Assembly: GCA_958296165.1 (NCBI GenBank)
Contig: OY282447.1
Coordinates: 992,001-1,056,000 of the forward strand
Reading direction: 5' to 3'
Length of the DNA: 64,000 nt
Source of the DNA: an uncultured Pseudomonadales bacterium
GTDB lineage: Bacteria; Pseudomonadota; Gammaproteobacteria; Pseudomonadales; Azotimanducaceae
This document shows, in pieces, positions 1 through 64,000 of this stretch; within the stretch, counting starts at the first letter, position 1, and every line of letters starts with the position of its first letter. Made by a program: the position numbers and the translations under genes. The notes under the pieces were generated by a model. It made no database searches. It was given only the letters and a program-made list of their open reading frames with translations, and was not told the origin of the DNA.

Positions 1-1
1 A

Positions 2-2194
<2,193 letters not shown>

Positions 2195-2208
2195 ACACGG
2201 AGGTTCAC

Positions 2209-2865
2209 ATGCAAAGCACTGTTTCCGAAGCCCATCCCGACGCCCATCGAAACTCTACGCGCCTTAGCGGCTGGCGATGTCTCGCGCTGCTCGCCTTGGC
2301 GAGCCTGGCCGCCGCCTGCGCCGGTTCGCCGCCATCCAATCCAGACAACCTGTGCGCCATCTTCAAGGAAAACCCCAAGTGGTATCGCGCCGCCAAGAAG
2401 GCCGAACGCCGCTGGCGCATTTCCGCTCCCGTGATGATGGCCGTGATGCACAAGGAATCGAGCTACCAAGCCAAGGCCAAGCCGCCGCGCACCAAGCTGC
2501 TCAAGGTGATTCCGTGGAAACGGGAGTCGTCCGCCTACGGCTTTGCGCAGGCCACCAAGGCCGCGTGGAAGGACTACGTCGGCGACACCCGCAACAGCTT
2601 CGCAGACCGCGACGATTTCGCGGACGCGGTGGATTTCGTGGGTTGGTATCTCGACAGCGCCCATCGCAGGGCCGGCATCTCCCGCAGCGACGCGCGCAGC
2701 CTCTACATTTCCTACTATGCCGGCATCGGCGGCTACCAGCGCGGCACGTGGAGGAACAACGCCTGGCTGAAGAACGCCGCCGGGCGCGTGAGCGCGCGCA
2801 GCAGCCGCTACGCTGGCCAACTCGCCAATTGCAAGCTCAAGCGCCGCTGGTACTGGTTTGGCTGA
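2209..2865 (+). CDS. SLT-family lytic transglycosylase lipoprotein
   Basis: Predicted murein-cleaving lipoprotein of 218 residues. The start chosen is ATG 2209, which has an ACGGAGG ribosome site just upstream; the frame is open far upstream but only as an antisense-like extension inside ligA. A hydrophobic segment (residues 22-36) ends in the lipobox LAAAC, with C37 as the lipidated residue. The body has the SLT signature: a catalytic glutamate in HKESSY (E83), then SSAYGFAQAT, and the SLYISYYAGIGGY motif near residue 170. It likely sits on the inner leaflet of the outer membrane and cleaves glycan strands. It follows ligA by 14 bases. No specific Mlt class could be assigned. Confidence 0.85.
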   Translation: MQSTVSEAHPDAHRNSTRLSGWRCLALLALASLAAACAGSPPSNPDNLCAIFKENPKWYRAAKKAERRWRISAPVMMAVMHKESSYQAKAKPPRTKLLKVIPWKRESSAYGFAQATKAAWKDYVGDTRNSFADRDDFADAVDFVGWYLDSAHRRAGISRSDARSLYISYYAGIGGYQRGTWRNNAWLKNAAGRVSARSSRYAGQLANCKLKRRWYWFG

Positions 2866-2920
2866 TCCGGTCGACGGTTTGCGGTAGGGTGCGCCAACTA
2901 TGCAGTAGCAACCCGAGAGC

Positions 2921-5032
2921 ATGGCTGAACCGGCCGAAACCAACACGACGCCGCTAACGAGCGAGATCAAGGCCGAGATCCAAGATGCCTATCGCGCTTG
3001 GCTGGCCGGGCGTGGCTTCAAGGCGCGTTGGGGGCAGCGGCAGATGATCGCCGACATCGCCCGTACGCTGACGAGGCCCGACAACCGGCTTAGCGTCGTG
3101 GAAGCGGGCACCGGCACCGGCAAGACCGTCGCCTATTTGCTCGCCGTCATTCCGATCGCCAAGGCGTTGGACAAGCGGGTGGTGATTTCCACCGCCACCG
3201 TGGCGCTGCAAGAACAGGTGGTGCTGCGCGACCTGCCGGACCTGCAGCATCACACGCAACTCGACTTCACGTTCACGTTGGCCAAGGGGCGGGCCCGCTA
3301 CGTTTGCTTGAAGCGCTTGGAAGACCGCATCGCCTTCAACGCCGATCTCGAAGGCCAGCTTTTCGAGCCGCCAGACGCCGCAGATCTAACGATCTATCGT
3401 CGCCTTCAATCCGCCTTCGGCGATGGATCCTGGGATGGCGAACTCGACAGCTGGGCCGAAGGCGTGGAGCGCGGCGTGTGGATGCCGGTCACCAACGACC
3501 GCACTGGCTGCGCCGCCAGTCGATGCAGCTACTACCACCAATGCCCGTTCTTTCGCGCCAGGCGGCAGAGCGCCGAAGTGGATGTGGTGGTAGCCAATCA
3601 CGACCTCGTATTGGCCGACACGAGCTTGGGCGGTGGCGTGGTGCTGCCACCTCCGGACGAGACCATCTTCGTGCTGGACGAAGCCCACCACTTGCCTGAA
3701 AAGACCCGCGACCACTTCACCGCCAGCGTGCGACTGCGCGCCTCAAAGGAATGGCTGGCGCAGGTGAGTTCCTGTTTGGACACGATGGCGCGGCGCCTTG
3801 GTCAGCCACGCGAGGTGGCCCGCGCCATCAACAGGCTAAGCGGCGAGGCCGGCGATCTTGGGCAGTTGCTCGCCAACATGGAGCTGCTGGCGCGCGACCT
3901 GCCCTTTCCCGCGCAGATGACTGCTCGGCGCGACCAACGCAGCCAAGTACACCGCTTCGCCCTTGGCGAAGTACCGTCGCCCATTGCCGATTTGGCGGCG
4001 CCCTTGCACACGGCGTTCGGCGCCGCGGCCGCCATCTTGAACGAACTGCTAGAGGCGCTCGAACAGGTGATCGAAGGCGGCCTCGAATGGGACAACGCGG
4101 AGCAAGCGGACGGATGGCTGCCGATCGTCGGCCAACTCGCCCGCCGCGCCGACGCCGCCGCGGCACTGTTCGGCGACTACGCCGCCACTAGCGCCGAGGG
4201 CGAGGCGGCGCGCTGGGTGACGCGGCTTGTGTACGAATCGTTCGACGAGTTCGAACTCACCAGCGCTCCGCTCGACCCCGGCCGCATCCTGAACGAGACG
4301 CTGTGGGAAAACAGCTATGCGGCGGTGGCGACATCGGCCACGCTGTGCGCCCTCGGCGACTTCGAGCGCTTCATGGCGAACGCCGGAATCACGGCCGAAG
4401 CCCGCCAGCTGCGCATCCGCAGCCCCTTCGACTTTCCTCGCATCGCCGTGCTTTCGGTGCCGGCCATGCAATCGGAACCGCGCGAGGGCGAGCAGCACAC
4501 CGAAGAAGTCGCCGCCATGCTTCCGGACCTGCTGGCGTTGGAACCGAGCGCATTGGCGCTGTTCACTTCGTGGCGGCAGTTCAACGCCGTGGTCGAGAGC
4601 CTGCCAGCCGACGTCCGCGCACACTGCCAAGTGCAGGACACGGCTTCCAAGCAGCGCCTGATCAACGAGCATCGGCAGGCCATCGACGCGGGCGAGCCCA
4701 GCTACCTGTTCGGCTTGGCCAGTTTTGCCGAAGGCGTAGACCTGCCCGGCGACTATTGCCGACACGTGATTCTCGCCAAACTGCCGTTCGCCGCGCCAGA
4801 CAATCCGGTGGACGAGGCATTGTCCGAGTGGCTAGAGAGCCAAAACCGCAACGCATTCATGGAGATCTCGCTGCCGGAGGCGTCGCTGCGGCTCGTGCAG
4901 GCGTGCGGCAGGCTGGTTCGCCACGAGACCGACGGCGGCCGCATCACGCTCTTGGATCGTCGCATCGTCACCAAGCGCTACGGCGAGGCCCTGCTCGATT
5001 CGCTGCCGCCGTATCGGCGCGAGATCGGCTGA
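2921..5032 (+). CDS. dinG: DinG-type ATP-dependent DNA helicase with iron-sulfur cluster
   Basis: Superfamily 2 (XPD/DinG-like) 5'-3' helicase of 703 residues, implicated in DNA-damage tolerance and removal of R-loops. Walker A is EAGTGTGKT (61-69) and the DEAH box is DEAHH at 253-257. Four cysteines between motifs Ia and II (C129, C197, C202, C208) have the spacing of the DinG/XPD [4Fe-4S] cluster. C-terminal helicase motifs include the QACGRLVRHETDGG region. The length is close to E. coli DinG. The start at 2921 is 55 bases after the lytic transglycosylase, and the stop is followed six bases later by the next gene. Confidence 0.95.
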   Translation: MAEPAETNTTPLTSEIKAEIQDAYRAWLAGRGFKARWGQRQMIADIARTLTRPDNRLSVVEAGTGTGKTVAYLLAVIPIAKALDKRVVISTATVALQEQVVLRDLPDLQHHTQLDFTFTLAKGRARYVCLKRLEDRIAFNADLEGQLFEPPDAADLTIYRRLQSAFGDGSWDGELDSWAEGVERGVWMPVTNDRTGCAASRCSYYHQCPFFRARRQSAEVDVVVANHDLVLADTSLGGGVVLPPPDETIFVLDEAHHLPEKTRDHFTASVRLRASKEWLAQVSSCLDTMARRLGQPREVARAINRLSGEAGDLGQLLANMELLARDLPFPAQMTARRDQRSQVHRFALGEVPSPIADLAAPLHTAFGAAAAILNELLEALEQVIEGGLEWDNAEQADGWLPIVGQLARRADAAAALFGDYAATSAEGEAARWVTRLVYESFDEFELTSAPLDPGRILNETLWENSYAAVATSATLCALGDFERFMANAGITAEARQLRIRSPFDFPRIAVLSVPAMQSEPREGEQHTEEVAAMLPDLLALEPSALALFTSWRQFNAVVESLPADVRAHCQVQDTASKQRLINEHRQAIDAGEPSYLFGLASFAEGVDLPGDYCRHVILAKLPFAAPDNPVDEALSEWLESQNRNAFMEISLPEASLRLVQACGRLVRHETDGGRITLLDRRIVTKRYGEALLDSLPPYRREIG

Positions 5033-5037
5033 GCCCC

Positions 5038-5892
5038 GTGCGCATCGCGCAGCTGGCGGGCGTCGTGCCCAGCGCTCTTGTGCGCGACTGCCACCAGCGC
5101 CTCGATGCCGATGCGCCGGACGACTACCGCCAGCTAGCGGCATTGCTGGTGGATGCTTGGCAGCGACGAGGAATCTCGACCGCGGGCATAGGGGGCGGCC
5201 AAGGCGCCGGCAAATCCACCCTCGGCCAGCTCATCGTGGCGGCCGGCACGGCGCGCGGAGTGCGCATCGCCATGCTCGGCATCGACGACTTCTACTTAAC
5301 CAAGGCCGAGCGCCAACGCCTTGCCGAGCAAGTCCACCCGCTCTTGGCCACGCGCGGCCCGCCCGGCACCCACGCCATTGGCCTGGCCGGCCAAGCGCTC
5401 GCTGCGTTGCGGCGCCCAGGCGCGGTGACCGTGCCTCGCTTCGACAAGGGCATCGACGACCGCGCCGGCGCGGCGACGCTGCGCGGGCCGGCAGACATCG
5501 TGGTGCTGGAAGGCTGGTGCGTGGGCGCCGCAGCCGGTTCGGCCGCGGAGCTCGCGGCACCGATCAACGCGCTGGAACGCGACGAAGACGACGCCGGCCG
5601 TTGGCGGCACTACGTCAACGCAGCGTTGCAGGGCGAATACGCCGCCCTGTTCGAGCGCCTCGACACCTTGGTGTTTCTGCAAGTGCCAGACCTCGACGCG
5701 GTGCGGCGCTGGCGGCTCGAGCAGGAGCGCGAGAGGCCGCCGGCGCTGCGCATGTCGGCCGAGGACGTACACATCTTCGTGGCGCACTACGAGCGCGTTA
5801 CCAAGCGGATGCTGGCGCAGCTGCCAGATGCGGCGGATGTGGTGGTTCGGCTCGATCACCAGCACCGCGTGGCCGGATTGCGCCTGCGCTAG
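5038..5892 (+). CDS. P-loop kinase of the D-glycerate 3-kinase (YggC/GLYK) family
   Basis: Predicted small-molecule kinase of 284 residues. GTG 5038 is chosen because it starts six bases after dinG; the frame runs on upstream only inside dinG. The Walker A is GGGQGAGKST near residue 50, followed by a DDFYLT motif (a kinase Walker-B-like/substrate motif), PRFDKG, and a VLEGWCVG segment, all in the order seen in D-glycerate 3-kinases and related uridine/pantothenate kinase-like P-loop proteins. The probable reaction is phosphorylation of D-glycerate to 3-phosphoglycerate, but the substrate cannot be read from sequence. Coupling to dinG looks like simple operon packing. Confidence 0.8.
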   Translation: MRIAQLAGVVPSALVRDCHQRLDADAPDDYRQLAALLVDAWQRRGISTAGIGGGQGAGKSTLGQLIVAAGTARGVRIAMLGIDDFYLTKAERQRLAEQVHPLLATRGPPGTHAIGLAGQALAALRRPGAVTVPRFDKGIDDRAGAATLRGPADIVVLEGWCVGAAAGSAAELAAPINALERDEDDAGRWRHYVNAALQGEYAALFERLDTLVFLQVPDLDAVRRWRLEQERERPPALRMSAEDVHIFVAHYERVTKRMLAQLPDAADVVVRLDHQHRVAGLRLR

Positions 5893-5978
5893 CGCTGAAG
5901 GTCGCGCATCCGTTCAGGTGCGATTCAGCAATGCCGTTGCACACTTCCCGCCAACAGCAACCCATTGGAGATGTCGTC

Positions 5979-6491
5979 ATGTCGAAAAGCACCGTCCTTG
6001 CCCTCGCTCTGGCCTTGACGCCAACCGCGTTCGCCGACGTGCAATACGCCGAAGCGGAAGTGGTGGACGTAGAACCCATCGTCGAGCGCATCGAGTACGT
6101 GGTGCCGAAGGAGCAGTGCTGGTTCGAGACCCGCGCCTACCGCAGCCACCGGGCTGGCCGCAGCGCCACCACGCCCCTGGTCGGAGCGCTGATCGGCGGC
6201 GCCATCGGCAACGCAGTCGGCCACGGCAAGCGCAACAAGCAAGTGGGCGCCGTCATCGGTGCAGTGCTCGGCGGCAGCATCGCCCACGACATCAGCAGCC
6301 GCGAAGCGCATGCGACGCCCGTGCGCCGAGTGCGCCAAGAGGTCTGCGAGGTGGTGGACAAGAAAACCTTCCGCGAGCGCGTCACCGGCTATCTGGTGAC
6401 CTACCGTTACGGCGGCGAGACCCACCGAGCCCGCATGGCGCGCGAACCCGGCGAGACCATCCGCGTACGCATCAGAGTCTCGCCCGCGTAG
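5979..6491 (+). CDS. Glycine-zipper (17 kDa antigen-like) outer membrane protein
   Basis: Exported protein of 170 residues. ATG 5979 is preceded by GGAG and gives a clean signal peptide ending TPTAFA after about 19 residues. The centre (roughly residues 68-105) carries the glycine zipper GALIGGAIGNAVGHGKRNKQ and VGAVIGAVLGGSIAHDI, the hallmark of the 2TM glycine-zipper / rickettsial 17 kDa surface antigen family. Two cysteines flank it (KEQCWFE and QEVCEVV). The C-terminal part (VTGYLVTYRYGGETHRARM) matches the small beta domain common in this family. Members are envelope proteins of poorly defined function. There is no lipobox, so it is periplasmic or membrane-inserted. Confidence 0.8.
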   Translation: MSKSTVLALALALTPTAFADVQYAEAEVVDVEPIVERIEYVVPKEQCWFETRAYRSHRAGRSATTPLVGALIGGAIGNAVGHGKRNKQVGAVIGAVLGGSIAHDISSREAHATPVRRVRQEVCEVVDKKTFRERVTGYLVTYRYGGETHRARMAREPGETIRVRIRVSPA

Positions 6492-6569
6492 GCGCTAGCG
6501 ACGCGAGCGATCCTGTGAATCCGGTAGCAGTCGATACCGAGGAGGCCGTCCGTTAGAACGAGCAACAGT

Positions 6570-6599
6570 TGACATTCAGCCTAGCGCCGGCCTAGTGTG
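6570..6599 (+). promoter_or_regulatory. Candidate sigma-70 promoter for the small paralogue pair
   Basis: A perfect -35 hexamer TTGACA at 6570-6575 is followed after 18 bases by TAGTGT at 6594-6599. A start near 6606 would give a leader of about 35 bases before the GTG at 6640. It is placed to drive both small paralogous genes. Prediction by eye only. Confidence 0.45.
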
Positions 6600-6639
6600 C
6601 TCCAACACTCCGCTACGGGTTCGACCCTTTGAGGATGAC

Positions 6640-6927
6640 GTGAAGATAACGAGAATCGCGCCGTCGAACGAGGCTGGTTTCGAGGTCCTGGCGCAAAACG
6701 ACTGGCCGGAGATCTTCGCAGGAGAGAACACGATTGCCATCCTGTTTGATGCTGGATACCGCATCGTCATGTCGCCCGCCGATGCGATGGGCCTCGCACA
6801 GATGGCAAGATTGGCATCGACGTACCCGGAGTCGAGGTTGGCGCCGAGGGACTCGGAGTCGCCATCGGAGACCGACGCGGGTGGGAGATTGCCTGCCCAC
6901 AAGCGGCAGCCCCCCACCTCGGCTTGA
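6640..6927 (+). CDS. Small protein of unknown family, first of two tandem paralogues
   Basis: I do not recognise this family. GTG 6640 (95 residues) is preferred over the ATG at 6595, because the protein from GTG aligns from its first residue with the downstream neighbour, and GAGG lies just before it. Shared features are KITRIAPSNEAGFEVLAQND against KLTRIAEQANETGFDLLAEND, then TIAILFDAGYRIVMSPADAMG against TVAIYLDNGYRIVLSPTDALG. The tail beyond about residue 65 is not shared and is rich in Pro, Ser and Glu. There is no signal peptide or membrane segment. The pair was most likely formed by local duplication. Confidence 0.6.
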   Translation: MKITRIAPSNEAGFEVLAQNDWPEIFAGENTIAILFDAGYRIVMSPADAMGLAQMARLASTYPESRLAPRDSESPSETDAGGRLPAHKRQPPTSA

Positions 6928-6969
6928 GGCTCTCGCGGCGGGCTCGCAAGGAACGAAGGAGATAGCGCT

Positions 6970-7245
6970 TTGAAACTAACGCGAATAGCCGAGCAGGCGA
7001 ACGAGACTGGTTTCGACCTGCTGGCGGAAAACGACCAGCCCGAAATCACCTTCGAGAAACGCACCGTAGCCATCTATCTGGACAACGGCTACCGCATCGT
7101 GTTGTCGCCGACCGACGCCCTCGGCATCGCGTCGATGGCGGTGATGGCTTTGCTTCCCGCCGAGCAAAGGCCGCAGGAGACGGACTCGGGCCTGAGGATG
7201 AGGATGCTGTGGCCGCTCAAGTTCCGGCCGAACGAGTCCGATTGA
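6970..7245 (+). CDS. Small protein of unknown family, second of two tandem paralogues
   Basis: A 91-residue product from TTG 6970, backed by an AAGGAG ribosome site 10 bases upstream. Residues 1-58 align with the preceding gene without large gaps, sharing a short predicted alpha/beta core with the landmarks GFDLLAEND, TVAIYLDNGYRIVLSP and a following hydrophobic helix IASMAVMALL. Conservation of both copies with different tails argues that they are real genes rather than chance frames. The 42-base gap and lack of a terminator suggest cotranscription. Function is unknown; a small DNA- or protein-binding role is possible but nothing in the sequence shows it. Confidence 0.6.
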   Translation: MKLTRIAEQANETGFDLLAENDQPEITFEKRTVAIYLDNGYRIVLSPTDALGIASMAVMALLPAEQRPQETDSGLRMRMLWPLKFRPNESD

Positions 7246-7747
7246 GCACCGGCAGGCCCGGCCACGATATTCCCACATGCCCGCCAATTCGTGCTATGTT
7301 GCGCACGCATTCCAGCGAGCGCCGCAGCATCCATATGCAGTCCCGCAAGCAGGTTTGCCCTCCCAGTCACGAGTTATTCAACGATTAACGCCTCGAAGCG
7401 CGTCATCCATCGTCAGACACGCCGCATCGGCCAAGAGGTCAGATCCGGCAGAGCCGTGCTCGCCAACCCAATACGCGACATCCGGGACGCGCGAAAGCAA
7501 GTTCCGGCCCACCAAGTAAGGGAACCACACGCCCAGGGATTGGGTCGAGCTCAAATCGAAGGCCCCCAGCCATGTCACCGCCGGGCCACCTACCTGCCAG
7601 AGACCACCGCCAGCGCTGTTGTGACACGCGAGAGAGCGGATGAGCTTACCGGCACGCTAGGTGCTCCATCGCCGCCAATTTGGTTTGCGGCCAGCGGCAC
7701 GACGAATCACGCGCGTTTCGAGCCGTTGCCACCACGGAAACACCAAC
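7246..7747 (+). promoter_or_regulatory. Gene-free 0.5 kb region upstream of rne (probable long 5' leader)
   Basis: About 500 bases with no convincing gene on either strand. The region near 7299-7315 has a TATGTT element that could be a -10, with a weak TTCCCA 19 bases upstream, which would give a leader of more than 400 bases. In E. coli, rne has a long 5' untranslated region through which RNase E represses its own synthesis; a similar role here is inference from position and length. I could not fold the RNA by eye with confidence. Confidence 0.35.
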
Positions 7748-10363
7748 ATGAAACGCATGCTCGTCAACGCGACTCAGCCCGAAGAAGTTCGAGTCGCCTT
7801 GGTCGACGGTCAGAAGCTCTATGACCTCGACATCGAAAACCACACCCTTGAGCAGAAGAAAGGCAACGTCTACAAGGCCAAGGTCAATCGCGTAGAGCCC
7901 AGCCTAGAGGCCGCCTTCGTCGACTTCGGCGCCGACCGACACGGCTTCCTGCCACTCAGGGAAGTCGCCCGCTCCTACTACAAGAACACCGGCCAAAACG
8001 GCCAGACCAACATACGGGATGTTCTGCACGAGGGCCAAGAGCTGATCGTGCAAGTGGAGAAGGACGAGCGCGGCACCAAGGGCGCGGCGCTCACGACCTT
8101 CTTGAGCGTCGCCGCGCGCTATCTGGTGCTGATGCCCAACAATCCGCGCGCCGGCGGCATCTCCAAGCGCATCGACGGCGACAACCGCGAGTCGCTGCGC
8201 GACGCGCTCGCCAGCCTCGACATCCCGGACGGCATGGGCGTGATCGTCCGTACCGCCGGGGTGGACCGCGATGCCGCCGATTTGCAGTGGGACTTGGACT
8301 ACCTGCTGCAATTGCACGAAGCGATCCAAAAGGCCGCGGCGCAGTTGCCGGCGCCAGCGCTGCTCTACCAGGAAAACAACGTCATCGTGCGTGCCATCCG
8401 CGATTGTCTGCGGCGCGACATCGGCGAGGTCCTGATCGACGGCAAGGAGGCGTATCAACAGGCGCGAGAGTTCATCGAACCCGTGATGTCGCACTACAAG
8501 GATCGCATCAAGTTCTACGACGAACCCATCCCGCTATTCAGCCGCTACCAGATCGAGAGCCAGATCGAAACCGCCTTTCAGCGCGAGGTGAAGTTGCAGT
8601 CCGGCGGCAGCATCGTGATCGACCCGACCGAAGCGCTGGTGTCCATCGACATCAACTCCGCTCGCGCCACCAAAGGCGCGGACATCGAGGAAACCGCGCT
8701 CAACATCAACCTGGAAGCCGCCGATGAAGTCGCGCGCCAACTGCGCTTGCGCGATGTCGGCGGGCTGGTCGTCATCGACTTCATCGACATGGTGGCGCCG
8801 AAGAACCAGCGCGCTGTGGAGACCAGAATGCGCGAGGCCCTGCAAACCGATCGGGCGCGCGTGCAAGTGGGCAAGATTTCCCGCTTCGGGCTGATGGAGA
8901 TGTCCCGCCAGCGGCTGCGCCCGTCGCTCCAGGAGCTCACTTCCGAAGTGTGTCCGCGCTGTTTGGGCCAAGGGCGCATTCGCGACCTCAAGTCCTTGGC
9001 GTTGTCGATCCTGCGCGTGGTGGAGGAGGAGTCTCTCAAGCAGCGCAGTTCCATGGTGCAGGCGCGCGTGCCGCTCAACGTCGGCGCCTACTTGCTCAAC
9101 GAAAAGCGCCGCGAGGTAGCCGACATCGAACAGCGTACTTCCACGCACTTGGTGATCGTGCCGAGCCCCGACTTGGAAACGCCCCACTTCGAGATCAAGC
9201 GCATCCGCGACGACACTCTGGAAACCGAAGGCAACGTACCGAGCTATGAGCTGATGGAAACGCCGGTTACGGAAGTGCCAGCGCAACGCGAAGAGCGGCC
9301 AGCGAAGCCGCCGCAGCAAGCCGCGGTGAAGGCTGCTCCACCGCCAGCACCGCGCCAAGATGCCGCGCCGAGCACGTCGCCAACGGCACCGCCCGCAATA
9401 GCCAGCAAGGGCTTTTTTGGCACTATCCGAGCAATCTTCCGCAACCTGTTCGGCGACGGCCAAGAAGGTGAAGCCGCGCCCTCACCCGGCCAGCAAGCGC
9501 AGAGCGCCGACCGTGCCCCGCGTCAAGGCGGACGCTCCAGCCAGGCCGAACGCTCCGGCGACCGCCGTCGGCAAGGCCGCGGCCAGGGGCGTCGCGGCGG
9601 GCGCGACGACGATCGCGGCACGCGCCGCCGCCCGCGCCAGCGCGAAGGCGGGCCACAAGCGCAGGACGGTGATCAGGCCGGCGAAGGCAATCAGAGCGGC
9701 AATCGCTCGCGCCGCCGCGACCGGCGCCCGCGAAGCGGCCCAGAGCAGCACGCTGGAAGCCAGAGGCAAGAGCAATCGCAGGGCGAACGCGCTCGAACGG
9801 CAACGTCGCGGCACAGCACCAGCGAACGCCGTGAAGACAGCTCGGCGCGCGAGGACACCGCAACCGAGCAAGGCAAGGGCCAAGCCGCGGCAACCGCCAG
9901 CGCCGCCGACTTGAGCGCCAGCCGCCGCAAGCCGCGGCGCGATCGTGCGTCGGTCCCAAGCAACGGCGGCGAGCGCAATCGTCCGCCCAAGCCGCGACCT
10001 GCAACCACAGAAGAAGTGGACGTACACGCCACGGCAGCGCCGCAAGCCACGCCATCGGCGCCGGAGTCGGCAGCGCCGCCGCGCCGCCGCGAGCGGGCCA
10101 GCAACGACCCGCGCGCTCGCTCCAGCCAACCCGATCAGGCCAAAACGGAGGCTGTGCCGCCCGCGCCGGCGGTTGTCGAAGCTCCGCCGGTGGACAAGCC
10201 CAAAACCAAGAGCCACGATGCGGAAGCGGCCAACACTGCCGCGGTGGAGACCACCGCTGCCGAGCCGGCACCGTCGGCCAGCCACGCGGAAGACGAGAAC
10301 CCCGTCGCCACGCGCGGCCGAGCCAGCAACGATCCCCGCGAACTACGGCGGGCCGGGAGTTAG
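7748..10363 (+). CDS. rne: Ribonuclease E
   Basis: Essential endoribonuclease that starts mRNA decay and processes stable RNA; the C-terminal half scaffolds the degradosome. ATG 7748 (871 residues) starts [13 protein letters not shown], the standard N terminus. An S1 RNA-binding domain lies within about residues 35-120. The magnesium-binding aspartates are D301 in [12 protein letters not shown] and D344 in VVIDFIDM. The zinc link CPRCLGQG (C402, C405) forms the tetramer interface. From about residue 510 the protein becomes disordered and rich in Arg, Gln, Pro and Ala, with basic tracts suited to RNA binding. Two copies of RASNDPR occur, one near residue 785 and one at the extreme C terminus. 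murB converges on it. Confidence 0.97.
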
Positions 10364-10396
10364 CCGCTAAGCCAAGAGCCGGCGGCTGGGTTTTGG
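10361..10396. terminator. Weak hairpin between convergent rne and murB
   Basis: AGCCGC and GCGGCT can pair around a loop of about 14 bases, followed by GGGTTTTGG. The stem is short and the T tract is interrupted, so it is only a possible bidirectional terminator in the 40-base gap between the convergent rne and murB stops. Confidence 0.3.
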
Positions 10397-10403
10397 TCTG
10401 GGA

Positions 10404-11402
10404 TTAGTCCACGCCCTTGACCGCCGGCTCCAACTCCAGCTGTACGCCGTACTTGGCTGCTACGTCGTCGCGAACGCATTGCGCCATCGCCAAGACTTCG
10501 CGCCCGCTCGCGCCACCGTGATTGACGAGCACTAGCGGCTGGCGCGGCCAAACTTGCACGGCACCTTGCCGTGCGCCCTTCCAGCCGGCGCGGTCGACGA
10601 GCCGTGCCGCTGGGACCTTGAAGCGATCGCCATCCACATAGGCATCCACGTCCACCAGCCCGCGCAGTGCATCGAGCTGCGCTGCGGTGAGGCGCGGATT
10701 CTTGAAGAAGCTGCCGACGTTGCCGATTCGCCGCGGGTCCGGCAGTTTGCGTCGCCGCACGCGCGCCACCGCCTCGGCCACGCTGCCATGGCCGGCAGCC
10801 GCGCCCATCGAGCCGAGTTCGCGGCGGATGTCTGGATAGCTGGCGTTGGCACATAGCACGCCGAGCACCAGGCTCACATACACGATCACATAGCGCTGTG
10901 CCCCATCGTCTTTGAAGCGGCTGTCGCGGTAGCGGAACGCACACTCGTTCGCGCTGAGCGTCGCCAAGCGGTGGCGCTCGCGGTCTACTACCGTTACTGA
11001 TTCCAGCACCTGTGCGAGCTCGCGCCCGTAGGCGCCGATGTTCTGCACTGGCGCTGCGCCCACCGAGCCGGGAATCAACGTGAGGTTTTCCAAGCCGCCG
11101 ATGCCGCGCCCAAGGCTCGCACGCACAGCCTCTTGCCATGTTTCGCCAGCGCCGGCCACCAGCCGCCAGCGCCGTTCGTCGAGCCGCTCGAAGACGAGGC
11201 CGCGAATGCGCGGCTGTACCACCAAGCCGGGCAACCGCGCGCGCAAAACCACATTCGAGCCTTGGCCGATCACCGTCGTCGGGTCGCCACGAGCGTCGGC
11301 TTTCGCCAATAGATCACCGAGTTCGTTTGCACTGCCGGCAGTACGGAAGTCGTCCGCGCGGCAAGACACCCGCAAGGTGTTGGGCACGGCCGGCGACTTC
11401 AC
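10404..11402 (-). CDS. murB: UDP-N-acetylenolpyruvoylglucosamine reductase MurB (type I)
   Basis: FAD enzyme that reduces UDP-GlcNAc-enolpyruvate to UDP-MurNAc in peptidoglycan synthesis. GTG at 11402 overlaps the stop of the upstream AlkB-like gene as GTGA and gives 332 residues, the usual size. The FAD-binding segment has VIGQGSNVVL and LTLIPGSVGAAPVQNIGAYG. Active-site landmarks are FRYRDSRFK (Arg of the type I class) and GNVGSFFKNP (the serine proton donor). The C-terminal motif normally written LEPEVR, which carries the second catalytic glutamate, reads LEPAVKGVD here and the protein then stops, so that Glu appears to be Ala. In Pseudomonas murB also neighbours rne. Confidence 0.93.
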   Translation of the reverse strand: MKSPAVPNTLRVSCRADDFRTAGSANELGDLLAKADARGDPTTVIGQGSNVVLRARLPGLVVQPRIRGLVFERLDERRWRLVAGAGETWQEAVRASLGRGIGGLENLTLIPGSVGAAPVQNIGAYGRELAQVLESVTVVDRERHRLATLSANECAFRYRDSRFKDDGAQRYVIVYVSLVLGVLCANASYPDIRRELGSMGAAAGHGSVAEAVARVRRRKLPDPRRIGNVGSFFKNPRLTAAQLDALRGLVDVDAYVDGDRFKVPAARLVDRAGWKGARQGAVQVWPRQPLVLVNHGGASGREVLAMAQCVRDDVAAKYGVQLELEPAVKGVD

Positions 11403-12010
11403 GAGTTGGCCAGCCGTCGAAAGGTAAAGCTGATGCGCTCGCCAACCGGCGCCCTCGTGCGCACCAGGCAGTGTTTGTAGTCGCGCTGGCTGCGGCCCCA
11501 CATCACCAGCAGCGAGCCGTGACCCAACGTTTGCGCGGTGCTTGCCCCGCCGCGCCTAGGCCGCAGCCGAAACACCCGCTCGGCGCCAACGCTCACCGCC
11601 GCTATGACGGGCTCATCGCCGAGGTCTCGTTCGTCGTCCGCATGCCAGCCCAGCATGTCGTCGCCGTCGCGATAGCGGTTCACCAGCACATAGTCGAACC
11701 GCCACCGCAGTGCCGCGCCTACCGCTAAGGCGAGCGCACGGATCTCGCCGTACCAGGGCGTAGCGCGACGAACCACGCCGCTGTAGCGATATGCCGTGCC
11801 AGCCTCGCCGTACCACGCCACGAGTCGCGGCGCCGTCACTTCGCGGCCGAACATCGTCAAGCGTTCGCAGCGCCAATCCACATCCGCGAGGGCTCGCGCC
11901 AGCAAGGCGTCGGCCGGTTGGCGATCCAGGAAACCGGGCAGGTAGCACACTTGCGGAATGCCCACCGCGTGCGCGGCGGCAAGCAGTCGTGGCGGCGGCG
12001 CATAGCTCAT
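11399..12010 (-). CDS. AlkB-like Fe(II)/2-oxoglutarate dioxygenase
   Basis: Predicted nucleic-acid demethylase of the AlkB superfamily, 203 residues. The iron ligands are visible as HxD in GWHADDE and the distal His in DYKHCLVRT; the arginines that bind 2-oxoglutarate lie in ERISFTFRR at the end. The N-terminal nucleotide-recognition part includes LTMFGREVTAPRLVAWYG and YRYSG, which resembles the ALKBH2/3-like and bacterial AlkB group that reverses 1-methyladenine and 3-methylcytosine damage by oxidation. It is translationally coupled to murB through a 4-base overlap, although no functional link is expected. Substrate class (DNA or RNA) cannot be read from sequence. Confidence 0.87.
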   Translation of the reverse strand: MSYAPPPRLLAAAHAVGIPQVCYLPGFLDRQPADALLARALADVDWRCERLTMFGREVTAPRLVAWYGEAGTAYRYSGVVRRATPWYGEIRALALAVGAALRWRFDYVLVNRYRDGDDMLGWHADDERDLGDEPVIAAVSVGAERVFRLRPRRGGASTAQTLGHGSLLVMWGRSQRDYKHCLVRTRAPVGERISFTFRRLANS

Positions 12011-12053
12011 GGCGGCTATGATAGACAGCTAGCCATCGAACAATAGGGACCTC

Positions 12054-12824
12054 ATGGACATCCAAGGCAAAGTGGCGGTCGTCACCGGCGGCGCATCAGG
12101 GCTGGGCAAGGCCACGGCGCACACCATCGCCAGCGCCGGCGGCAAGGTGGCGATCTTGGACCGCAACGCGGAATTGGCCGAACAGGCAGCGAGCGAGTTA
12201 GGCGCCGACGCCGCCGCGTTCGCAGTAGACGTGACAGAAGCGGACTCCATGGTGGCGGCAATAGACGCCGTGATGGAGCGCTTCGGGGCGATCCACATCG
12301 ACGTCAACTGCGCTGGCATCGGCGCCGCAGCGCGCACCGTCGGCCGCGACGGGCCTTTGGATCTGGCTGCGTTCCAGTTCGTCATCCAGGTGAATCTAGT
12401 CGGGACGTTCAACACCCTGCGGCTATGCGCCTTCCACATGGCCAAGAACGAGCCGGATGGCGCCGACGGCGAGCGCGGCGTTGTCATCAACACCGCCTCG
12501 GTGGCGGCCTTCGACGGCCAGATCGGCCAAGCCGCGTACAGCGCCAGCAAGGGTGGCGTGGTAGGCATGACGCTGCCCATCGCCCGGGATCTCGCGCGCA
12601 GCGGCGTGCGCGTTTGCACCATCGCCCCAGGCATCTTCGAGACGCCGATGATGATGGGAGCGCCGGACCGAGTGCGGCAGCCGTTGGTCGAAAGCGTGCA
12701 ATTCCCGAAGCGCTTGGGCGAGGCGCCGGAGTTCGCCCTGCTGGCCAGGCAAATCGTCGAGAATCCCTATCTCAACGGCGAGACCATCCGCCTGGACGGC
12801 GCCATACGGATGCAGCCTCGATGA
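12054..12824 (+). CDS. Short-chain dehydrogenase, 3-hydroxyacyl-CoA dehydrogenase type II-like (HSD10-like)
   Basis: NAD-dependent oxidoreductase of 256 residues. The Rossmann nucleotide site is VTGGASGLGKATA; the catalytic tyrosine and lysine are in YSASKGGVVGMTLPIARDL. The C-terminal APGIFETPMMMGAPDRVRQPL and LGEAPEFALLARQIVENPYL are characteristic of type II 3-hydroxyacyl-CoA dehydrogenases, which oxidise short-chain 3-hydroxyacyl-CoA in fatty-acid or branched-chain amino-acid breakdown. It starts with the typical MDIQGKVAVVTGG. Its stop overlaps the start of the next gene as ATGA, so the two are coupled. The orientation is opposite to the flanking murB and kdsB blocks, as expected for an inserted pair. 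Confidence 0.88.
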   Translation: MDIQGKVAVVTGGASGLGKATAHTIASAGGKVAILDRNAELAEQAASELGADAAAFAVDVTEADSMVAAIDAVMERFGAIHIDVNCAGIGAAARTVGRDGPLDLAAFQFVIQVNLVGTFNTLRLCAFHMAKNEPDGADGERGVVINTASVAAFDGQIGQAAYSASKGGVVGMTLPIARDLARSGVRVCTIAPGIFETPMMMGAPDRVRQPLVESVQFPKRLGEAPEFALLARQIVENPYLNGETIRLDGAIRMQPR

Positions 12825-14257
12825 GAGCGCTGGCGACGTTGCCGCTGCTCGTAGGCCTGTTCGCCTACGCCGAGGCGCCCGCGCCGCTCGAAGACCCGCT
12901 GCCGGAGAAGATCGCCAAGGGCGACATCGTTCTCGCCGCGGTGCCGTTCGTGCGCGCTCCGCGCAGCGCCGACCCTGCCAAGCCGGCCACTACCAACGCA
13001 GCGCATGCGCGATTGCAATACCTCCTGCCGATCCCGGATGGTTCCGGGCGGCTTGCGTTCAACGATGTGCGCGGCCTGCTCTACCTGACGGACGTAGACG
13101 GCAGCCCGCCTACGGTCTATCTGGATTTGCGCAGCCGCGATGTGGATTTCTACAACGCGCTGTTCCCCAACGAAGCGGGTCTGCTCGGCTTTGCCTTTCA
13201 CCCCGAGTTCGGGCAAGCAGGCACGCCTGGGTACGGCAAGCTCTACGTCGGCTTCAGCTCCGGTCCCGACAGCGGCATGGCCGCCTATCTGGATGAGAGC
13301 GGCGAGAGTGGCGAGAGTCAGGAGAGCGTGATCCGCGAGTTCACCGCCACGAGCTCCGCCGCCAATGCGTTTCAAGGCACGTCGCGGGAAGTGCTGCGGA
13401 TCGGCCAGTTCTCGCCCACCCACAATGTTGGCACGCTTGCCTTCAACCCGCACGCCGAGAAGGGCTCGCCGGATTACGGCAAGCTCTACATCTGCTTCGG
13501 CGACGGCGGCGGTCGTGACGATCCGCAAGAAAACGGCCAGAACCCGGCCACGCCGCTTGGCGCGATCTTGCGCATCGATCCCTTGGCTGGCGACGCCGAT
13601 CGGGGCTACGGCATCCCGGCGGACAATCCGTTTGCAGGCAAGGACGGCATGGCTACCGAGATCTGGGCCTATGGACTGCGCCACCCGCAGCAGTTCTCAT
13701 GGGACGTAGACGGTCGCATGTTCATAGGCGACATCGGCCAGGACCAAATCGAGGAAGTGAATCTTGGCGTGGCCGGCGGCAACTACGGCTGGCGGCTGCG
13801 CGAGGGCACGTTTGCGACGGCGTTCGGCGTGGACAGCTCAAATATCGGCCCGGTATTCGAACGCCCAGAAACAGATCCCGTCCCATTCGTCTATCCGGTT
13901 GCCCAGTACGATCACGACGAGGGCTTCGCCATCGCCGGCGGCTTCGTCTACCGCGGCGACGCCATCGCTGAACTGCGCGGCAGATACGTCTTCTCGGACA
14001 TCGCCCGCGGCCGCCTGTTTGCAATGGGTGTCGACAGTTTGACGCCGGGCAAACCGGCGGTGATCGAAGAAATCCGGCTGACCTTCGATGGCGTGGAGAA
14101 AGACCTAGTGGACGTAGCCGGCTTCGAGAACACCTACCACGGGCCGGATCATCCGCGTGTGGACTTGCGCTTGGGCATCGACCACCTCGGCGAGCTCTAT
14201 CTGCTCACCAAAGGCGACGGCTGGATTCGCAAGCTCGTTCCTACTAGCCGGCAATGA
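12821..14257 (+). CDS. Secreted PQQ-dependent sugar dehydrogenase-like beta-propeller (GSDH/HHIP family)
   Basis: Predicted exported six-bladed beta-propeller oxidoreductase of 478 residues. ATG 12821 overlaps the SDR stop and gives an N-terminal hydrophobic leader of about 18 residues. Family landmarks include GLLGFAFHPEF, HNVGTLAFNP, GDGGGRDDPQ, the calcium/PQQ-site-like GLRHPQQFSWD and FIGDIGQDQIEEVN, and GNYGWRLREG. These match the glucose/sorbosone dehydrogenase fold (PF07995) with soluble aldose sugar dehydrogenases as relatives. The likely role is periplasmic oxidation of sugars or alcohols, with electrons passed to the respiratory chain, but the cofactor and substrate are inferred. 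The 3' end overlaps the end of kdsB on the other strand by 14 bases. Confidence 0.85.
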   Translation: MRALATLPLLVGLFAYAEAPAPLEDPLPEKIAKGDIVLAAVPFVRAPRSADPAKPATTNAAHARLQYLLPIPDGSGRLAFNDVRGLLYLTDVDGSPPTVYLDLRSRDVDFYNALFPNEAGLLGFAFHPEFGQAGTPGYGKLYVGFSSGPDSGMAAYLDESGESGESQESVIREFTATSSAANAFQGTSREVLRIGQFSPTHNVGTLAFNPHAEKGSPDYGKLYICFGDGGGRDDPQENGQNPATPLGAILRIDPLAGDADRGYGIPADNPFAGKDGMATEIWAYGLRHPQQFSWDVDGRMFIGDIGQDQIEEVNLGVAGGNYGWRLREGTFATAFGVDSSNIGPVFERPETDPVPFVYPVAQYDHDEGFAIAGGFVYRGDAIAELRGRYVFSDIARGRLFAMGVDSLTPGKPAVIEEIRLTFDGVEKDLVDVAGFENTYHGPDHPRVDLRLGIDHLGELYLLTKGDGWIRKLVPTSRQ

Positions 14258-15005
14258 CGGCGCGCACCCGCTCTGCATCCGCCGGCGTGTCGACGCCGCC
14301 CGGCACCGCCGCCACGGCTTGGGCGACGGCGATGTGGCGGCCGTGATCGAGCAGCCGCAGTTGTTCGAGCGCCTCCACCTCCTCCAAGGGGCTTGGCGGC
14401 CAAGCCACGAACTCGCGCAGGGCGCGGATGCGGTAGGCGTAGATGCCCACGTGCCGCTGCCAATGCGCACCCTCTAGACGTTCGCCCGCGCCAGCGCCGA
14501 AGCCGGCGCGCGACCACGGGATCGGCGCCCGCGAGAAATACAACGCCCGGCCCGATCGATCCGCCACCACCTTGACGATGTTGGGATCGAACACATCCTC
14601 GCCACGCACGATCGGCTCGCACAGCGTGGCGACGCCGCAATCGCTGTAGGGCACATGCAGCAAGCCGGCGACTTGGTCGATCACGGCTGGCGGAATCAGC
14701 GGCTCGTCGCCTTGCACGTTGACGACGATTTCGTCCTCGCGCCAACCCCGCTGCGTTGCCACTTCCATAACGCGATCCGATCCCGACGGATGGGCCGCGC
14801 GGGTCATCGCCGCTTCTGCGGCGGTGCTTGCCACCGCTTGCGCGACGCGCTCGTCGTCGGTGGCGACGACGACGCTCTGCGCAGCCGATGCGAGCGCCTG
14901 CGTGGCAACGCGAGCGATCATGGTCATGCCGCCCAAGTCGAGCAACGGCTTGCCGGGCAGCCGCGAGGACGCGAAGCGGGCCGGAATCACAACGTGGAAA
15001 CTCAT
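14244..15005 (-). CDS. kdsB: 3-deoxy-manno-octulosonate cytidylyltransferase (CMP-Kdo synthetase)
   Basis: Activates Kdo as CMP-Kdo for lipopolysaccharide inner-core synthesis. The start is ATG 15005 (253 residues), overlapping the stop of the upstream fusion gene as ATGA; the frame extends upstream only inside that gene. Motifs are IPARFASSRLPGKPL at the N terminus (CTP binding), VVATDDERV, MTRAAHPSGSDRV, and VNVQGDEPLIPP. Size and motif order are normal. It is the last gene of the exbB-exbD-msbA/lpxK-kdsB operon, linking lipid A phosphorylation and flipping with core-sugar activation. In Pseudomonas the same order is seen with ycaR in between; here no such gene intervenes. Confidence 0.97.
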   Translation of the reverse strand: MSFHVVIPARFASSRLPGKPLLDLGGMTMIARVATQALASAAQSVVVATDDERVAQAVASTAAEAAMTRAAHPSGSDRVMEVATQRGWREDEIVVNVQGDEPLIPPAVIDQVAGLLHVPYSDCGVATLCEPIVRGEDVFDPNIVKVVADRSGRALYFSRAPIPWSRAGFGAGAGERLEGAHWQRHVGIYAYRIRALREFVAWPPSPLEEVEALEQLRLLDHGRHIAVAQAVAAVPGGVDTPADAERVRAVIAG

Positions 15006-17875
15006 GCCGCTTGCTCGTCGCGCGGACCGAGGGCGATGCCGCGGTCGGCGAAGATCCTCTCTAGGCGGTCGTCCACAGATTCGGCGAAGTGCATCTCGAT
15101 CTCCAAATACCAGCAGTGGGAGATGTCCGGCAGCACCTTGATCTTCTCCGCATCCTTCTCGGTGACTATCACCGCCGTACCGTCCTCGACCGCTACATCC
15201 GAGGGTTGGAAGCGGTGGTGATCGGGGAACGCCCGCATGGGGCCGGCGATGCCGAGCGCAAGCAAAGTGGCGCGAAAGCGCTCTGGATTGCCGACGCCCG
15301 CCACCGCCACCACTGCACCGCTGCACGATGCGAACTCGTCTGGGCTGAGGCGCTCGCCGGTGTGCAGGTTCACCACCGCGGTCGCGTGCGCCACCATCAC
15401 CGACTCGGCTTCCGCCAATCCCGCCGCCACGCCGTTGGCCACCACCCAATGGCATTCCCGCAATCGCGAAGCCGGCTCACGCAACGGCCCAGCCGGCAGG
15501 CACAGACCGTTGCCGAGCCCACGCAACCCATCGACCACAGCGATCTCCATGTCGCGCTCCAGCGCGTAGTGCTGCAGGCCGTCGTCGGCAACTATGATGT
15601 CTAGCTCCGCCTCCGCCAACAGGGCGCGCACGGCGCGGCCACGGTTCGGATCCACTGCCACCGGGCACTCGGCGCGACGGGCAATCATCGCCGCTTCGTC
15701 GCCGCATTGCGCCGCTGGCGTGTCGGCGTAGACCAAGAGCGGATACGCTGCTTTGCCGCCGTAGCCGCGCGAGACAACGCCCGTGCGCATGCCTCGCGCC
15801 TTCAACCAGCGCACTAGCCAGATCACCAGCGGCGTCTTGCCGGTACCTCCAGCGGTCACGTTGCCAACCATCACCACCGGCACCGGCGCTCGCCAAGAAC
15901 GGATGCGCCCGGCCAAGTAGCGGCTGCGCCGGCGCGTTGCCAACCAAGCGAACAACGCACTCACCGGCCACAACAGCCACGGCCAAAGGCGCCCTTCATA
16001 CCAGCCCTTCACCAGCGGCTCGAAGGTGCTCGCCACCGGCCGCAGCGGGGCCGGCTGCCGAGCCGGCGCGGCGGCTGCCGTGGCGGCGCTTTGGAACTGC
16101 GACCGATAGAGCTCTGCGTAGGCGCCATGCGCCGCCACCAGCGTGCGGTGGTCGCCCATCTCGACAATCCGGCCGTCGTCCACGACGACGATGACGTCCG
16201 CCTTCTCAACGGTGGACAAGCGGTGCGCAATCACGATCGTCGTGCGATCGCGCATCACCTCCTCTAGAGCGGCTTGCACTCGCTGCTCTGAAACCGCATC
16301 CAAGGACGACGTGGCCTCGTCCAGAATCAACACCGGCGCATCCTTCAAGAGCGCTCGAGCGATGGCGACGCGCTGCCGCTGGCCGCCGGAAAGCAGCACG
16401 CCGTCGTCGCCCACCACGGAGCTGAGGCCCTGCGGCATGTTCGCAACGAATCCATCGGCGTGGGCGCGGCGCAACGCGACGTCCAGGGCCTCGCTGCTCG
16501 TATCGGCCAAGCTCCCGTAGGCGATGTTGTTTGCCAGGGTGTCGTTAAACAACGTGACGTCCTGGGTCACCAAGGCGATTTGTCGGCGCAGGCAACTAAG
16601 CCGGTAGCTGCCGAGCGGCTCACCGTCGAGTAGGATGCGGCCGGAAGTTGGTTGATAGAAGCGCGCGATCAAGCTCGCAAACGTGGACTTGCCGGCGCCC
16701 GATGGCCCCACCAAAGCGACCGTTTGGCCCGGCTTGATGACGAGATCGATGTCGCGCAGCACCGGCGCCGCGTCTGCATCGTAGGCAAACGAGACGTGGT
16801 CGAAGCGTATCTCGCCCGCCACTCGTTCCACTTCCAAAGTGCCGGCGTCGTCTTCGCTAGGCTGGTCTAGCTGCGCGAAGATGTCCGTCGCGGCGGCCAG
16901 ACCCCGTTGCAGCCGGGCGTTGACATCCGAGAGCTTCTTGATGGGATTGGCCAACGCTCCGGCCAGCGTCAAATACGTCGCCAAATCGCCAGCCGACATG
17001 TCGCCGCCGAACTGCGGCAGCAAGATCAAACACACCAGAGTCGCCAGCGCCGCCGCCGCCAGCAGCTGGATGGTTTGCGCACTCAATGCCTTGGTCGCCA
17101 TCATCTTCAGATTCTGACGCCGGTTCCTATCGCTGGCCGCCACGAAGCGCTCGCGTTCATATTCCTCGCCGGCGAAGATCTTCACTTCCCGATAGCCGGA
17201 GACCGCCTCCGAAACAACGTGCGTCACGTTGCCCATGGAACTTTGGATGCGCTCGCTCAAGTTCCGGAAACGCCGCGACGTGTAGTGCATGATGGTGCCC
17301 ACGAGCGGCACGATGGCTAGAAAAGTGAGCGTCAGCAGCCAGTTCTGATAGAACAGCGCCGCTAGGAAGACGATTGCCTTCGCGCCATCGAATACCACGA
17401 TCTTCATTACATCCGTGGCCGTGTCGCGCACTTGCGAGGTGGTGAAGGTGAGCCGCGATACCAGGTTGCCCTGCGCACTCTTGTCGTAGAACGCGCTCGG
17501 CATCACGAGCAGGCGCTCGAACAGCCGCGAACGAATCACGTGGATGGCGCGGAACGAAACGCGCGACAAGGCGTATTCGCCAGCTACAGTGCCAAACGCC
17601 CGCGCCAGCGCCAATATCAGCATAGCGGTCGGCAGCGCCCAGATGTGCCACGGCAGCGGTGCGCCGACGGCGTCCACGATCAAGCCCAGCACCTTGGCGA
17701 AACCGAGTTCGCCACCGGTCGCCATCAGCGAGCCAACGACGGCCACCAGGAACCAAGCCTTTTGATCCGCGACGTAGCCGAGCAGCCGCCAATAGGTGCT
17801 CCAATCGCGGCGCGACGGTGCCGACCCGGCGACTTCGCCGGCAATCGGGGCTGGCACCGCGTTGCCCTCAGCCAT
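15002..17875 (-). CDS. msbA-lpxK: Natural MsbA-LpxK fusion: lipid A flippase plus lipid A 4'-kinase in one polypeptide
   Basis: A single uninterrupted frame of 957 residues. Residues 1-595 are a full MsbA-type ABC exporter: six-helix membrane domain to about 335, Walker A GPSGAGKST (390-398), signature LSGGQRQR (495-502), Walker B VLILDEATS (515 on) and the H-loop AHRLS. A linker of about 22 residues rich in Ala and Pro (596-617) leads into a complete LpxK (618-957): the membrane-associated N-terminal helix LWPWLLWPVSALFAWL, P-loop GNVTAGGTGKTP (671-682), VSRGYGG, and the second DDGLQHYALERD motif. LpxK phosphorylates the 4' position of the lipid A disaccharide; MsbA flips the product. In-frame GTG codons at V614 and V622 could restart LpxK alone. 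It overlaps exbD by 8 bases and kdsB by 4. Confidence 0.93.
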   Translation of the reverse strand: MAEGNAVPAPIAGEVAGSAPSRRDWSTYWRLLGYVADQKAWFLVAVVGSLMATGGELGFAKVLGLIVDAVGAPLPWHIWALPTAMLILALARAFGTVAGEYALSRVSFRAIHVIRSRLFERLLVMPSAFYDKSAQGNLVSRLTFTTSQVRDTATDVMKIVVFDGAKAIVFLAALFYQNWLLTLTFLAIVPLVGTIMHYTSRRFRNLSERIQSSMGNVTHVVSEAVSGYREVKIFAGEEYERERFVAASDRNRRQNLKMMATKALSAQTIQLLAAAALATLVCLILLPQFGGDMSAGDLATYLTLAGALANPIKKLSDVNARLQRGLAAATDIFAQLDQPSEDDAGTLEVERVAGEIRFDHVSFAYDADAAPVLRDIDLVIKPGQTVALVGPSGAGKSTFASLIARFYQPTSGRILLDGEPLGSYRLSCLRRQIALVTQDVTLFNDTLANNIAYGSLADTSSEALDVALRRAHADGFVANMPQGLSSVVGDDGVLLSGGQRQRVAIARALLKDAPVLILDEATSSLDAVSEQRVQAALEEVMRDRTTIVIAHRLSTVEKADVIVVVDDGRIVEMGDHRTLVAAHGAYAELYRSQFQSAATAAAAPARQPAPLRPVASTFEPLVKGWYEGRLWPWLLWPVSALFAWLATRRRSRYLAGRIRSWRAPVPVVMVGNVTAGGTGKTPLVIWLVRWLKARGMRTGVVSRGYGGKAAYPLLVYADTPAAQCGDEAAMIARRAECPVAVDPNRGRAVRALLAEAELDIIVADDGLQHYALERDMEIAVVDGLRGLGNGLCLPAGPLREPASRLRECHWVVANGVAAGLAEAESVMVAHATAVVNLHTGERLSPDEFASCSGAVVAVAGVGNPERFRATLLALGIAGPMRAFPDHHRFQPSDVAVEDGTAVIVTEKDAEKIKVLPDISHCWYLEIEMHFAESVDDRLERIFADRGIALGPRDEQAA

Positions 17876-18308
17876 CGGCCTGCCCTCTCTCTGCTGCGTC
17901 AGTCGACGGTACGGTGGCGATGCGTATTTCCGTTAGCCCGTTCCGCCCTGCCGCGTCCAATACCCGCACCACCGCCTGATGGGGCGTTCGGGCGTCGGCT
18001 GCGACCACCACCCGATCGGTGGCACCCGCGGTCGCGGCCAGCGCCTGCAGCAGCGTATCAAGTTCGCTGTCTGGCAGCAGGCGGCCGTTCACGGAGTAGC
18101 GTCCGGCAGCGTCCACGCGCACTTCCACATGGGCAGCGGACGGTGCTACGCCGGCCTCGGCTTGGGGCAGTTCGACGGTAAGTTGCCACTCGCGCAGGAA
18201 CGTGGTGGATGCCATGAAGAAGATCAGCAGCAGGAACACCACATCGATCAATGGCGTTAGTTCGACCACCGCGGCTTGACCGCTGCGGCGCGGGCGCTTG
18301 AAGGTCAT
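17868..18308 (-). CDS. exbD: ExbD/TolR-family biopolymer transport protein
   Basis: Inner membrane protein of 146 residues with one N-terminal membrane helix carrying the proton-path aspartate (D22) in LTPLIDVVFLLLIFFM, followed by a periplasmic domain of about 100 residues. It works with ExbB as a proton-driven motor that energises outer-membrane processes through TonB or TolA-like partners. Its start overlaps the exbB stop (ATGA) and its stop overlaps the msbA-lpxK start by 8 bases. In Pseudomonas an exbB/exbD pair also sits directly before lpxK, so the placement is a conserved neighbourhood rather than evidence for iron uptake. No tonB gene is near. Confidence 0.93.
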   Translation of the reverse strand: MTFKRPRRSGQAAVVELTPLIDVVFLLLIFFMASTTFLREWQLTVELPQAEAGVAPSAAHVEVRVDAAGRYSVNGRLLPDSELDTLLQALAATAGATDRVVVAADARTPHQAVVRVLDAAGRNGLTEIRIATVPSTDAAERGQADG

Positions 18309-18913
18309 AGCTGCAACTCGGGATGCACGCGATCGAGGAATGCCGCGGCCTGGCCTTCCATGACGATCACCAGATCGTCCACCTTGCGCAAGAGATAACG
18401 GTGGAAGATCAACGCGGGAATGGCCACTACGAGGCCTGCGGCGGTGGTGACGAGCGCTTCCGAGATGCCTCCAGCCAAGGCGGCTGGATTGCCGGCGCCA
18501 TCGGCGAGCAGCGCCTTGAACACACGGATCATGCCTACCACGGTGCCAAGCAGCCCAAGCAGCGGACTGATCGACGCGATCGTGCCGAGCGTGGTGAGGT
18601 AGCGCTCTAGATCATGCACCACGCCGGCGGCGGCCTCCACCATGGCTTCCTGCATGCGTTCCCGGCCGCGGCCTTTGGCCAGCAGGCCGGCGGCGAGGAT
18701 CCGCCCCAAGCCGCTCTGCCCGCAGAGCGCTTCGAGCTCGACTGCATCGAACTTGCCGTGGCTTTCGTCCGACAGCCGTTTCACCAGACCCGACGGTGCA
18801 ACCTCGGAAGTGCGCAGCGACCAGGCTCGCTCGATGCAAATGCCCGCCGCCAGCACGCTGGCGAGCGTGATCGGCAACATCAACCAGCCGCCCGCTTGGA
18901 GTATTTCCAGCAT
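18305..18913 (-). CDS. exbB: ExbB/TolQ/MotA-family proton channel protein
   Basis: Three-helix inner membrane protein of 202 residues. The first helix lies at residues 10-28; the second and third, with the conserved SISPLLGLLGTVVGMIRVFKAL and GISEALVTTAAGLVVAIPALIFHRYL stretches, form the channel. It pairs with the next gene, exbD. It is the first gene of the envelope operon and follows a 94-base gap that should contain the operon promoter, where I see a perfect 7-bp hairpin but no confident hexamers. Confidence 0.93.
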   Translation of the reverse strand: MLEILQAGGWLMLPITLASVLAAGICIERAWSLRTSEVAPSGLVKRLSDESHGKFDAVELEALCGQSGLGRILAAGLLAKGRGRERMQEAMVEAAAGVVHDLERYLTTLGTIASISPLLGLLGTVVGMIRVFKALLADGAGNPAALAGGISEALVTTAAGLVVAIPALIFHRYLLRKVDDLVIVMEGQAAAFLDRVHPELQL

Positions 18914-18939
18914 GTCGAACCGGCGTTAAGTCTCTTCAA

Positions 18940-18960
18940 CGTGGACGCACATTGTCCACG
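18940..18960. other. Perfect inverted repeat (7-bp arms) upstream of exbB
   Basis: CGTGGAC and GTCCACG are separated by seven bases, 27 bases upstream of the exbB start codon and downstream of the PLD-ATPase gene. There is no T tract on either side, so an operator or weak attenuating hairpin is as likely as a terminator. Confidence 0.3.
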
Positions 18961-19007
18961 CTGGCGCGACGCTTGGCGACATCGGCGGCCGGCTCGATTG
19001 ACGCGGC

Positions 19008-21020
19008 CTAGCGTCGCCACCAGCGCGGCGGACGAATTGGCCGGTTGAGAAACTCCTCGGTGTATTTGCGATTCAGCGTGATTTGCCCGGACGCGCTGCC
19101 GCCATCGTCTAGCAGCCAATCCGGGATGTCGGCTCGCATTCGGGTGGACTCCATGGTCGCAACGGAGATCACGATGCGCTCGCCCGACGTCGTCCAGCAA
19201 CCTTCGGGCGGACGACGGGCCGCGTCGTGTCTATCCCCATGCAGGATGTTGTTCAGCAGCAAGCGCGGCCGCTCGAACGCACGCTGTTGGTACTCGTCAA
19301 GCGTCATCGGCGCGCACCAGTCCGGCAGCGGCGTCGTGGCCGGCAAGTGCTCCTCGAACAGCGCGCACAGGGCCTGGGAAGAAAGGTGCAGCGCGTCCAC
19401 GTCGTGATCTTTCTCGAGCGCCTCGTCCACCAGCGCCATCGCGCGTTGCAGGAAGCACCGGTACAACGCGGTGGACAGACGCTCGCGAATGGCCGCCACC
19501 GAACGCTGCAAGGACTTTCTGGCCGCGGTGTTGTCGCCCGGCAGCGAGGTGCGCGTGTAGATCATCAGGCAGCGCTTGATGATCTCCGCCTTGAAGCTCC
19601 GTGCATCGGCATTCATGGAGAGCGCAAAGCACGGATATTCGTGATACGGAATGGTCTCGTCCTTGATGATCTCGTCCGCATAGCGGCTGAAACGATCTCG
19701 CGTGACGTCGTCGAACACCACGGGGAAGCGTTTGTATGTCTGCTGCAGGCCACGCAGCTTGCCCGGCGTGAAGTCCTGCGTGTCGATGATGCGTGGGTAT
19801 TGGAACATCGACGTCATGAGCATATCCACCAAACTGGTCTTGCCGCAGTTGCTGGCGCCGAACAGCACGGCAAACAACGGCTGATCGAAACTAAACGCAT
19901 TGTTGCGCAGCGCCGCGTTGCGCAGATCGCACATCAATGGAGATATGTAGAACCAGCACAGGAACGTGAAGTAATCCCGCCGCAAACGCGCGACGTCGCC
20001 CACGAAGCCGTTTTCGTAATTGCGGAAGAACTCCAGCCAACACGCGACATCTTCTTGAACGCTCGCCGATTCCACATCGAGCGACATCGGTTCTCCCGAC
20101 AGGACGAAGCCCTTGCCGGTACGCGATAGATATGTTGCCGGCGCCGCATCGGCGTGGCGCGAGTGAACGATGCGCGAGATCTGCTTGACGATGCGCGGCG
20201 TCAAACGCAACCGCGCGCCTCGATCTGGCTTCATGTCTGCCATGCCCCGACGAAGCGCGGGCTTGATGGCTTCCACCTTCGCCACCACTTCGGCTACGGA
20301 ATAGCCCTGCTCCGCTTCGACTTCGTTCGGCACATACAGCGTCGTGCCGTCTGGGTCTCGTTCCGCCTCGATCATGGCCGGCACCTGCTCCACCCATATC
20401 TTCTCGGCGGCGGGCTTCGCCTCTTCGCGCAGCGGCAGGCGGCTGGTGGATGCATCGCGGACTGCTTCGTACTGCGCCGCGTAATGCTGCCAAGCCGTCT
20501 CATCATCGTCGAAGACGATCAGCGTCTCCGCTTGGCGTCCGGAGAAGGCTCGTTCAGACAAATTGGCCGAACCGACGATGACGCGCTTCCTGTTCGGGCC
20601 TTCCAAGAGATATATCTTGGCGTGCGCGATGACGTCCTTGACGACGAAGAAGCGCACTTCTTCCCGCGCCACGCGGTCGTGGATCGCCTTGCGGCGTTCC
20701 GGCGCCACCCCTTGCAACGCCACGATGCTGTCTCGCAGCCCATCCGCGACGACGTCTTGAAAGGCGAGGATTTCTGCCGCATCCCGGGAGAGGATGCCGC
20801 CATGCCCGAAAACGCACTCGAAGGCGTCGAAATCATGTTCCACGAGCAGCCCGGCGATCATCGGAATACTCGACGAGTAGGTGAGCGCCCGCATGGTAGT
20901 GAAGCCTGCAAAGTACGTTTGCCCAAACGACGCCACGGACTCCGCACGAGCGTGGACGACGTTCAGCTCGCCGCGCCGCGTTATGGATTCGGCATCGTCG
21001 AACAGCAATTGGCTTGGCAT
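19008..21020 (-). CDS. PLD-superfamily nuclease fused to a P-loop ATPase/helicase-like domain
   Basis: A 670-residue protein I cannot place in a named family. Residues about 1-195 form a phospholipase D-like nuclease unit with one HKD-type motif: H133 and K135 in AHAKIYLLEG, then GSANLSERAFSG (S151, N153). Residues 200-300 are a charged linker region. Residues 320-520 contain a P-loop ATPase core: Walker A FGASNCGKTS (387-396), Walker B RFPVVFDDV (431-439), a sensor-like FALSMNADARS (465-475) and a basic IIKRCLMIYTR, an order similar to superfamily 3 helicases. The C-terminal 130 residues are unassigned. PLD nuclease plus NTPase architectures are common in anti-phage and anti-plasmid systems; that role is inference. 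It stands alone, 147 bases downstream of another ATPase gene on the same strand. Confidence 0.7.
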   Translation of the reverse strand: MPSQLLFDDAESITRRGELNVVHARAESVASFGQTYFAGFTTMRALTYSSSIPMIAGLLVEHDFDAFECVFGHGGILSRDAAEILAFQDVVADGLRDSIVALQGVAPERRKAIHDRVAREEVRFFVVKDVIAHAKIYLLEGPNRKRVIVGSANLSERAFSGRQAETLIVFDDDETAWQHYAAQYEAVRDASTSRLPLREEAKPAAEKIWVEQVPAMIEAERDPDGTTLYVPNEVEAEQGYSVAEVVAKVEAIKPALRRGMADMKPDRGARLRLTPRIVKQISRIVHSRHADAAPATYLSRTGKGFVLSGEPMSLDVESASVQEDVACWLEFFRNYENGFVGDVARLRRDYFTFLCWFYISPLMCDLRNAALRNNAFSFDQPLFAVLFGASNCGKTSLVDMLMTSMFQYPRIIDTQDFTPGKLRGLQQTYKRFPVVFDDVTRDRFSRYADEIIKDETIPYHEYPCFALSMNADARSFKAEIIKRCLMIYTRTSLPGDNTAARKSLQRSVAAIRERLSTALYRCFLQRAMALVDEALEKDHDVDALHLSSQALCALFEEHLPATTPLPDWCAPMTLDEYQQRAFERPRLLLNNILHGDRHDAARRPPEGCWTTSGERIVISVATMESTRMRADIPDWLLDDGGSASGQITLNRKYTEEFLNRPIRPPRWWRR

Positions 21021-21167
21021 TGGTTTGGCCGCTCTCGGCTGTGGCTAGGGAGGATACCGTTCGGGCCGCCGGCCCACACTAGCGGGAGTTTGCGATAGCT
21101 TCTTGGCGCGTCGATCCACTGTGGGCGCTGCGATCACCACCGCCCTCCATATAGATGGCAACGCCTC

Positions 21168-22337
21168 TCATGGATTGGCGCCTAGCTCGCCGATGCGCCA
21201 CAGGTCGCCGAGTCGGTAGTCGTCCAGCCAACTCGCGAGCCGGTCCGGCTCCAAGCGCGTCAGCACGGTTGCAGCGCCTGGGCGTTCACAGGCGACCACC
21301 GCATCTACGTGATTGGTGAGCGCCGAGATTAAGGCGTCGGAGTGTGTGGTGACGATTAGCTGCGTGTTCGCGGACGCTTCCACAAGCAGTTCGCCCAGCA
21401 AGGTAAGCACGTCTGGGTGCAGCCCCAGTTCGGGTTCCTCTATGCACAGCAACGGTGGTGGATTGGTGCTAAGCAGAGCGGCGATCAGGGCGATGAAGCG
21501 GAGGGTTCCATCGGAGAGGCGCGTTGCGGGGATGGGAGCGCTGAATCCTGATTCGTGGAGATAGAACTGCACCGTGCCGCCCAAAACGCGCGTTGAGAGG
21601 CGCTCGAAGCGGGGAAAGAACCGTCTCATCAGTTCGTTGAGCCTAACAGCACCGTCGTTGTGTTCGATCTCGTTCAGCACGAGCGCGAGATTGCTGTTGT
21701 CGGGCAGGAGTCTGTCTCCGGGGAGGTCCGCCCGTTGCGGCTGCCGCAGGGCGACATAGCGCCCGAAGGACCACTCGCGGAATGTTTGGAACGAGCCTAG
21801 CGTGTTGCCGACCCAAGTGACTTCAGGGTACAGGTCCGGATCTTTGCGCTGCGCCAGAATGGACTGGTCTGGTCGAAGGTCCCCGCGTAGAAGATGACGT
21901 GGCCTATCAGTACCATTGATGACCGGATGGCCCCGTTGAAATCGGTAATAGAAAGGGACGTCCGATCCCTCCCGTCGCGCTGGCACAGGCTCGACGTCCT
22001 CAATGGCCTCGTCGATTACCTGCAGGCGGCTCAGAACCGCCGCCAATTCGATACGGTACCGTAGAGGTCGTCCGGTCGGCCCGCCGTCGAGTACCGCATC
22101 AATCACGGCCGGCCCTTGCGCCGTTCCCTTCCACAGCCAGTCGCCAGGGCCACCGCCATCGCGAATGGCGGCGGCCAAGTCGCGGGGTGTTGACGCCAGA
22201 AGTTCTATCGCCTCGATCAGATTGGACTTTCCAGATCCGTTCGGACCAATCAGAACGTTGAGCCCGCGCAAGTCGAACGGCGCCGAATCCGGTGCGAATG
22301 AGAGTAGGCCGCTTAGGCGCAGGCTACGAATGGTCAC
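21168..22337 (-). CDS. SMC/RecF-like AAA ATPase (AAA_21, COG4637-type)
   Basis: ATPase of 389 residues with an ABC-type head and no long coiled coil. GTG 22337 has AGGAG six bases upstream. Walker A is GPNGSGKSNLIEAIELL near residue 31; the signature region includes LSDGTLRFIAL, Walker B LLCIEEPELGLHP, and the H-loop is VTTHSDALISAL. The N terminus IRSLRLSGLLSF is typical of RecF/OLD-like heads. There is no TOPRIM nuclease domain. Stand-alone proteins of this type are widespread, and many are partners in defence systems; here no nuclease partner is adjacent except the PLD-ATPase gene downstream. It could act with that gene or be an unrelated neighbour. Confidence 0.8.
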   Translation of the reverse strand: MTIRSLRLSGLLSFAPDSAPFDLRGLNVLIGPNGSGKSNLIEAIELLASTPRDLAAAIRDGGGPGDWLWKGTAQGPAVIDAVLDGGPTGRPLRYRIELAAVLSRLQVIDEAIEDVEPVPARREGSDVPFYYRFQRGHPVINGTDRPRHLLRGDLRPDQSILAQRKDPDLYPEVTWVGNTLGSFQTFREWSFGRYVALRQPQRADLPGDRLLPDNSNLALVLNEIEHNDGAVRLNELMRRFFPRFERLSTRVLGGTVQFYLHESGFSAPIPATRLSDGTLRFIALIAALLSTNPPPLLCIEEPELGLHPDVLTLLGELLVEASANTQLIVTTHSDALISALTNHVDAVVACERPGAATVLTRLEPDRLASWLDDYRLGDLWRIGELGANP

Positions 22338-22416
22338 GGGCCGCTCCTGCTCGCCGTTCGTCGTGTCTTGCGATCTGTTGGATCGACTTCCTCAAGACCG
22401 TATTGGATAGAGTCAT
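22324..22416 (-). CDS. Possible 30-residue leader or small ORF overlapping the ATPase start
   Basis: An ATG at 22416, preceded by AGAGGTGG at good spacing, opens a 30-residue frame that ends 11 bases inside the SMC-like ATPase gene. The product (MTLSNTVLRKSIQQIARHDE at its start) resembles nothing I know. It may be a coupling leader, a truncated gene or chance. Confidence 0.2.
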   Translation of the reverse strand: MTLSNTVLRKSIQQIARHDERRAGAARDHS

Positions 22417-22438
22417 AGTTCGCCACCTCTTCTTACAC

Positions 22439-22460
22439 GCGCCTTACAAGCGCCTTACAA
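22439..22460. repeat. Perfect 11-bp tandem duplication
   Basis: GCGCCTTACAA occurs twice head to tail in the gap between the ABC importer permease and the SMC-like ATPase gene. It is one of several short tandem duplications at gene boundaries in this window. Confidence 0.9.
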
Positions 22461-22491
22461 GCACACCGATGCCCAGTTCAACCGGCCGGGA

Positions 22492-23961
22492 TCACGCCGC
22501 ACGCAAGTGGCCCGGCAACAGCCAGCGCTCCACCTGCTCGAATGCCAACTCGGTGGCGATGGCCAAGAGCGCCGCTGGAATCGCGCCTTCCAGAATCAAG
22601 CGGGTGTCGTTCAGCGCCAAGCCGGTGACAATTGGGTCGCCCAAGCCGCCGGCGCCGATGAACGCGGCCAGCGTGGCAGTGCCGATGCCGATGACGGCCG
22701 CGGTGCGCACCCCGGCGACGATGCTTGGCATGGCAAGCGGCACGAATATGTGGCGCAGTTCCTCGAACGGCTTCAAGCCCATCGCCACGGCCACGCGGCG
22801 CAAGGTCGGATCGATGCCGCTGAGCGCGGTGACGGCGTTGCGGAGGATGGGCAGCAGGGCGTACAGGAAGAGCGCGATCACCGCTGGCAGCGCACCGATG
22901 CCCACCAATGGAATGAGCAGCGCGAGCAAAGCTATCGAGGGGATCGTCTGCAGCAGGCCAGCGAGATAGACGGCCGCTCTAGAGAGCCACGCCAGCTTGA
23001 AGATGGCGAGCGAGAGCAGCACGGCCACTGCCGCAGCCGGCGCCACCGCCAGTACCACGAGCTGCAGATGCCTCGCCGTGTTCGCCGCGAGCCGCGGCCA
23101 GAGACCGTCTGAGCGCCGCGCCGGCGCCGCCGTGGCGGCGTCGGTGAACTTGGTGGCGATGTACGAACGCGCAATGGCCGCTTCGCCCTGTTCCGCCATC
23201 GCAGCGTTCATCGTGCGCATTTCGGCTTCGTCCAAGGTATTGGCCGTGCGAGCGATCGCGGCCTTGGCACGCGCATCGAGGTCGGCTCTTGCTAGCGGCA
23301 CCGCCAAATATGTGGGAAAGAAACCTCGATCGTCCTCCAACACCGTTAGCGGATAGCGGATCAGTTCGCCATCGGTGGAGTAGGCGTCCATCACGTCGAT
23401 CGCGCCGTCCACAAGCGCCTGGTAGGCCAACGCGTGCTCGATGCCGCCCGGCTGCTGCGGCAGGCCATAGGCCAAGCTGAGCTGCGGCCAGCCGTCGTGG
23501 CGTTCCAGGAACTCGTGCGAGACGGCGATGCGCAGATCGGCGTGGCCAGCCAGGTCGGATATGCTGGCGAGGCTCAGACGTTCGGCCACCGTGGCGGACG
23601 CCGCCAGCGCGTATGTGTTGTTGAAGCCGAACGTGGGCAGCATCTCCACGCCATCTTCGGCGAGCGCGGCGGCCATTTCTTGCGGCGTCGGGCGGTGGAG
23701 ATTCTTGATCGCCTCGGCGATGGTGCCGGTGTACTCGACATAGACATCCACATCGCCTGCCACCAGCGCGTCGTAGCAGATCTTGGTGCCGCCCAGCCCC
23801 ATCTTGCGCTCCACCGCGAAGCCCTCGGCTTCCAGCAACTGTGCGGCGATCTCGCCCAGGATGTAGGACTCTGGGAAGTTCTTGCTGGCCACCACGATGG
23901 GCGTTGCAGCGGCGGCAACGCCGAGCCAAACAGCAGCGACGAGGCCAAAGGCGTGCTTCAT
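22492..23961 (-). CDS. Osmolyte-type ABC importer: substrate-binding domain fused to permease
   Basis: A 489-residue fusion of the glycine betaine/choline (OpuA/ProU-like) importer class. ATG 23961 overlaps the upstream ATPase stop as ATGA and gives a signal peptide ending GVAAAA. Residues about 22-285 are the substrate-binding domain (PIVVASKNFPESYILGEIAAQ, VYVEYTGTIAEAI, DAYSTDGELIRYPL). Residues about 300-489 are the permease with the EAA-loop-like GLKPFEELRHIFVPLAMPSIVAGVRTAAVIG motif. In this arrangement the binding domain is tethered before the membrane part rather than after it. The likely substrate is a quaternary ammonium compound or related osmolyte, inferred from family only. It is the last gene of a tightly packed minus-strand unit. 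Confidence 0.88.
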   Translation of the reverse strand: MKHAFGLVAAVWLGVAAAATPIVVASKNFPESYILGEIAAQLLEAEGFAVERKMGLGGTKICYDALVAGDVDVYVEYTGTIAEAIKNLHRPTPQEMAAALAEDGVEMLPTFGFNNTYALAASATVAERLSLASISDLAGHADLRIAVSHEFLERHDGWPQLSLAYGLPQQPGGIEHALAYQALVDGAIDVMDAYSTDGELIRYPLTVLEDDRGFFPTYLAVPLARADLDARAKAAIARTANTLDEAEMRTMNAAMAEQGEAAIARSYIATKFTDAATAAPARRSDGLWPRLAANTARHLQLVVLAVAPAAAVAVLLSLAIFKLAWLSRAAVYLAGLLQTIPSIALLALLIPLVGIGALPAVIALFLYALLPILRNAVTALSGIDPTLRRVAVAMGLKPFEELRHIFVPLAMPSIVAGVRTAAVIGIGTATLAAFIGAGGLGDPIVTGLALNDTRLILEGAIPAALLAIATELAFEQVERWLLPGHLRAA

Positions 23962-24692
23962 CGTGCGGACCACGACGCGGACGCCAACAGGGCGCGAACG
24001 AAGTCATTCGCCGGCGATGCGGCCACGGCGTCTGGGCTGCCTACTTGGATGATGCCGCCCTCGCCCATCACCACCAGATAGTCCGCCAAACGCTGCGCCT
24101 CGCGCAGGTCGTGGGTGACCAGCACCGTGCTCACCGCTTCGTGCTCGCGCAGTTGTTCGAACTGCCGGTAGACGTCCGCACGAGTGATGGGATCGATCGC
24201 GGAGAAGGGCTCGTCGAGCAGCAACATGGCGGGCTTCAGCATCAACGCCCTGCACAAGCCGACGCGCTGCTGCTGGCCGCCGGAGAGTTGGTGCGGGTAG
24301 CGGTCATCCAGTTCAGGCACCAGGCCCACCAGATCGAACAGCTCGCGCCGGCGCCGCAAGATGGCGTCTGGCGGCCATCCTTCCAGCTTGGCGAGCAGCT
24401 CCGCGTTGGCGGCTACGGTCAGGTGAGGAAACAGGCCAGCGCCCTGTACCGCGTAGCCGATGCGGCGCCGGAACGCTTCCACATCGGCAGTCGGCACCGG
24501 CTCTCCGAATACTCTTAGCTCTCCTTCGTCCGGCCGGTACACGGCGTTGACGAGCTGCAGCAGCGTGCTCTTGCCGCAGCCACTCGCACCGACGATGGCG
24601 CTCGTCTGGCCAGCCGGCAGCGCAAGGTGGATGCCGCGAAACACCCAATCGTCGAAGCGCTTGCCGACGTTCTGGAACTCGACCGCACTCAC
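23958..24692 (-). CDS. ABC importer ATP-binding protein (OpuAA/ProV-like)
   Basis: ATPase subunit of 244 residues. Walker A is GASGCGKSTLLQL, the Q-loop is AVQGAGLFPHLT, the signature is HQLSGGQQQRVGLCRALM, Walker B is MLLLDEPFSAIDPITR and the H-loop is VTHDLREA. The AVQGxGLFPHLTV pattern is typical of the glycine betaine/choline group. There is no regulatory CBS pair at the C terminus. Both ends overlap neighbours by four bases, with sbcB upstream and the fused binding protein/permease downstream. Confidence 0.93.
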   Translation of the reverse strand: MSAVEFQNVGKRFDDWVFRGIHLALPAGQTSAIVGASGCGKSTLLQLVNAVYRPDEGELRVFGEPVPTADVEAFRRRIGYAVQGAGLFPHLTVAANAELLAKLEGWPPDAILRRRRELFDLVGLVPELDDRYPHQLSGGQQQRVGLCRALMLKPAMLLLDEPFSAIDPITRADVYRQFEQLREHEAVSTVLVTHDLREAQRLADYLVVMGEGGIIQVGSPDAVAASPANDFVRALLASASWSAR

Positions 24693-26131
24693 TGGCCAGG
24701 CTCGTAGGCGCAGAGCTCTTCAAGTAGCTGCTGCTGGGCAGGTTCCGTCGCGGTAGCACGCAGATCGGCAACCTCTTGGCGGTACTGCTCCATAGAAGGC
24801 CGGCGACCGAAGCCATCGGCAATGCAGCCGCGCACATGCGCTTGCCAGCGCGCTCGTTCATCGGCGTTGAGGTCGCGCTCCCGCAAACGTGCCTTGAGCC
24901 GCTCGCCGAGCACGCGCAATCGCTCGTCGCGCGGCTCGAAACGCGGCCAAGGGCCGAAGCCAGTCGCCAGCGCCACCTGCAACTGCTCTGCCGCGCGGCG
25001 GTCCACATCGTCGACGAAGCCGTCGAATAGCGCGAACTCGGCGTCCGCCGGCGCATCTCTGTCGTCGTCGCGACCGTAGATGGCAGCGATCTTCTCGGCC
25101 AGTTTCGGAACCGCCGCCAAGGCGCGGCGGCGACGTCCAATGGCGTCGAAATCGAACCCTAGGCGCTTCGCGTCCGCCTTTCGTACCACATTGAGCGGCG
25201 CAACGAACGGACAGCGGTTCGTCACCACTACCTTGATGGGCGGCCGCTCGCCCACATCCGCTTCCGCCGCGAACAGCCGTTCGGCCAGTTCGGCAGTGTC
25301 GCATTCGATGAGCATGTCTACATCGCGGGACAGATCGGCTACCACCAGCCGTGCGGCGATGGTGGGATGCAGAGCCACCGACACAACCGGCGCGGCACAA
25401 AACCGCTCGTTTGAGAAACGCTGCGAGACGTGAACGCACGGTTGCTTTCCCAACGGCAGCAAGAACTTTCGGGCGGCATCCCGGAATCGGTGCCCGAACG
25501 CGAAATCCCACAGCTTCGGCTGCGCAGCCTTGAGAAGGCGCGCCAGCCCAACGGTGGCCTGCACATCGGCCAGGGCGTCGTGGGCGCCGTCATGCGGTAT
25601 GCCGTTGGCGATGCTGAGCCGCTCCAGCCGGAAGGTGACACGGCCGTCATCTAGCGGCCAATGGATGCCCTCCGGGCGCAGCGCGTAGGCAGCCCGCACG
25701 ACGTCGATCAAATCCCAGCGCGAGTTGCCGTCCTGCCACTCGCGGGCGTAGGGGTCCATCAGGTTGCGATAGAAGCCGTGGCGCAGAAAATCGTCGTCGA
25801 AGCGCAGGTTGTTGTAGCCGGCCACGCAGGTATTCGGCTGCCGCATCCGCTCGTCTACTTGCCGCAACGCTTCCCACTCGTCGACGCCTAGGGCGTTGGC
25901 CCGCTGCGGCGTGATGCCGGTAACCAGGCACGCTTCCGGGCTCGGCAACACATCCGGCGACAGGCGGATGTATGTGGCATAGGGTTCGTCGATCTCTCGG
26001 AGCTGCATGTCGGTACGGCAGCCGGCGAACTGCATGATGCGATCGCTGGCCGAATGCGTGCCGGAAGTCTCCAAGTCGTACCAGTAGAAGCTCTCCGGCG
26101 AAGCCACGGCGCGTGCGTTGTTGGGCGTCAT
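24689..26131 (-). CDS. sbcB: Exodeoxyribonuclease I (SbcB)
   Basis: 3'-5' single-strand DNA exonuclease used in repair and recombination, 480 residues (E. coli protein 475). The DEDDh exonuclease domain starts with FYWYDLETSGTH and continues with TGITPQRANALG, AGYNNLRFDDDFLRHGFYRN and NGIPHDGAHDALADV. The SH3-like and helical C-terminal parts typical of ExoI follow, with recognisable AIGRRRRALAAVPKL and YGRDDDRDA pieces. Restriction of sbcB mainly to gammaproteobacteria helps place the organism. Its stop overlaps the next gene start (ATGA). Confidence 0.96.
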   Translation of the reverse strand: MTPNNARAVASPESFYWYDLETSGTHSASDRIMQFAGCRTDMQLREIDEPYATYIRLSPDVLPSPEACLVTGITPQRANALGVDEWEALRQVDERMRQPNTCVAGYNNLRFDDDFLRHGFYRNLMDPYAREWQDGNSRWDLIDVVRAAYALRPEGIHWPLDDGRVTFRLERLSIANGIPHDGAHDALADVQATVGLARLLKAAQPKLWDFAFGHRFRDAARKFLLPLGKQPCVHVSQRFSNERFCAAPVVSVALHPTIAARLVVADLSRDVDMLIECDTAELAERLFAAEADVGERPPIKVVVTNRCPFVAPLNVVRKADAKRLGFDFDAIGRRRRALAAVPKLAEKIAAIYGRDDDRDAPADAEFALFDGFVDDVDRRAAEQLQVALATGFGPWPRFEPRDERLRVLGERLKARLRERDLNADERARWQAHVRGCIADGFGRRPSMEQYRQEVADLRATATEPAQQQLLEELCAYEPGQ

Positions 26132-26140
26132 TCTCTCTGG

Positions 26141-27418
26141 CTAGCGAAGGCGCAGTTGCAGTGTACGACTTTGCACGTTGGCGCTGCATTCCATCGGAGC
26201 ATGGCTTGGTGCGTGGGGGGATCCTGCGTCTGCCGCCGCGAGGCGCTCGAGAGCCGCACGACGTGCGTCCTCCGGCTGATGGGCGAGTTCCTCGACCGCT
26301 TGATAGAACGCCGGCCAGTCGTCGCCCACCTTGCGAAACAGTGCCGCGAAGGCCGGCGTGAAATCTGCGTAAGCCGCCGCTAGCGCCAAGCGAGCGTTGT
26401 TGAACGGCTGGGCAAAGGCATCGTCGTAACGGCCGGCGCCCAATCGCTGCCGGTTGGCTTCGTAGCATCTGCGCATGGCGGTGAACAGTTCTGCCTTGAA
26501 GACGCGCATGGCATCTGCGCCGATGGGCAGCCTGTAGAGGCTCTCCAACTGCCGGCGCCAGTGTGCCAAATAGCGCGTGTAGGCGCGTTCGGCATCCAGC
26601 CGGCGGCGGTAGGCTTCTACATCGCCATTGCCGGCGCCCAGCCAGCGCATGGCGCCGGCGTTGCCGACAAAGCTGGCGAAGGCTTCGTTGAAGGCCGAGT
26701 CGCCGCGCACGTACACCACGGCGTGCGCCAGTTCGTGGAACAGCAGATCCGCGAGCGCCGCGCCGTCATAGCGAATGAACGAGGAGAACACCGGATCGTC
26801 GAACCAGCCGAGTGTGGAGTAGGCGGCAGCGGCGCCGATGTGTACGTCGTGCTGCAGCGCCAGCCGAGCCGCTTCGCGTTGCGCCCCGGAACGGCGGAAA
26901 TAGCCGCGATACAGTGCGCAGCCGATCACCGGATAGCAGCGCCGCACCGCCTCGACGGCGAACTCCGGCGCAGCCACGACGTACCACACAGGATAGTCCG
27001 CCACCTCCACATAGGCTTGGTAGCGCCCGCCTACCGGCAGCGCCAACTCGTCCTCGGCGTAGCGCCGCAGCGCGGCGACCAGACGCAGCTTGTTGGCCAG
27101 TGCCGGATCGGTAGCTGGATCGTCGATCATCGCTGACGCATCGCGCCGCGCCAGCAGCAGCGACGTTTGCCCGACAACCGCTTGCATATAGAACTCTGCG
27201 CTTGCGCAGCCGCCAACGGCCAGGAGGCAGGTGAGGGCAGCGATCCCTCTTAGTCGATTGCGGGCGCGAACGGTAGACGCCTTGCTCCAAGGCGACTGCC
27301 GCGTAGCAGCTGTGCCGTGGCTGGCTCTACGCTCGCGCTGCCGGCGGCCAGTGGGCGGTGCGTCGCTCTCGTTCAGCCGCAGCAGCACGGCACCATCGCC
27401 CGACGGACGCTGCCGCAT
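26141..27418 (-). CDS. Predicted aminopeptidase lipoprotein with HExxH zinc motif (DUF2265 type)
   Basis: A putative metallopeptidase of about 425 residues. The zinc motif is LLFHELAHAVVYV, followed by a glutamate in FNEAFASFVG that would complete a gluzincin-like site. A hydrophobic stretch IAALTCLLAVGGC ends in a lipobox, so the mature protein should be a lipoprotein. The start is uncertain: ATG 27418 lies 11 bases after hepT but leaves an unusually long, Arg-rich stretch of about 50 residues before the signal region, and I see no in-frame ATG, GTG or TTG closer to it. YAEDELALPVGGRYQAYVEV and GCALYRGYF are characteristic of this predicted aminopeptidase family. The sbcB gene follows after nine bases. 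Confidence 0.78.
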   Translation of the reverse strand: MRQRPSGDGAVLLRLNESDAPPTGRRQRERRASHGTAATRQSPWSKASTVRARNRLRGIAALTCLLAVGGCASAEFYMQAVVGQTSLLLARRDASAMIDDPATDPALANKLRLVAALRRYAEDELALPVGGRYQAYVEVADYPVWYVVAAPEFAVEAVRRCYPVIGCALYRGYFRRSGAQREAARLALQHDVHIGAAAAYSTLGWFDDPVFSSFIRYDGAALADLLFHELAHAVVYVRGDSAFNEAFASFVGNAGAMRWLGAGNGDVEAYRRRLDAERAYTRYLAHWRRQLESLYRLPIGADAMRVFKAELFTAMRRCYEANRQRLGAGRYDDAFAQPFNNARLALAAAYADFTPAFAALFRKVGDDWPAFYQAVEELAHQPEDARRAALERLAAADAGSPHAPSHAPMECSANVQSRTLQLRLR

Positions 27419-27429
27419 GTTGCGTCGCG

Positions 27430-27858
27430 TCAAACGGCATCGTCGTCCAAGACACCCAGCGCCCAATCCCGCAGCTCCTTCAACGCGCCCAACTCATCCT
27501 GGATCGCTCGGTAGGAAACGCGGTGGTCAACATTTGCGTACTGATGCAAGAGCACGTTGCGGAACCCGGCCCACCCGCGCAGACGTTCCGCTAGGTTCGC
27601 ATCGATCGCCCCCGCCTCCTCCAGCACGCTGAAGGTGTCGCGATTGCTCTCCGGCGTGCGCAAGCCGCTCTCGGCGATCCAATGGTTGGCGACGTCGATA
27701 GCGGCTTCCGCCACCAAGTGCAGGTACCGCTCGGCAAGGTCGTGGACGGCCGGTTCGGCGAGGAATGCCTCCTCGTTCACCTCACCTAAGCGCTCTGCCC
27801 TCTCCAAGTAGGCGTCCAACGCGCCTAGCCGACGCGAGAATATCTCCTGGTCCACCAT
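27430..27858 (-). CDS. hepT: HepT-like HEPN RNase toxin
   Basis: A 142-residue all-helical HEPN (DUF86) protein. The catalytic RX4HXY motif is intact: R100, H105 and Y107 in FRNVLLHQYANV. In characterised MntA/HepT systems HepT is an RNase (tRNA or mRNA) and the antitoxin MntA AMPylates the tyrosine of this motif. ATG 27858 is the first start consistent with the family N terminus, and lies inside the 3' end of mntA. Gene order (antitoxin then toxin) is the usual one. The pair sits at the head of a minus-strand run that continues into the aminopeptidase and sbcB. Confidence 0.87.
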   Translation of the reverse strand: MVDQEIFSRRLGALDAYLERAERLGEVNEEAFLAEPAVHDLAERYLHLVAEAAIDVANHWIAESGLRTPESNRDTFSVLEEAGAIDANLAERLRGWAGFRNVLLHQYANVDHRVSYRAIQDELGALKELRDWALGVLDDDAV

Positions 27859-28333
27859 CGTTCTCTGCACCTCTCGCTGCACCCCCCGCTTCGCCTGCTT
27901 GCCGGCGCCGCAACCGCGCCAGCCGCGCACGGGTGTGTTCCCTAAGCCGCGGTTCCATATCGTGATACTCGCGAATTGTGCGAATAGCGAATCGCACCCG
28001 TTCGGCTTTGCTGCGTTGGCGCAACAATACTCCGTCGCGCAAGACGCGGTGGCGTAGCAGCGGCGGTGCCCCGTTCAACAGCACGATGTGCAGCATGTGC
28101 GCAGGCACGTCGCCACCGAGCCGCCCGGCCAAGCGCCGAATCATTCGGTTCACGCCCGCCGCGTCCGCGACCTCGTTGTGTTCCACCAATACGGCGATGT
28201 CGAAGTCGCTGTCTGGCCGATGCGTGCCACGGGCACGACTGCCAAACAGATACGCAAGGCGCACTTCCGGCAACGCCGCGAGTCGTTCGGCCAAGTAGGA
28301 ATGGATCGGATCAGTGAGCGGCGTTGCAGTCAT
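27782..28333 (-). CDS. mntA: MntA-like nucleotidyltransferase antitoxin
   Basis: Minimal nucleotidyltransferase of 183 residues from ATG 28333. The NTase signature GSX10DXD is complete in YLFGSRARGTHRPDSDFD. The partner gene is hepT. Typical MntA proteins end near 140 residues; this one carries an extra Arg/Gly-rich tail of about 45 residues, and the last 77 bases overlap hepT in another frame. The overlap could be a real coupled arrangement or reflect a small indel near the end of mntA that moved the stop codon downstream. Confidence 0.83.
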   Translation of the reverse strand: MTATPLTDPIHSYLAERLAALPEVRLAYLFGSRARGTHRPDSDFDIAVLVEHNEVADAAGVNRMIRRLAGRLGGDVPAHMLHIVLLNGAPPLLRHRVLRDGVLLRQRSKAERVRFAIRTIREYHDMEPRLREHTRARLARLRRRQAGEAGGAARGAENDGGPGDILASARRVGRLLGEGRALR

Positions 28334-28494
28334 ATTGAGTGGCCAACTGCACGAGCTGGAGATCATAGCGCATCGGCGGGGCAGCGCAGCCTGAAGCGCC
28401 GAAAGCGATTGCGCTAGTGCAGCCGTGCATCCATGTACATGTTGAAATACACACGAGGCCAGCTATGGTCCGTGGTCGATCATTGGGCCGGTGT

Positions 28495-28731
28495 ATGACA
28501 ACGAAGATGGAGCACACGAACGCAATCCTTCCGGAACGCAGGGTCGCCGTTCGGCGCAAGAGCGTGAACGCGGCCCTCAGCACCCCCTACAAGGATTGGG
28601 CGGACTATTTCGAAAGATCCCGTCGCGTGGGGGATGACTTCGTCGCTGCGATGGAGGAGTTGCGCCGCAGTCCGTTTGCCTCTAGACGAGAGGGAGACGT
28701 TGGAGCCGGACATCTCCAATCTCTCGGATGA
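28495..28731 (+). CDS. Possible VapB-like antitoxin, N-terminally decayed
   Basis: A 78-residue product from ATG 28495. The segment [20 protein letters not shown] followed by a RREG ending resembles the C-terminal toxin-binding tail of VapB antitoxins (WxxYF ... DDF ... REG). The N-terminal AbrB/SpoVT DNA-binding part is missing or degenerate, and no intact PIN toxin follows. It lies in a stretch of apparent gene debris. The identification is tentative, as the matching region is short. Confidence 0.4.
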
Positions 28732-29168
28732 GTTCTAGCGACCGCGCCCGCCCGATGAGAGCCGCCAACGAGCGCGGCAAGTCGGGCCTCGGCACGGACG
28801 AGCTCGCCTTCTACGATGCTCTGGAGACCACCGACAGCGCCGTACAAGCGCTAGGCGACGAGAAGCTGCGCTTGATCGTCTGGGAACTGGTGCGAACTGC
28901 GCGCAACAACGTCACTATTGACTGCACCAAGCGCGAGAGCGCAAGGGCCAAGCTGCGCACCGTCGTGAAGCGCATCCTGAGCAAGTACGGCTATCCGTCG
29001 GACAAGCAAGAGAACGCAGTAGAAGCGGTGTTGGAACAAGCGGAGGTATTGTCAGCGGCTTGGGCGGAAGAGACGCCACCGGTGCTCGGCTTCCGGCCGT
29101 TCCCGAAAAGCGGTGGCGTCGTCACCAACGAGTTGATCGACCGCCTGCGAGAGCAAGCGGGCGACTGA
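28728..29168 (+). pseudogene. Type I restriction subunit HsdR, C-terminal remnant
   Basis: The 146-residue frame contains only the C-terminal helical region of a type I restriction subunit: [59 protein letters not shown] and [20 protein letters not shown], the well-conserved HsdR tail (DUF3387-type). The N-terminal nuclease and the helicase motor, roughly 800-900 residues, are absent, and the start is fused to unrelated sequence. No hsdM or hsdS gene is in the window. It is a decay product of a lost restriction-modification locus. Confidence 0.75.
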
Positions 29169-29248
29169 CGCGGGCGTTACTCGACGTCAATGTGGCCTGC
29201 GGATCATGCCCGACCGGCACATCCGCGCCCCGCCCGCCCTTCGGCTAG
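29165..29248 (+). pseudogene. PIN-domain (VapC-like) toxin, N-terminal remnant
   Basis: The translation [11 protein letters not shown] corresponds to the first strand of VapC PIN domains (usually MRALLDVNVLIAL), with the first catalytic Asp. After these 11 residues the similarity ends and the frame stops at 29248. No intact start codon precedes it. It immediately follows the HsdR remnant. The match is short, so this is tentative. Confidence 0.35.
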
Positions 29249-29306
29249 CGGAGGTTCGACAACCCCAACGCGGGCATCGTGCAGACGCCGTATTGGGATG
29301 CATGGA

Positions 29307-29558
29307 TCAATCGCTGTCCGGGAAGATGTTTGAAACTCCAATCGCTTCGATGAGACCCTCATCCTCCTTGTCGAAGTCCTCAGACATCCATATCTGCCCC
29401 TCCAAGCCACCTAGTCGCCGCGCTTCCGTGGGCCCTTCGTAGGGCATCAACCGCAACCAAGGCTTGCCTGCTTTGCAGATCACGACCTGCTCTCCCTGCC
29501 AAGCCAATGCCGCCAGACGGGAAAGCTGCGATTTCGCCTCATGCATGTTGACCTTCAT
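29307..29558 (-). CDS. Phd/YefM-family antitoxin, orphan
   Basis: An 83-residue product from ATG 29558. The N-terminal MKVNMHEAKSQLSRLAALAW and VVICKAGKPWLRLMPY segments match the Phd/YefM DNA-binding fold, and RRLGGLEGQIWMSEDFD matches the toxin-binding tail of antitoxins that pair with PIN toxins. No toxin gene follows on the minus strand; the only PIN-like sequence nearby is the short remnant on the other strand. It may be a solitary antitoxin kept as an anti-addiction factor, or part of the local decay. Confidence 0.75.
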   Translation of the reverse strand: MKVNMHEAKSQLSRLAALAWQGEQVVICKAGKPWLRLMPYEGPTEARRLGGLEGQIWMSEDFDKEDEGLIEAIGVSNIFPDSD

Positions 29559-29657
29559 CAAAGCATTCTCCAAATGACCAGGTTTAGCTAAGCCTAGAAC
29601 GCCCATCCGACCCATGCACTAACAAGGGCAGCTACGGCGTCAACGTAATCGCTCCGC

Positions 29658-29972
29658 TCAACTCCTCACTCTATCGATCCGCCACCTTGCCTCGGCCGCC
29701 ATGCGTTCCAGTTCGTCAGCGCCCTCACCATCCCCTTCCTTCCGAAGCTCAGCCAGCGTGAGCGGAATGGCGGCCATGTAGTCAGGGCTCTTGACCATTC
29801 TGCCGATGATCCGCTCGCGCGTGTCCACCCTCACGGTCCCACAGGCCTCGTAGCCGTCGTCGTGCATTTTCAACATCCTCCACTGTCCACTCTTGTCTTC
29901 GCCGCCCAAGATCATAGGCCGTTCGCGCATTCGCGCATGACCACGGTTGTTCGCGGGCGCGGAATGCGCCAT
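29658..29972 (-). CDS. Hypothetical protein, unrecognised
   Basis: A frame giving 104 residues from ATG 29972, with a second ATG 14 codons in (MRERPMILGGED). I do not recognise it. It has no membrane segment; the C-terminal part, ELRKEGDGEGADELERMAAE, is predicted helical and acidic, preceded by a short strand-rich part with GTVRVDTRERIIGRM. It is divergent from the next gene with 38 bases between starts. The coding potential looks moderate; an alternative is a decayed gene. Confidence 0.45.
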   Translation of the reverse strand: MAHSAPANNRGHARMRERPMILGGEDKSGQWRMLKMHDDGYEACGTVRVDTRERIIGRMVKSPDYMAAIPLTLAELRKEGDGEGADELERMAAEARWRIDRVRS

Positions 29973-30010
29973 ATTGGCGGTCACTCTTTCGATCTTCGAG
30001 GCACACCCCG

Positions 30011-30532
30011 ATGAGAATGTTGCCAGCGACCTTGGCGTGCGCCCTCCTAGCCGGCGCCGCTGTTTGCGCTTCCGCTGAAGAAGCGGAATCTGCGCCTGCA
30101 GCCGCATCCGTTTCCGCATTGGCGTGGATGACTGGCACTTGGGCCGGGTCGCTGGGGCCAGCCGAGCTTGACGGTGAGGCAATCGAGGAAGTTCTGGAAG
30201 AGAACTGGACTACGCCGCGGGCCGGTTCCATCCAAGCGTTGGTGCGCATGACCGGCGGCGGCAAGACGAGGATGGTCGAGCTCATCGTCATTGAGGAGGA
30301 AGAAGGCACCCTGCGGCTGCGCTTGCAGCAGTGGGACGCGGGCTACAAGCCGCGCACGCCCGGCCCGCAAGTGATGAAGCTGATTGACCTCGGCGAGAAC
30401 ACGGTGGCGTTCAAGTCCGAAACCGAGGGCGACATCGCCGAGCTGCGCTATACGCGCGATGGCGACAACTTCACGGTGAGCATCGTCACAGCGGCCGGCC
30501 TGGCGTTCGATCTGCCGTTGAAGGCGCGCTGA
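30011..30532 (+). CDS. Exported DUF6265-like protein
   Basis: A 173-residue protein with a clear signal peptide (residues 1-22, ending VCASA). The mature part starts ALAWMTGTWAGSLG, then EEVLEENWTTPRAGSIQALVRM, VELIVIEEEEGTLRLRLQQWD and a strand-rich end, the pattern of a small calycin/lipocalin-like beta barrel described as DUF6265. Function is unknown in the family; it is likely periplasmic. It stands alone between a divergent hypothetical gene and a phosphoesterase. Confidence 0.7.
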   Translation: MRMLPATLACALLAGAAVCASAEEAESAPAAASVSALAWMTGTWAGSLGPAELDGEAIEEVLEENWTTPRAGSIQALVRMTGGGKTRMVELIVIEEEEGTLRLRLQQWDAGYKPRTPGPQVMKLIDLGENTVAFKSETEGDIAELRYTRDGDNFTVSIVTAAGLAFDLPLKAR

Positions 30533-30591
30533 AATGCACTAGTGAGCGCCAAGCCGCCACGCGGAGCTTGGCGCGGTCTGGCGGTACATAG

Positions 30592-31401
30592 GTGAAGCTG
30601 CAAGTTCTCTCGGACCTCCACATAGAGGCCCACAACGACATTCCGCCGTTAGCGCCAGGGGCGGACGTGGTTGTTCTCGCTGGCGATCTCGCGCCCTATC
30701 ACCCGCCGACCCTACAAGCTGTTGCGCAGCGGTGGCGGGCCGCATCGCACATCTTCTATGTGCCCGGCAACCACGAGTTCTACCACGGCGAGATCAAGGC
30801 GGTAGGCACCGCTCTCGCCGAGCGATGCAGGGAGCTCGGTATCGAACTGCTGGATCGGCGGGCGCTGACGGTCAACGGCATCCGCTTCATCGGCGCCACG
30901 CTGTGGACTGATTTCGCGCTGTTCGGCATTGCGGAGCAGGTTCGCGCCCGCGCCATCGCCAAGCGCGGCATGGCGGATTTCAGCGGCCTGATCCGCAGTG
31001 CCAACACGTTGTTCTCGCCGCTCGAATCGGAGCGCCGCCACGCTGCCGATCGGGCTTTCATCGTGCGCGAGTTGGAGGCCGCCGGCCGCGCCGGCGAATG
31101 CGCGGTGGTAGTCACGCATCACGCGCCGACACCGCGCTCGGTGCGTCCGTGGTATCAAGGGAACGCGCTGAACCCCGCTTTCGCATCCGATCTAGAGGCG
31201 TTGATCGGCCGCTACCAGCCGCCATTGTGGATCCACGGCCACATGCACGACAGCATCGACGAACAGCTCGGCGCCACTCGCGTGCTCGCCAACCCTGGCG
31301 GCTACACCGCGAGCGAGAACCCGCGCTTCAATCCGGCGTTGTGCGTAGAAGTCGGCGAGATGGCTAACGTCACGCTGCAGGGTGCCGAACCACGCCCTTG
31401 A
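30592..31401 (+). CDS. Calcineurin-like metallophosphoesterase
   Basis: A cytoplasmic two-metal phosphoesterase of 269 residues from GTG 30592, about 60 bases after the preceding gene. All metal-binding blocks are present: VLSDLHIE, VLAGDLAPYHP, VPGNHEFYHGE, VTHHAPTPRS and WIHGHMHDS. Domain composition alone does not define the substrate; relatives act on cyclic nucleotides, nucleoside polyphosphates or phosphodiesters. Its last 32 bases overlap the alcohol dehydrogenase gene on the other strand. Confidence 0.87.
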   Translation: MKLQVLSDLHIEAHNDIPPLAPGADVVVLAGDLAPYHPPTLQAVAQRWRAASHIFYVPGNHEFYHGEIKAVGTALAERCRELGIELLDRRALTVNGIRFIGATLWTDFALFGIAEQVRARAIAKRGMADFSGLIRSANTLFSPLESERRHAADRAFIVRELEAAGRAGECAVVVTHHAPTPRSVRPWYQGNALNPAFASDLEALIGRYQPPLWIHGHMHDSIDEQLGATRVLANPGGYTASENPRFNPALCVEVGEMANVTLQGAEPRP

Positions 31402-32317
31402 TGTAATCGCCCACTTCGCCGTTCGTCACGCCTTGCATGAAGGTCGGGTAGTCGTCGATGTCCACCACATGGGTCACCAAGGGCCGTAAGTCGATGACGC
31501 CCTTGTGGAGCAGGCGAATGGCGGGCGGAAACGGATCGCGCAACTGCGCGGACGGCGACGAGTTCACCAGACTGATGGCCTTGCCGTGCCATGTGCTGGG
31601 GTTGAAGGTCGCTTGAGTGCCTTTGATCCAGCCGAATAGGTTGATGCGGCCAGCGCGACGCACGATGTCGGTGGCAAGGTCTAGCCCGGCTTGGGCGCCG
31701 CTGGTGTCTACAACGGTATCGATGCCGCGTGTGCGCAGGTCGGCTTGCACGTCCGCGAATCCTTCCGCAGCCACGTTGTGCGCCTCGGTGGCACCCATCC
31801 GCAAAGCGAGTTCCAGGCGGCGGTCGTCGACGTCGAGAGCGATCAGCTGATCCGCTCCAGCGCCCTTGAGACCTTGGATCATCATCAGCCCCATGAAGCC
31901 GCAGCCCACCATCGCCAGCCGCTCGCCAGCGCGGAGGTGGCAGTGATCCATGCCGGTGACCACGCAGGAGACCGGTTCGACGATCCAGTGCGAATCTTCC
32001 AAGTCGGAGTCTGGAATCTCGTAGATGCTATTGGCGGGCAGATTGCGCAGCCGCCCGAAGCCGCCGCCGGCCACTCGCTGGCCTATCTCGATGCCAGAGA
32101 CCCCCGCTCCCAGCTTGGCGACGTAGCCAACGCCTTCGTGGCCCGGCGGCGCGGCAAAGGCGGAATCGCCCCCTGCCTTGAAGGTCTGGATGTCCCACGA
32201 ACAGATGCCGCAGGCGGCCACCTCCACTTGCACTTCGCCCGGGCCGGGTTCGCGTACATCCACTTCAACGATCTCCGCGCCGCCGCCCGGCGTGTAGCGC
32301 ACGTTCTTGACCCTCAT
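31370..32317 (-). CDS. Medium-chain zinc-type dehydrogenase lacking the structural zinc lobe
   Basis: NAD(P)-dependent oxidoreductase of the alcohol/sorbitol dehydrogenase superfamily, 315 residues. Catalytic zinc ligands are suggested by ACGICSWD (Cys), PPGHEGVG (His-Glu) and VEPVSCVV. The Rossmann site is MVGCGFMGLMMIQGLKGAGA. The four-cysteine structural zinc segment found in most zinc dehydrogenases is missing; the chain runs from GQRVAGGGFGRLRNLP directly to the next conserved block, which accounts for the short length. It is the last gene of a four-gene run (ClpP-like, alpha/beta hydrolase, FAH family, dehydrogenase), which suggests a small-molecule catabolic role. Confidence 0.83.
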   Translation of the reverse strand: MRVKNVRYTPGGGAEIVEVDVREPGPGEVQVEVAACGICSWDIQTFKAGGDSAFAAPPGHEGVGYVAKLGAGVSGIEIGQRVAGGGFGRLRNLPANSIYEIPDSDLEDSHWIVEPVSCVVTGMDHCHLRAGERLAMVGCGFMGLMMIQGLKGAGADQLIALDVDDRRLELALRMGATEAHNVAAEGFADVQADLRTRGIDTVVDTSGAQAGLDLATDIVRRAGRINLFGWIKGTQATFNPSTWHGKAISLVNSSPSAQLRDPFPPAIRLLHKGVIDLRPLVTHVVDIDDYPTFMQGVTNGEVGDYIKGVVRHPAA

Positions 32318-32353
32318 GGTGCTCCCCTCTTGAGGCCGGCAAGGCCGGCAAGA

Positions 32354-33229
32354 TCAGCCGATGACGGTGGCGGCGTCCTCGTCCACCACCTTGTGTTCGA
32401 TGAAACCGACGCTCTCGATCTCCACGCGCACTTCGTCGCCCACCTTTAGCCACTGCGGCGGCTTCATGGCTGCCCCAACGCCGGACGAAGTGCCGGTGAA
32501 GATCACGTCGCCCGGGTCCAGCGTGAACGATTTGGTGAGATGCTCAATCTGCTCGAAGCAATCGAATATCAGGTGCTCGGTGTTGGAGTTCTGCCGCACC
32601 TCCTCGTTCACTGTGGTGCGAATGCCAAGATGGTGCGGGTCGCCCACTTCGTCGGCAGTGACGATCCACGGCCCGAACGGCGCGTGCGTGTCGAACGATT
32701 TGCCGATCTGCATGGTGCGCGACGCAGCCTGCCAGTCGCGCACGCTCACGTCGTTGCCGCAGCAATAGCCAGCGATCACCTCGCTGGCGCGCTCCTTCGG
32801 CACGTGCTTGGCGCGTTTGCCGATCACGAACACCAGCTCGCCTTCGTAGTCCAGCATGTCCGAAACCACCGGCTTGTTGATGTTGCCGTAGGGACGGTTG
32901 GCGGCATTGCGCTGCTTGTTGAACCACATTTGCACGCTCGGCGCGACGCCGCCCGATTCCGCTACATGATCGGCGTAGTTGAGGCCGATGGCGAGGATCT
33001 TGCCGGGCAACGGCACTGGCGCTTCCAAGATCACGTCCGCAACCGGGAAGGCCACCTCCGGGTTGGTCTGCGCCTCTTGGGCGGCGGCCATCGCCTCGTC
33101 GCCGGCGGCGAGGAAGGAGATCATGTCCTCCGGCAGTTCGGGCGACACCGCCGCCAGATCGATGACCAGTTCGCCCACGACCACGCCGATGCGGGTGCGG
33201 CGAGCGTGGGTGAAGGTGCAGAGTTTCAT
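32354..33229 (-). CDS. Fumarylacetoacetate hydrolase-family enzyme
   Basis: A 291-residue member of the FAH superfamily, which cleaves C-C bonds in, or decarboxylates or isomerises, beta-keto or hydroxy acids in aromatic and sugar-acid degradation. Landmarks are ILAIGLNYADHVAESG (start of the catalytic domain, near residue 78), the metal-ligand stretch DYEGELVFVIGKRA, CCGNDVSVRDWQ, GKSFDTHAPFGPWIV and DVIFTGTSSGVG. An N-terminal cap of about 70 residues precedes it, as in 2-hydroxyhepta-2,4-diene-1,7-dioate isomerase-like members. The exact substrate cannot be assigned. Confidence 0.9.
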   Translation of the reverse strand: MKLCTFTHARRTRIGVVVGELVIDLAAVSPELPEDMISFLAAGDEAMAAAQEAQTNPEVAFPVADVILEAPVPLPGKILAIGLNYADHVAESGGVAPSVQMWFNKQRNAANRPYGNINKPVVSDMLDYEGELVFVIGKRAKHVPKERASEVIAGYCCGNDVSVRDWQAASRTMQIGKSFDTHAPFGPWIVTADEVGDPHHLGIRTTVNEEVRQNSNTEHLIFDCFEQIEHLTKSFTLDPGDVIFTGTSSGVGAAMKPPQWLKVGDEVRVEIESVGFIEHKVVDEDAATVIG

Positions 33230-33241
33230 GTCGGATTCTCC

Positions 33242-33898
33242 TTACGCCAGCGTGGCTCGCAGCCACTCGTCCGCATGGCTCGCCATCTCCTCGAATACGT
33301 CGCCCTCGCGCTGGCGGGTGCGCTTGAGCACTTTGTAGCCGTGATCGGCGGTGTCCAGCCAACGCAGCGTGGCGCTGGTTCGCGCCGCCACTTCTTCCAT
33401 CAGCGCGGTCGTCGCCATGCCGTCGCGGCTGCCGGAAAGGAACAGCATGGGCGCGTTGATGGCGTCGAGATGATCCGCCCGTTTGGTGGTAGGCCGGCCC
33501 ATCGCGTGCAGCGGGAACGAGCAGAAGATCAACCCGACAACGTCGAGGCCGTGCTCCACCACCGCATGGGACGCCATGCGCCCGCCAAAGCTGTGGCCGC
33601 CGAGCAGAAACGGCCCTTGCGCCTCGCCTCGCGCATGCGTCAAGGCGGCCGCTACGGTGGCGGTTGAGACGGCTTGGCTGTCCACCCGCGACTTGCCTGC
33701 CTCCTTGTACGGGAAGTTGTAGCGCAAGGTGGCGAGGCCGATGCCCGCCAACGCGCCGGCGATCGCCTCCATGTTGCGATGCCGCATGTCGGCGCCGGCG
33801 CCGTGCCCGAACACCAACGTGCCGCGATGTTTGACGGCGGCGGGCAGCAGCAAAGCGCTCACCGTGCCGTCGCCGACCGCTATGCGCGACTCGCGCAT
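33242..33898 (-). CDS. Alpha/beta hydrolase of the KANL3/Tex30 type
   Basis: A 218-residue hydrolase. The nucleophile elbow is LLGGHSFGGRMAS; the oxyanion region is LVFGHGAGADMRHRNM; an acid and a histidine follow in LFLSGSRDGMA and DTADHGYKVL. The short, cap-less layout with the HGAGADMRH motif fits the KANL3/Tex30-like dienelactone-hydrolase relatives. ATG 33898 overlaps the ClpP-like stop (ATGA) and the FAH-family gene follows after 12 bases. Confidence 0.87.
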   Translation of the reverse strand: MRESRIAVGDGTVSALLLPAAVKHRGTLVFGHGAGADMRHRNMEAIAGALAGIGLATLRYNFPYKEAGKSRVDSQAVSTATVAAALTHARGEAQGPFLLGGHSFGGRMASHAVVEHGLDVVGLIFCSFPLHAMGRPTTKRADHLDAINAPMLFLSGSRDGMATTALMEEVAARTSATLRWLDTADHGYKVLKRTRQREGDVFEEMASHADEWLRATLA

Positions 33899-34491
33899 CA
33901 GCCCGGCAGCTCGGTGAACGAGGTGATGACCTTGCCGACAAGCCCGTATTCGACGGATTCTTCAACGCTCATCCAATAGTCGCGGTCTGTGTCTCGTGCC
34001 ACGCGCTCTAGCGGCTGGCCGGTCTGCTCGGCGATGATGCCGTTGATGCGCTCGCGCGTCTTCACGATCTCGCGCGCGTGGATCTCTATATCCGAAGCGT
34101 CGCCGCCGAAGCCGCCAGCCGGCTGGTGGATGAGAAAGCGCGTATTCGGCAGCGCGTAGCGGTTCTCGCGCTCGGCGGCCAAGTAGATGTGGGTGGCGAT
34201 GCTGCCCACCCAGCCGGTGCCGACGATCCGCACCGTCGGCTTGATGAAGCGGATCATGTCGAACACCGTGTCGCCGGATTCCACATGCCCGCCGGGCGAG
34301 CCGATGAACACGGTGATCGGGTCTTCGCTCTCGTAAGAGAGCGCTAAGAGCTTTTCCGTGCTGCGCTGCGCAACCGCCTTGTCGATCTCGCCGAAGATCG
34401 TCACCGTGCGGTTCTTGAGGAGCGTGTTCTCCAGAAAGGCGAACTGGCGCGCAGCTTCCGCCGCTTGCTTGGCGTCGGGATCGTCAGCCAT
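33898..34491 (-). CDS. ClpP-like serine protease subunit with atypical triad
   Basis: A 197-residue member of the ClpP/crotonase fold. ClpP landmarks are ITVFIGSPGGHVESGDTVFD, the nucleophile in GTGWVGSIAT (S97), the histidine in FLIHQPAGGFGGDASDIEIHAREI (H122), and DTDRDYWMSVEESVEYGLVG. The aspartate that ends the triad in E. coli ClpP (EYGLVD) is glycine here (G186). ClpP degrades proteins delivered by ClpX or ClpA, but neither chaperone is nearby and the gene heads a run of metabolic hydrolases instead. It is likely a secondary ClpP paralogue. Activity is uncertain. Confidence 0.85.
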   Translation of the reverse strand: MADDPDAKQAAEAARQFAFLENTLLKNRTVTIFGEIDKAVAQRSTEKLLALSYESEDPITVFIGSPGGHVESGDTVFDMIRFIKPTVRIVGTGWVGSIATHIYLAAERENRYALPNTRFLIHQPAGGFGGDASDIEIHAREIVKTRERINGIIAEQTGQPLERVARDTDRDYWMSVEESVEYGLVGKVITSFTELPG

Positions 34492-34536
34492 GCTGATCCT
34501 TGGGTGGTGAAGTCGGGTGTGCGCGAGTTTACCGAA

Positions 34537-34998
34537 TCAGCGCTCCCGTGCGCTGCGCTCGATTGCAGCCATTGCGGCCGTTGCCGTCCCGATGACGAAC
34601 CGAGCGTTGTCGCGGGCGCGGTTGGCGTCTTCCTCCATATAGAACTCCGAGGGCACCAAGTCTTCCGTTCCTTCCGTTCCTTCCGTTCCTTCGGTTCCAT
34701 AGAACGCCAGCTCGCGGTCGCGCCGCAGTTCGCGGGAGATGCGCGCCATACGTTCCACATGCTCGTGCGCCGCCTCCGGCAACTGCTCCGCACGGCGCAG
34801 CAGAACCGCCGAGACGTCGTGGATCCGCGGCGGATCCACGCGAACCGCGCGGAGCAGGCCTTTGAGCGCCAATTCGACCGCCTTCTGGCACTCGCGCACT
34901 ACATCCGCCCAAGCACCAGCACCGTGCAACGCGTCGATGGCGTGCAGCCGCAGGCCCGCACGCCGGACGTAGTCCGCGGCCAAATCGCCGTTGTGCAT
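34537..34998 (-). CDS. HEPN-domain protein paired with a nucleotidyltransferase
   Basis: A 153-residue helical protein of the PF05168-type HEPN group: WADVVRECQKAVELALKGLL and PRIHDVSAVLLRRA form the conserved core. It lacks the RX4-6H RNase motif of toxic HEPN proteins, so it may be a nucleotide-binding partner rather than an RNase. Residues 101-112 are four copies of Gly-Thr-Glu encoded by a 9-bp DNA repeat. It follows the MNT gene by 14 bases, the usual MNT-HEPN order. Confidence 0.75.
   Translation of the reverse strand: MHNGDLAADYVRRAGLRLHAIDALHGAGAWADVVRECQKAVELALKGLLRAVRVDPPRIHDVSAVLLRRAEQLPEAAHEHVERMARISRELRRDRELAFYGTEGTEGTEGTEDLVPSEFYMEEDANRARDNARFVIGTATAAMAAIERSARER
34663..34698. 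repeat. Four 9-bp tandem repeats inside the HEPN gene
   Basis: Three perfect units of TTCCGTTCC and one with a single change (TTCGGTTCC). On the coding strand they encode repeated Gly-Thr-Glu. Copy-number change would keep the frame and lengthen or shorten an acidic loop. Confidence 0.95.
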
Positions 34999-35012
34999 CT
35001 AGACCTCGACCC

Positions 35013-35456
35013 TTAGACCTCTACCCAGTAGCCGTGGCCATGCACCGTCTCGCGGCGCAGCTGGCCACATGCCACCGCCTGCCTCACGGTGGCCAGGTAG
35101 GCCGACACCTGCCCTTGCGTATCCAAGAGCACACGACCATCGGCGGCCACTTCGGCCCAAAACCCTGATGGCGTGCGGGTGCCGTCGGGCAGTTGCACGA
35201 AGTGGGGTTCGATGGGATGACGGCCCCAGCAGATGGGGTGTTCATCCCAGCGCCGGTACAAGGCCCGCCGGATCGGCACGCTCGGCGCCGCGACGATCAG
35301 CACGTCGATGTCCGATGAATCTGCGAGTTCATCGCGTGCCCACGAGCCGAACACCACGATGCCGACGAGCGCGTTGCCCAGCACCGCGTGTACTTGGCGA
35401 ACCACATCGTCGGCGGGAAACGCAGCCAGTGAACGCATTCGATGCACGGCGGACAT
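35013..35456 (-). CDS. MNT-type nucleotidyltransferase-domain protein
   Basis: A 147-residue protein with a complete GSX10DXD signature in VFGSWARDELADSSDIDVLIV, followed by a short helical C-terminal half ending HGHGYWVEV. It belongs to the minimal nucleotidyltransferases that pair with HEPN proteins as toxin-antitoxin or small-molecule-modifying modules. The HEPN gene follows after 14 bases. It is distinct from the MntA/HepT pair 7 kb away in both sequence and length. Confidence 0.78.
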   Translation of the reverse strand: MSAVHRMRSLAAFPADDVVRQVHAVLGNALVGIVVFGSWARDELADSSDIDVLIVAAPSVPIRRALYRRWDEHPICWGRHPIEPHFVQLPDGTRTPSGFWAEVAADGRVLLDTQGQVSAYLATVRQAVACGQLRRETVHGHGYWVEV

Positions 35457-35546
35457 CCTCGCGTCTTCGTGCTGTCGGCCAGCCTAACACCCTCGCCCAG
35501 ACGTTGCGGTACGCTTGGCGCCGCTTGATCGTTAGAGGACTCGTCC

Positions 35547-36467
35547 ATGCCGCTGCATCCCGAGTATGACGCCATGCTGCGCCAACTAGCGGAAGTCGAC
35601 GGGCCGCCGTTGGTGGATCTGCCTGTGCAAGCTGGTCGCGAGATGTATCGGGCGATGCAGCCGGAGGCAGGAGAGATCGCTGTTGGGTCGATAGAGGATG
35701 TAGACGCCGCAGGCGTACCAGCGCGCGTCTATCGGCCAGCCGGCGACGGGCCGTTTGCAGTGACGATGATGTTCCACGGCGGCGGCTGGGTGATCGGCGA
35801 TCTCGTCACCGCAGACTGCCAGAGCCGGGAAGTGTGCAATGGCGCGGCAACGCTGGTGGTCTCCGTGGACTACAGATTGGCGCCCGAACACTGTTTTCCC
35901 GCCGCTGCCGACGACTGCTATGCGGCCACCGGATGGGCAGTCGAACACGCCGCGGATTATGGCGGCGACCCGCGCCGGCTAGCCGTGGCGGGCGACAGCG
36001 CCGGCGGCAACTTGGCGGCGGTGGTGGCGCAGATGGCCCGCGATCGCCAAGGCCCCACCATTGCCTTCCAACTGCTCGTCTACCCGGTGACGGACGGCGT
36101 CCACTTCGAGACCGCCTCCTACCGCGACAACGGCGACGGCTTCCTGCTCACCGCCGACTCCATGCATTGGTTTTGGAACCACTACGCGCCGAACGTCGAA
36201 GATCGTCGCAACCCCTACGCATCGCCGCTGCTCGCGGGAGATTTCTCCAACTTGCCGCCGGCGCTGGTGATGACGGCGGAGTTCGACCCGCTGCGCGACG
36301 AAGGCGAGGCTTACGCGCACAAGCTAGAGGCGGCCGGCGTGCCAGTGGAGCTGGTGCGCTACGACGGTTTCATTCACGGTTTTTTCGGCCAGACTCGCAC
36401 CATCGCCGCAGCACGTCCGGCCATGGAGAAGGCTTGCATGGCGCTGAAGGCCGCGTTCGCGGCGTAG
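35547..36467 (+). CDS. HSL-family (family IV) carboxylesterase
   Basis: An alpha/beta hydrolase of 306 residues. The oxyanion motif is MFHGGGWVIGD; the nucleophile is VAGDSAGGNLAAV; the acid is in AEFDPLRDEGEAYA and the histidine in YDGFIHGFFG. This motif set defines the hormone-sensitive lipase-like family, which hydrolyses short to medium acyl esters. No signal peptide, so it is probably cytoplasmic. It is transcribed away from the MNT/HEPN pair. Confidence 0.92.
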   Translation: MPLHPEYDAMLRQLAEVDGPPLVDLPVQAGREMYRAMQPEAGEIAVGSIEDVDAAGVPARVYRPAGDGPFAVTMMFHGGGWVIGDLVTADCQSREVCNGAATLVVSVDYRLAPEHCFPAAADDCYAATGWAVEHAADYGGDPRRLAVAGDSAGGNLAAVVAQMARDRQGPTIAFQLLVYPVTDGVHFETASYRDNGDGFLLTADSMHWFWNHYAPNVEDRRNPYASPLLAGDFSNLPPALVMTAEFDPLRDEGEAYAHKLEAAGVPVELVRYDGFIHGFFGQTRTIAAARPAMEKACMALKAAFAA

Positions 36468-36564
36468 CGCCTAGCCGCTATGCCGGCTCAGCCGCTTGAC
36501 CAACGTTGCCGAAGCCGCAACATTAGGGCCAACAACCTCATCACTTAGAACCAAGGGAACAAAT

Positions 36565-37293
36565 ATGGCAAGCACGGTCAGCAAGGTTGGAATCATCGTC
36601 GGCGTGGGCCCGGAAGACGGCTTGGGCGGTGCGCTATGCAAGCGCTTCGCAAAGCGCGGCCTGCATGTTTTCGCAGCCGGACGCACGCAGTCGAAACTGG
36701 ATGCGCTGGTGGACGTAGTGCGCTCCGGCGGCGGCGAAGCCACGGCGCTTGCCACCGACGCCAGCAGCGAAGACGACATCGTCGCGCTGTTCGATGCGGC
36801 CAGCACCGTGGGAGAGTTGGAGATCGCCATCTACAACGCCGGCAACAACTTTCCCGGCCGCGCCAAAGACATGGACGCGAGTTATTTCGAGCAGTGCTGG
36901 CGGGTAGGCTGCTTCGGCGGCTTCCTGTTCGGGCGCGAGGCGGCCCGGCGCATGGCATCCGGCAGCGTGTTGTTCACCGGCGCCAGCGCCTCCATGCGCG
37001 GCCGCGCCAACTTCGGCGCCTTCACTGCCGCGAAAGGAGGCTTGCGCAACTTCGCCCAGGCGCTGGCGAAAGAAGTAGCCGCCGCCGGCATCCACGTTGG
37101 CCATGTCGTGGTAGACGGCGCCATCGGCGGTGAGAAGATCAAGAAGGGCCTGCCGCAGGTGGCCGAACGGCTCGGCGATGCTGGCATGGTGGGCCTAGAG
37201 GGCATCGTCGATGCCTATGAGTTTCTCCACGACCAGCCGCACAATGCTTGGTCCTTCGAGGTGGACCTGCGGACTTCGTTGGAGCGTTGGTAG
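36565..37293 (+). CDS. SDR-family protein with the catalytic tyrosine replaced
   Basis: A 242-residue short-chain dehydrogenase-like protein from ATG 36565. Nucleotide binding is suggested by GIIVGVGPEDGLGGALCKRFAKRG, a variant of the TGxxxGIG motif, and NAG appears in IYNAGNNFPG. The serine of the tetrad is in LFTGASASMRG. The YxxxK motif reads FTAAK: F153 replaces Tyr and K157 is retained. A subset of SDR proteins shows this change. The product may have reduced or altered chemistry. It stands alone, with convergent MaoC genes downstream. Confidence 0.83.
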   Translation: MASTVSKVGIIVGVGPEDGLGGALCKRFAKRGLHVFAAGRTQSKLDALVDVVRSGGGEATALATDASSEDDIVALFDAASTVGELEIAIYNAGNNFPGRAKDMDASYFEQCWRVGCFGGFLFGREAARRMASGSVLFTGASASMRGRANFGAFTAAKGGLRNFAQALAKEVAAAGIHVGHVVVDGAIGGEKIKKGLPQVAERLGDAGMVGLEGIVDAYEFLHDQPHNAWSFEVDLRTSLERW

Positions 37294-37362
37294 CCACGCC
37301 GAGCGCGGCTTTGGCTATCCGCAGCGCCGCGGCCCCGAACGAGCCGCGGTGCCGGGAGCGAG

Positions 37363-37770
37363 CTAGTCCACCCGCGCCTTGGCGCTGCCCTTGAGCACTT
37401 CCACGCCCTCCTGGTTCACGGTCGAGACGTCCAGTTCCACTACGCCGTCCGCCACCGCGGTGACCGTTGCCGTTGCGTCGAGCGTATCGCCTGGAAACAC
37501 CTGGCTCGTGAAGCGCACGCCGTATTCGGCGAGCCGACCGTCGCCAACATAGTTGGTGAGCATCTTGCCCGTCATGCCCATGGTGAGCATGCCGTGCGCG
37601 AAGACGCTGGGATAGCCTGCCACCTTGGTGGTGAACACCTCGTCGGTATGCACCGGGTTGTAGTCGCCGGAGGCACCGGCGTACATCACGATCTGGGTAC
37701 GCTTCAGATCCTCGACGAGGCGCTCTGTGTAAGTGTCGCCGACGTTCAGTTCGCTTGCATTCAATGCCAT
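37363..37770 (-). CDS. MaoC-like (R)-specific hydratase
   Basis: A 135-residue single hot-dog protein. Landmarks are the hydratase motif SGDYNPVHTDEVFTTKVAG and FAHGMLTMGMTGKMLTNYVG, where Asp and His are catalytic in (R)-enoyl-CoA hydratases. It lies 14 bases downstream of a second MaoC-type gene, so the two probably form a heterodimeric two-domain hydratase, a known arrangement for 3-hydroxyacyl-thioester dehydratases. Substrate length is not evident. Confidence 0.88.
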   Translation of the reverse strand: MALNASELNVGDTYTERLVEDLKRTQIVMYAGASGDYNPVHTDEVFTTKVAGYPSVFAHGMLTMGMTGKMLTNYVGDGRLAEYGVRFTSQVFPGDTLDATATVTAVADGVVELDVSTVNQEGVEVLKGSAKARVD

Positions 37771-37784
37771 TCGCTTGGCTCCTC

Positions 37785-38294
37785 CTAGCCTTGGTCCACG
37801 GGCCGCTCGGTGCGCACCCCAACGCCGATCGCAGTGATGACGAGTTCGTCGTTCTGATCGCGGTACTCGGTAACGGTCTCGCTGAACACGAGCTTGCCGG
37901 AGCGTCGGCCCTGTTTCTCCCAGCTCTTGCCGGGCTTGGTGGTGGCCGAGAGCACGTCGCCGGGCTTGAGGTGGCGGTGGTAGATGAAGCGCTGCTCGGC
38001 ATGCAGGCCCCCACCTCCGCCGCTGCCTCCGCCGCCTCCGCCGCCTTCGCGCGGCTTCGCGCCGCTCAGCTTGCCGCCGGAGCCGAACCAGCCGTCGCCG
38101 CCGACCTTCGGTCTCAGGCCGTAGTTCGGATCGAACTGGGCGCTGGCCTGAGCGAACGTGGGCGGTGCAATGATGCTGCCGGGTTCGGTGCCCTTGGCGT
38201 GTTCTTCGTCGTAGTAGATTGGATTGTCGTCGCCGACGGAGCGCGCGAACATCATGATGTGGCTCGCTTCCACGGTGAACTTCTCAACAGCCAT
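37785..38294 (-). CDS. MaoC N-terminal-type dehydratase subunit with Gly-rich insert
   Basis: A 169-residue protein with a FAS1-type dehydratase N-terminal hot-dog domain: FTVEASHIMMFARSVGDDNP, IIAPPTFAQASAQFDPNYGLRP and FIYHRHLKPGDVLSATTK. The catalytic residues are absent, as is usual for the partner half. Between residues 80 and 100 is an unusual run of glycines with one serine inside an otherwise conserved loop. ATG 38294 is chosen over an upstream ATG because MAVEKFTVEASH is the family start. Cotranscription with the MaoC gene downstream supports a two-subunit hydratase. Confidence 0.8.
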   Translation of the reverse strand: MAVEKFTVEASHIMMFARSVGDDNPIYYDEEHAKGTEPGSIIAPPTFAQASAQFDPNYGLRPKVGGDGWFGSGGKLSGAKPREGGGGGGGSGGGGGLHAEQRFIYHRHLKPGDVLSATTKPGKSWEKQGRRSGKLVFSETVTEYRDQNDELVITAIGVGVRTERPVDQG

Positions 38295-38394
38295 GTGCCT
38301 CCCTTGCTGTGCAGTCGTGCTTGGCGTGGCGGCGTAACTTAGCACAGACTGGGCAAGCTACTTGCAGCAACGCACCGCGAATGCGCCCGTGCCG

Positions 38395-39171
38395 TCAGCG
38401 GCCCTTGAACCGCGGCTTGCGCTTCTCCAGGAAAGCTGTGATGCCTTCGTGCTTGTCTTCGGTTTGCACCAGCGCGCCTTGGGCGTATTTCTCCAGCATC
38501 AATGCGCCCGCCAGGCTCGCCTCCATGCCGAAATGCACCATCGCCTTCATCGTGCGAGGCACGAACGGCGCGAAGCCGGCCAAGTGGTCGGCCATGCGGC
38601 GCGCCTCGGCAATCAGTTGTTCCTTGGCCACTAGCCGCGTCACCAAGCCGATGGCAAGGGCCCGCTCGGCGTCGATAGGGTCGCCCATCAGCATCATCTC
38701 CATGGCCCAGCCGCGTCCGACGATCCGAGGCAGGCGAGCCGTGGCGCCGCCGCCTGGAATGATGCCGAGCTTGCCCTCCGGGGTTGCGAAACGAGATGTC
38801 GGGGTGGCGATGCGCAAATCACAGCCGAGCGCCACTTCCAGTCCGCCACCCATGCAGATGCCGTCGATGGCCGCGATGGTGGGCTTCGGCGTGCGCTCCA
38901 ACTGCTCCGCGAGGCCCTGCACGATAGGTTCGAGCGCTTTGCGGAAGTCGCGGTCGATCACCTCCGAGAGGTCCGAGCCGGACGCGAAAGCCCGGCCGCC
39001 GGCGCCCGTGACGACAATCGCCTTCACGGCGTCGTCCGCCGCGGCAGCAGCGACGGCGTGGTGCAGTTCGTCGAGCGTCGCCAGCGAGATGGCGTTGTGT
39101 CTTTCCGGGCGGTTGATCGTGACGAGCGCCATCGGGCCGTCCACTTCGTAGAGAATCTCGCGATAGCTCAA
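38395..39171 (-). CDS. Enoyl-CoA hydratase/isomerase (crotonase) family
   Basis: A 258-residue crotonase. Conserved parts are LVTINRPERHNAISLATLDEL, VVTGAGGRAFASGSDLSEV (oxyanion loop), PTIAAIDGICMGGGLEVALGCDLRIA and PEGKLGIIPGGGATARLPRIVG (with a Glu in the usual catalytic stretch). It is likely a fatty-acid or related acyl-CoA hydratase. The 100-base gap to the MaoC pair suggests either a shared transcript or a separate promoter. Confidence 0.9.
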   Translation of the reverse strand: MSYREILYEVDGPMALVTINRPERHNAISLATLDELHHAVAAAAADDAVKAIVVTGAGGRAFASGSDLSEVIDRDFRKALEPIVQGLAEQLERTPKPTIAAIDGICMGGGLEVALGCDLRIATPTSRFATPEGKLGIIPGGGATARLPRIVGRGWAMEMMLMGDPIDAERALAIGLVTRLVAKEQLIAEARRMADHLAGFAPFVPRTMKAMVHFGMEASLAGALMLEKYAQGALVQTEDKHEGITAFLEKRKPRFKGR

Positions 39172-39208
39172 GCGCCTTTCCTCCTAGCCAGAGTGCAAGC
39201 CGGCGATG

Positions 39209-40483
39209 CTACCGCACTGCGATGCAGGCATCCGTGCCGCCGCTTTCCGCCGGGCCCAGGCTCACGCGCCAGCCGTGCGCTTTGCAGAGCTGATGGACGA
39301 TGGCGAGACCTAGGCCGCTGCCGCCGGTGGCGCGGTCGCGGGAAGTGTCCAAACGGTAGAAAGGACGGAATACCTTGTCACGCTCTCGCGCCGGGATGCC
39401 GGGGCCGTCGTCGAGCACATGCACCACCAACTCGGCCCCGCAGTTCACTCGCACACGAGCCCCGCCGCCGTGCTGCTGGGCATTGTTGACAAGGTTCGCC
39501 AGCACGCGCTGGAAGGCCCCTGGCGCGATCGCAATGCGTCCCGGCGGCTCGCCGCGCCAGTCGATGCGCAGGCTGTCGTCTATGCTGCTCAGAACGTCCT
39601 CCAGGTAGGCGCGGAAATCCACCCGCTGCGGCGCCTCGCCGGCACCGCGCGCGAAACGCAGCGCATCGGAGATCAGCTCGTCCATGGCGGTGAGGTTGCG
39701 TTCGATGCGCTCCACCACCTCGCGCGGCGCATCGTCGGGGAGCAATTCCAGCGCGAAGCGCATGCGCGTCAGCGGCGTCCGCAAGTCGTGCGAGATGCCG
39801 GCCAGGAGCGTGGTGCGGTTGGAGAGCAGTTCGCTGACGTCTCGGGCCATGGCGTTGAAACTGGCCGCCAGCGTCACGAGTTCCGCCGGCCCCTGCTCTG
39901 GCAGCGGCGCGAAACTCTCGGCACCGCGAAACGCCTCCACCGCCTGCGCTGCGTCGGACAGCGGTCGGGCGACGCGCCGAACCGTCAGTGCCGACGCGGT
40001 GGCGACAATGGCTGCGCCGACAAGCACGATCACGATGCCGACGTATACCGGCTGTACATCCTGGCGTTCTGGCGAGACGCCTACTTGCAGCAGATAGCCG
40101 CCCATGGGGACGTTGGCCCAGAGCAGGTCGTCGCTCTCCATCAACCGTACCGGCTCGCCCAAGCGCTGGCTGAGCTTCGCTCCGAGCAGTTGCGCCACGA
40201 GACTGCCGCCGCCCGCCGCCGGCAGTGCGCGGACGTCGGCGGTGATGACCAGGTCGTGCTCGGCCAAGAGCTCGATCTCGAAGAAGTGCCGCGCTTCCTG
40301 CGGCAGCTCCACCCAAGTCTGCGCCGCGAGCATCATGAGGCCGGCAGCGTCGTGCGCAGAGCGGTCCTCGATGGGCAGAATGACGAAGACCGCAAGCGCG
40401 GCGATCGAGGTCAGAGCGATGGCGGCGGCGCTCACGCCGAGCACTGCGTTGGTACGCGCTAGAAGTGTAGACGGCAGTTTCAC
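39209..40483 (-). CDS. EnvZ-like sensor histidine kinase, orphan
   Basis: A 424-residue inner membrane kinase. Two membrane helices (about residues 16-37 and 145-165) frame a periplasmic sensor domain of about 105 residues. A HAMP domain follows, then the H-box GISHDLRTPLTRMRFALELL with the phosphorylated His, N-box NLVNNAQQHGGG, G1 VLDDGPGIP, F-box VFRPFYRLD and G2 GGSGLGLAIV. Layout and motifs match EnvZ, which reports osmotic or acid stress to OmpR. No response-regulator gene is next to it; the gene ends in the lptM/lysA region on the other strand. Confidence 0.9.
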   Translation of the reverse strand: MKLPSTLLARTNAVLGVSAAAIALTSIAALAVFVILPIEDRSAHDAAGLMMLAAQTWVELPQEARHFFEIELLAEHDLVITADVRALPAAGGGSLVAQLLGAKLSQRLGEPVRLMESDDLLWANVPMGGYLLQVGVSPERQDVQPVYVGIVIVLVGAAIVATASALTVRRVARPLSDAAQAVEAFRGAESFAPLPEQGPAELVTLAASFNAMARDVSELLSNRTTLLAGISHDLRTPLTRMRFALELLPDDAPREVVERIERNLTAMDELISDALRFARGAGEAPQRVDFRAYLEDVLSSIDDSLRIDWRGEPPGRIAIAPGAFQRVLANLVNNAQQHGGGARVRVNCGAELVVHVLDDGPGIPARERDKVFRPFYRLDTSRDRATGGSGLGLAIVHQLCKAHGWRVSLGPAESGGTDACIAVR

Positions 40484-40533
40484 ATTGGTCCTTTGCCGCG
40501 TGAGTTTGGCGGTTCTCTTGGTGCGGCGGCAAG

Positions 40534-40562
40534 TCCGCAGCGTGTGCGAAGCGTTCTATACT
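40534..40562 (+). promoter_or_regulatory. Candidate promoter immediately before lptM
   Basis: TATACT at 40557-40562 is a near-consensus -10; the -35 is weak (GTCCGCA region at 40533-40539). The expected start site, about seven bases downstream, coincides with the ATG of lptM at 40569, and no ribosome site precedes that ATG, which would make the transcript leaderless. Predicted by eye. Confidence 0.35.
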
Positions 40563-40568
40563 GGCCTC

Positions 40569-40697
40569 ATGCGCTGGTGGGCCGCACTCCTCGTCTCCGT
40601 CCTGGCCGCCACCTGCGGTCAGAAAGGGCCGCTGACGCTGCCCGACGAGCGGGCCGGGGCCACCACCACTCCGGCAACGCATGTCGTTCGCCCGTAG
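40569..40697 (+). CDS. lptM: LptM (YifL)-type small lipoprotein
   Basis: A 42-residue lipoprotein. A short signal (MRWWAALLVSVL) ends in the lipobox LAATC with C16, followed directly by GQKGPLTLP, the defining LptM motif. LptM helps assembly of the LptD-LptE outer-membrane LPS translocon. Its 3' end overlaps the start of lysA by 17 bases. Placement just before lysA-dapF is conserved in many gammaproteobacteria, which supports this very short call. Confidence 0.88.
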   Translation: MRWWAALLVSVLAATCGQKGPLTLPDERAGATTTPATHVVRP

Positions 40698-41928
40698 CGG
40701 CGGGGAACTGCACGTCGATGGCGTGGCGCTCGCTCGCATCGCCGCTGCGGTCGGCACGCCGGCCTACGTTTATTCCTGGCCCGACATCCGCTGCCGCTAC
40801 CGGCAAGTCGGCGAAGCCCTCGCCGGCGTGCGGCATCGCATCTGCTACGCCGTCAAGGCGAACTCCAACTTAAGCGTGCTCGCTCGCTTGGCGTCGCTCG
40901 GCAGCGGCTTCGACATCGTATCCGGCGGCGAGCTGGAACGGGTGCTGCGCGCCGGCGGCGAACCAGGGCGCGTCGTGTTCTCGGGCGTTGGCAAATCGGC
41001 TGCCGAAATCGGCTTCGCCATCAAGTGCGGCATTGACTGCTTCAATGTCGAGAGTGTTGCTGAACTGGATCGCATCATCGAGCAGGCGCAGCTATTGGGC
41101 CTTCCGGCTCGCGTCGGCGTGCGCGTCAATCCCGATGTGGACGCCAACACCCATCCATATATCGCTACTGGCCTTAAGGACAGCAAGTTCGGCGTGCCGC
41201 CGGCGCTCGCTCGGGAGTTGTATCGGCGCGCGGCGGCTTCGCCGGTGCTCGATGTGGTGGGCGTGGCCTGCCACATCGGCTCGCAGATCGCAGATGTGCA
41301 TCCTTTCCGAGCCGCGCTGGCGGAGCTTCTAGAGCTGTTCGACGCATTGGAAGATGACGGACTGACCTTGCGCCACTTGGACATCGGCGGCGGCTTCGGC
41401 GTCTCCTATCGCGATGAGACGCCCTTCGACCTAGCCGCTCTCGGCAAGTCGCTGGCGGCTGCGCTGGCCGGGCGCGACGTCGAACTGCTGCTCGAGCCAG
41501 GTCGATTTCTGGTCGCGGACGCCGGGGTGCTGCTCACGCGCGTGGAGTATCTAAAGCTCGCGCCAGCGCCCGGCTACCGCAACTTCGCCATCGTGGACGC
41601 CGCCATGAACGACCTGATCCGCCCGGCACTCTACCAGGCTTGGCACGATGTCGAAGCAGTGGCACAGACGGGCGCGCAAGCGCAGCGCTGGAACATCGTT
41701 GGGCCGGTTTGCGAGAGCGGCGACTTCTTGGCATTGGATCGAGCGCTTGCCATCGAGGAAGGCGACTTGCTGGCCATCAAGTGCGCTGGCGCCTACGGCT
41801 TCGCACAGAGCTCCAACTACAACTCGCGCCCGCGCGCGGCCGAGGTGCTCGTCAATGACGACGGTTTCGCGGTAGCCCGCAAGCGCGAAACCGTCGCCGA
41901 CCTGATGCACTTGGAAGCTCTCGTATAA
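40681..41928 (+). CDS. lysA: Diaminopimelate decarboxylase
   Basis: PLP enzyme making L-lysine from meso-diaminopimelate, 415 residues. The PLP lysine is K59 in CYAVKANSNLSVL; other family marks are GSGFDIVSGGELERVL, HIGSQIADVHPF, LDIGGGFGVSY, LEPGRFLVADAG, GPVCESGDFLA and CAGAYGFAQSSNYNSRPR. ATG 40681 overlaps lptM. A TATAAT sequence spans the stop codon and could form part of a promoter for dapF. Confidence 0.97.
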   Translation: MSFARSGGELHVDGVALARIAAAVGTPAYVYSWPDIRCRYRQVGEALAGVRHRICYAVKANSNLSVLARLASLGSGFDIVSGGELERVLRAGGEPGRVVFSGVGKSAAEIGFAIKCGIDCFNVESVAELDRIIEQAQLLGLPARVGVRVNPDVDANTHPYIATGLKDSKFGVPPALARELYRRAAASPVLDVVGVACHIGSQIADVHPFRAALAELLELFDALEDDGLTLRHLDIGGGFGVSYRDETPFDLAALGKSLAAALAGRDVELLLEPGRFLVADAGVLLTRVEYLKLAPAPGYRNFAIVDAAMNDLIRPALYQAWHDVEAVAQTGAQAQRWNIVGPVCESGDFLALDRALAIEEGDLLAIKCAGAYGFAQSSNYNSRPRAAEVLVNDDGFAVARKRETVADLMHLEALV

Positions 41929-41974
41929 TTAGCTCCGTTGAGGGGGCCGGGTCTTGCAAGGAACTCGCCAATCT

Positions 41975-42865
41975 ATGCAGCTTCGCTTTGCCAAAATGCA
42001 CGGCTTGGGCAACGACTTCATGGTTGTCGATTTGGTGACGCAACGGCTCGACCCGGCGCCGGCGCAAGTCCGCGCCTGGGGCGATCGACGCACCGGCATC
42101 GGCTTCGACCAATTTCTCGCCGTGCTGCCCCCCGACTGCCCCGACATGGACTTCCGCTACCGCATCCTCAACGCCGACGGCAGCGAAGCGGAGCAATGCG
42201 GCAACGGCGCGCGCTGCCTCGCCCGCTTCGTCGTCGATGAGCGCCTCACGGTGAAGCGGCAGTTGCGCTGGCAGAGCGCGAGCGGCACGGTGCGCACTCG
42301 CTTGCTGCGCGGTGGCGACGTGGAAGTGGATGTGGGCGTGCCGAGCACGGAACCGCAGGCGGTGCCCTTCGCTGCCGATGCTGCGCAGTCCGCCCAGAAT
42401 GGAGCGCGGACGCAAGGCCACGCGATCTGCCACTCGGTGGACGTCGACGGCTCGCGCGTGAACATCACGCCGGTGTCGATGGGCAATCCGCATGCCGTGG
42501 TATTCGTGGACGACGTCAGTTGCGCCGAAGTGGAACGCATCGGTGCAGGTCTGCAAAGCCACGCCTGCTTCCCCGAGCAAGTCAACGTCGGCTTCCTGCA
42601 AGTGGTGAACCGCGGCTTCGGCCACTTGCGCGTCTATGAACGCGGCGTCGGCGAAACCCAGGCCTGCGGCAGCGGCGCCTGCGCGGCGACGGTGGCCGGC
42701 CGCCTGCACGATCGCTTCGCCGAGCGCGTCAAGCTCTCTCTGCCCGGCGGCAAGGTACACGTGAACTGGGCGGGCCGGGGCGACCGGGCCAAGCTCACGG
42801 GCGCGGCGAAATTCGTCTACAAGGGGTCCATGATGGTCGATGCAAGTGTTAAGGAAGCGCGATGA
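41975..42865 (+). CDS. dapF: Diaminopimelate epimerase
   Basis: Interconverts LL- and meso-diaminopimelate, the previous step for lysine and peptidoglycan synthesis; 296 residues from ATG 41975 (an upstream TTG at 41954 would add seven residues). Catalytic cysteines are in EQCGNGARCLA and ETQACGSGACAA; N-terminal FAKMHGLGNDFMVVD and MGNPHAVVFVD are standard. It is longer than usual by about 20 residues through an Ala/Gln-rich insert around residues 125-145. The stop overlaps the next start (ATGA). Confidence 0.96.
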   Translation: MQLRFAKMHGLGNDFMVVDLVTQRLDPAPAQVRAWGDRRTGIGFDQFLAVLPPDCPDMDFRYRILNADGSEAEQCGNGARCLARFVVDERLTVKRQLRWQSASGTVRTRLLRGGDVEVDVGVPSTEPQAVPFAADAAQSAQNGARTQGHAICHSVDVDGSRVNITPVSMGNPHAVVFVDDVSCAEVERIGAGLQSHACFPEQVNVGFLQVVNRGFGHLRVYERGVGETQACGSGACAATVAGRLHDRFAERVKLSLPGGKVHVNWAGRGDRAKLTGAAKFVYKGSMMVDASVKEAR

Positions 42866-43533
42866 GGTCAGCCAGCAATCCGCCACTCGATGCGGACGCG
42901 GTCGCAGATTTCCTCGCCAACAACAGCGATTTCCTGGTGCGCCGGCCGGAGCTGCTGCCCGACCCGGCCGCGAGCGACGATTCCGCAGGTGGTGCCGTGG
43001 TGTCGTTGGCCGACCGCCAGATGGTGGTGCTGCGCGACCGCAACGAAAGCCTGCGCAACCGCTTGGCGGCTCTGATCGCCGTGGCTCGTGACAACGATCG
43101 CACTTACTCTCGCTTACGCAAGTTGACGCTGGCGTTGATGGATGCGGCCAGCGCGGCAGAGCTGGATACAGCCTTGACAGAGCACCTGTTGAAGGAATTT
43201 CAAGCAGACCACGCAATCTGCTTCGTCGGGCGCGCCCCCCGCTCCGAGCTCGTGCATGTCGCTGCGCGTGTTGTGAAGGCGCCCTGGGATCGCATATTCG
43301 ACAACGCCGAACCCACATGCGGTCCCTACCGAGCCGAGGAATATGCGCTGCTCTTCCCTCGTGTGGAACTGAGTGCCCCCGCTTCCGTGGCGGTGGTGCC
43401 GATGCGCCGCGCCAGCGCCGTGTTGGCAATCGGCAGCAAGGATCCCGAGCGTTTCGCACCCGACATGGGCCATGTCTTCCTGACCTTCCTCGGCGACGTG
43501 CTGGAGCGGACGCTCATCCGGCTTGGGCTCTAG
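42862..43533 (+). CDS. DUF484 protein
   Basis: A 223-residue GAF-like protein of the DUF484 family, always found between dapF and xerC in this neighbourhood. It has a helical start (VADFLANNSDFLVRRPELL, typical of the family), SLADRQMVVLRDRNESLRNRL and a C-terminal GAF-like fold ending VFLTFLGDVLERTLIRLGL. Function is unknown; the context suggests a role near cell-wall precursor or recombination genes only by position. It is coupled to dapF through a 4-base overlap. Confidence 0.92.
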   Translation: MRSASNPPLDADAVADFLANNSDFLVRRPELLPDPAASDDSAGGAVVSLADRQMVVLRDRNESLRNRLAALIAVARDNDRTYSRLRKLTLALMDAASAAELDTALTEHLLKEFQADHAICFVGRAPRSELVHVAARVVKAPWDRIFDNAEPTCGPYRAEEYALLFPRVELSAPASVAVVPMRRASAVLAIGSKDPERFAPDMGHVFLTFLGDVLERTLIRLGL

Positions 43534-43582
43534 CGTGCCTTGTCGGACCAGTCGAACCACGAATCCCCGCGGTAGCGGCAGC

Positions 43583-43624
43583 AGGCGCTAGCGCACATGG
43601 ACGAGGCGCTAGCGCACATGGACG
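43583..43624. repeat. Perfect 21-bp tandem duplication over the xerC start
   Basis: AGGCGCTAGCGCACATGGACG occurs twice head to tail. Each copy holds an ATG, so xerC has two equivalent in-frame starts (43597 and 43618) seven codons apart. Confidence 0.97.
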
Positions 43625-44535
43625 CGAACGAGCCCACCGCCCTTGGGCGAGACATCGCCCGTTTTCTCGCGCACTTGGAGGTAGAGCGCCGCGCTTCGCC
43701 GCACACGATCGCAGCCTATGGACGCGACCTGCGTCGGTTCGCCGAGGGCATCGGCCGCCTCGCCAGCGCCGACGTCCGCACCCACCACATTCGCCTGTTC
43801 GCGGGCCGATTGCACGCCGCCGGGCTGTCGCCGCGGTCGGTAGCTCGTCATCTGTCGAGCGTGCGCAGCCTGTTCGCATTCTTGGTTGAACGTCGCGATC
43901 TCGGCACCAATCCCGCCGTGGGAGTGCGGGCGCCGAAGCGGCCCGAGAAGTTGCCGAAGGTGCTGGATCCAGATCAAACGGCGCAGCTCTTTGCTGGCTC
44001 AACCACCCCAACGACCGCAAAAGAATCAGACCGAGAGCTGCGCGACTGCGCCATGGCCGAGCTTCTTTATGGCAGCGGCCTGCGTTTGGCGGAGCTAGTG
44101 GCGGTAGACGTCCGCGATTTGGACTTGGCCGGCGGATTCGTTACCGTCACCGGCAAAGGCAACAAGACGCGCATCGTGCCGCTCGGCAGCGCTTGCTGCA
44201 AAGCCATTGCAGCGTGGCTGGCCAGACGCCCGGGCGCCGATGCGGCCGAGCCGCTGTTCACCGGCCGCGGCACGGTGCGCATTTCGCCACGCAGCGTGCA
44301 ACTGCGCTTGAAGAAGCTCGCAGTGCGAGCTGCCGGCAACGATGGTGTTCACCCGCACATGCTGCGCCACAGCTTCGCCAGCCACCTGCTGCAATCGAGC
44401 GGCGATCTGCGCGCAGTGCAGGAAATGCTCGGCCACGCAAACCTTTCCACGACGCAGATCTACACGCACCTCGACTTCCAACAGCTCGCCAAGGTCTACG
44501 ATACGGCGCATCCGCGTGCGCGAGCCAAGCCGTGA
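43597..44535 (+). CDS. xerC: Tyrosine recombinase XerC
   Basis: Site-specific recombinase that resolves chromosome dimers at dif together with XerD, at the FtsK-bearing septum; 312 residues from the first of two duplicated ATGs (305 from the second). The SAM-like N-terminal domain starts FLAHLEVERRASPHTIAAYGRDL. The active site is complete: Arg in GSGLRLAEL, Lys in GKGNKTRIV, HxxR in HMLRHSFASHLL, and His plus the nucleophilic Tyr in LGHANLSTTQIYTHLD. The neighbourhood lptM-lysA-dapF-DUF484-xerC identifies it as XerC rather than XerD. The stop overlaps the next start as GTGA. Confidence 0.95.
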   Translation: MDEALAHMDANEPTALGRDIARFLAHLEVERRASPHTIAAYGRDLRRFAEGIGRLASADVRTHHIRLFAGRLHAAGLSPRSVARHLSSVRSLFAFLVERRDLGTNPAVGVRAPKRPEKLPKVLDPDQTAQLFAGSTTPTTAKESDRELRDCAMAELLYGSGLRLAELVAVDVRDLDLAGGFVTVTGKGNKTRIVPLGSACCKAIAAWLARRPGADAAEPLFTGRGTVRISPRSVQLRLKKLAVRAAGNDGVHPHMLRHSFASHLLQSSGDLRAVQEMLGHANLSTTQIYTHLDFQQLAKVYDTAHPRARAKP

Positions 44536-47500
44536 GAGCGCTTCCCATCGCCTTCTGCCTCTTGGCCGGGCTGGGCGCGACTGCTGAAGGGGCCGAACGG
44601 AGCGGCCTGTTCGAGGTGGCGGAACCGCCGACCGCGACGGCGCCGGAGCGGATTGCGCCTTTGCCGGCCAAGCGTAGCCGGTGGGTTCGGCTGGACATGA
44701 CGCAGCTCACCGAGTTGGCCGCCAAATTCGCCACCGAGTTGGCGGCACCGGGCGCAGCGGCACCGGAACGTCCGGCCGATGCACTCACACTGAGTTTGAA
44801 CCTGTTCGACAATGTCCGCTTTGACGCGATCGTCGAGCGTCGAGTGCCCGTGCCGTCCGGATACATGCTGCGTGGCAGGCTCGACGGAGTGCAGCGCGGG
44901 CGCTGGACGCTGGTGGTGCGTCACGGCACCGCGACGGGCACTGTGCTCACCGACCGCAGCGCGTATGTGGTGGACGTGGGCGCAGGGGGTCGTCACATCG
45001 TCACGGAGGTGGACCGTTCGCTGTTTCCGCCCGAAGACCCGAACGAGGAATGGCGGCTGCGGCTGCCGCCAGACCCGCCCGGCGAATCGCCGAACCGAAC
45101 GCAGGAACAAGCGCCGCAGCGCCCGGCCGCTCCGTTGCCGGCAGAGCTGCGGCCGCCACACAGCCAGGGCGCCGACTTGCGCTCGGCTGGCGGCAGCTGG
45201 TTGCCGATCGGCCCGGCGCCGATCCTCTACGGACAAGTCGAAAACGTGGTGCCGAACAACGAAGTGGCGGGCGCAATCCACACCGTGCTGGCGCACCCGA
45301 CCGATGCCGACATCCTCTATGCCGGCGCCGTCAACGGCGGCATCTGGCGCACCGACAATGCCACTGCCTTGCGGCCCGACTGGCGCCCGCTGACGGACGA
45401 CTTTCATTCGCTCTCCATTGGCGCGATGGCCTTCGACCCCGAAGATCCGAACACCATTCTGGCCGGCATCGGGCGCTACAGCAGCTTTGCTCAAGCCGGT
45501 GGCGACCGCGTGGGACTGCTGCTCAGCAAGGATGGCGGCGAGACGTGGACCCATCCTGACTTGCCTTTCGGCAACGAGTACAGCAAGAACATCTCCGGCG
45601 TTGCGGTGGACGGCGACCGGCTGGTGGCCTCCGCCGGGCCGGATTGCTGCACCAGCGTCTATCGCAGTTTGGATGGCGGCGCCACATGGAGCGAAGCCGC
45701 CGGCCTGCCCGCAAACGGGGCCATGGACCTGGTTGTAGACCCCACCGATCGCGACCGCTTCTACGTGACGGTGCGCGAACGAGGCGTATTCCGCAGCGAC
45801 GACGGCGCCGCTTCTTGGCAGGACGTCTCCAGCCACGACGCGGCGCTCGACACGATCTTCACGGTTCCAGTTGTCGACGAAGACGGCAGAGAAGGCCGCA
45901 ACGACAATGCGGAGATGGCCGTGGCCAGCGACGGTCGGCTGTATCTGGCGGTGCTGGTGGGGGGGCAAGCCAAATACATCGGTTTCACCGACGATCAAGG
46001 CGGCACCTGGAATGAAATGGATCTGCCCCTCACGCCGGAAATCGACGGCCGGGAACTGGGCCTCAACCCTCGATTCAAGCCGGGCGGCCAAGGCGCCATC
46101 CACTTCTCGATTCGCGCCGACCCCGCTGATCCAAACATCGTCTACGTAGGTGGCGATCGCCAGGGCTGCGTTTTTGTCGAGGGGGCCGACGGATTCGTCT
46201 GCTCGAGTTTCATCGGCGCGACGGACTTCACCGGTCGCTTGTTCCGCGGCGATGCTACGGTGGCGCCGACTGGCGAAGTGCCTTCGCCGCAATGGCAGCA
46301 TCTGACGCACAGCGCCGACATCGAGGCGATACCCGGCGGCGGCACGGCAGGCAGCAGCGCACCCCACGCCGACTCGCGGGAGATGGTCTTCGACGCCAAT
46401 GGCGACATCATCGAGGTAGACGACGGCGGCATCTACCGACGCACATCGCCGCGCGACAACAGCGGCGACTGGTTTTCCTTGAACGGCAACCTGCAAGTGA
46501 CCGAGATGCACGATGTCGCCTACGACCCTTTGGCCGAGGTGGTCATCGGCGGCAATCAAGACACCGGCACGGTGCAGCAGTCGTCTACCGCCGACGCTGT
46601 CTGGGCGACGGTCGACGTCGCCGATGGCGGCGACGTGGCGGTAGACGCCAGCAATGCGCCCGACTACTCCATACGCTATTCGAGTGCGCAATTACTACTG
46701 GGGTTCTTCCGCACATACTACGACGCCGCCAACAACATCATCGACGAGCAGCGGCCGGCGCTGGAACTGGACGGCGCATCGGTGTACGAAACGAACCCTC
46801 GGTTCGGTTTCGTGCAGCCCGTGATACTGAATGCCGTGGATCCACGCCGGGCAGTGCTGCCGGCGGCTTCGATCTACGAGACGGACGACCGCTTCGACAC
46901 GCTGACCGAGAGCTATGCCTTCGATCGCAGCGTCTCCGAGCGCGCCTCCGCGGCAGCCTACGGCTGTTCCGCCAACCCAGATCTTCTCTACATCGGCCAC
47001 AGCGGCCCGGATGGCACCGCTGTATCGGTGCGAACCAGCTTAGGCGACGACGAAACGGCGACTCCGGACGACTTCAGGATGACGCCCTTTCCCGGCGGTT
47101 TTGCGCGCGACATCCTCATCAACCCGGACGACTGCGCAACGGCCTACGTGGCGGACGACAGCGAGGTGTACGCATCCCATGACACCGGAGCGACTTGGCG
47201 CCGCATCACCGGCAACCTGGCGGACGTACCCGTCTTTTGGCGGGATCTGAGCAGCCTCGAATTCGTGCCGAGCGGGGGGCCGCTTGGGGCAGCAGCGGTG
47301 CTGGTGGCCGGTCGCGGCGGCGTACATGCCATGTACACGGCAGAAGAGAGCGTGTGGCTGGCCGTCAACGAAGGCCTGCCCAATGCCCCCGCCGCCGATT
47401 TGGACTACGACGCAACAGACGACGTGCTCGTCGTCTCGACGCTCGGCCGCGGCGCATGGCGCTTGCAGCGTGGACCGGCGGTCGTCCGCCCGATCGAGGA

Positions 47501-49229
47501 CGTGGCGCTGGAAGTCAGCGATGGCGAAATCACTGTAGACCTTGCCGGCGTGTTTGAAGAGCGGGCCGGCGGCGGATTGACGTACAGCGTGGAATCCGCC
47601 GACGAGACCATCGCCACCGCCAGCGTCTCCGACGACGTGATAACCGTTGCGCCGCTCGCCGCCGGCGTGGTCTTCATCACCGTGACCGCTCGCGACGCCG
47701 GCGGCGGTTCCGGGGCCACCACGTTCACCATTACGGTCGGCGCGGTGTTGAACATCGCCGCTGCCGCTGCCGCTGCCGAGGGCGAGACAGCGGTTCTAAC
47801 GGTCACGCTCAGCCATGCTCTTAACGAGTCCAACGAGTCCAACGACTCCATCGAGTTGGGCTACACCTTGGGCGCGGACGACGATCGCAACACGAGCGAT
47901 GCGGACGATCAGGACTATGCGGACGCTCGCGGCACGGTGACCATTGAAGCCGGCGCCACGGCCGGCACCATTGAGATCGCCATCAACGACGACGACATCG
48001 TCGAGCCGTTGCGCGAGGCGTTCGCCGTTCGTCTGACCGCGCCGGAGCGCAACCCCGACTTCGGTTTGGGCCTGGAGACCACGGCGACGGTGACGATTGA
48101 CGAAGGCGTTTGCGACCGTAGCGAACAACTGCGCGACGCAGTGGTGGAAAGGCTCGGCGTCGCGACGTGCGCGGCGGTGGACGACCTGACCGACATCGTC
48201 TGGCTGGACTTGAGCGGGCGCGGCATCGAGCGCCTCAAGCAGTTCGACTTCCTCTATATGACCGCCCTGCTGGACCTCGATCTTTCCCGCAACGCGCTGA
48301 CTGAACTGTCCAACGACGCGTTCGCCGGCCCCCATCGGCTGCAAACGCTGTCGCTGCGCTCGAACCGCTTAGCGTCGCTGCCGGACTACGTATTCGAGTC
48401 CTTGAGCGATTTGCACCAAGTTCACTTGAGCGGCAATCGCCTGACGGCGCTGCCTAGCGCGTTATTCCGGAACAATCCCCAGCTTGCCGACCTGCGCTTG
48501 GACGGCAACGCACTTGCCGCCTTGCCGGCCGGCATCTTCAGGGGCCTGAACATGCTGCAAGTGCTACAGCTGCAGAACAACCCAGGTGCGCCGTTCGCCC
48601 TTGCCGTCGACCTCGTGCGTACGGACGCAGATTCGTGGCAGCCGAGCTCGCCGGCGAGGATTGTGGCTCGCATCGCCCAAGGCGCGCCGTTCGAGATGGA
48701 CGTCGACTTGACCGCGGCCGACGGCAGCTTGGGCACGGATACGGTGCGCCTTGCCGCGGGCAAAACCGCAAGCAACTCCGCCACAGTCACGCGAATCGGC
48801 GACCTAGCGGCCGAAGTACGTGTCGGCGTGCCGCCGTTGCCGAGCAGGAACTACTCCGGCTTCACGATCGTGGCCGGCGATCCGCTGCTGCTCTTCAAGG
48901 CAAGGCCAAGGGTGTTGGCAGCGCCCCGGCCGCAAGAGCTGGTAGCGGAAGGCGACGCCATCGCCATCGATCTCGCCACCGTGTTCGGCGACTTCGACAG
49001 CGAGCAATTGAACTACGCGGCGACATCGAGCGACGAATCGTTGGCCACCGTGAGCATCGACGGCACGACGCTGACGATCACGCCGACCGCCGAAGGAACG
49101 TTGTCGGTGACCGTCACCGCCACGGACAGCGATGGCTTGAGCGCCACACTGGTGATCGAGGTGGTGGTGGATGCGTTCGCGGCTAGGCTGTTGCGCAGCT
49201 GGCGGCTGATCTTGATCGAGCAAGATTGA
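44532..49229 (+). CDS. Large exported beta-propeller / Calx-beta / LRR protein
   Basis: A 1565-residue protein from GTG 44532, which overlaps xerC (GTGA) and gives a signal peptide ending ATAEG. Residues about 215-980 hold BNR/sortilin-like propeller repeats (SKDGGETW, YRSLDGGATW, FRSDDGAASW, FTDDQGGTW, YASHDTGATW). Then come an Ig/cadherin-like domain (about 990-1070), a Calx-beta domain (about 1072-1193, ending ETTATVTI), an LRR block with a capping CDRSEQLRDAVV motif (about 1194-1350) and a second Ig-like domain (about 1475-1553) similar to the first. No catalytic residues are evident in the propeller. The likely role is extracellular adhesion or ligand binding. There is no recognisable autotransporter or sorting domain at the C terminus. 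Confidence 0.85.
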   Translation: MRALPIAFCLLAGLGATAEGAERSGLFEVAEPPTATAPERIAPLPAKRSRWVRLDMTQLTELAAKFATELAAPGAAAPERPADALTLSLNLFDNVRFDAIVERRVPVPSGYMLRGRLDGVQRGRWTLVVRHGTATGTVLTDRSAYVVDVGAGGRHIVTEVDRSLFPPEDPNEEWRLRLPPDPPGESPNRTQEQAPQRPAAPLPAELRPPHSQGADLRSAGGSWLPIGPAPILYGQVENVVPNNEVAGAIHTVLAHPTDADILYAGAVNGGIWRTDNATALRPDWRPLTDDFHSLSIGAMAFDPEDPNTILAGIGRYSSFAQAGGDRVGLLLSKDGGETWTHPDLPFGNEYSKNISGVAVDGDRLVASAGPDCCTSVYRSLDGGATWSEAAGLPANGAMDLVVDPTDRDRFYVTVRERGVFRSDDGAASWQDVSSHDAALDTIFTVPVVDEDGREGRNDNAEMAVASDGRLYLAVLVGGQAKYIGFTDDQGGTWNEMDLPLTPEIDGRELGLNPRFKPGGQGAIHFSIRADPADPNIVYVGGDRQGCVFVEGADGFVCSSFIGATDFTGRLFRGDATVAPTGEVPSPQWQHLTHSADIEAIPGGGTAGSSAPHADSREMVFDANGDIIEVDDGGIYRRTSPRDNSGDWFSLNGNLQVTEMHDVAYDPLAEVVIGGNQDTGTVQQSSTADAVWATVDVADGGDVAVDASNAPDYSIRYSSAQLLLGFFRTYYDAANNIIDEQRPALELDGASVYETNPRFGFVQPVILNAVDPRRAVLPAASIYETDDRFDTLTESYAFDRSVSERASAAAYGCSANPDLLYIGHSGPDGTAVSVRTSLGDDETATPDDFRMTPFPGGFARDILINPDDCATAYVADDSEVYASHDTGATWRRITGNLADVPVFWRDLSSLEFVPSGGPLGAAAVLVAGRGGVHAMYTAEESVWLAVNEGLPNAPAADLDYDATDDVLVVSTLGRGAWRLQRGPAVVRPIEDVALEVSDGEITVDLAGVFEERAGGGLTYSVESADETIATASVSDDVITVAPLAAGVVFITVTARDAGGGSGATTFTITVGAVLNIAAAAAAAEGETAVLTVTLSHALNESNESNDSIELGYTLGADDDRNTSDADDQDYADARGTVTIEAGATAGTIEIAINDDDIVEPLREAFAVRLTAPERNPDFGLGLETTATVTIDEGVCDRSEQLRDAVVERLGVATCAAVDDLTDIVWLDLSGRGIERLKQFDFLYMTALLDLDLSRNALTELSNDAFAGPHRLQTLSLRSNRLASLPDYVFESLSDLHQVHLSGNRLTALPSALFRNNPQLADLRLDGNALAALPAGIFRGLNMLQVLQLQNNPGAPFALAVDLVRTDADSWQPSSPARIVARIAQGAPFEMDVDLTAADGSLGTDTVRLAAGKTASNSATVTRIGDLAAEVRVGVPPLPSRNYSGFTIVAGDPLLLFKARPRVLAAPRPQELVAEGDAIAIDLATVFGDFDSEQLNYAATSSDESLATVSIDGTTLTITPTAEGTLSVTVTATDSDGLSATLVIEVVVDAFAARLLRSWRLILIEQD
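47823..47849. repeat. Three 9-bp tandem repeats in the large exported protein gene
   Basis: AACGAGTCC occurs twice followed by AACGACTCC, encoding Asn-Glu-Ser repeats in a loop of the Calx-beta domain. It stays in frame. Confidence 0.95.
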
Positions 49230-49277
49230 TCGCACGGCTAGGCTCTATCCAGGCACTCTATCCGCCCTCTCCCCTTG

Positions 49278-49308
49278 CTGGTTGAAGCGAGTTACTGGTT
49301 GAAGCGAG
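49278..49308. repeat. 17-bp duplication at the 3' end of an enoyl-CoA hydratase gene
   Basis: CTGGTTGAAGCGAG appears twice, separated by TTA, which is the stop codon of the minus-strand enoyl-CoA hydratase. The extra copy lies beyond the stop. It resembles the boundary duplications at xerC and downstream of the Trm112-like gene. Confidence 0.9.
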
Positions 49309-50080
49309 CCTCGCGCTTCGCCAAGAACGCCTCGACCGCCTCGGCATGATCGGGCAACCGACGGGCGATCTGATCGCGCAGACCTTCGCGTTCCATCACC
49401 GCTTCGAGGTCCGCATCCAGCGGGTTCTTGCGCAGCAGTTCCTTGATCATCATGACCGCCGGAGTGGGATTGTTGGCAATCTCCTCCGCCTTTGCGAGCG
49501 CAGTGGGCAGCAGCTCGTCCGGTTCTGTTACCGCGCTCACCAAGCCGATGCGAAGCGCCTCGTCCGCGCCCACCATGCGCCCGGTGAGGCACATCTCCGT
49601 GGCGTTGCCGAGCCCCACGAGCTGCGCGAGCAGGCGCGTGGAGCCTAGCTCCGGCATGAGCCCCATCTTGATGAAACGGATGCTCAGGTTGGCGGCAGTG
49701 GAAGCGATGCGCACGTCGCAGGGCAGGATCATGGTGAGGCCAACGCCCACGGCATAGCCGTTCACCGCTGCGATGGTCGGCTTGGACTGGCGCATGAAGG
49801 TGGTCATGTTGTGGCCGCCGCGGCTCAAATGCTCGCCTTGGCCTTGCCGATTGGTTTCCACGCGTTCGGCGAAGTTGCCGATGTCCGCGCCGGCGCAGAA
49901 CGCTCGGCCAACGCCTGTGAGGACGATGGCGCCGATGCCGTCGTCTTGGTTCCAGGCGCCCATTTGATCGACGATCTCGCCAGACATGGTGTCTGTCCAG
50001 GCGTTCAGCTTGTGCGGTCGGTTGAGGCGGATGACGCCGACGCGGCCTTGGGTTCCAGTGACGATCTCTTCGTAGGCCAT
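49292..50080 (-). CDS. Enoyl-CoA hydratase/isomerase (crotonase) family
   Basis: A 262-residue crotonase with VGVIRLNRPHKLNAWTDTM, VLTGVGRAFCAGADIGNFAE, KPTIAAVNGYAVGVGLTMILPCDVRIA and FIKMGLMPELGSTRLLAQLVG (acidic residue in the catalytic stretch). It follows the CaiB/BaiF gene by 31 bases and ends near the large exported protein gene. Likely part of an acyl-CoA degradation pathway with its two upstream neighbours. It is only distantly similar to the other crotonase in the window. Confidence 0.9.
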   Translation of the reverse strand: MAYEEIVTGTQGRVGVIRLNRPHKLNAWTDTMSGEIVDQMGAWNQDDGIGAIVLTGVGRAFCAGADIGNFAERVETNRQGQGEHLSRGGHNMTTFMRQSKPTIAAVNGYAVGVGLTMILPCDVRIASTAANLSIRFIKMGLMPELGSTRLLAQLVGLGNATEMCLTGRMVGADEALRIGLVSAVTEPDELLPTALAKAEEIANNPTPAVMMIKELLRKNPLDADLEAVMEREGLRDQIARRLPDHAEAVEAFLAKREARFNQ

Positions 50081-50111
50081 GTTGCCTCCGTGGTGTTAGT
50101 TGATGGTTCCG

Positions 50112-51302
50112 TTAGATGGTGTTGCTTGCGCGCAATGCTGCGATGGCGTCGGCGCCGACGCCCGCTTCGCCCAGCACTTGGTCGGTGTGGGCGCCGAGCG
50201 TCGGCGCAGTCGCGCCGGGCTGCAACGGCGTAGCGCTCATGCGGATCGGCGTGCCGACCACGCGCTGCGTGGCGCCATCGCCGTCTTCGACTTGCGCGAA
50301 GTAGCCGTTCAGCCAGGCGCCGGAGTCGTCCGCCACTTGCCGATAGTCGCGCACCGGCGCGTAGCGCACATCGACGTCGTCGAGCGCCCGGCACCATTCG
50401 GCAGTGGTTCTGGTCTTGAACGCCGCACCGAGTTGGCGGCGAAACCACGCCAGCGTCTCTGCGTCCATGGCGATGCCGAGCAGGCGTTCGTCCAAGGCCA
50501 GATCGGCGCGATCGAGGGCAACGAAGAAAGCGTCGCGCGCTTGCGGCGGCACGCCGATGATGCCGATCCAGCCGTCCGCTGTCTCGAAGATGCCGTAAGC
50601 CGCTTTGATGAGGGGATGGCCTTGATTGGCCCGCCCCGGCACCCGATCGGTGAGCAGGAAGTGCGTGTATTCCGTGGCCTGCGCCCAGATCTGGCCGCCC
50701 AGCAAAGACACGTCGATGCTCTGGCCGCGGCCGGTGCGGTTGCGGACGTGCAGCGCGGCGAGGATGCCAGCCACCATGTTCAGCGAACCGATGTGGTCGG
50801 CGATGAAGGCGCCCACCGGCGTCGGCGGATCGCCATCGCTGCCGGTGGTGCTGATAAGGCCGCCAGCGGATTGGCCGGCCAAATCCGCCCCTTCTCGCTC
50901 CGCATCCGGCCCTAACGGGCCAAACGTGCTGCCTTGAGCGCAGACGATGCGCGGATTGACGGCCGCGAGGTCCGCGTAGCCCAGGCCCCAGGATTCCAGC
51001 GTTCCCGGCTTGAAGTTGCTGATCACCACGTCCGCGTCCTTGGCGAGCAGCTTGAAAATCTCAGCGCCGCGTTCGTGCCGCAAGTCCAGGCAGGCGCTGC
51101 GCTTGCCGCGGTTGCAGGCGGTATAGACGGCGCTGCGCGGATCGTCCGGTGCGACGTGGATGTGGCGGCTGTGATCGCCTATGCCGGGCAGTTCGATCTT
51201 GACCACGTCGGCGCCCATGTCGGCCAAGAGCGCGGCCGCCTGCGGGCCTTGGATGAGCAGGCCAGCTTCCAGAACCCGGATGCCGTGGAGGGCGCCAGCC
51301 AT
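50112..51302 (-). CDS. CaiB/BaiF family (class III) CoA-transferase
   Basis: A 396-residue class III CoA-transferase that moves CoA between carboxylic acids. ATG 51302 is used; the frame extends upstream only through the previous gene. Landmarks are LEAGLLIQGPQAAALLADMGADVVKIE, YTACNRGKRSACLDLRHERG, VVISNFKPGTLESWGLGYADLAAVNPRIV and TPVGAFIADHIGSLNMVAGILAAL. The nucleophilic Asp expected near residue 170 is in the IADHIG stretch. It starts two bases after the amidohydrolase stop, indicating one transcript. Confidence 0.93.
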   Translation of the reverse strand: MAGALHGIRVLEAGLLIQGPQAAALLADMGADVVKIELPGIGDHSRHIHVAPDDPRSAVYTACNRGKRSACLDLRHERGAEIFKLLAKDADVVISNFKPGTLESWGLGYADLAAVNPRIVCAQGSTFGPLGPDAEREGADLAGQSAGGLISTTGSDGDPPTPVGAFIADHIGSLNMVAGILAALHVRNRTGRGQSIDVSLLGGQIWAQATEYTHFLLTDRVPGRANQGHPLIKAAYGIFETADGWIGIIGVPPQARDAFFVALDRADLALDERLLGIAMDAETLAWFRRQLGAAFKTRTTAEWCRALDDVDVRYAPVRDYRQVADDSGAWLNGYFAQVEDGDGATQRVVGTPIRMSATPLQPGATAPTLGAHTDQVLGEAGVGADAIAALRASNTI

Positions 51303-51304
51303 CG

Positions 51305-52309
51305 CTAGAGCCGGTACACGCGCGCCGCGGTGCCGTAGAACATGGCGTGCTTTTCGTCCTCGCTGAAGTCGGCGACGATCTTCTTCAAACCGTTCCACAG
51401 CACATGATAGGAGATGGAGAGCTTGTCCACGGGGAAGTTGCTCTCGAACATGCAGCGGTGCGGGCCGAAGCAATCGATGGCGTGCAGGTAGTAGCGCTTC
51501 TGTGCCGCTGCGAACTCGTCCGAGGTAGCGGGCGTGTCGCGCTTGTCCCAACCAAAGCCGTTGTCCGGCATGGCCAAGCCGCCGAGCTTGGCGACCACGT
51601 TGGGGCACTTGGCGATGGCGGCGATGTCTTCCTTCCACTGCGCGAATATCTCCTCCTGCTTGCCGGCGTAGGCGCCGACGCCGAGCGGCGTGCCGAAGTG
51701 ATCGAGGATCATGGTCGTCTCCGGCACCGCTTGCGCGAGCGCCAAGTAGTCGCGGTTCTGATGGAAGAAGTGCCATGTGTCGTAGGTATAGCCGAGCTTG
51801 CCCAACGTGCGAACGCCGGTGCGGAAATCTTCCTCGCCGTAAGGACACGGCCAGCCGCGGCCAGCGTTGGTGAGAGTGCCGGTGGTGTCCGAAGGGCCGG
51901 CGTGGCGAATGCCGCGAAACAACCCGTTGCCGGCTTCCTCGTGCGCAGCGAGCACTTCCTGCACGCCTTCTGCCAAGCGCATGTTGGCGTGGCTGACGAT
52001 GGCGGCGATGGTTGCCGCGCCGGCGCGCTTGGCACTCTCGGCCGCCACGCGCGCCACGAACTCCGTCTCGCCCACCGGCCGCAGGTGCTCGGGGCCGTCG
52101 GCACGGTAGCCGGAGCGGCAGTCGATGAAGACGGTCTTCTCGATGTTGTGGCCGGATTCGGTATCGGCCCAGAGATCGTCGAGCACGTAGGTGCCCCACG
52201 TCGACGCCGATTCCCATAGGTGATGGTGCGGATCCACGATCGGACGCTCGGCATCGACGATCTGCTCCTGTACGGCGGCGTACCACTCCGGCGTGCGCGG
52301 CGTTGGCAT
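51305..52309 (-). CDS. Amidohydrolase-2 family metal-dependent hydrolase
   Basis: A 334-residue TIM-barrel hydrolase from ATG 52309. The metal-binding pair is in IVDPHHHLW near residue 25; other marks are MILDHFGTPLG, VVAKLGGLAM and HRCMFESNFPVDK, with the C-terminal Asp/Asn region typical of the 2-pyrone-4,6-dicarboxylate lactonase/ACMSD-related group. Relatives hydrolyse lactones or decarboxylate aromatic acids. First gene of an operon with a CoA-transferase and an enoyl-CoA hydratase, so a catabolic route that passes to CoA esters is likely. Confidence 0.9.
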   Translation of the reverse strand: MPTPRTPEWYAAVQEQIVDAERPIVDPHHHLWESASTWGTYVLDDLWADTESGHNIEKTVFIDCRSGYRADGPEHLRPVGETEFVARVAAESAKRAGAATIAAIVSHANMRLAEGVQEVLAAHEEAGNGLFRGIRHAGPSDTTGTLTNAGRGWPCPYGEEDFRTGVRTLGKLGYTYDTWHFFHQNRDYLALAQAVPETTMILDHFGTPLGVGAYAGKQEEIFAQWKEDIAAIAKCPNVVAKLGGLAMPDNGFGWDKRDTPATSDEFAAAQKRYYLHAIDCFGPHRCMFESNFPVDKLSISYHVLWNGLKKIVADFSEDEKHAMFYGTAARVYRL

Positions 52310-52332
52310 GTTCAGCCCTCCCTTCCCTTTTA

Positions 52333-52368
52333 CAATTGCCACAACAATTGCCACAACAATTGCGACAA
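52333..52368. repeat. Three 12-bp tandem repeats upstream of the amidohydrolase operon
   Basis: CAATTGCCACAA twice, then CAATTGCGACAA. Each unit contains the palindrome CAATTG. The array lies 24 bases upstream of the amidohydrolase start, where a regulator could bind, but its lowest-GC composition and position may also be a simple slippage product. Confidence 0.95.
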
Positions 52369-52408
52369 CATTCGCAGCGTAGCGACGTCTGGCGACGTTG
52401 CGGCGTTT

Positions 52409-52621
52409 ATGCCATTGTCGCGCATCTGCGCCGAAGCGCAAACGCGCCTAGGCACCGAAGAGGCATTTTCCATCCTTGATGAATTGGAGCAGGAGCGGAA
52501 CATGGGCGCCTCGTTCAACCTTCACGGTGCCATCCGCCCCATCATGACCTTCGACGGCTACACGGACTTTCAGGGGCTGTGCTTCGACGCCGAGACCCTA
52601 GGCGCTAGGTTCCGTGTCTGA
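52409..52621 (+). CDS. Short unrecognised ORF or gene remnant before the DASS transporter
   Basis: A 70-residue frame from ATG 52409 whose last bases overlap the transporter start by eight. The translation includes ILDELEQERNMGASFNLHGA and MTFDGYTDFQGLCFDAETLG, which look protein-like, but I recognise no family. It may be a real small gene or the tail of a truncated one. Confidence 0.35.
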   Translation: MPLSRICAEAQTRLGTEEAFSILDELEQERNMGASFNLHGAIRPIMTFDGYTDFQGLCFDAETLGARFRV

Positions 52622-54164
52622 ACGACCGGCCAACGGTGCCGCTCAGGTTTCGGGCCAGGTTTGGGGCCTGTGGCTCGGCATCGCCGCATTCGCCGTCCTC
52701 ATGGTGTTCCCGGTGGACGCCGCCAATGCACCGGCCAGTCGGCTGGCGGCGGTGGCGGCGCTGATGGCGATCTGGTGGATGACTTCGGCGATCCCGCTGT
52801 TCGCCACTGCGCTGATGCCGCTGGCCCTGTTCCCGCTGCTCGGCATCATGGCCGGCAAAGAGACCGCGCCGATATACCTCAACAGCACTATCGTGCTGTT
52901 CATCGGCGGTTTCATGATCGCCCTCACCATGGAGAAGTGGAACCTGCACCGGCGCATCGCGCTGGCCATCATCCATATGGTGGGCGGTGGGCCGGCGCGA
53001 ATCGTGCTGGGCTTCATGGCGGCTGCGGCGTTTCTGTCGATGTGGATATCCAACACGGCGACGGCGGTGATGATGGTGCCGATTGGGCTCGCCATCGTGC
53101 TGCAAATCGAGGAACGCGCCGGCGAGGAGGCGCATACGTTCACGGTCGGGCTGATGCTCGGCATCGCCTATGGCTGCTCTGCCGGGGGCCTCACTACGCT
53201 GGTGGGTACGCCGCCGAACTTGTCCTTCCAGCGCATCTTCGAGGTGTTGTTTCCAGATGCGCCAGCCATCGCGTTCGGGCAGTGGATGGTGGTGGCGTTG
53301 CCGATCGGCGTGACGATGTTGTTGGTTGCCTGGGCGTTGATTACGCAAGTGCTGTACCGCGCCTCGCCCAAAGTCGCCGTGCCGCGCGATGTGATCGCAG
53401 AGCAACGCGCCACGCTCGGCCCGATGACGTTCGAGGAACGCACCGTGACGGCGGTATTTGCCGCCACCGCGCTGCTGTGGGTATTCCGCGTGGACTTGAA
53501 CTTGGGCGCATTCACCTTGCCCGGCTGGTCGCGCCTGCTGCCGTGGCCGAAGCTGGTGGACGATGGCACCGTTGCCATCGCCATGGCATCGCTGCTGTTC
53601 TTCATTCCCGCTCGCAACCGCTCCGGTGGCGAAACGCGCATCATGGGCGCTGAGGTGATCCCGCGTCTGCCGTGGAACGTGGTGCTCCTGATCGGCGGCG
53701 GCTTGGCGTTGGCGAGCGCGTTCCAACGCACCGGTTTGGCGCCGTTGATCGGCGCGCAGTTCGAGGCCGCTGGCGCGTTGCCGCCTTTCGTGCTGATCCT
53801 TTTGGTGTGTTTGGCGATTACGTTCCTCACCGAACTCACCAGCAACACCGCCACCACGGAGATGATCCTGCCGATTCTGGCTTCCGTCGCGGTAGTCACC
53901 GGAGCGCACCCGCTGCTGCTGATGATTCCCGCCACGATGTCTGCCTCGTGTGCGTTCATGATGCCCGTGGCGACGCCGCCCAATGCCATCGTCTTCGGCA
54001 GCAACCGCTTTTCCATCGCCGAGATGGCGCGCGCCGGCATCTTCCTGAATCTGATCGGGGCGCTGGTGATCTCCACCGTTGTGTACACGTTGGGCCTGGT
54101 GGTGTTCGACATCGATCCAGCCGTGGTGCCGGACTGGGCTAGCTCCATCGCCAGCGGCGAATAG
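52614..54164 (+). CDS. DASS/SLC13-family sodium-coupled dicarboxylate transporter
   Basis: A 516-residue membrane protein with about 11-12 hydrophobic segments from GTG 52614. Both SNT signatures that bind sodium and substrate carboxylates are present: SMWISNTATAVMM and TELTSNTATTEMI. Other marks are GGLTTLVGTPPNL and FMMPVATPPNAIVFGS. The family imports succinate, fumarate, malate or citrate with sodium. Transport of C4-dicarboxylates is most likely, but the substrate is inferred. It is oriented away from the amidohydrolase operon. Confidence 0.93.
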   Translation: MSERPANGAAQVSGQVWGLWLGIAAFAVLMVFPVDAANAPASRLAAVAALMAIWWMTSAIPLFATALMPLALFPLLGIMAGKETAPIYLNSTIVLFIGGFMIALTMEKWNLHRRIALAIIHMVGGGPARIVLGFMAAAAFLSMWISNTATAVMMVPIGLAIVLQIEERAGEEAHTFTVGLMLGIAYGCSAGGLTTLVGTPPNLSFQRIFEVLFPDAPAIAFGQWMVVALPIGVTMLLVAWALITQVLYRASPKVAVPRDVIAEQRATLGPMTFEERTVTAVFAATALLWVFRVDLNLGAFTLPGWSRLLPWPKLVDDGTVAIAMASLLFFIPARNRSGGETRIMGAEVIPRLPWNVVLLIGGGLALASAFQRTGLAPLIGAQFEAAGALPPFVLILLVCLAITFLTELTSNTATTEMILPILASVAVVTGAHPLLLMIPATMSASCAFMMPVATPPNAIVFGSNRFSIAEMARAGIFLNLIGALVISTVVYTLGLVVFDIDPAVVPDWASSIASGE

Positions 54165-54272
54165 CGCCAGCGGCGGCCAGACGCTCGAAATCGCCGATGA
54201 TCTTGTCCATGCCGAGCTTCCGGTCAGAGTCTATCCGGCGCCCCTCGATGTCCGCCTTGAGTAGCGCCGGCG

Positions 54273-55106
54273 TTAGCGCTCTCGGCCGAGCGGCTCGCCC
54301 ATCTTGATGGATGCGCCGGCCTGCACGTGACGCGCAAGTTCCACCGTGCCAGGAGGAAACAGCGCCACCACCGTGGAACCAAGCATGAAGGCCCCTACTT
54401 CGTCGCCACGCTCGAAGGCAACGCCCGACGGCGTTTGCAGTTGTCGCCGCCGATAGGGAGAAGTCGGGCCGTCTGGCCAGGCAACTGCGATGCGCCCCAC
54501 GATCATCGCGCCCACCAGCACCAAGGCGCATGCGCCGAAATCCGTATCAAGGTGTAGCACTAGGCGCTCGTTGCGGGCGAACAGTCCGTGTACATGGCGT
54601 TCCGTGACGGAGTTCACAGAGAACAATCGGCCCGGCACTTCCAACGTGGCGGCCAAGCGCGCGTCGCAGGGCGCGTGTACGCGGTGGTAGTTGTACGGTG
54701 CCAGATAGATCGTTGCGAATGAGCCGTCTGTGAAGGAGTGCGCGAAGTCGGTGTTGCCCAACAGATCGGCAACGGCATATTCGTGCCCTTTGGCCTGCAG
54801 CAGGCTGCCGTTGCGGATCACTCCGGCTTGGCTCACCGTGCCGTCGGCCGGGCTCACGATCTGACCCGGTGCCTCGGCTATCGGCCGTGTATCGGGACGC
54901 AGCCTGCGGGTGAAGAAATCGTTGAAAGATGAGTAGTCGTCGGCACTTTCGCCAATGGCCTCAGAGAGATCGACACCGTAGGCGGCTACGAAGGCTTTGA
55001 TGAGCAGGCGTTTGAGATGTCTCTGGCGGCTGTCCGCCACCGCCCCCAGCAGGCGCGACAGCGCATGTTGGGGCAGGACGTGTTGCAGAGTGACAAAGGG
55101 GTGCAT
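54273..55106 (-). CDS. psd: Phosphatidylserine decarboxylase proenzyme
   Basis: Makes phosphatidylethanolamine from phosphatidylserine at the inner membrane; 277 residues, close to E. coli Psd. The self-cleavage site that forms the pyruvoyl group is the LGST motif in FMLGSTVVALF (S244). Other conserved parts are DDYSSFNDFFTRRLRP, SPADGTVSQ and YLAPYNYHRVHAPCD. It follows the sulfurtransferase gene with one base between them, a pairing also seen in other gammaproteobacteria. Confidence 0.96.
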   Translation of the reverse strand: MHPFVTLQHVLPQHALSRLLGAVADSRQRHLKRLLIKAFVAAYGVDLSEAIGESADDYSSFNDFFTRRLRPDTRPIAEAPGQIVSPADGTVSQAGVIRNGSLLQAKGHEYAVADLLGNTDFAHSFTDGSFATIYLAPYNYHRVHAPCDARLAATLEVPGRLFSVNSVTERHVHGLFARNERLVLHLDTDFGACALVLVGAMIVGRIAVAWPDGPTSPYRRRQLQTPSGVAFERGDEVGAFMLGSTVVALFPPGTVELARHVQAGASIKMGEPLGRER

Positions 55107-55107
55107 C

Positions 55108-55914
55108 TCACGGCTCGTCGCCGATCGCCACCGGCGTATCCATGCGATTGCCCCACTCCGCCCAAGAGCCGTGGTAGGCGCGAATGCGTGGAAAGCCCAG
55201 AAGGCGCGCCGCCATATAGGCGAACCCGGAGCGATGGTGGGTTTGGCAGTGTGCGACGACGTCGCGCTTCGCGTCGATGCCGCGCTTGGCTAGCACGTCG
55301 GCTACGTTCTCCACCAAGCGGAGGTGGCGGCGAGGATCCATGAGATCGAGCCAGTCGACGTTGACGGCGCCCGGAATGTGCCCGCCGCGGGCTGCTGCGA
55401 CTTTCTCGCCACGGTACTCCTCGGCCGAGCGGCAGTCCCAGATCAAGAGCTCTGGATCATCCAATTGGTCGAGAATGTCCTGCGCCTCGGCGATGGGCGT
55501 GGAATCGATGCGTATGTCCACCGCTGAAGGCGTCGGTTCCGCATGGTCGGTGGCGAGCGGCAATCCAGCCCCATGCCAAGCGTGCAGGCCGCCGTCGAGA
55601 TAGCGCCAATGTCGATGGCCGATCACATCCAACGTCCACGCCATACGCCCGGCCCAGCCGCCGCCCTCGTCGTCCAACATCACCACTTCCCGCTCCGGCG
55701 TATAGCCGATGCGTCGAAACAGCGACGTCAGCTGCTCGATGGACGGCAACCGTCCCGGCGCTGGCGGCTGGCCTCGCACCAGCTCGCGGGGTTCCACGTG
55801 AACCGCACCGGGGACATGGGCAGCAATGAATACCTGGCGCGAGGTTACTTGCGCGACCAGCGGGCCGGGCAATTTTGCGTTGAGCTCCTCGGCCGAAATG
55901 AGCGTGGGCGGCAT
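55108..55914 (-). CDS. Two-domain rhodanese-type sulfurtransferase
   Basis: A 268-residue protein with two tandem rhodanese domains from ATG 55914 (an ATG at 55938 would add eight residues). The N-terminal domain (GAVHVEPRELVRG, EVVMLDDEGGGWAGRMAWTL) is inactive, as usual. The C-terminal domain has ELLIWDCRSAEEYRGEK, GGHIPGAVNVDWLDLMD and the active-site cysteine in VAHCQTHHRSG, which differs from the thiosulfate type CRxGxR loop. The likely role is sulfane sulfur transfer; the acceptor is unknown. Coupled to psd. Confidence 0.9.
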   Translation of the reverse strand: MPPTLISAEELNAKLPGPLVAQVTSRQVFIAAHVPGAVHVEPRELVRGQPPAPGRLPSIEQLTSLFRRIGYTPEREVVMLDDEGGGWAGRMAWTLDVIGHRHWRYLDGGLHAWHGAGLPLATDHAEPTPSAVDIRIDSTPIAEAQDILDQLDDPELLIWDCRSAEEYRGEKVAAARGGHIPGAVNVDWLDLMDPRRHLRLVENVADVLAKRGIDAKRDVVAHCQTHHRSGFAYMAARLLGFPRIRAYHGSWAEWGNRMDTPVAIGDEP

Positions 55915-55979
55915 GGCGCGATCATAACGGCGCAGCATGTTGAATAGGCGACAATGCCGGCCCCGAACCGGAAGCGCAG

Positions 55980-56534
55980 ATGGACGAAGACACCCGACCC
56001 ACCAACCGTCTCGTGTGGATGGATTTGGAAATGACTGGCCTCGATGCGGAAACCGACGTCATTCTGGAGATCGCCACCGTAGTTACCGATGGCGATCTAG
56101 AGGTTGTGGCCGAAGGCCCGACGCTCGCTGTGCATCGCGACGAGGCGACCCTGGCGGCCATGGATCGCTGGAATACCGAGCATCACACGGCGTCCGGCCT
56201 AGTCGAGCGAGTGCGGAAGTCCGAAGTCAGCCAGACGGAGGCGGAGGCGGTGACGCTGGCGTTCGTCGAGCAACACTGCGCCGCGCAGACAGCGCCGCTG
56301 TGCGGCAACTCGGTGTGGCAGGATCGGCGCTTCCTCGTGCGCCAAATGCCGGCGCTCAACGCCTATCTGCACTATCGCATCGTCGACGTGTCCACTGTCA
56401 AGGAACTAGCCCGTCGCTGGCGCCCGCAATTGCTGGACGGCTTCAAGAAGAAGAACGCCCACCGGGCCTTGGACGACATCCGCGAGTCCATCGCCGAGCT
56501 CAAGTTCTATCGAGAACGTTTCTTCAAGCTGTAA
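55980..56534 (+). CDS. orn: Oligoribonuclease
   Basis: Essential DEDDh 3'-5' exoribonuclease that finishes RNA decay by degrading di- and oligoribonucleotides (including pGpG). The 184-residue protein has [49 protein letters not shown] and [18 protein letters not shown]; all four acidic ligands and the His are in place. It converges on queG with an 11-base overlap. orn next to queG is an established gammaproteobacterial arrangement. Confidence 0.97.
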
Positions 56535-57612
56535 CGCCGCCAAGCTGTCGCGCCAACGCCCAGTCGATGTGCTCGCGCACCATGTCCGACGCAGTTTGCC
56601 GGCGCTGTCGCAGGCCGGCGACGATGGCCGGATCTGACGGCGCGTTGCCGGCCGCCACCGCCAAGTTGCGCAGCCACTGCTCGTAGCTGACGCGACGCAC
56701 CGCCATGCCAATGGTGCGGCGGTGGAACGTCGTCTCGTCCCAGCCGAGCAAGGTGGCGATGGCGGCCTTGTCCAGGCCGTGGCGGGGTGCGAACTCGACC
56801 TCCTGCGAAGATCTGGCGAAGCGATTCCACGGGCAGACTATTTGGCAATCGTCGCAGCCGAAGATGCGATTGCCCACGGCCTCGCGCAACTGCGTGGGAA
56901 TCGCGCCCTTGTGCTCTATGGTGAGGTAGGAGATGCAACGCCGAGCGTCGAGACGGCGCGGTGCGACGATCGCGTTGGTGGGGCACACCGTGATGCATGC
57001 CCGACAACTGCCGCAGCCAGGCTGCGCGGCGCGTTGCGTCGTTGGCAAGGGCAGATTGGTGTATATCTCGCCGAGGAAGAACCAAGAACCGGCCGTGGCG
57101 TTCAGCAGCAGGGTGTTCTTGCCCACCCATCCCAAGCCGGCCTTCTCCCCGAGCGGCTTCTCCAGCACCGGCGCGGAATCCGTGAACGCTCGAAAGGCCC
57201 CGCCGGCAGCGCCGTCGATCTGCTTCGCCAGCCGCGCCAAGCGCCGTCGCAAGGTCTTGTGATAGTCGCGGCCCAAAGCATAGCGGGCGATGTACGCGGT
57301 GCCGTCGTTGCTCGGCAACGCCGTAGCCGATGGCGGCTTGACGCCGAGATAGTCCATGCGAGCGGAAATCACTCGCACGGTGCCAGGTTCCAACTGCTCC
57401 GGCACGAGCCGCTTCTCCACATTGCGGGCCAGATAGGTCATGTCGCCGTAGAGACGTTCGCCCAGCCAGCGCCGGAAGGCCGGCGCGTAATCGGCAAGGT
57501 CGGTGTCGGTGATGCCGATCTGCTGGAAACCCAGCCCCTTGGCCCACTCTCCGATGTCCTCTGCCAACGCCGCGTAATCGCGCCGTTCCGCACCCGCTCG
57601 CTGCGCCGCCAT
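56524..57612 (-). CDS. queG: Epoxyqueuosine reductase
   Basis: Cobalamin- and iron-sulfur-dependent enzyme that performs the last step of queuosine tRNA modification. ATG 57612 gives 362 residues and aligns with the normal start; a TTG at 57663 would add 17. N-terminal [20 protein letters not shown] and ISARMDYLG are typical. Two [4Fe-4S] clusters are served by [16 protein letters not shown] and [15 protein letters not shown]-terminal HEAT-like region follows, with [21 protein letters not shown]. The upstream neighbour that is normally divergent (nnrD) is absent; an insertion sequence starts 168 bases upstream of the ATG. Confidence 0.96.
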
Positions 57613-57770
57613 AGCTTGCCACTCCGCTCTTTCCAGCTTGGGGTTAGCGGGGTCCCAACGCAAGGTGCCGAAGCCGATATAGTGTCAGCGTTCGATGAGG
57701 AGGTCGGTCATGGTCGAGTTGTTTCCCCGCCTTTCCCACCGTCGTCCACGGTCGTGGGCGATGCCCGTTC

Positions 57771-57779
57771 TTCGGTCTC
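57771..57779. repeat. Target-site duplication, left copy
   Basis: TTCGGTCTC directly abuts the left terminal inverted repeat of the ISKra4-family element and is repeated at 59383-59391 beyond the right end. An exact 9-bp duplication indicates a single clean insertion event, without later deletion at the ends. Confidence 0.92.
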
Positions 57780-57815
57780 GGGTGTGCGACAAATCGTAGG
57801 TCAGCGATCGCTCAC
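57780..57815 (+). repeat. Left terminal inverted repeat of the IS
   Basis: Thirty-six bases identical to the reverse complement of 59347-59382. Beyond the 36th base the two ends differ, which sets the repeat length. Confidence 0.96.
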
Positions 57816-57935
57816 CCGAGGTGATCGCCGATTGGTCGACGATGGGGCGTGCGGTTGGCGAAGCGGCTTGGAGAGCCAGGGCGGGCCTCGTACTCTTGGT
57901 GTTTTCCAGAGCAGCCAAGGGCAAGGAGGCCCGCC

Positions 57936-59339
57936 ATGGCGACGAGGACTGTCGACGAGTCGGACGGGAAACGCAAGCGCGAAGAGGAACGGGAGGAGGC
58001 GCGCCGGGAAGTGGACGCGGCAATGGCGAAGTTCGCGGCGGCGGAGCTGGCGTGTTCGGAGGCTGGCGCGGCGCCTGCGGCGCTGCTGGACCGGCGGCTG
58101 CGGTCTGCGGCGCTGGAGTCGGCGCGGCGGGGCCTGCGGGCGGCGTACGGGAAGGACGACGCGGCGCCCGGGCCGTGTCCGCGCTGCGGCGGTCGGGCGC
58201 GGCTGTCGCGGCGCGGGAAGGCGGCGGTGGACACGGTGCTGGGCAGGGTGCCGGTGGAGATGGCGCGGCGCGTGTGCCGGGAGTGCGGGCGCAGCTGGCG
58301 CCCGCGCGAGCGGCTGCTCGGCATCGAAGGATCGATGACGCCGTCGGCGCGGCGTCTGGCGAGCCTGGCGGGTCTGGAGGCGAGCTACGCGAGGGCGGAC
58401 GGGCTGCTGCGCGAGCTGTCGGAGCTGAACTTCGGCGCGAAGCGCATCGAGCGCGCGACGCGGGCGGCGGGCGCGGACCTGGAGGCGTGGCGGTCGGCGG
58501 AGCCGGTCGGCGCATGCGGCGGTTCGCTGTCGGGCGAGGCGTCGAAGCCGGGCCGGAAGCTGTGCTGCGCCCTGGACGGGACCGGCGTGCCGGCGCTGCC
58601 GCGGGAGACCGCCGGGCGCGCCGGCAAGGACGGAGGACGGGCGGGCACGCGCGAGGCGAAGGTGGGCGTTCTGTGGGTGTCCGAGACGGACGACCAGGGG
58701 CGTCCGCGCATGGTCGAGGGCGCGGCGGTTCTGTTCGGCGGCATCGAGAGCGCGGCGGAGACGCCCGGCGAGGAGTCGCCGTTCGAGCGGCGGCTGCTGC
58801 GCGAACTGGCGGCCGCGGGCTGCGCGCCGCAGGACGTGGACGTGTGCGTCGGCGACGGCGCCGAATGGATCCGGCGGCTGTTCGACGACTGGTTCCCGGA
58901 CGCCGCCAGGATCGTCGACTCCTGCCACGCGGCGGAATACCTGTGGGCGGCGGCGCGGGCCCGCCACGACGCCGCCGGCGACCTGGCCGCGGCGTGGGCG
59001 GGGAAGCTGTGCGGGATGCTCAAGGCGGGCCGCCTCGACGACGTGCTGGCCGACTTGCGGCGGCGCGGCGGCGACGTCGAGGAATGCCGCAGGGCGGTCG
59101 GCTACCTCGCCGAACGGCGCGACCGGATGCGCTACGACGCCTACCTCGCGGCCGGCCTGCCGATCGGTTCGGGGATCGTCGAGGCGGGCTGCAAGAACGT
59201 CGTCGGCCGGCGCATGAAATGCACCGGCATGCGCTGGACCGTCGCCGGCGCCAACCCTGTGCTCTGGCTGCGCTGCGCCTGGCTCGGCGGCTGGTTCGAC
59301 CACTACTGGGACGACCGCGTCGCCGAACTCGCCGCCTGA
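57936..59339 (+). CDS. ISKra4-family transposase
   Basis: A 467-residue DDE transposase. ATG 57936 is preceded by AAGGAGG. The N-terminal part is charged and helical; a four-cysteine zinc ribbon lies at CPRCGG and CRECGRSWRP. Putative catalytic residues are D214 in CALDGTGVPAL, D307 in CVGDGAEWIRRL and E416 in GSGIVEAGCKNVVGRRMK. The C-terminal MKCTGMRWTVAGANPVLWLR is highly typical of ISKra4 transposases. No frameshift or internal stop, so it may be active. The plus strand of the element is oriented toward hflK. Confidence 0.93.
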   Translation: MATRTVDESDGKRKREEEREEARREVDAAMAKFAAAELACSEAGAAPAALLDRRLRSAALESARRGLRAAYGKDDAAPGPCPRCGGRARLSRRGKAAVDTVLGRVPVEMARRVCRECGRSWRPRERLLGIEGSMTPSARRLASLAGLEASYARADGLLRELSELNFGAKRIERATRAAGADLEAWRSAEPVGACGGSLSGEASKPGRKLCCALDGTGVPALPRETAGRAGKDGGRAGTREAKVGVLWVSETDDQGRPRMVEGAAVLFGGIESAAETPGEESPFERRLLRELAAAGCAPQDVDVCVGDGAEWIRRLFDDWFPDAARIVDSCHAAEYLWAAARARHDAAGDLAAAWAGKLCGMLKAGRLDDVLADLRRRGGDVEECRRAVGYLAERRDRMRYDAYLAAGLPIGSGIVEAGCKNVVGRRMKCTGMRWTVAGANPVLWLRCAWLGGWFDHYWDDRVAELAA

Positions 59340-59346
59340 AGAACCC

Positions 59347-59382
59347 GTGAGCGATCGCTGACCTACGATTTGTCGCACACCC
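59347..59382 (-). repeat. Right terminal inverted repeat of the IS
   Basis: Perfect 36-base inverted copy of the left end, starting seven bases after the transposase stop codon. Confidence 0.96.
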
Positions 59383-59391
59383 TTCGGTCTC
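59383..59391. repeat. Target-site duplication, right copy
   Basis: TTCGGTCTC, identical to 57771-57779, directly after the right inverted repeat. Confidence 0.92.
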
Positions 59392-59399
59392 GTCGGCCT

Positions 59400-59427
59400 A
59401 TGACCGCAACGCCTTAACCTATATGAT
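59400..59427 (+). promoter_or_regulatory. Candidate hflKC promoter next to the IS end
   Basis: ATGACC at 59400-59405, 16 bases, then TATGAT at 59422-59427, which matches the -10 consensus at five of six positions. The insertion ends just eight bases before the -35. This leaves a leader of about 30 bases before the hflK ATG. Confidence 0.4.
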
Positions 59428-59464
59428 CGGCCGAACAGCTTGAGCCCAAGAGACTTAGACGAAC

Positions 59465-60586
59465 ATGGCTTGGAACGACCCTGGTGGGCGAGACGACGAT
59501 CCTTGGAGCCGCGGCAGCAGCCAAGGTCCGCCCGACCTTGACGAAGCATTCCGCAAATTCCAGTCCAAACTGGCCTCCGTGTTCGGCGGCGGCGGCGGTG
59601 GCGGCGGCGGCACCAGCGCCGGTTGGCCCATCAACTGGAAGACGATATTGCTGGCGGTGGTGGTCTTGGTGGCGGGCTACTTCGCCTGGGGCCTCTATCA
59701 GCTAGACGAACAGGAGCGCGGCGTGGTATTCCGCTTCGGTGAGGTGCAGGATCAAGTGAAGCTGCAAGGCCTGCGCTGGAACCCGCCGATCATCGACGAG
59801 GTGCGGCGCCGCAACGTCACGCGGGTCAACTCGCTGCCGCATCAGGCCAGCATGCTCACCGAGGACGAGAACATCGTCGACATCCAGATGACCGTGCAGT
59901 ACCGCGTGGGCGACCCGATCAAGTACGAAGTGCAGGTGGATGAACCCCTAGAGAGCCTGGAACACGCCACCGAGAGCGCCTTGCGGCATGTGGTGGGCAG
60001 TTCGACTATGAGTGCTGTCATCACCGCGGGGCGCGCAGCGCTATCTACCGAAGTGGAGGAACGCATCCAAACCTATCTGGATCTCTACCAAACCGGCATC
60101 GAAGTGGTAACGGTGAACATCGACCACAGCCAGCCGCCGCGGCAAGTGCAGGATGCCTTCGACGATGTGCAGAAGGCGAAGGAAGACGAAGTGCGCAAGG
60201 AGAACGAGGCCAACGCGTACGCCGAGAGCGTCATCCCGCAGGCACGCGGCGATGCCGAGAAAGCGGTGCAGGAATCCGAGGCATATCGCGACCAAGTCAT
60301 CGCTCAGGCGAAGGGCGAAGCCGAGCGCTTCGAGCAGCTGCTAACGCAATACCAGCTGGCGCCGGAAGTCACGCGCGACCGGCTTTACATCGATTCCATC
60401 GAGGCGGTGCTAAGCCAAAGCTCCAAGACCATCGTCGATGTCGGCGACGACAACATCATGGTGCTGCCGCTCGACCGGCAAGGCGGCAGCGGCGGGGCTG
60501 CCGCGATCGCCGAGCGCGACATCAGCACTCTCGCCGGTGCCATCGCCCGCGAAGTCAACGCCAACCGCGCCGCGCCCACGCGCTAG
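59465..60586 (+). CDS. hflK: HflK, FtsH protease modulator subunit
   Basis: A 373-residue SPFH/band 7 protein that forms, with HflC, a membrane cage around the FtsH protease on the periplasmic side and controls its access to membrane substrates. Residues 1-55 are cytoplasmic and include the family MAWNDPGGRDDDPWSR start and a run of glycines; a single helix (KTILLAVVVLVAGYFAWGLY) follows, then the SPFH domain (ERGVVFRFGEVQ) and a long helical segment (KEDEVRKENEANAYAESVIPQARGDAEKAVQ). It is followed by hflC in the usual order. Confidence 0.96.
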   Translation: MAWNDPGGRDDDPWSRGSSQGPPDLDEAFRKFQSKLASVFGGGGGGGGGTSAGWPINWKTILLAVVVLVAGYFAWGLYQLDEQERGVVFRFGEVQDQVKLQGLRWNPPIIDEVRRRNVTRVNSLPHQASMLTEDENIVDIQMTVQYRVGDPIKYEVQVDEPLESLEHATESALRHVVGSSTMSAVITAGRAALSTEVEERIQTYLDLYQTGIEVVTVNIDHSQPPRQVQDAFDDVQKAKEDEVRKENEANAYAESVIPQARGDAEKAVQESEAYRDQVIAQAKGEAERFEQLLTQYQLAPEVTRDRLYIDSIEAVLSQSSKTIVDVGDDNIMVLPLDRQGGSGGAAAIAERDISTLAGAIAREVNANRAAPTR

Positions 60587-60612
60587 GCGCACGCTAGGCC
60601 GAGGAGAACCTC

Positions 60613-63020
<2,408 letters not shown>

Positions 63021-63034
<14 letters not shown>

Positions 63035-63050
63035 CGAGCGTTGACGAGGA
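63021..63050. repeat. Three near-perfect 10-bp tandem repeats at the Trm112-like stop
   Basis: Units CTGACGAGCG, TTGACGAGCG and TTGACGAGGA run head to tail over the end of the Trm112-like gene. The second unit supplies the TGA stop, the third repeats it out of use, and the last one supplies the GAGGA ribosome site for folE2. Confidence 0.9.
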
Positions 63051-63056
63051 AACGAG

Positions 63057-64000
63057 TTGAACGCGCCGAAACTGGTGAAACTGCGAACGTCGAGCGACAT
63101 GCCCGATGTGGCGAGCCGCGCCGTGCAGCATGTGGACGGAACGCTCGATTGGGTGGGCATGGGCGACATCCGTCAACCCATCGATATCCGCGACGGCAGC
63201 GCCGTACACAGCGTGGATGCGCGGGTGCAGGTCTACGTGGACTTGGCGGACGCGCAGGCCAAGGGCATTCACATGTCGCGGCTGTACCTCATCTTGGACG
63301 AACACGCCGCGACGCGGCCGCTCTCCTGCGCTGGGTTGAAGCTGCTGCTCGCATCCTTGCTGCAATCGCACAGCGGGCTTTCGGGCCAGGCGTTCGTGGA
63401 GTTCGCGTTCGACTATTTCCTGCGCCGCCGGGCGCTGGTGACTGAACATGCTGGCTGGAACAGCTATCCGGTGGCCATTCGCGGTACGGTGGTCGATGGC
63501 GAGGTGCGCACGGAGCTGCATATCGGCGTGTGGTATTCGAGCACCTGCCCTGCTTCCGCGGCACTGGCGCGGCAGCTCGTGCAGCGCCGTTTCGAACGTG
63601 ATTTCGGCACCCGAGGCGAGGTTCGAGCGGCGGAAATGCAGGCTTGGCTAGGCACGGAGGATGCGATCGCCGGCACGCCCCACGCGCAGCGCAGCATCGC
63701 CCGATTGCGCGTGCGGCTGCACGATACGCTTGCAGCATTCCCCATCACGGCGCTCGTCGATGCCGCCGAGGAAACGCTGGCGACGCCGGTGCAAACCGCC
63801 GTCAAGCGCGAGGACGAGCAGGAGTTCGCCCGCTTGAACGCCGCCAACTTGATGTTCTGCGAAGACGCCGGGCGACGCCTGAAGGCCATGCTGAACGCCC
63901 GTGCGGACGTCGTCGACTTCCATGTGCGCGTTGAGCACCACGAAAGCCTGCACGCCCACGACGCGGTGAGCGTCTTCGTCAAGGGCGTTAAGGGCGGCTA
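63057..64000 (+). CDS. folE2: GTP cyclohydrolase FolE2 (type IB), reaching the right window edge
   Basis: Converts GTP to dihydroneopterin triphosphate, first step of folate synthesis, without the zinc dependence of FolE. TTG 63057 with GAGGA upstream starts LNAPKLVKLRTSSDMPDVAS; 314 residues are visible and the window ends on TA, likely the first two bases of the stop codon. Family landmarks are VGMGDIRQPIDIRDG, KGIHMSRLYLILDEH, GWNSYPVAIRGTV, YSSTCPASAAL (the catalytic Cys, C164, in the place of the usual CPCS motif) and VRVEHHESLHAHDAVSVF with the metal-binding His/Glu. In several bacteria FolE2 is induced by zinc shortage through Zur; no Zur box was recognised here. Confidence 0.92.
   Translation, partial: MNAPKLVKLRTSSDMPDVASRAVQHVDGTLDWVGMGDIRQPIDIRDGSAVHSVDARVQVYVDLADAQAKGIHMSRLYLILDEHAATRPLSCAGLKLLLASLLQSHSGLSGQAFVEFAFDYFLRRRALVTEHAGWNSYPVAIRGTVVDGEVRTELHIGVWYSSTCPASAALARQLVQRRFERDFGTRGEVRAAEMQAWLGTEDAIAGTPHAQRSIARLRVRLHDTLAAFPITALVDAAEETLATPVQTAVKREDEQEFARLNAANLMFCEDAGRRLKAMLNARADVVDFHVRVEHHESLHAHDAVSVFVKGVKGG

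Follow-up and report, generated by a model that had tools for sequence, protein, structure and literature searches.

Can the lipid A flippase MsbA and the lipid A 4'-kinase LpxK be encoded as one polypeptide, and if so, how did such a fusion arise and what might it do for the cell? The question is raised by a single long frame in the window, by which we mean the whole 64,000-nucleotide stretch that was analysed. This frame starts with ATG, lies on the minus strand at 15002..17875 and has 957 codons (calculated mass 103.2 kDa), and the list of open reading frames together with profile matches identifies it as an msbA-lpxK fusion gene.

Two enzymes in one frame

The MsbA part (residues 27-595; 16091..17797, minus strand) comprises six long helices and an ATPase domain and is matched by the NCBIfam profile TIGR02203 with 678.7 bits, above the curated cut-off of 602. 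It is followed by a linker rich in alanine and proline (residues 596-618; 16022..16090, minus strand) and then by the LpxK part (residues 619-957; 15005..16021, minus strand), which is recognised by its profile match, its motifs and its predicted N-terminal helices. Here NCBIfam TIGR00682 matches residues 632-943 with 257.5 bits (curated cut-off 91.95) and the Pfam LpxK profile matches residues 632-941 with 343.7 bits. With both NCBIfam profiles above cut-off, the original prediction of a single frame in which a short Ala/Pro linker connects two complete proteins, MsbA and LpxK, is borne out. The MsbA half is identical to E. coli MsbA at 247 of 582 residues and the LpxK half to E. coli LpxK at 151 of 328. 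Among the 50 matches listed in a fold search all were ABC exporters, MsbA came first and none was LpxK; PDB 9bd6 ('PaMsbA') shares 48% identity with the MsbA half in that search, and 6bpl is another MsbA structure.

The fusion carries the full domain and the ATPase residues of the MsbA family TIGR02203, and differs from it by the C-terminal kinase extension. The residues in question are K396, S496, E520 and H551, which we take to be those of Walker A, the signature, Walker B and the H-loop respectively, and all four are invariant in the alignment, both among the fused rows (48 of 48) and among the separate ones (35 of 35). At the positions of E. coli MsbA R78, R148 and K299, presumably the basic contacts to the lipid A phosphates, the window keeps the first and the last (R92 and K313) and has F162 in place of R148. 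The kinase motifs of known LpxK proteins (TIGR00682; PDB 4ehw and 4ehx) are also kept, and their N-terminal helices probably so: alignment to these two structures places the P-loop GGTGKT at 676-681, DDGLQH at 764-769 and PDHH at 884-887, and 47 of 48 fused rows have either DDGLQH or DDGMQH. Excerpts from PMC6286764 name D138, D139 and H261 of Aquifex LpxK as important, and on our reading of the alignment the PDH region of the fusion corresponds to H261. The same excerpts describe the N-terminal amphipathic helix of LpxK as needed for activity and as lying on the lipid-binding face; in the AlphaFold2 model the helices at 619-626 and 631-654 come after the linker, at the N-terminus of the LpxK part. 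It is at this end that the window protein is unlike known LpxK, as it lacks a separate start with a Shine-Dalgarno sequence and its N-terminus is tied to MsbA. We infer that both halves are active, and also that the long protein persists uncleaved.

The AlphaFold2 model, made with 20 aligned sequences, has a mean pLDDT of 77.9 and a pTM of 0.42. The kinase lies mostly at 80-94, and values fall below 50 over residues 595-616, which is most of the linker, and also over the MsbA stretches 126-137, 214-237 and 521-525. As modelled the linker is probably disordered, and contact between the halves is neither shown nor excluded, their placement not being fixed at this pTM. Across 80 fused loci of all families the linker is 16-72 residues long (median 29) and rich in alanine, proline, serine and glycine. 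On a tree of 36 fused family rows its length changes at least 28 times with the frame kept, although the lengths were taken from alignment ends and some of these changes may be alignment noise.

Distribution of the fusion and its operon

For the window's genus 15 other genomes are listed, and all 14 loci that were fetched from them carry the full fusion, the 15th being a fragment only; a local error at 16030-16120 is therefore excluded for practical purposes. A survey of the family Azotimanducaceae found LpxK in 183 of 206 genomes. From these, 96 loci besides the window's own were checked domain by domain, a non-random sample in which separate-looking loci were chosen deliberately and the remainder spread over genera (loci from the window's genus, and more that looked fused, were added later), and 74 of the 96 are full fusions. 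Seven more are fused as well, four of them cut by a contig end and three with a partial MsbA, while at 13 loci msbA and lpxK are adjacent but separate, and two could be assigned to neither class. Fusion was seen in 30 of the 31 family genera examined, and loci L032-L039 and L042, which a different search yielded from metagenome-assembled genomes of Pseudomonadales or Gammaproteobacteria, are likewise fused, some of them possibly belonging to genomes already counted. The fusion is the rule in this family, and within it is probably old. An artefact of sequencing or assembly that joined two genes has a negligible chance of explaining these data: no sign in its favour was found for the window, and the 14 genomes of the genus and the 81 fused loci among the 96 of the family speak against it. 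The two-domain proteins that the original prediction proposed to look for in relatives are common in this family, and relatives whose frames are always separate at this locus are not what the family offers.

Outside the family the picture is different. In a survey of the order (LpxK in 376 of 390 genomes) the matches listed outside the family included a single frame longer than 600 codons, which is no fusion. Loci fetched from 16 other families of the order contained no fusion, MsbA being adjacent in 9 families and absent from the fetched stretch in 7; the earlier statement that relatives have the two genes adjacent but separate thus fails within the family and holds for 9 of these 16. A survey of the class (LpxK in 134 of 139 genomes) gave, besides the window genome, four frames of 913-970 codons, all of them in-frame fusions and belonging to the gammaproteobacterial families f111, f132, f92 and f77; within f132 the fusion is present at three of four loci, the fourth having separate genes. 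At the level of the phylum, where 136 of 145 genomes had a match, four long frames from outside the class (L180-L183) were checked and contained no fusion. A long frame proved no reliable sign of fusion, failing on these four and on a 968-codon frame of another family (G305/L111), and the counts are therefore restricted to loci in which each domain was checked. In the other families, separate genes with MsbA inside the fetched stretch occur at 19 loci, and at 18 of these the two lie within 200 bases.

The neighbours of the fusion are closely spaced. An ExbD/TolR-like gene (17868..18308, minus strand) lies directly upstream and overlaps the fusion by 8 bases, an ExbB/TolQ-like gene (18305..18913, minus strand) overlaps exbD by 4 bases, and kdsB, for CMP-Kdo synthetase (14247..15005, minus strand), shares 4 bases with the end of the fusion; the short overlaps place the fusion in a tightly packed operon. 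Of the 74 fused family loci, 73 have KdsB on the downstream side, and 64 have ExbD and 63 have ExbB on the upstream side, with ExbB absent in 9 and ExbD absent in 7 of those with room to judge. In E. coli K-12 the two genes follow one another as they do here, sharing a 4-base overlap, and kdsB lies farther along; excerpts from PMC10328246 describe msbA and lpxK as members of one operon. E. coli, however, makes two proteins where the window gives one, and has ycaQ and ycaR between lpxK and kdsB, whereas in the window exbB/exbD-like genes precede the fusion. The window genome, a single contig of 5.07 Mb, has one LpxK and one MsbA above cut-off, and the LpxK match is single in all 183 LpxK-bearing family genomes except two (G000 and G156). 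WaaA is a separate gene in the window genome (matches occur in 190 of the 206 genomes of the family, and 189 of these are above cut-off), as are two acyltransferase genes of the LpxL/M type.

Gains and a probable split

Two trees bear on the number of origins. The first has 83 rows, 12 of 95 candidate loci having been omitted for a missing or short MsbA, and the more careful tree of MsbA plus LpxK has 65 rows and 931 columns, 18 of the 83 having been omitted, mostly near relatives of rows that were kept. On the careful tree the fused label changes seven times, with at least four changes forced by well-supported branches, gains and losses not being distinguished in these counts. A single group of the fused rows of all families, with the nested separate rows of genus g8 inside and genus g51 outside, is rejected (p-AU 2e-5, a value weakened by the group having been defined after viewing the tree). 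Because this single group is rejected and separate genes prevail in the class, the tests show that the fusion was gained more than once in the class, and we read the tree as probably holding three or more gains. Long branches lead to rows L178 and L179, whose position differs between the two trees.

The fused rows of the family alone are strongly rejected as one group (p-AU 3e-17), because separate g8 rows are nested among them. This separate part of g8 has nine loci in the first tree and six in the careful one, and on the simplest reading the subclade has probably split the genes again, the alternative being several separate fusions. Its nine loci show that the fusion is dispensable there. 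A TTG or GTG is the sole start candidate found for the separate kinase in seven of the nine loci. A TTG stands immediately before the conserved Trp-Tyr of the kinase in five of the nine, and the two genes share a frame in five loci and lie in different frames in four. Stop read-through or frameshifting in g8, which the five shared frames bring to mind, may occur but was set aside, given that the kinase is preceded by a possible TTG, GTG or ATG start and that four of the nine loci have the genes in different frames. The idea that g51 represents a second fission was dropped as well: the rest of the family as one group without g51 is not rejected (p-AU 0.557), and the tree that places g51 outside has a slightly higher likelihood. 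Genus g51, represented in the tree by four loci, may instead have retained separate genes from its ancestor.

Possible consequences of the fusion

The window's junction has no ATG, and neither of its two in-frame GTG codons has a Shine-Dalgarno sequence. With the tested stretch located by alignment anchors, an ATG turns up at the junction in 32 of the 74 fused family genes and is accompanied by a Shine-Dalgarno sequence in 1; a start codon of any kind that is so accompanied occurs in 10. The corresponding counts are 14, 6 and 9 for the 19 separate genes of other families, 4, 4 and 4 for the four separate g51 genes, and 2, 0 and 3 for the nine separate g8 genes; the test misses many true starts, with separate genes passing in 6 of 19 and 0 of 9 in the first and last of these sets, and the comparison is suggestive only. 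Since an ATG with Shine-Dalgarno is so rare at fused junctions, LpxK is probably made only as part of the fusion, a conclusion that leans on a weak control. It is quite unlikely, to our minds, that the chain is instead cut in the linker after translation, or that LpxK is also produced from an internal start, so that the proteins are partly or wholly separate. Such a course is helped by the probable disorder of the linker in the model, by the two GTG codons and by the ATG-bearing junctions, 31 of which lack a Shine-Dalgarno sequence, and it is opposed by the bare GTG codons of the window and by the scarcity, in the family, of any start that carries the signal.

The reading we favour, and consider reasonably probable, is a bifunctional MsbA-LpxK born of stop loss in a tightly overlapped operon, with 1:1 output, a tethered kinase and independent modules. 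The stop codon of msbA would have been lost where msbA and lpxK lay end to end in such an operon, and the separate lpxK start would then have decayed. Stop loss is the likely route because, in 5 of the 18 closely spaced pairs outside the family, the two genes lie in the same frame and are divided by one stop. The MsbA and LpxK halves would work as independent modules, and an MsbA dimer would carry two tethered kinases, setting a 1:1 output and holding LpxK at the inner membrane; the LpxK product would leave, be modified by a separate Kdo transferase and acyltransferases, and then be flipped by MsbA. Excerpts from PMC4412817 work with some 206 copies of MsbA in each E. coli cell and an estimate of 432 for LpxK, proportions to which a fixed 1:1 output would come fairly close. 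Any benefit would, we infer, come from co-expression and tethering and not from hand-over.

A neutral history has to be weighed against this, in which an accidental stop loss became hard to undo once the lpxK start had decayed, with no benefit and with halves that act as if apart. We regard it as rather unlikely, yet it deserves to be taken seriously: a single stop often lies between separate neighbours, the junctions of fused genes seldom carry start signals, the linkers are variable in length and rich in small residues and proline, and a nested subclade with separate genes, mostly with TTG or GTG as sole candidate starts, has done without the fusion. The multiple origins in the class and the presence in 30 of 31 family genera tell against it, though neither excludes neutrality. 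Moreover, a sole kinase copy lacking its own start means that a break in the frame should be harmful, and persistence alone is thus no proof of benefit. LpxK and MsbA act at the same membrane face, and this lends something to the idea in the original prediction that the LpxK product passes straight to MsbA of the same chain, with WaaA docked between them or not. The idea finds no support here and is very improbable, because the steps between the two reactions fall to WaaA and two acyltransferases, each with its own gene in the window genome, and the linker is variable and modelled with very low confidence. Multiple origins suggest either that a packed operon mutates readily to a fusion or that the two proteins are physical partners, evidence favouring neither, and the occurrence of the fusion in several families may point to a partnership more specific than mere tethering. 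As a conjecture, and an unlikely one, LpxK and MsbA may be physical partners in many Gammaproteobacteria even where they are encoded apart, one at the entry and the other at the exit of an LPS assembly unit in the inner membrane, in which the kinase senses or follows the state of the flippase, with repeated fusion as its trace. Were this so, lipid IVA would be committed solely where export is possible.

A fusion that has arisen more than once and has probably been undone at least once amounts to a ready comparative experiment, and the comparison can reveal whether the LPS enzymes have a physical organisation at the inner membrane and whether their ratio or placement is important. Excerpts from PMC10328246 assign MsbA and LpxK to the essential lipid A pathway, and those from PMC6286764 mention inhibitors of MsbA. 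Annotation of a single domain at such loci would overlook half of the protein. The first reading of the sequence had known of no described MsbA-LpxK fusion, and literature searches, whose coverage stopped short of subscription papers and preprints, likewise found none among their top matches; the excerpts at hand from PMC4412817, PMC6286764, PMC13333357, PMC2626281 and PMC3087551 describe none either. The last of these does report, in the excerpts concerned, an LpxC-FabZ fusion in Bacteroidetes and others, which also joins neighbouring genes of a lipid A cluster but involves different enzymes and other phyla, and it mentions a waaA-lpxK cluster.

Residue at the position of E. coli MsbA R148

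Residue F162 of the fused MsbA-LpxK polypeptide (window 17390-17392) aligns with R148 of E. coli MsbA, which we take to be a lipid A phosphate contact. At this position in the alignment, Q is carried by 26 of the 48 rows in which MsbA and LpxK are joined, and R by 24 of the 35 in which they are separate.

Separate and aberrant loci within the family

In genus g8, whose separate genes nest among fused rows in the tree, lpxK is a gene of its own at nine loci (L097-L105), and TTG or GTG were the sole start candidates found in seven of these, with a clear Shine-Dalgarno sequence missing at several. At L110 (genome G062), only a short MsbA-looking N-terminal piece is joined to LpxK between exbD and kdsB and no MsbA match was obtained across the whole fetched stretch, a shortening that reflects either assembly collapse or a genuine deletion. 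At L150 (G092), MsbA is interrupted by an in-frame stop, and the ATPase half together with LpxK forms its own frame.

Genomes without LpxK

No LpxK match was found in nine genomes of the family: G025, G118-G121 (genus g11), G028, G067 (g14), G117 (g53) and G099 (g49). WaaA was likewise not found in these genomes, apart from one weak match in G099, and LpxC was not found in any of the eight searched for it (all but G118). The lipid A pathway seems to have been lost in these four genera.

Other genes in the window and its genome

Upstream of the fusion operon lies a 670-codon frame on the minus strand (window 19008-21020), for which NCBIfam gives no match and residues 106-191 match a PLD-like/NgoFVII-type nuclease. 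Across G000, apparently the window's own genome, the MsbA model gave 83 matches, one of them above the model cut-off, and some of the strong matches are arranged as neighbouring pairs.

What the first reader, a model, noticed from the sequence alone, without database searches (positions are those of the whole stretch)
19008..22337. PLD nuclease-P-loop ATPase fusion next to an SMC-like ATPase: candidate defence module
The 670-residue protein carries a one-HKD PLD nuclease domain and a Walker A/B ATPase resembling superfamily 3 helicases, an architecture I do not recognise as a named system. A RecF/SMC-like ATPase gene lies 147 bases upstream on the same strand. The pair is wedged between the conserved exbB operon and an ABC importer, adjacent to toxin-antitoxin and restriction debris. 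A nuclease governed by an NTPase sensor is a recurring defence design. A one-HKD domain would need to dimerise to be active.
Basis: partly seen in the sequence, partly recalled or inferred. Interest (0 to 1): 0.8.

Follow-up and report, generated by a model that had tools for sequence, protein, structure and literature searches.

The report
Stand-alone nuclease fused to ring helicase
The window holds a rare, mobile, single-gene protein that joins a DNA-cutting (PLD) domain to a virus-type ring helicase motor and may cut foreign DNA; the ATPase gene beside it is the leftover half of a different two-gene defence candidate, so the two are not a pair.

Summary
A 670-aa PLD nuclease-AAA+ fusion lies at 19008-21020(-), 147 bases from a RecF/SMC-like ATPase gene at 21168-22337(-). 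The 'module' reading fails. The ATPase is a full-length HEC-01A (PADLOC candidate system; 494 bits). In 9 of 9 other loci it is followed by HEC-01B (DUF4276), never by the PLD gene. In the window HEC-01B is reduced to a ~30-codon stub that begins at the ATPase stop (ATGA overlap, 'VAIYMEGGG'); the rest of the 147-base gap is decayed. Conversely, none of 32 fetched loci (31 distinct) with PLD-ATPase homologues holds HEC-01A or B. The PLD-ATPase is therefore a one-gene unit. It is rare, patchy, under purifying selection (dN/dS about 0.15-0.21), transferred between phyla, often broken, and in different sites in three genomes of one genus. Pfam, NCBIfam and PADLOC have no full-length model. Best explanation: a stand-alone ATP-dependent nuclease, probably restricting foreign DNA. 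Neighbourhoods are mixed: type I restriction or toxin-antitoxin genes in some, housekeeping genes in many. Function is untested.

The parts
19008..21020 (-). PLD nuclease-AAA+ (SF3/Cch-like) fusion protein, 670 aa; the stand-alone unit
20421..20972 (-). PLD nuclease domain, about residues 17-200 (NgoAVII-R/NucT/SauUSI type); H133-x-K135 at 20616-20624, GSANL at 20559-20573
   Evidence: PF13091/PF09565; Z 12.3 to 4rct over 151 residues at 3.3 A
19221..20141 (-). AAA+ SF3/SaPI-Rep-type domain, about residues 294-600; Walker A 19836-19859, Walker B 19707-19724, sensor N470 19611-19613, R483 19572-19574
   Evidence: invariants; Z 13.6 to 5dgk and 13.3 to 8tch over 294-664/670
19026..19208 (-). C-terminal mixed alpha/beta domain, about residues 605-665, included in the Cch/SaPI-Rep alignments
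   Evidence: secondary structure and pLDDT 74-90; assignment as a winged helix is inference
21168..22337 (-). HEC-01A ATPase (AAA_21), intact ORF, orphaned
   Evidence: PDLC04177 493.7 bits over residues 1-388; PF13304 E 1.7e-43
21079..21171 (-). Stub of HEC-01B (DUF4276) beginning at an ATGA overlap with the HEC-01A stop: MRGVAIYMEGGGD..., stop after 30 codons
   Evidence: partner identity
21021..21078 (-). Decayed spacer; a frame-shifted stretch (KLPLVWAGGPNG) faintly resembles the next DUF4276 segment
   Evidence: weak (score 29)

Best explanation
Two unrelated accessory units lie side by side. (1) HEC-01A is the surviving half of a HEC-01 (AAA_21 + DUF4276) locus whose second gene was lost. 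(2) The PLD-AAA+ gene is a self-contained, horizontally mobile, ATP-dependent nuclease. Proposed mechanism: the SF3/Cch-type AAA+ domains assemble into a ring on DNA, ATP hydrolysis drives loading, translocation or unwinding, and the N-terminal single-HKD domains pair across subunits into active PLD dimers that cut the DNA, so that replicating phage or plasmid DNA is restricted. Shown here: domain composition, invariant catalytic and ATPase residues, predicted folds, purifying selection, solitary context, horizontal transfer. Inferred: ring assembly, dimerisation, DNA as substrate, defence role and how self is spared.
For: HEC-01B follows HEC-01A in 9/9 other loci (two truncated) and the PLD gene in 0/9; HEC-01A and B are absent from all 32 PLD-ATPase loci; the window stub aligns with G001 DNA continuously across the stop/start junction; HEC-01B identity. 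PLD and AAA+ fold matches; invariants; dN/dS 0.15-0.21; different insertion sites in G000, G003, G013; a Myxococcota copy groups with G003 at 100/100, and two divergent copies occur in G893. A type I restriction locus (HsdM, HsdS), AlbA_2, Fic and SIR2 surround the Latescibacterota copies; ParE or other toxin-antitoxin genes are next to L139, L015 and L018.
Against: Many homologues sit among housekeeping genes (L005, L008, L019, L138, L142, L143, L149), so the defence reading rests on domain logic, patchiness and partial linkage, not consistent islands. No control neighbourhoods were counted. No phage or viral-contig copies were found, which is neutral. Ring assembly and DNA cleavage are untested. 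Residues 193-294 are modelled with low confidence.
Confidence: 0.6

Rival explanations
1. The PLD-AAA+ protein is a replication or transfer helicase-nuclease of mobile elements (a PLD analogue of HUH-SF3 Rep proteins, or of SaPI Rep/Cch), stranded on chromosomes.
For: The best fold matches of the ATPase half are replication initiator helicases of SaPI and SCCmec; some copies lie on plasmids, beside ParA/ParB in Arcobacter.
Against: No copy in 50,697 phage records or the IMG/VR scan (the scan only samples conserved peptides); plasmid carriers have their own Rep genes; most chromosomal copies have no replicon, integrase or relaxase neighbours. L006 has a TrwC relaxase fragment nearby.
Confidence: 0.15
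2. It is a housekeeping DNA-repair or RNA-processing nuclease, not defence.
For: Purifying selection; housekeeping neighbourhoods in several genomes; one locus lies between RecQ and PIF1-type helicase genes (L147).
Against: Found in only 4 of 147 relatives and no other full-length hit in about 770 class and phylum genomes; insertion site differs within the genus; several copies are truncated or interrupted (L141, L144, L150, L014).
Confidence: 0.15
3. The PLD-AAA+ protein and the ATPase now act together in this strain, even though the pair arose by chance deletion.
For: Same strand, 147 bases apart, both ORFs intact; HEC-01A dN/dS against G001 about 0.17.
Against: No other locus shows the pair; the HEC-01B stub lies between them; the dN/dS is averaged over the whole divergence and would not show recent orphanhood.
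Confidence: 0.07

Closest known systems
R.NgoAVII / NgoFVII family PLD restriction endonucleases (4rct; PF09565), with R.BfiI (2c1l) and SauUSI (7clg)
   Same: PLD nuclease domain: PF09565 reached in the window protein and E up to 0.1 in all 12 members scanned; Z 12.3-13.1 to NgoAVII-R and SauUSI; nuclease coupled to an ATP motor in SauUSI.
   Different: The motor here is SF3/Cch-like AAA+, not an SF2 helicase; no B3 or SRA recognition domain was detected by Pfam.
SCCmec Cch helicase (5dgk) and SaPIBov1 Rep helicase (8tch)
   Same: AAA+ domain and C-terminal part align over residues 294-664/670, Z 13.3-13.6.
   Different: Those are replication helicases of mobile islands and carry no PLD domain; about 10-11% identity; rmsd of the whole alignment 8.5-9.8 A.
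HEC-01 (PADLOC candidate: HEC-01A ATPase + HEC-01B DUF4276)
   Same: The upstream gene is a full-length HEC-01A.
   Different: HEC-01B is a 30-codon stub; the PLD gene is not part of HEC-01.
Azaca ZacB (PADLOC PDLC03829)
   Same: Local match to residues 133-194 of the PLD domain, E 5.7e-7.
   Different: No match elsewhere; not the same family.

Membership tests
   0 of 32 PLD-ATPase loci hold HEC-01A; 0 of 9 HEC-01A loci hold the PLD-ATPase
HEC-01 | HEC-01A ATPase | tested here: met
   PDLC04177 493.7 bits, full length
HEC-01 | Intact adjacent HEC-01B (DUF4276) | tested here: not met
   Only a ~30-codon 5' stub; intact copies in seven of nine other loci
NgoFVII/NgoAVII-R-like PLD nucleases | PLD domain of this type | tested here: met
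   PF09565 29.3 bits against a cut-off of 23.8; Z 12.3 to 4rct
NgoFVII/NgoAVII-R-like PLD nucleases | C-terminal B3-like DNA recognition domain | tested here: inconclusive
   No Pfam B3 hit; residues 193-294 poorly modelled
SauUSI-type ATP-dependent type IV enzymes | SF2 helicase and SRA domain | tested here: not met
   Motor matches SF3/Cch AAA+; no SF2 or SRA Pfam hit
SF3 / D5-like / Cch helicase class | Walker A, Walker B, sensor-1 Asn, arginine finger candidate, AAA+ fold | tested here: met
   G388, G393, K394, D437, N470, R483 invariant; fold matches; which residue is the finger is inference
SF3 / D5-like / Cch helicase class | Helicase activity as a ring | not testable with these tools
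   needs protein
Any PADLOC-named defence system (PLD-ATPase) | Full-length profile match | tested here: not met
   Only domain-level matches
Anti-phage defence system | Protection against phage | not testable with these tools
   experiment

The most novel reading that the evidence does not exclude
A previously unnamed single-gene defence family in which a PLD endonuclease is driven by a replication-initiator-type (SF3/Cch) ring helicase, assembling on replicating invader DNA and cutting it in cis: a repurposed mobile-element replication motor.
Probability: 0.4. Interest if true: 0.7.

Novelty: new variant of a known kind. Interest (0 to 1): 0.48.

Why it matters
PLD nucleases in restriction are known with SF2 motors; a fusion to an SF3/Cch replication-type ring would be a new pairing and a one-gene, easily tested candidate. 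The case also shows how an adjacent pair with the look of a module can be a deletion scar: the missing partner's first codons are still readable.

Tried and rejected
Whole-protein PDB sequence searches gave no significant hit for the PLD-ATPase. A first model from 7 sequences was poor (mean pLDDT 63) and was replaced by an 18-sequence model (72.6). Viral contigs and phages gave nothing. Class- and phylum-wide genome searches gave only domain-level hits apart from the window's own copy. Literature searches found no paper naming HEC-01 or DUF4276 in this sense and none on a PLD-SF3 defence protein; the library lacks most subscription papers. Matches of the ATPase half to GajA and mad8 profiles are P-loop-level only. 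The frame-shifted continuation of the HEC-01B remnant scores no better than chance and is not relied on.

Full report
Observation. The two ORFs are real and placed as described: 670 aa at 19008-21020(-) and 389 aa at 21168-22337(-), 147 bases apart. The window is G000:C1:992001-1056000 of a 5.07-Mb single-contig genome.

The ATPase. It is a full-length member of PADLOC's HEC-01A (PDLC04177, 493.7 bits) and of AAA_21. Relatives were found in 12 of 147 related genomes, the window's own included, and nine further loci were fetched. In all nine the gene after it is DUF4276/HEC-01B (profile confirmation), full length in seven and truncated in L087 and L090. In the window the HEC-01A stop overlaps an ATG (ATGA), from which a reading frame gives MRGVAIYMEGGGDRSAHSGSTRQEAIANSR and a stop. 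The first part is the DUF4276 start: eight of the nine residues of VAIYMEGGG are identical to G001. The score of 47 exceeds the 99th percentile of shuffles (41) and of random window segments (44), with rare higher values (55 and 62), and it falls at exactly the expected place and frame; the DNA aligns with G001 straight through the junction. The intergenic gap is therefore the scar of a lost HEC-01B.

The PLD-ATPase is not its partner. In 32 loci with PLD-ATPase homologues (31 distinct, since L152 repeats L007; chromosomes and plasmids, with up to about 8 kb on each side where the contig allows) neither HEC-01A nor HEC-01B occurs, and none of nine HEC-01A loci holds the PLD-ATPase. Genomes G003 and G013 carry both genes far apart.

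What the PLD-ATPase is. Pfam gives PLDc_2 and RE_NgoFVII above their cut-offs and a sub-threshold RNA_helicase (SF3) match; all 12 members of the first alignment match both PLD models at E up to 0.1. Across 18 homologues with pairwise identities down to about 15-18%, the residues H133, K135, R146, G150, S151, N153, L154, D171, G388, G393, K394, P433, D437, N470 and R483 never vary; E165 is nearly invariant. The H-x-K...N...E spacing recalls R.BfiI (from memory). An AlphaFold model from these 18 sequences (mean pLDDT 72.6; AAA+ region mostly 75-97) matches, for residues 8-200, SauUSI, NgoAVII-R, NucT, Nuc and BfiI (Z 9.7-13.1) and, for residues 294-664/670, the SCCmec Cch and SaPIBov1 Rep helicases (Z 13.6 and 13.3), then SaPI5 primase-helicase, MCM, D5/E5 and E1. 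A match in fold does not show activity.

Distribution. It is rare: 4 of 147 relatives counting the window, four genome-contig loci and 12 plasmid records; none in phages or in the viral-contig scan, and no other full-length hit in class and phylum samples. It is frequent in one Latescibacterota group (18 of 242 genomes sampled around G887 have some match). The Myxococcota copy L006 groups with G003 of the window's genus at 100/100 and two divergent copies share genome G893, which point to transfer between phyla. Copies are broken in several genomes (L141 interrupted by a stop, L144 and L150 deleted, L014 interrupted by a transposase gene). Intact copies are under purifying selection (dN/dS 0.15-0.21, near saturation for dS).

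Neighbourhoods. In the Latescibacterota group the gene sits in a variable type I restriction locus, next to HsdM or an AlbA_2 protein, with HsdS, Fic, SIR2 and a zeta-toxin-like kinase near. Toxin-antitoxin genes are adjacent in L139 and in Acetobacter and Komagataeibacter plasmids; a methyltransferase and helicases are adjacent in Athalassotoga. Many other copies have only housekeeping neighbours (L005, L008, L019, L138, L142, L143, L149). By hand, roughly a third to two fifths of independent contexts have restriction or toxin-antitoxin genes close by; I did not run a control, so this is suggestive only. In relatives the exbB-exbD-msbA block and the sbcB-osmV-osmF block are each conserved but were not found next to each other in the stretches read, so the site is a variable boundary.

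Conclusion. The module claim is rejected. The PLD-AAA+ fusion is real, unnamed in the libraries searched, solitary and mobile; an ATP-driven nuclease that restricts foreign DNA is the most likely role (about 0.6), a mobile-element replication protein or a repair nuclease the main rivals.

Noticed in passing
L086 (G000:C1:528000-540000), 1302-11597: In the same genome an intact HEC-01A/HEC-01B pair is nested between brxC and pglX of a BREX locus (BrxB, BrxC and PglX confirmed), followed by a 351-aa protein with a PLD-like HxK/GSGN motif that matches no PADLOC model.
   Followed up: partly
L090 (G000:C1:2193000-2205000), 5397-6628: A third HEC-01A in this genome, internally shortened, with HEC-01B cut to about 58 residues: loss of HEC-01B is recurrent.
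   Followed up: partly
window 27430-28366: MNT-type nucleotidyltransferase (weak PADLOC PDC-S09) overlapping a HEPT-like gene; by eye a Phd-type antitoxin at 29307-29615.
   Followed up: partly
L133 and L139 (genome G893): Two PLD-ATPase genes of 38% identity in one genome, from different clades of the tree.
   Followed up: yes
L137 1837-6279; L140 9691-14139: A ~1480-aa protein in the Latescibacterota restriction locus with no Pfam or PADLOC match at the cut-offs used.
   Followed up: no
L014 7965-11023 (Thermus oshimai plasmid): A PLD-ATPase copy split by a transposase-family insertion.
   Followed up: no
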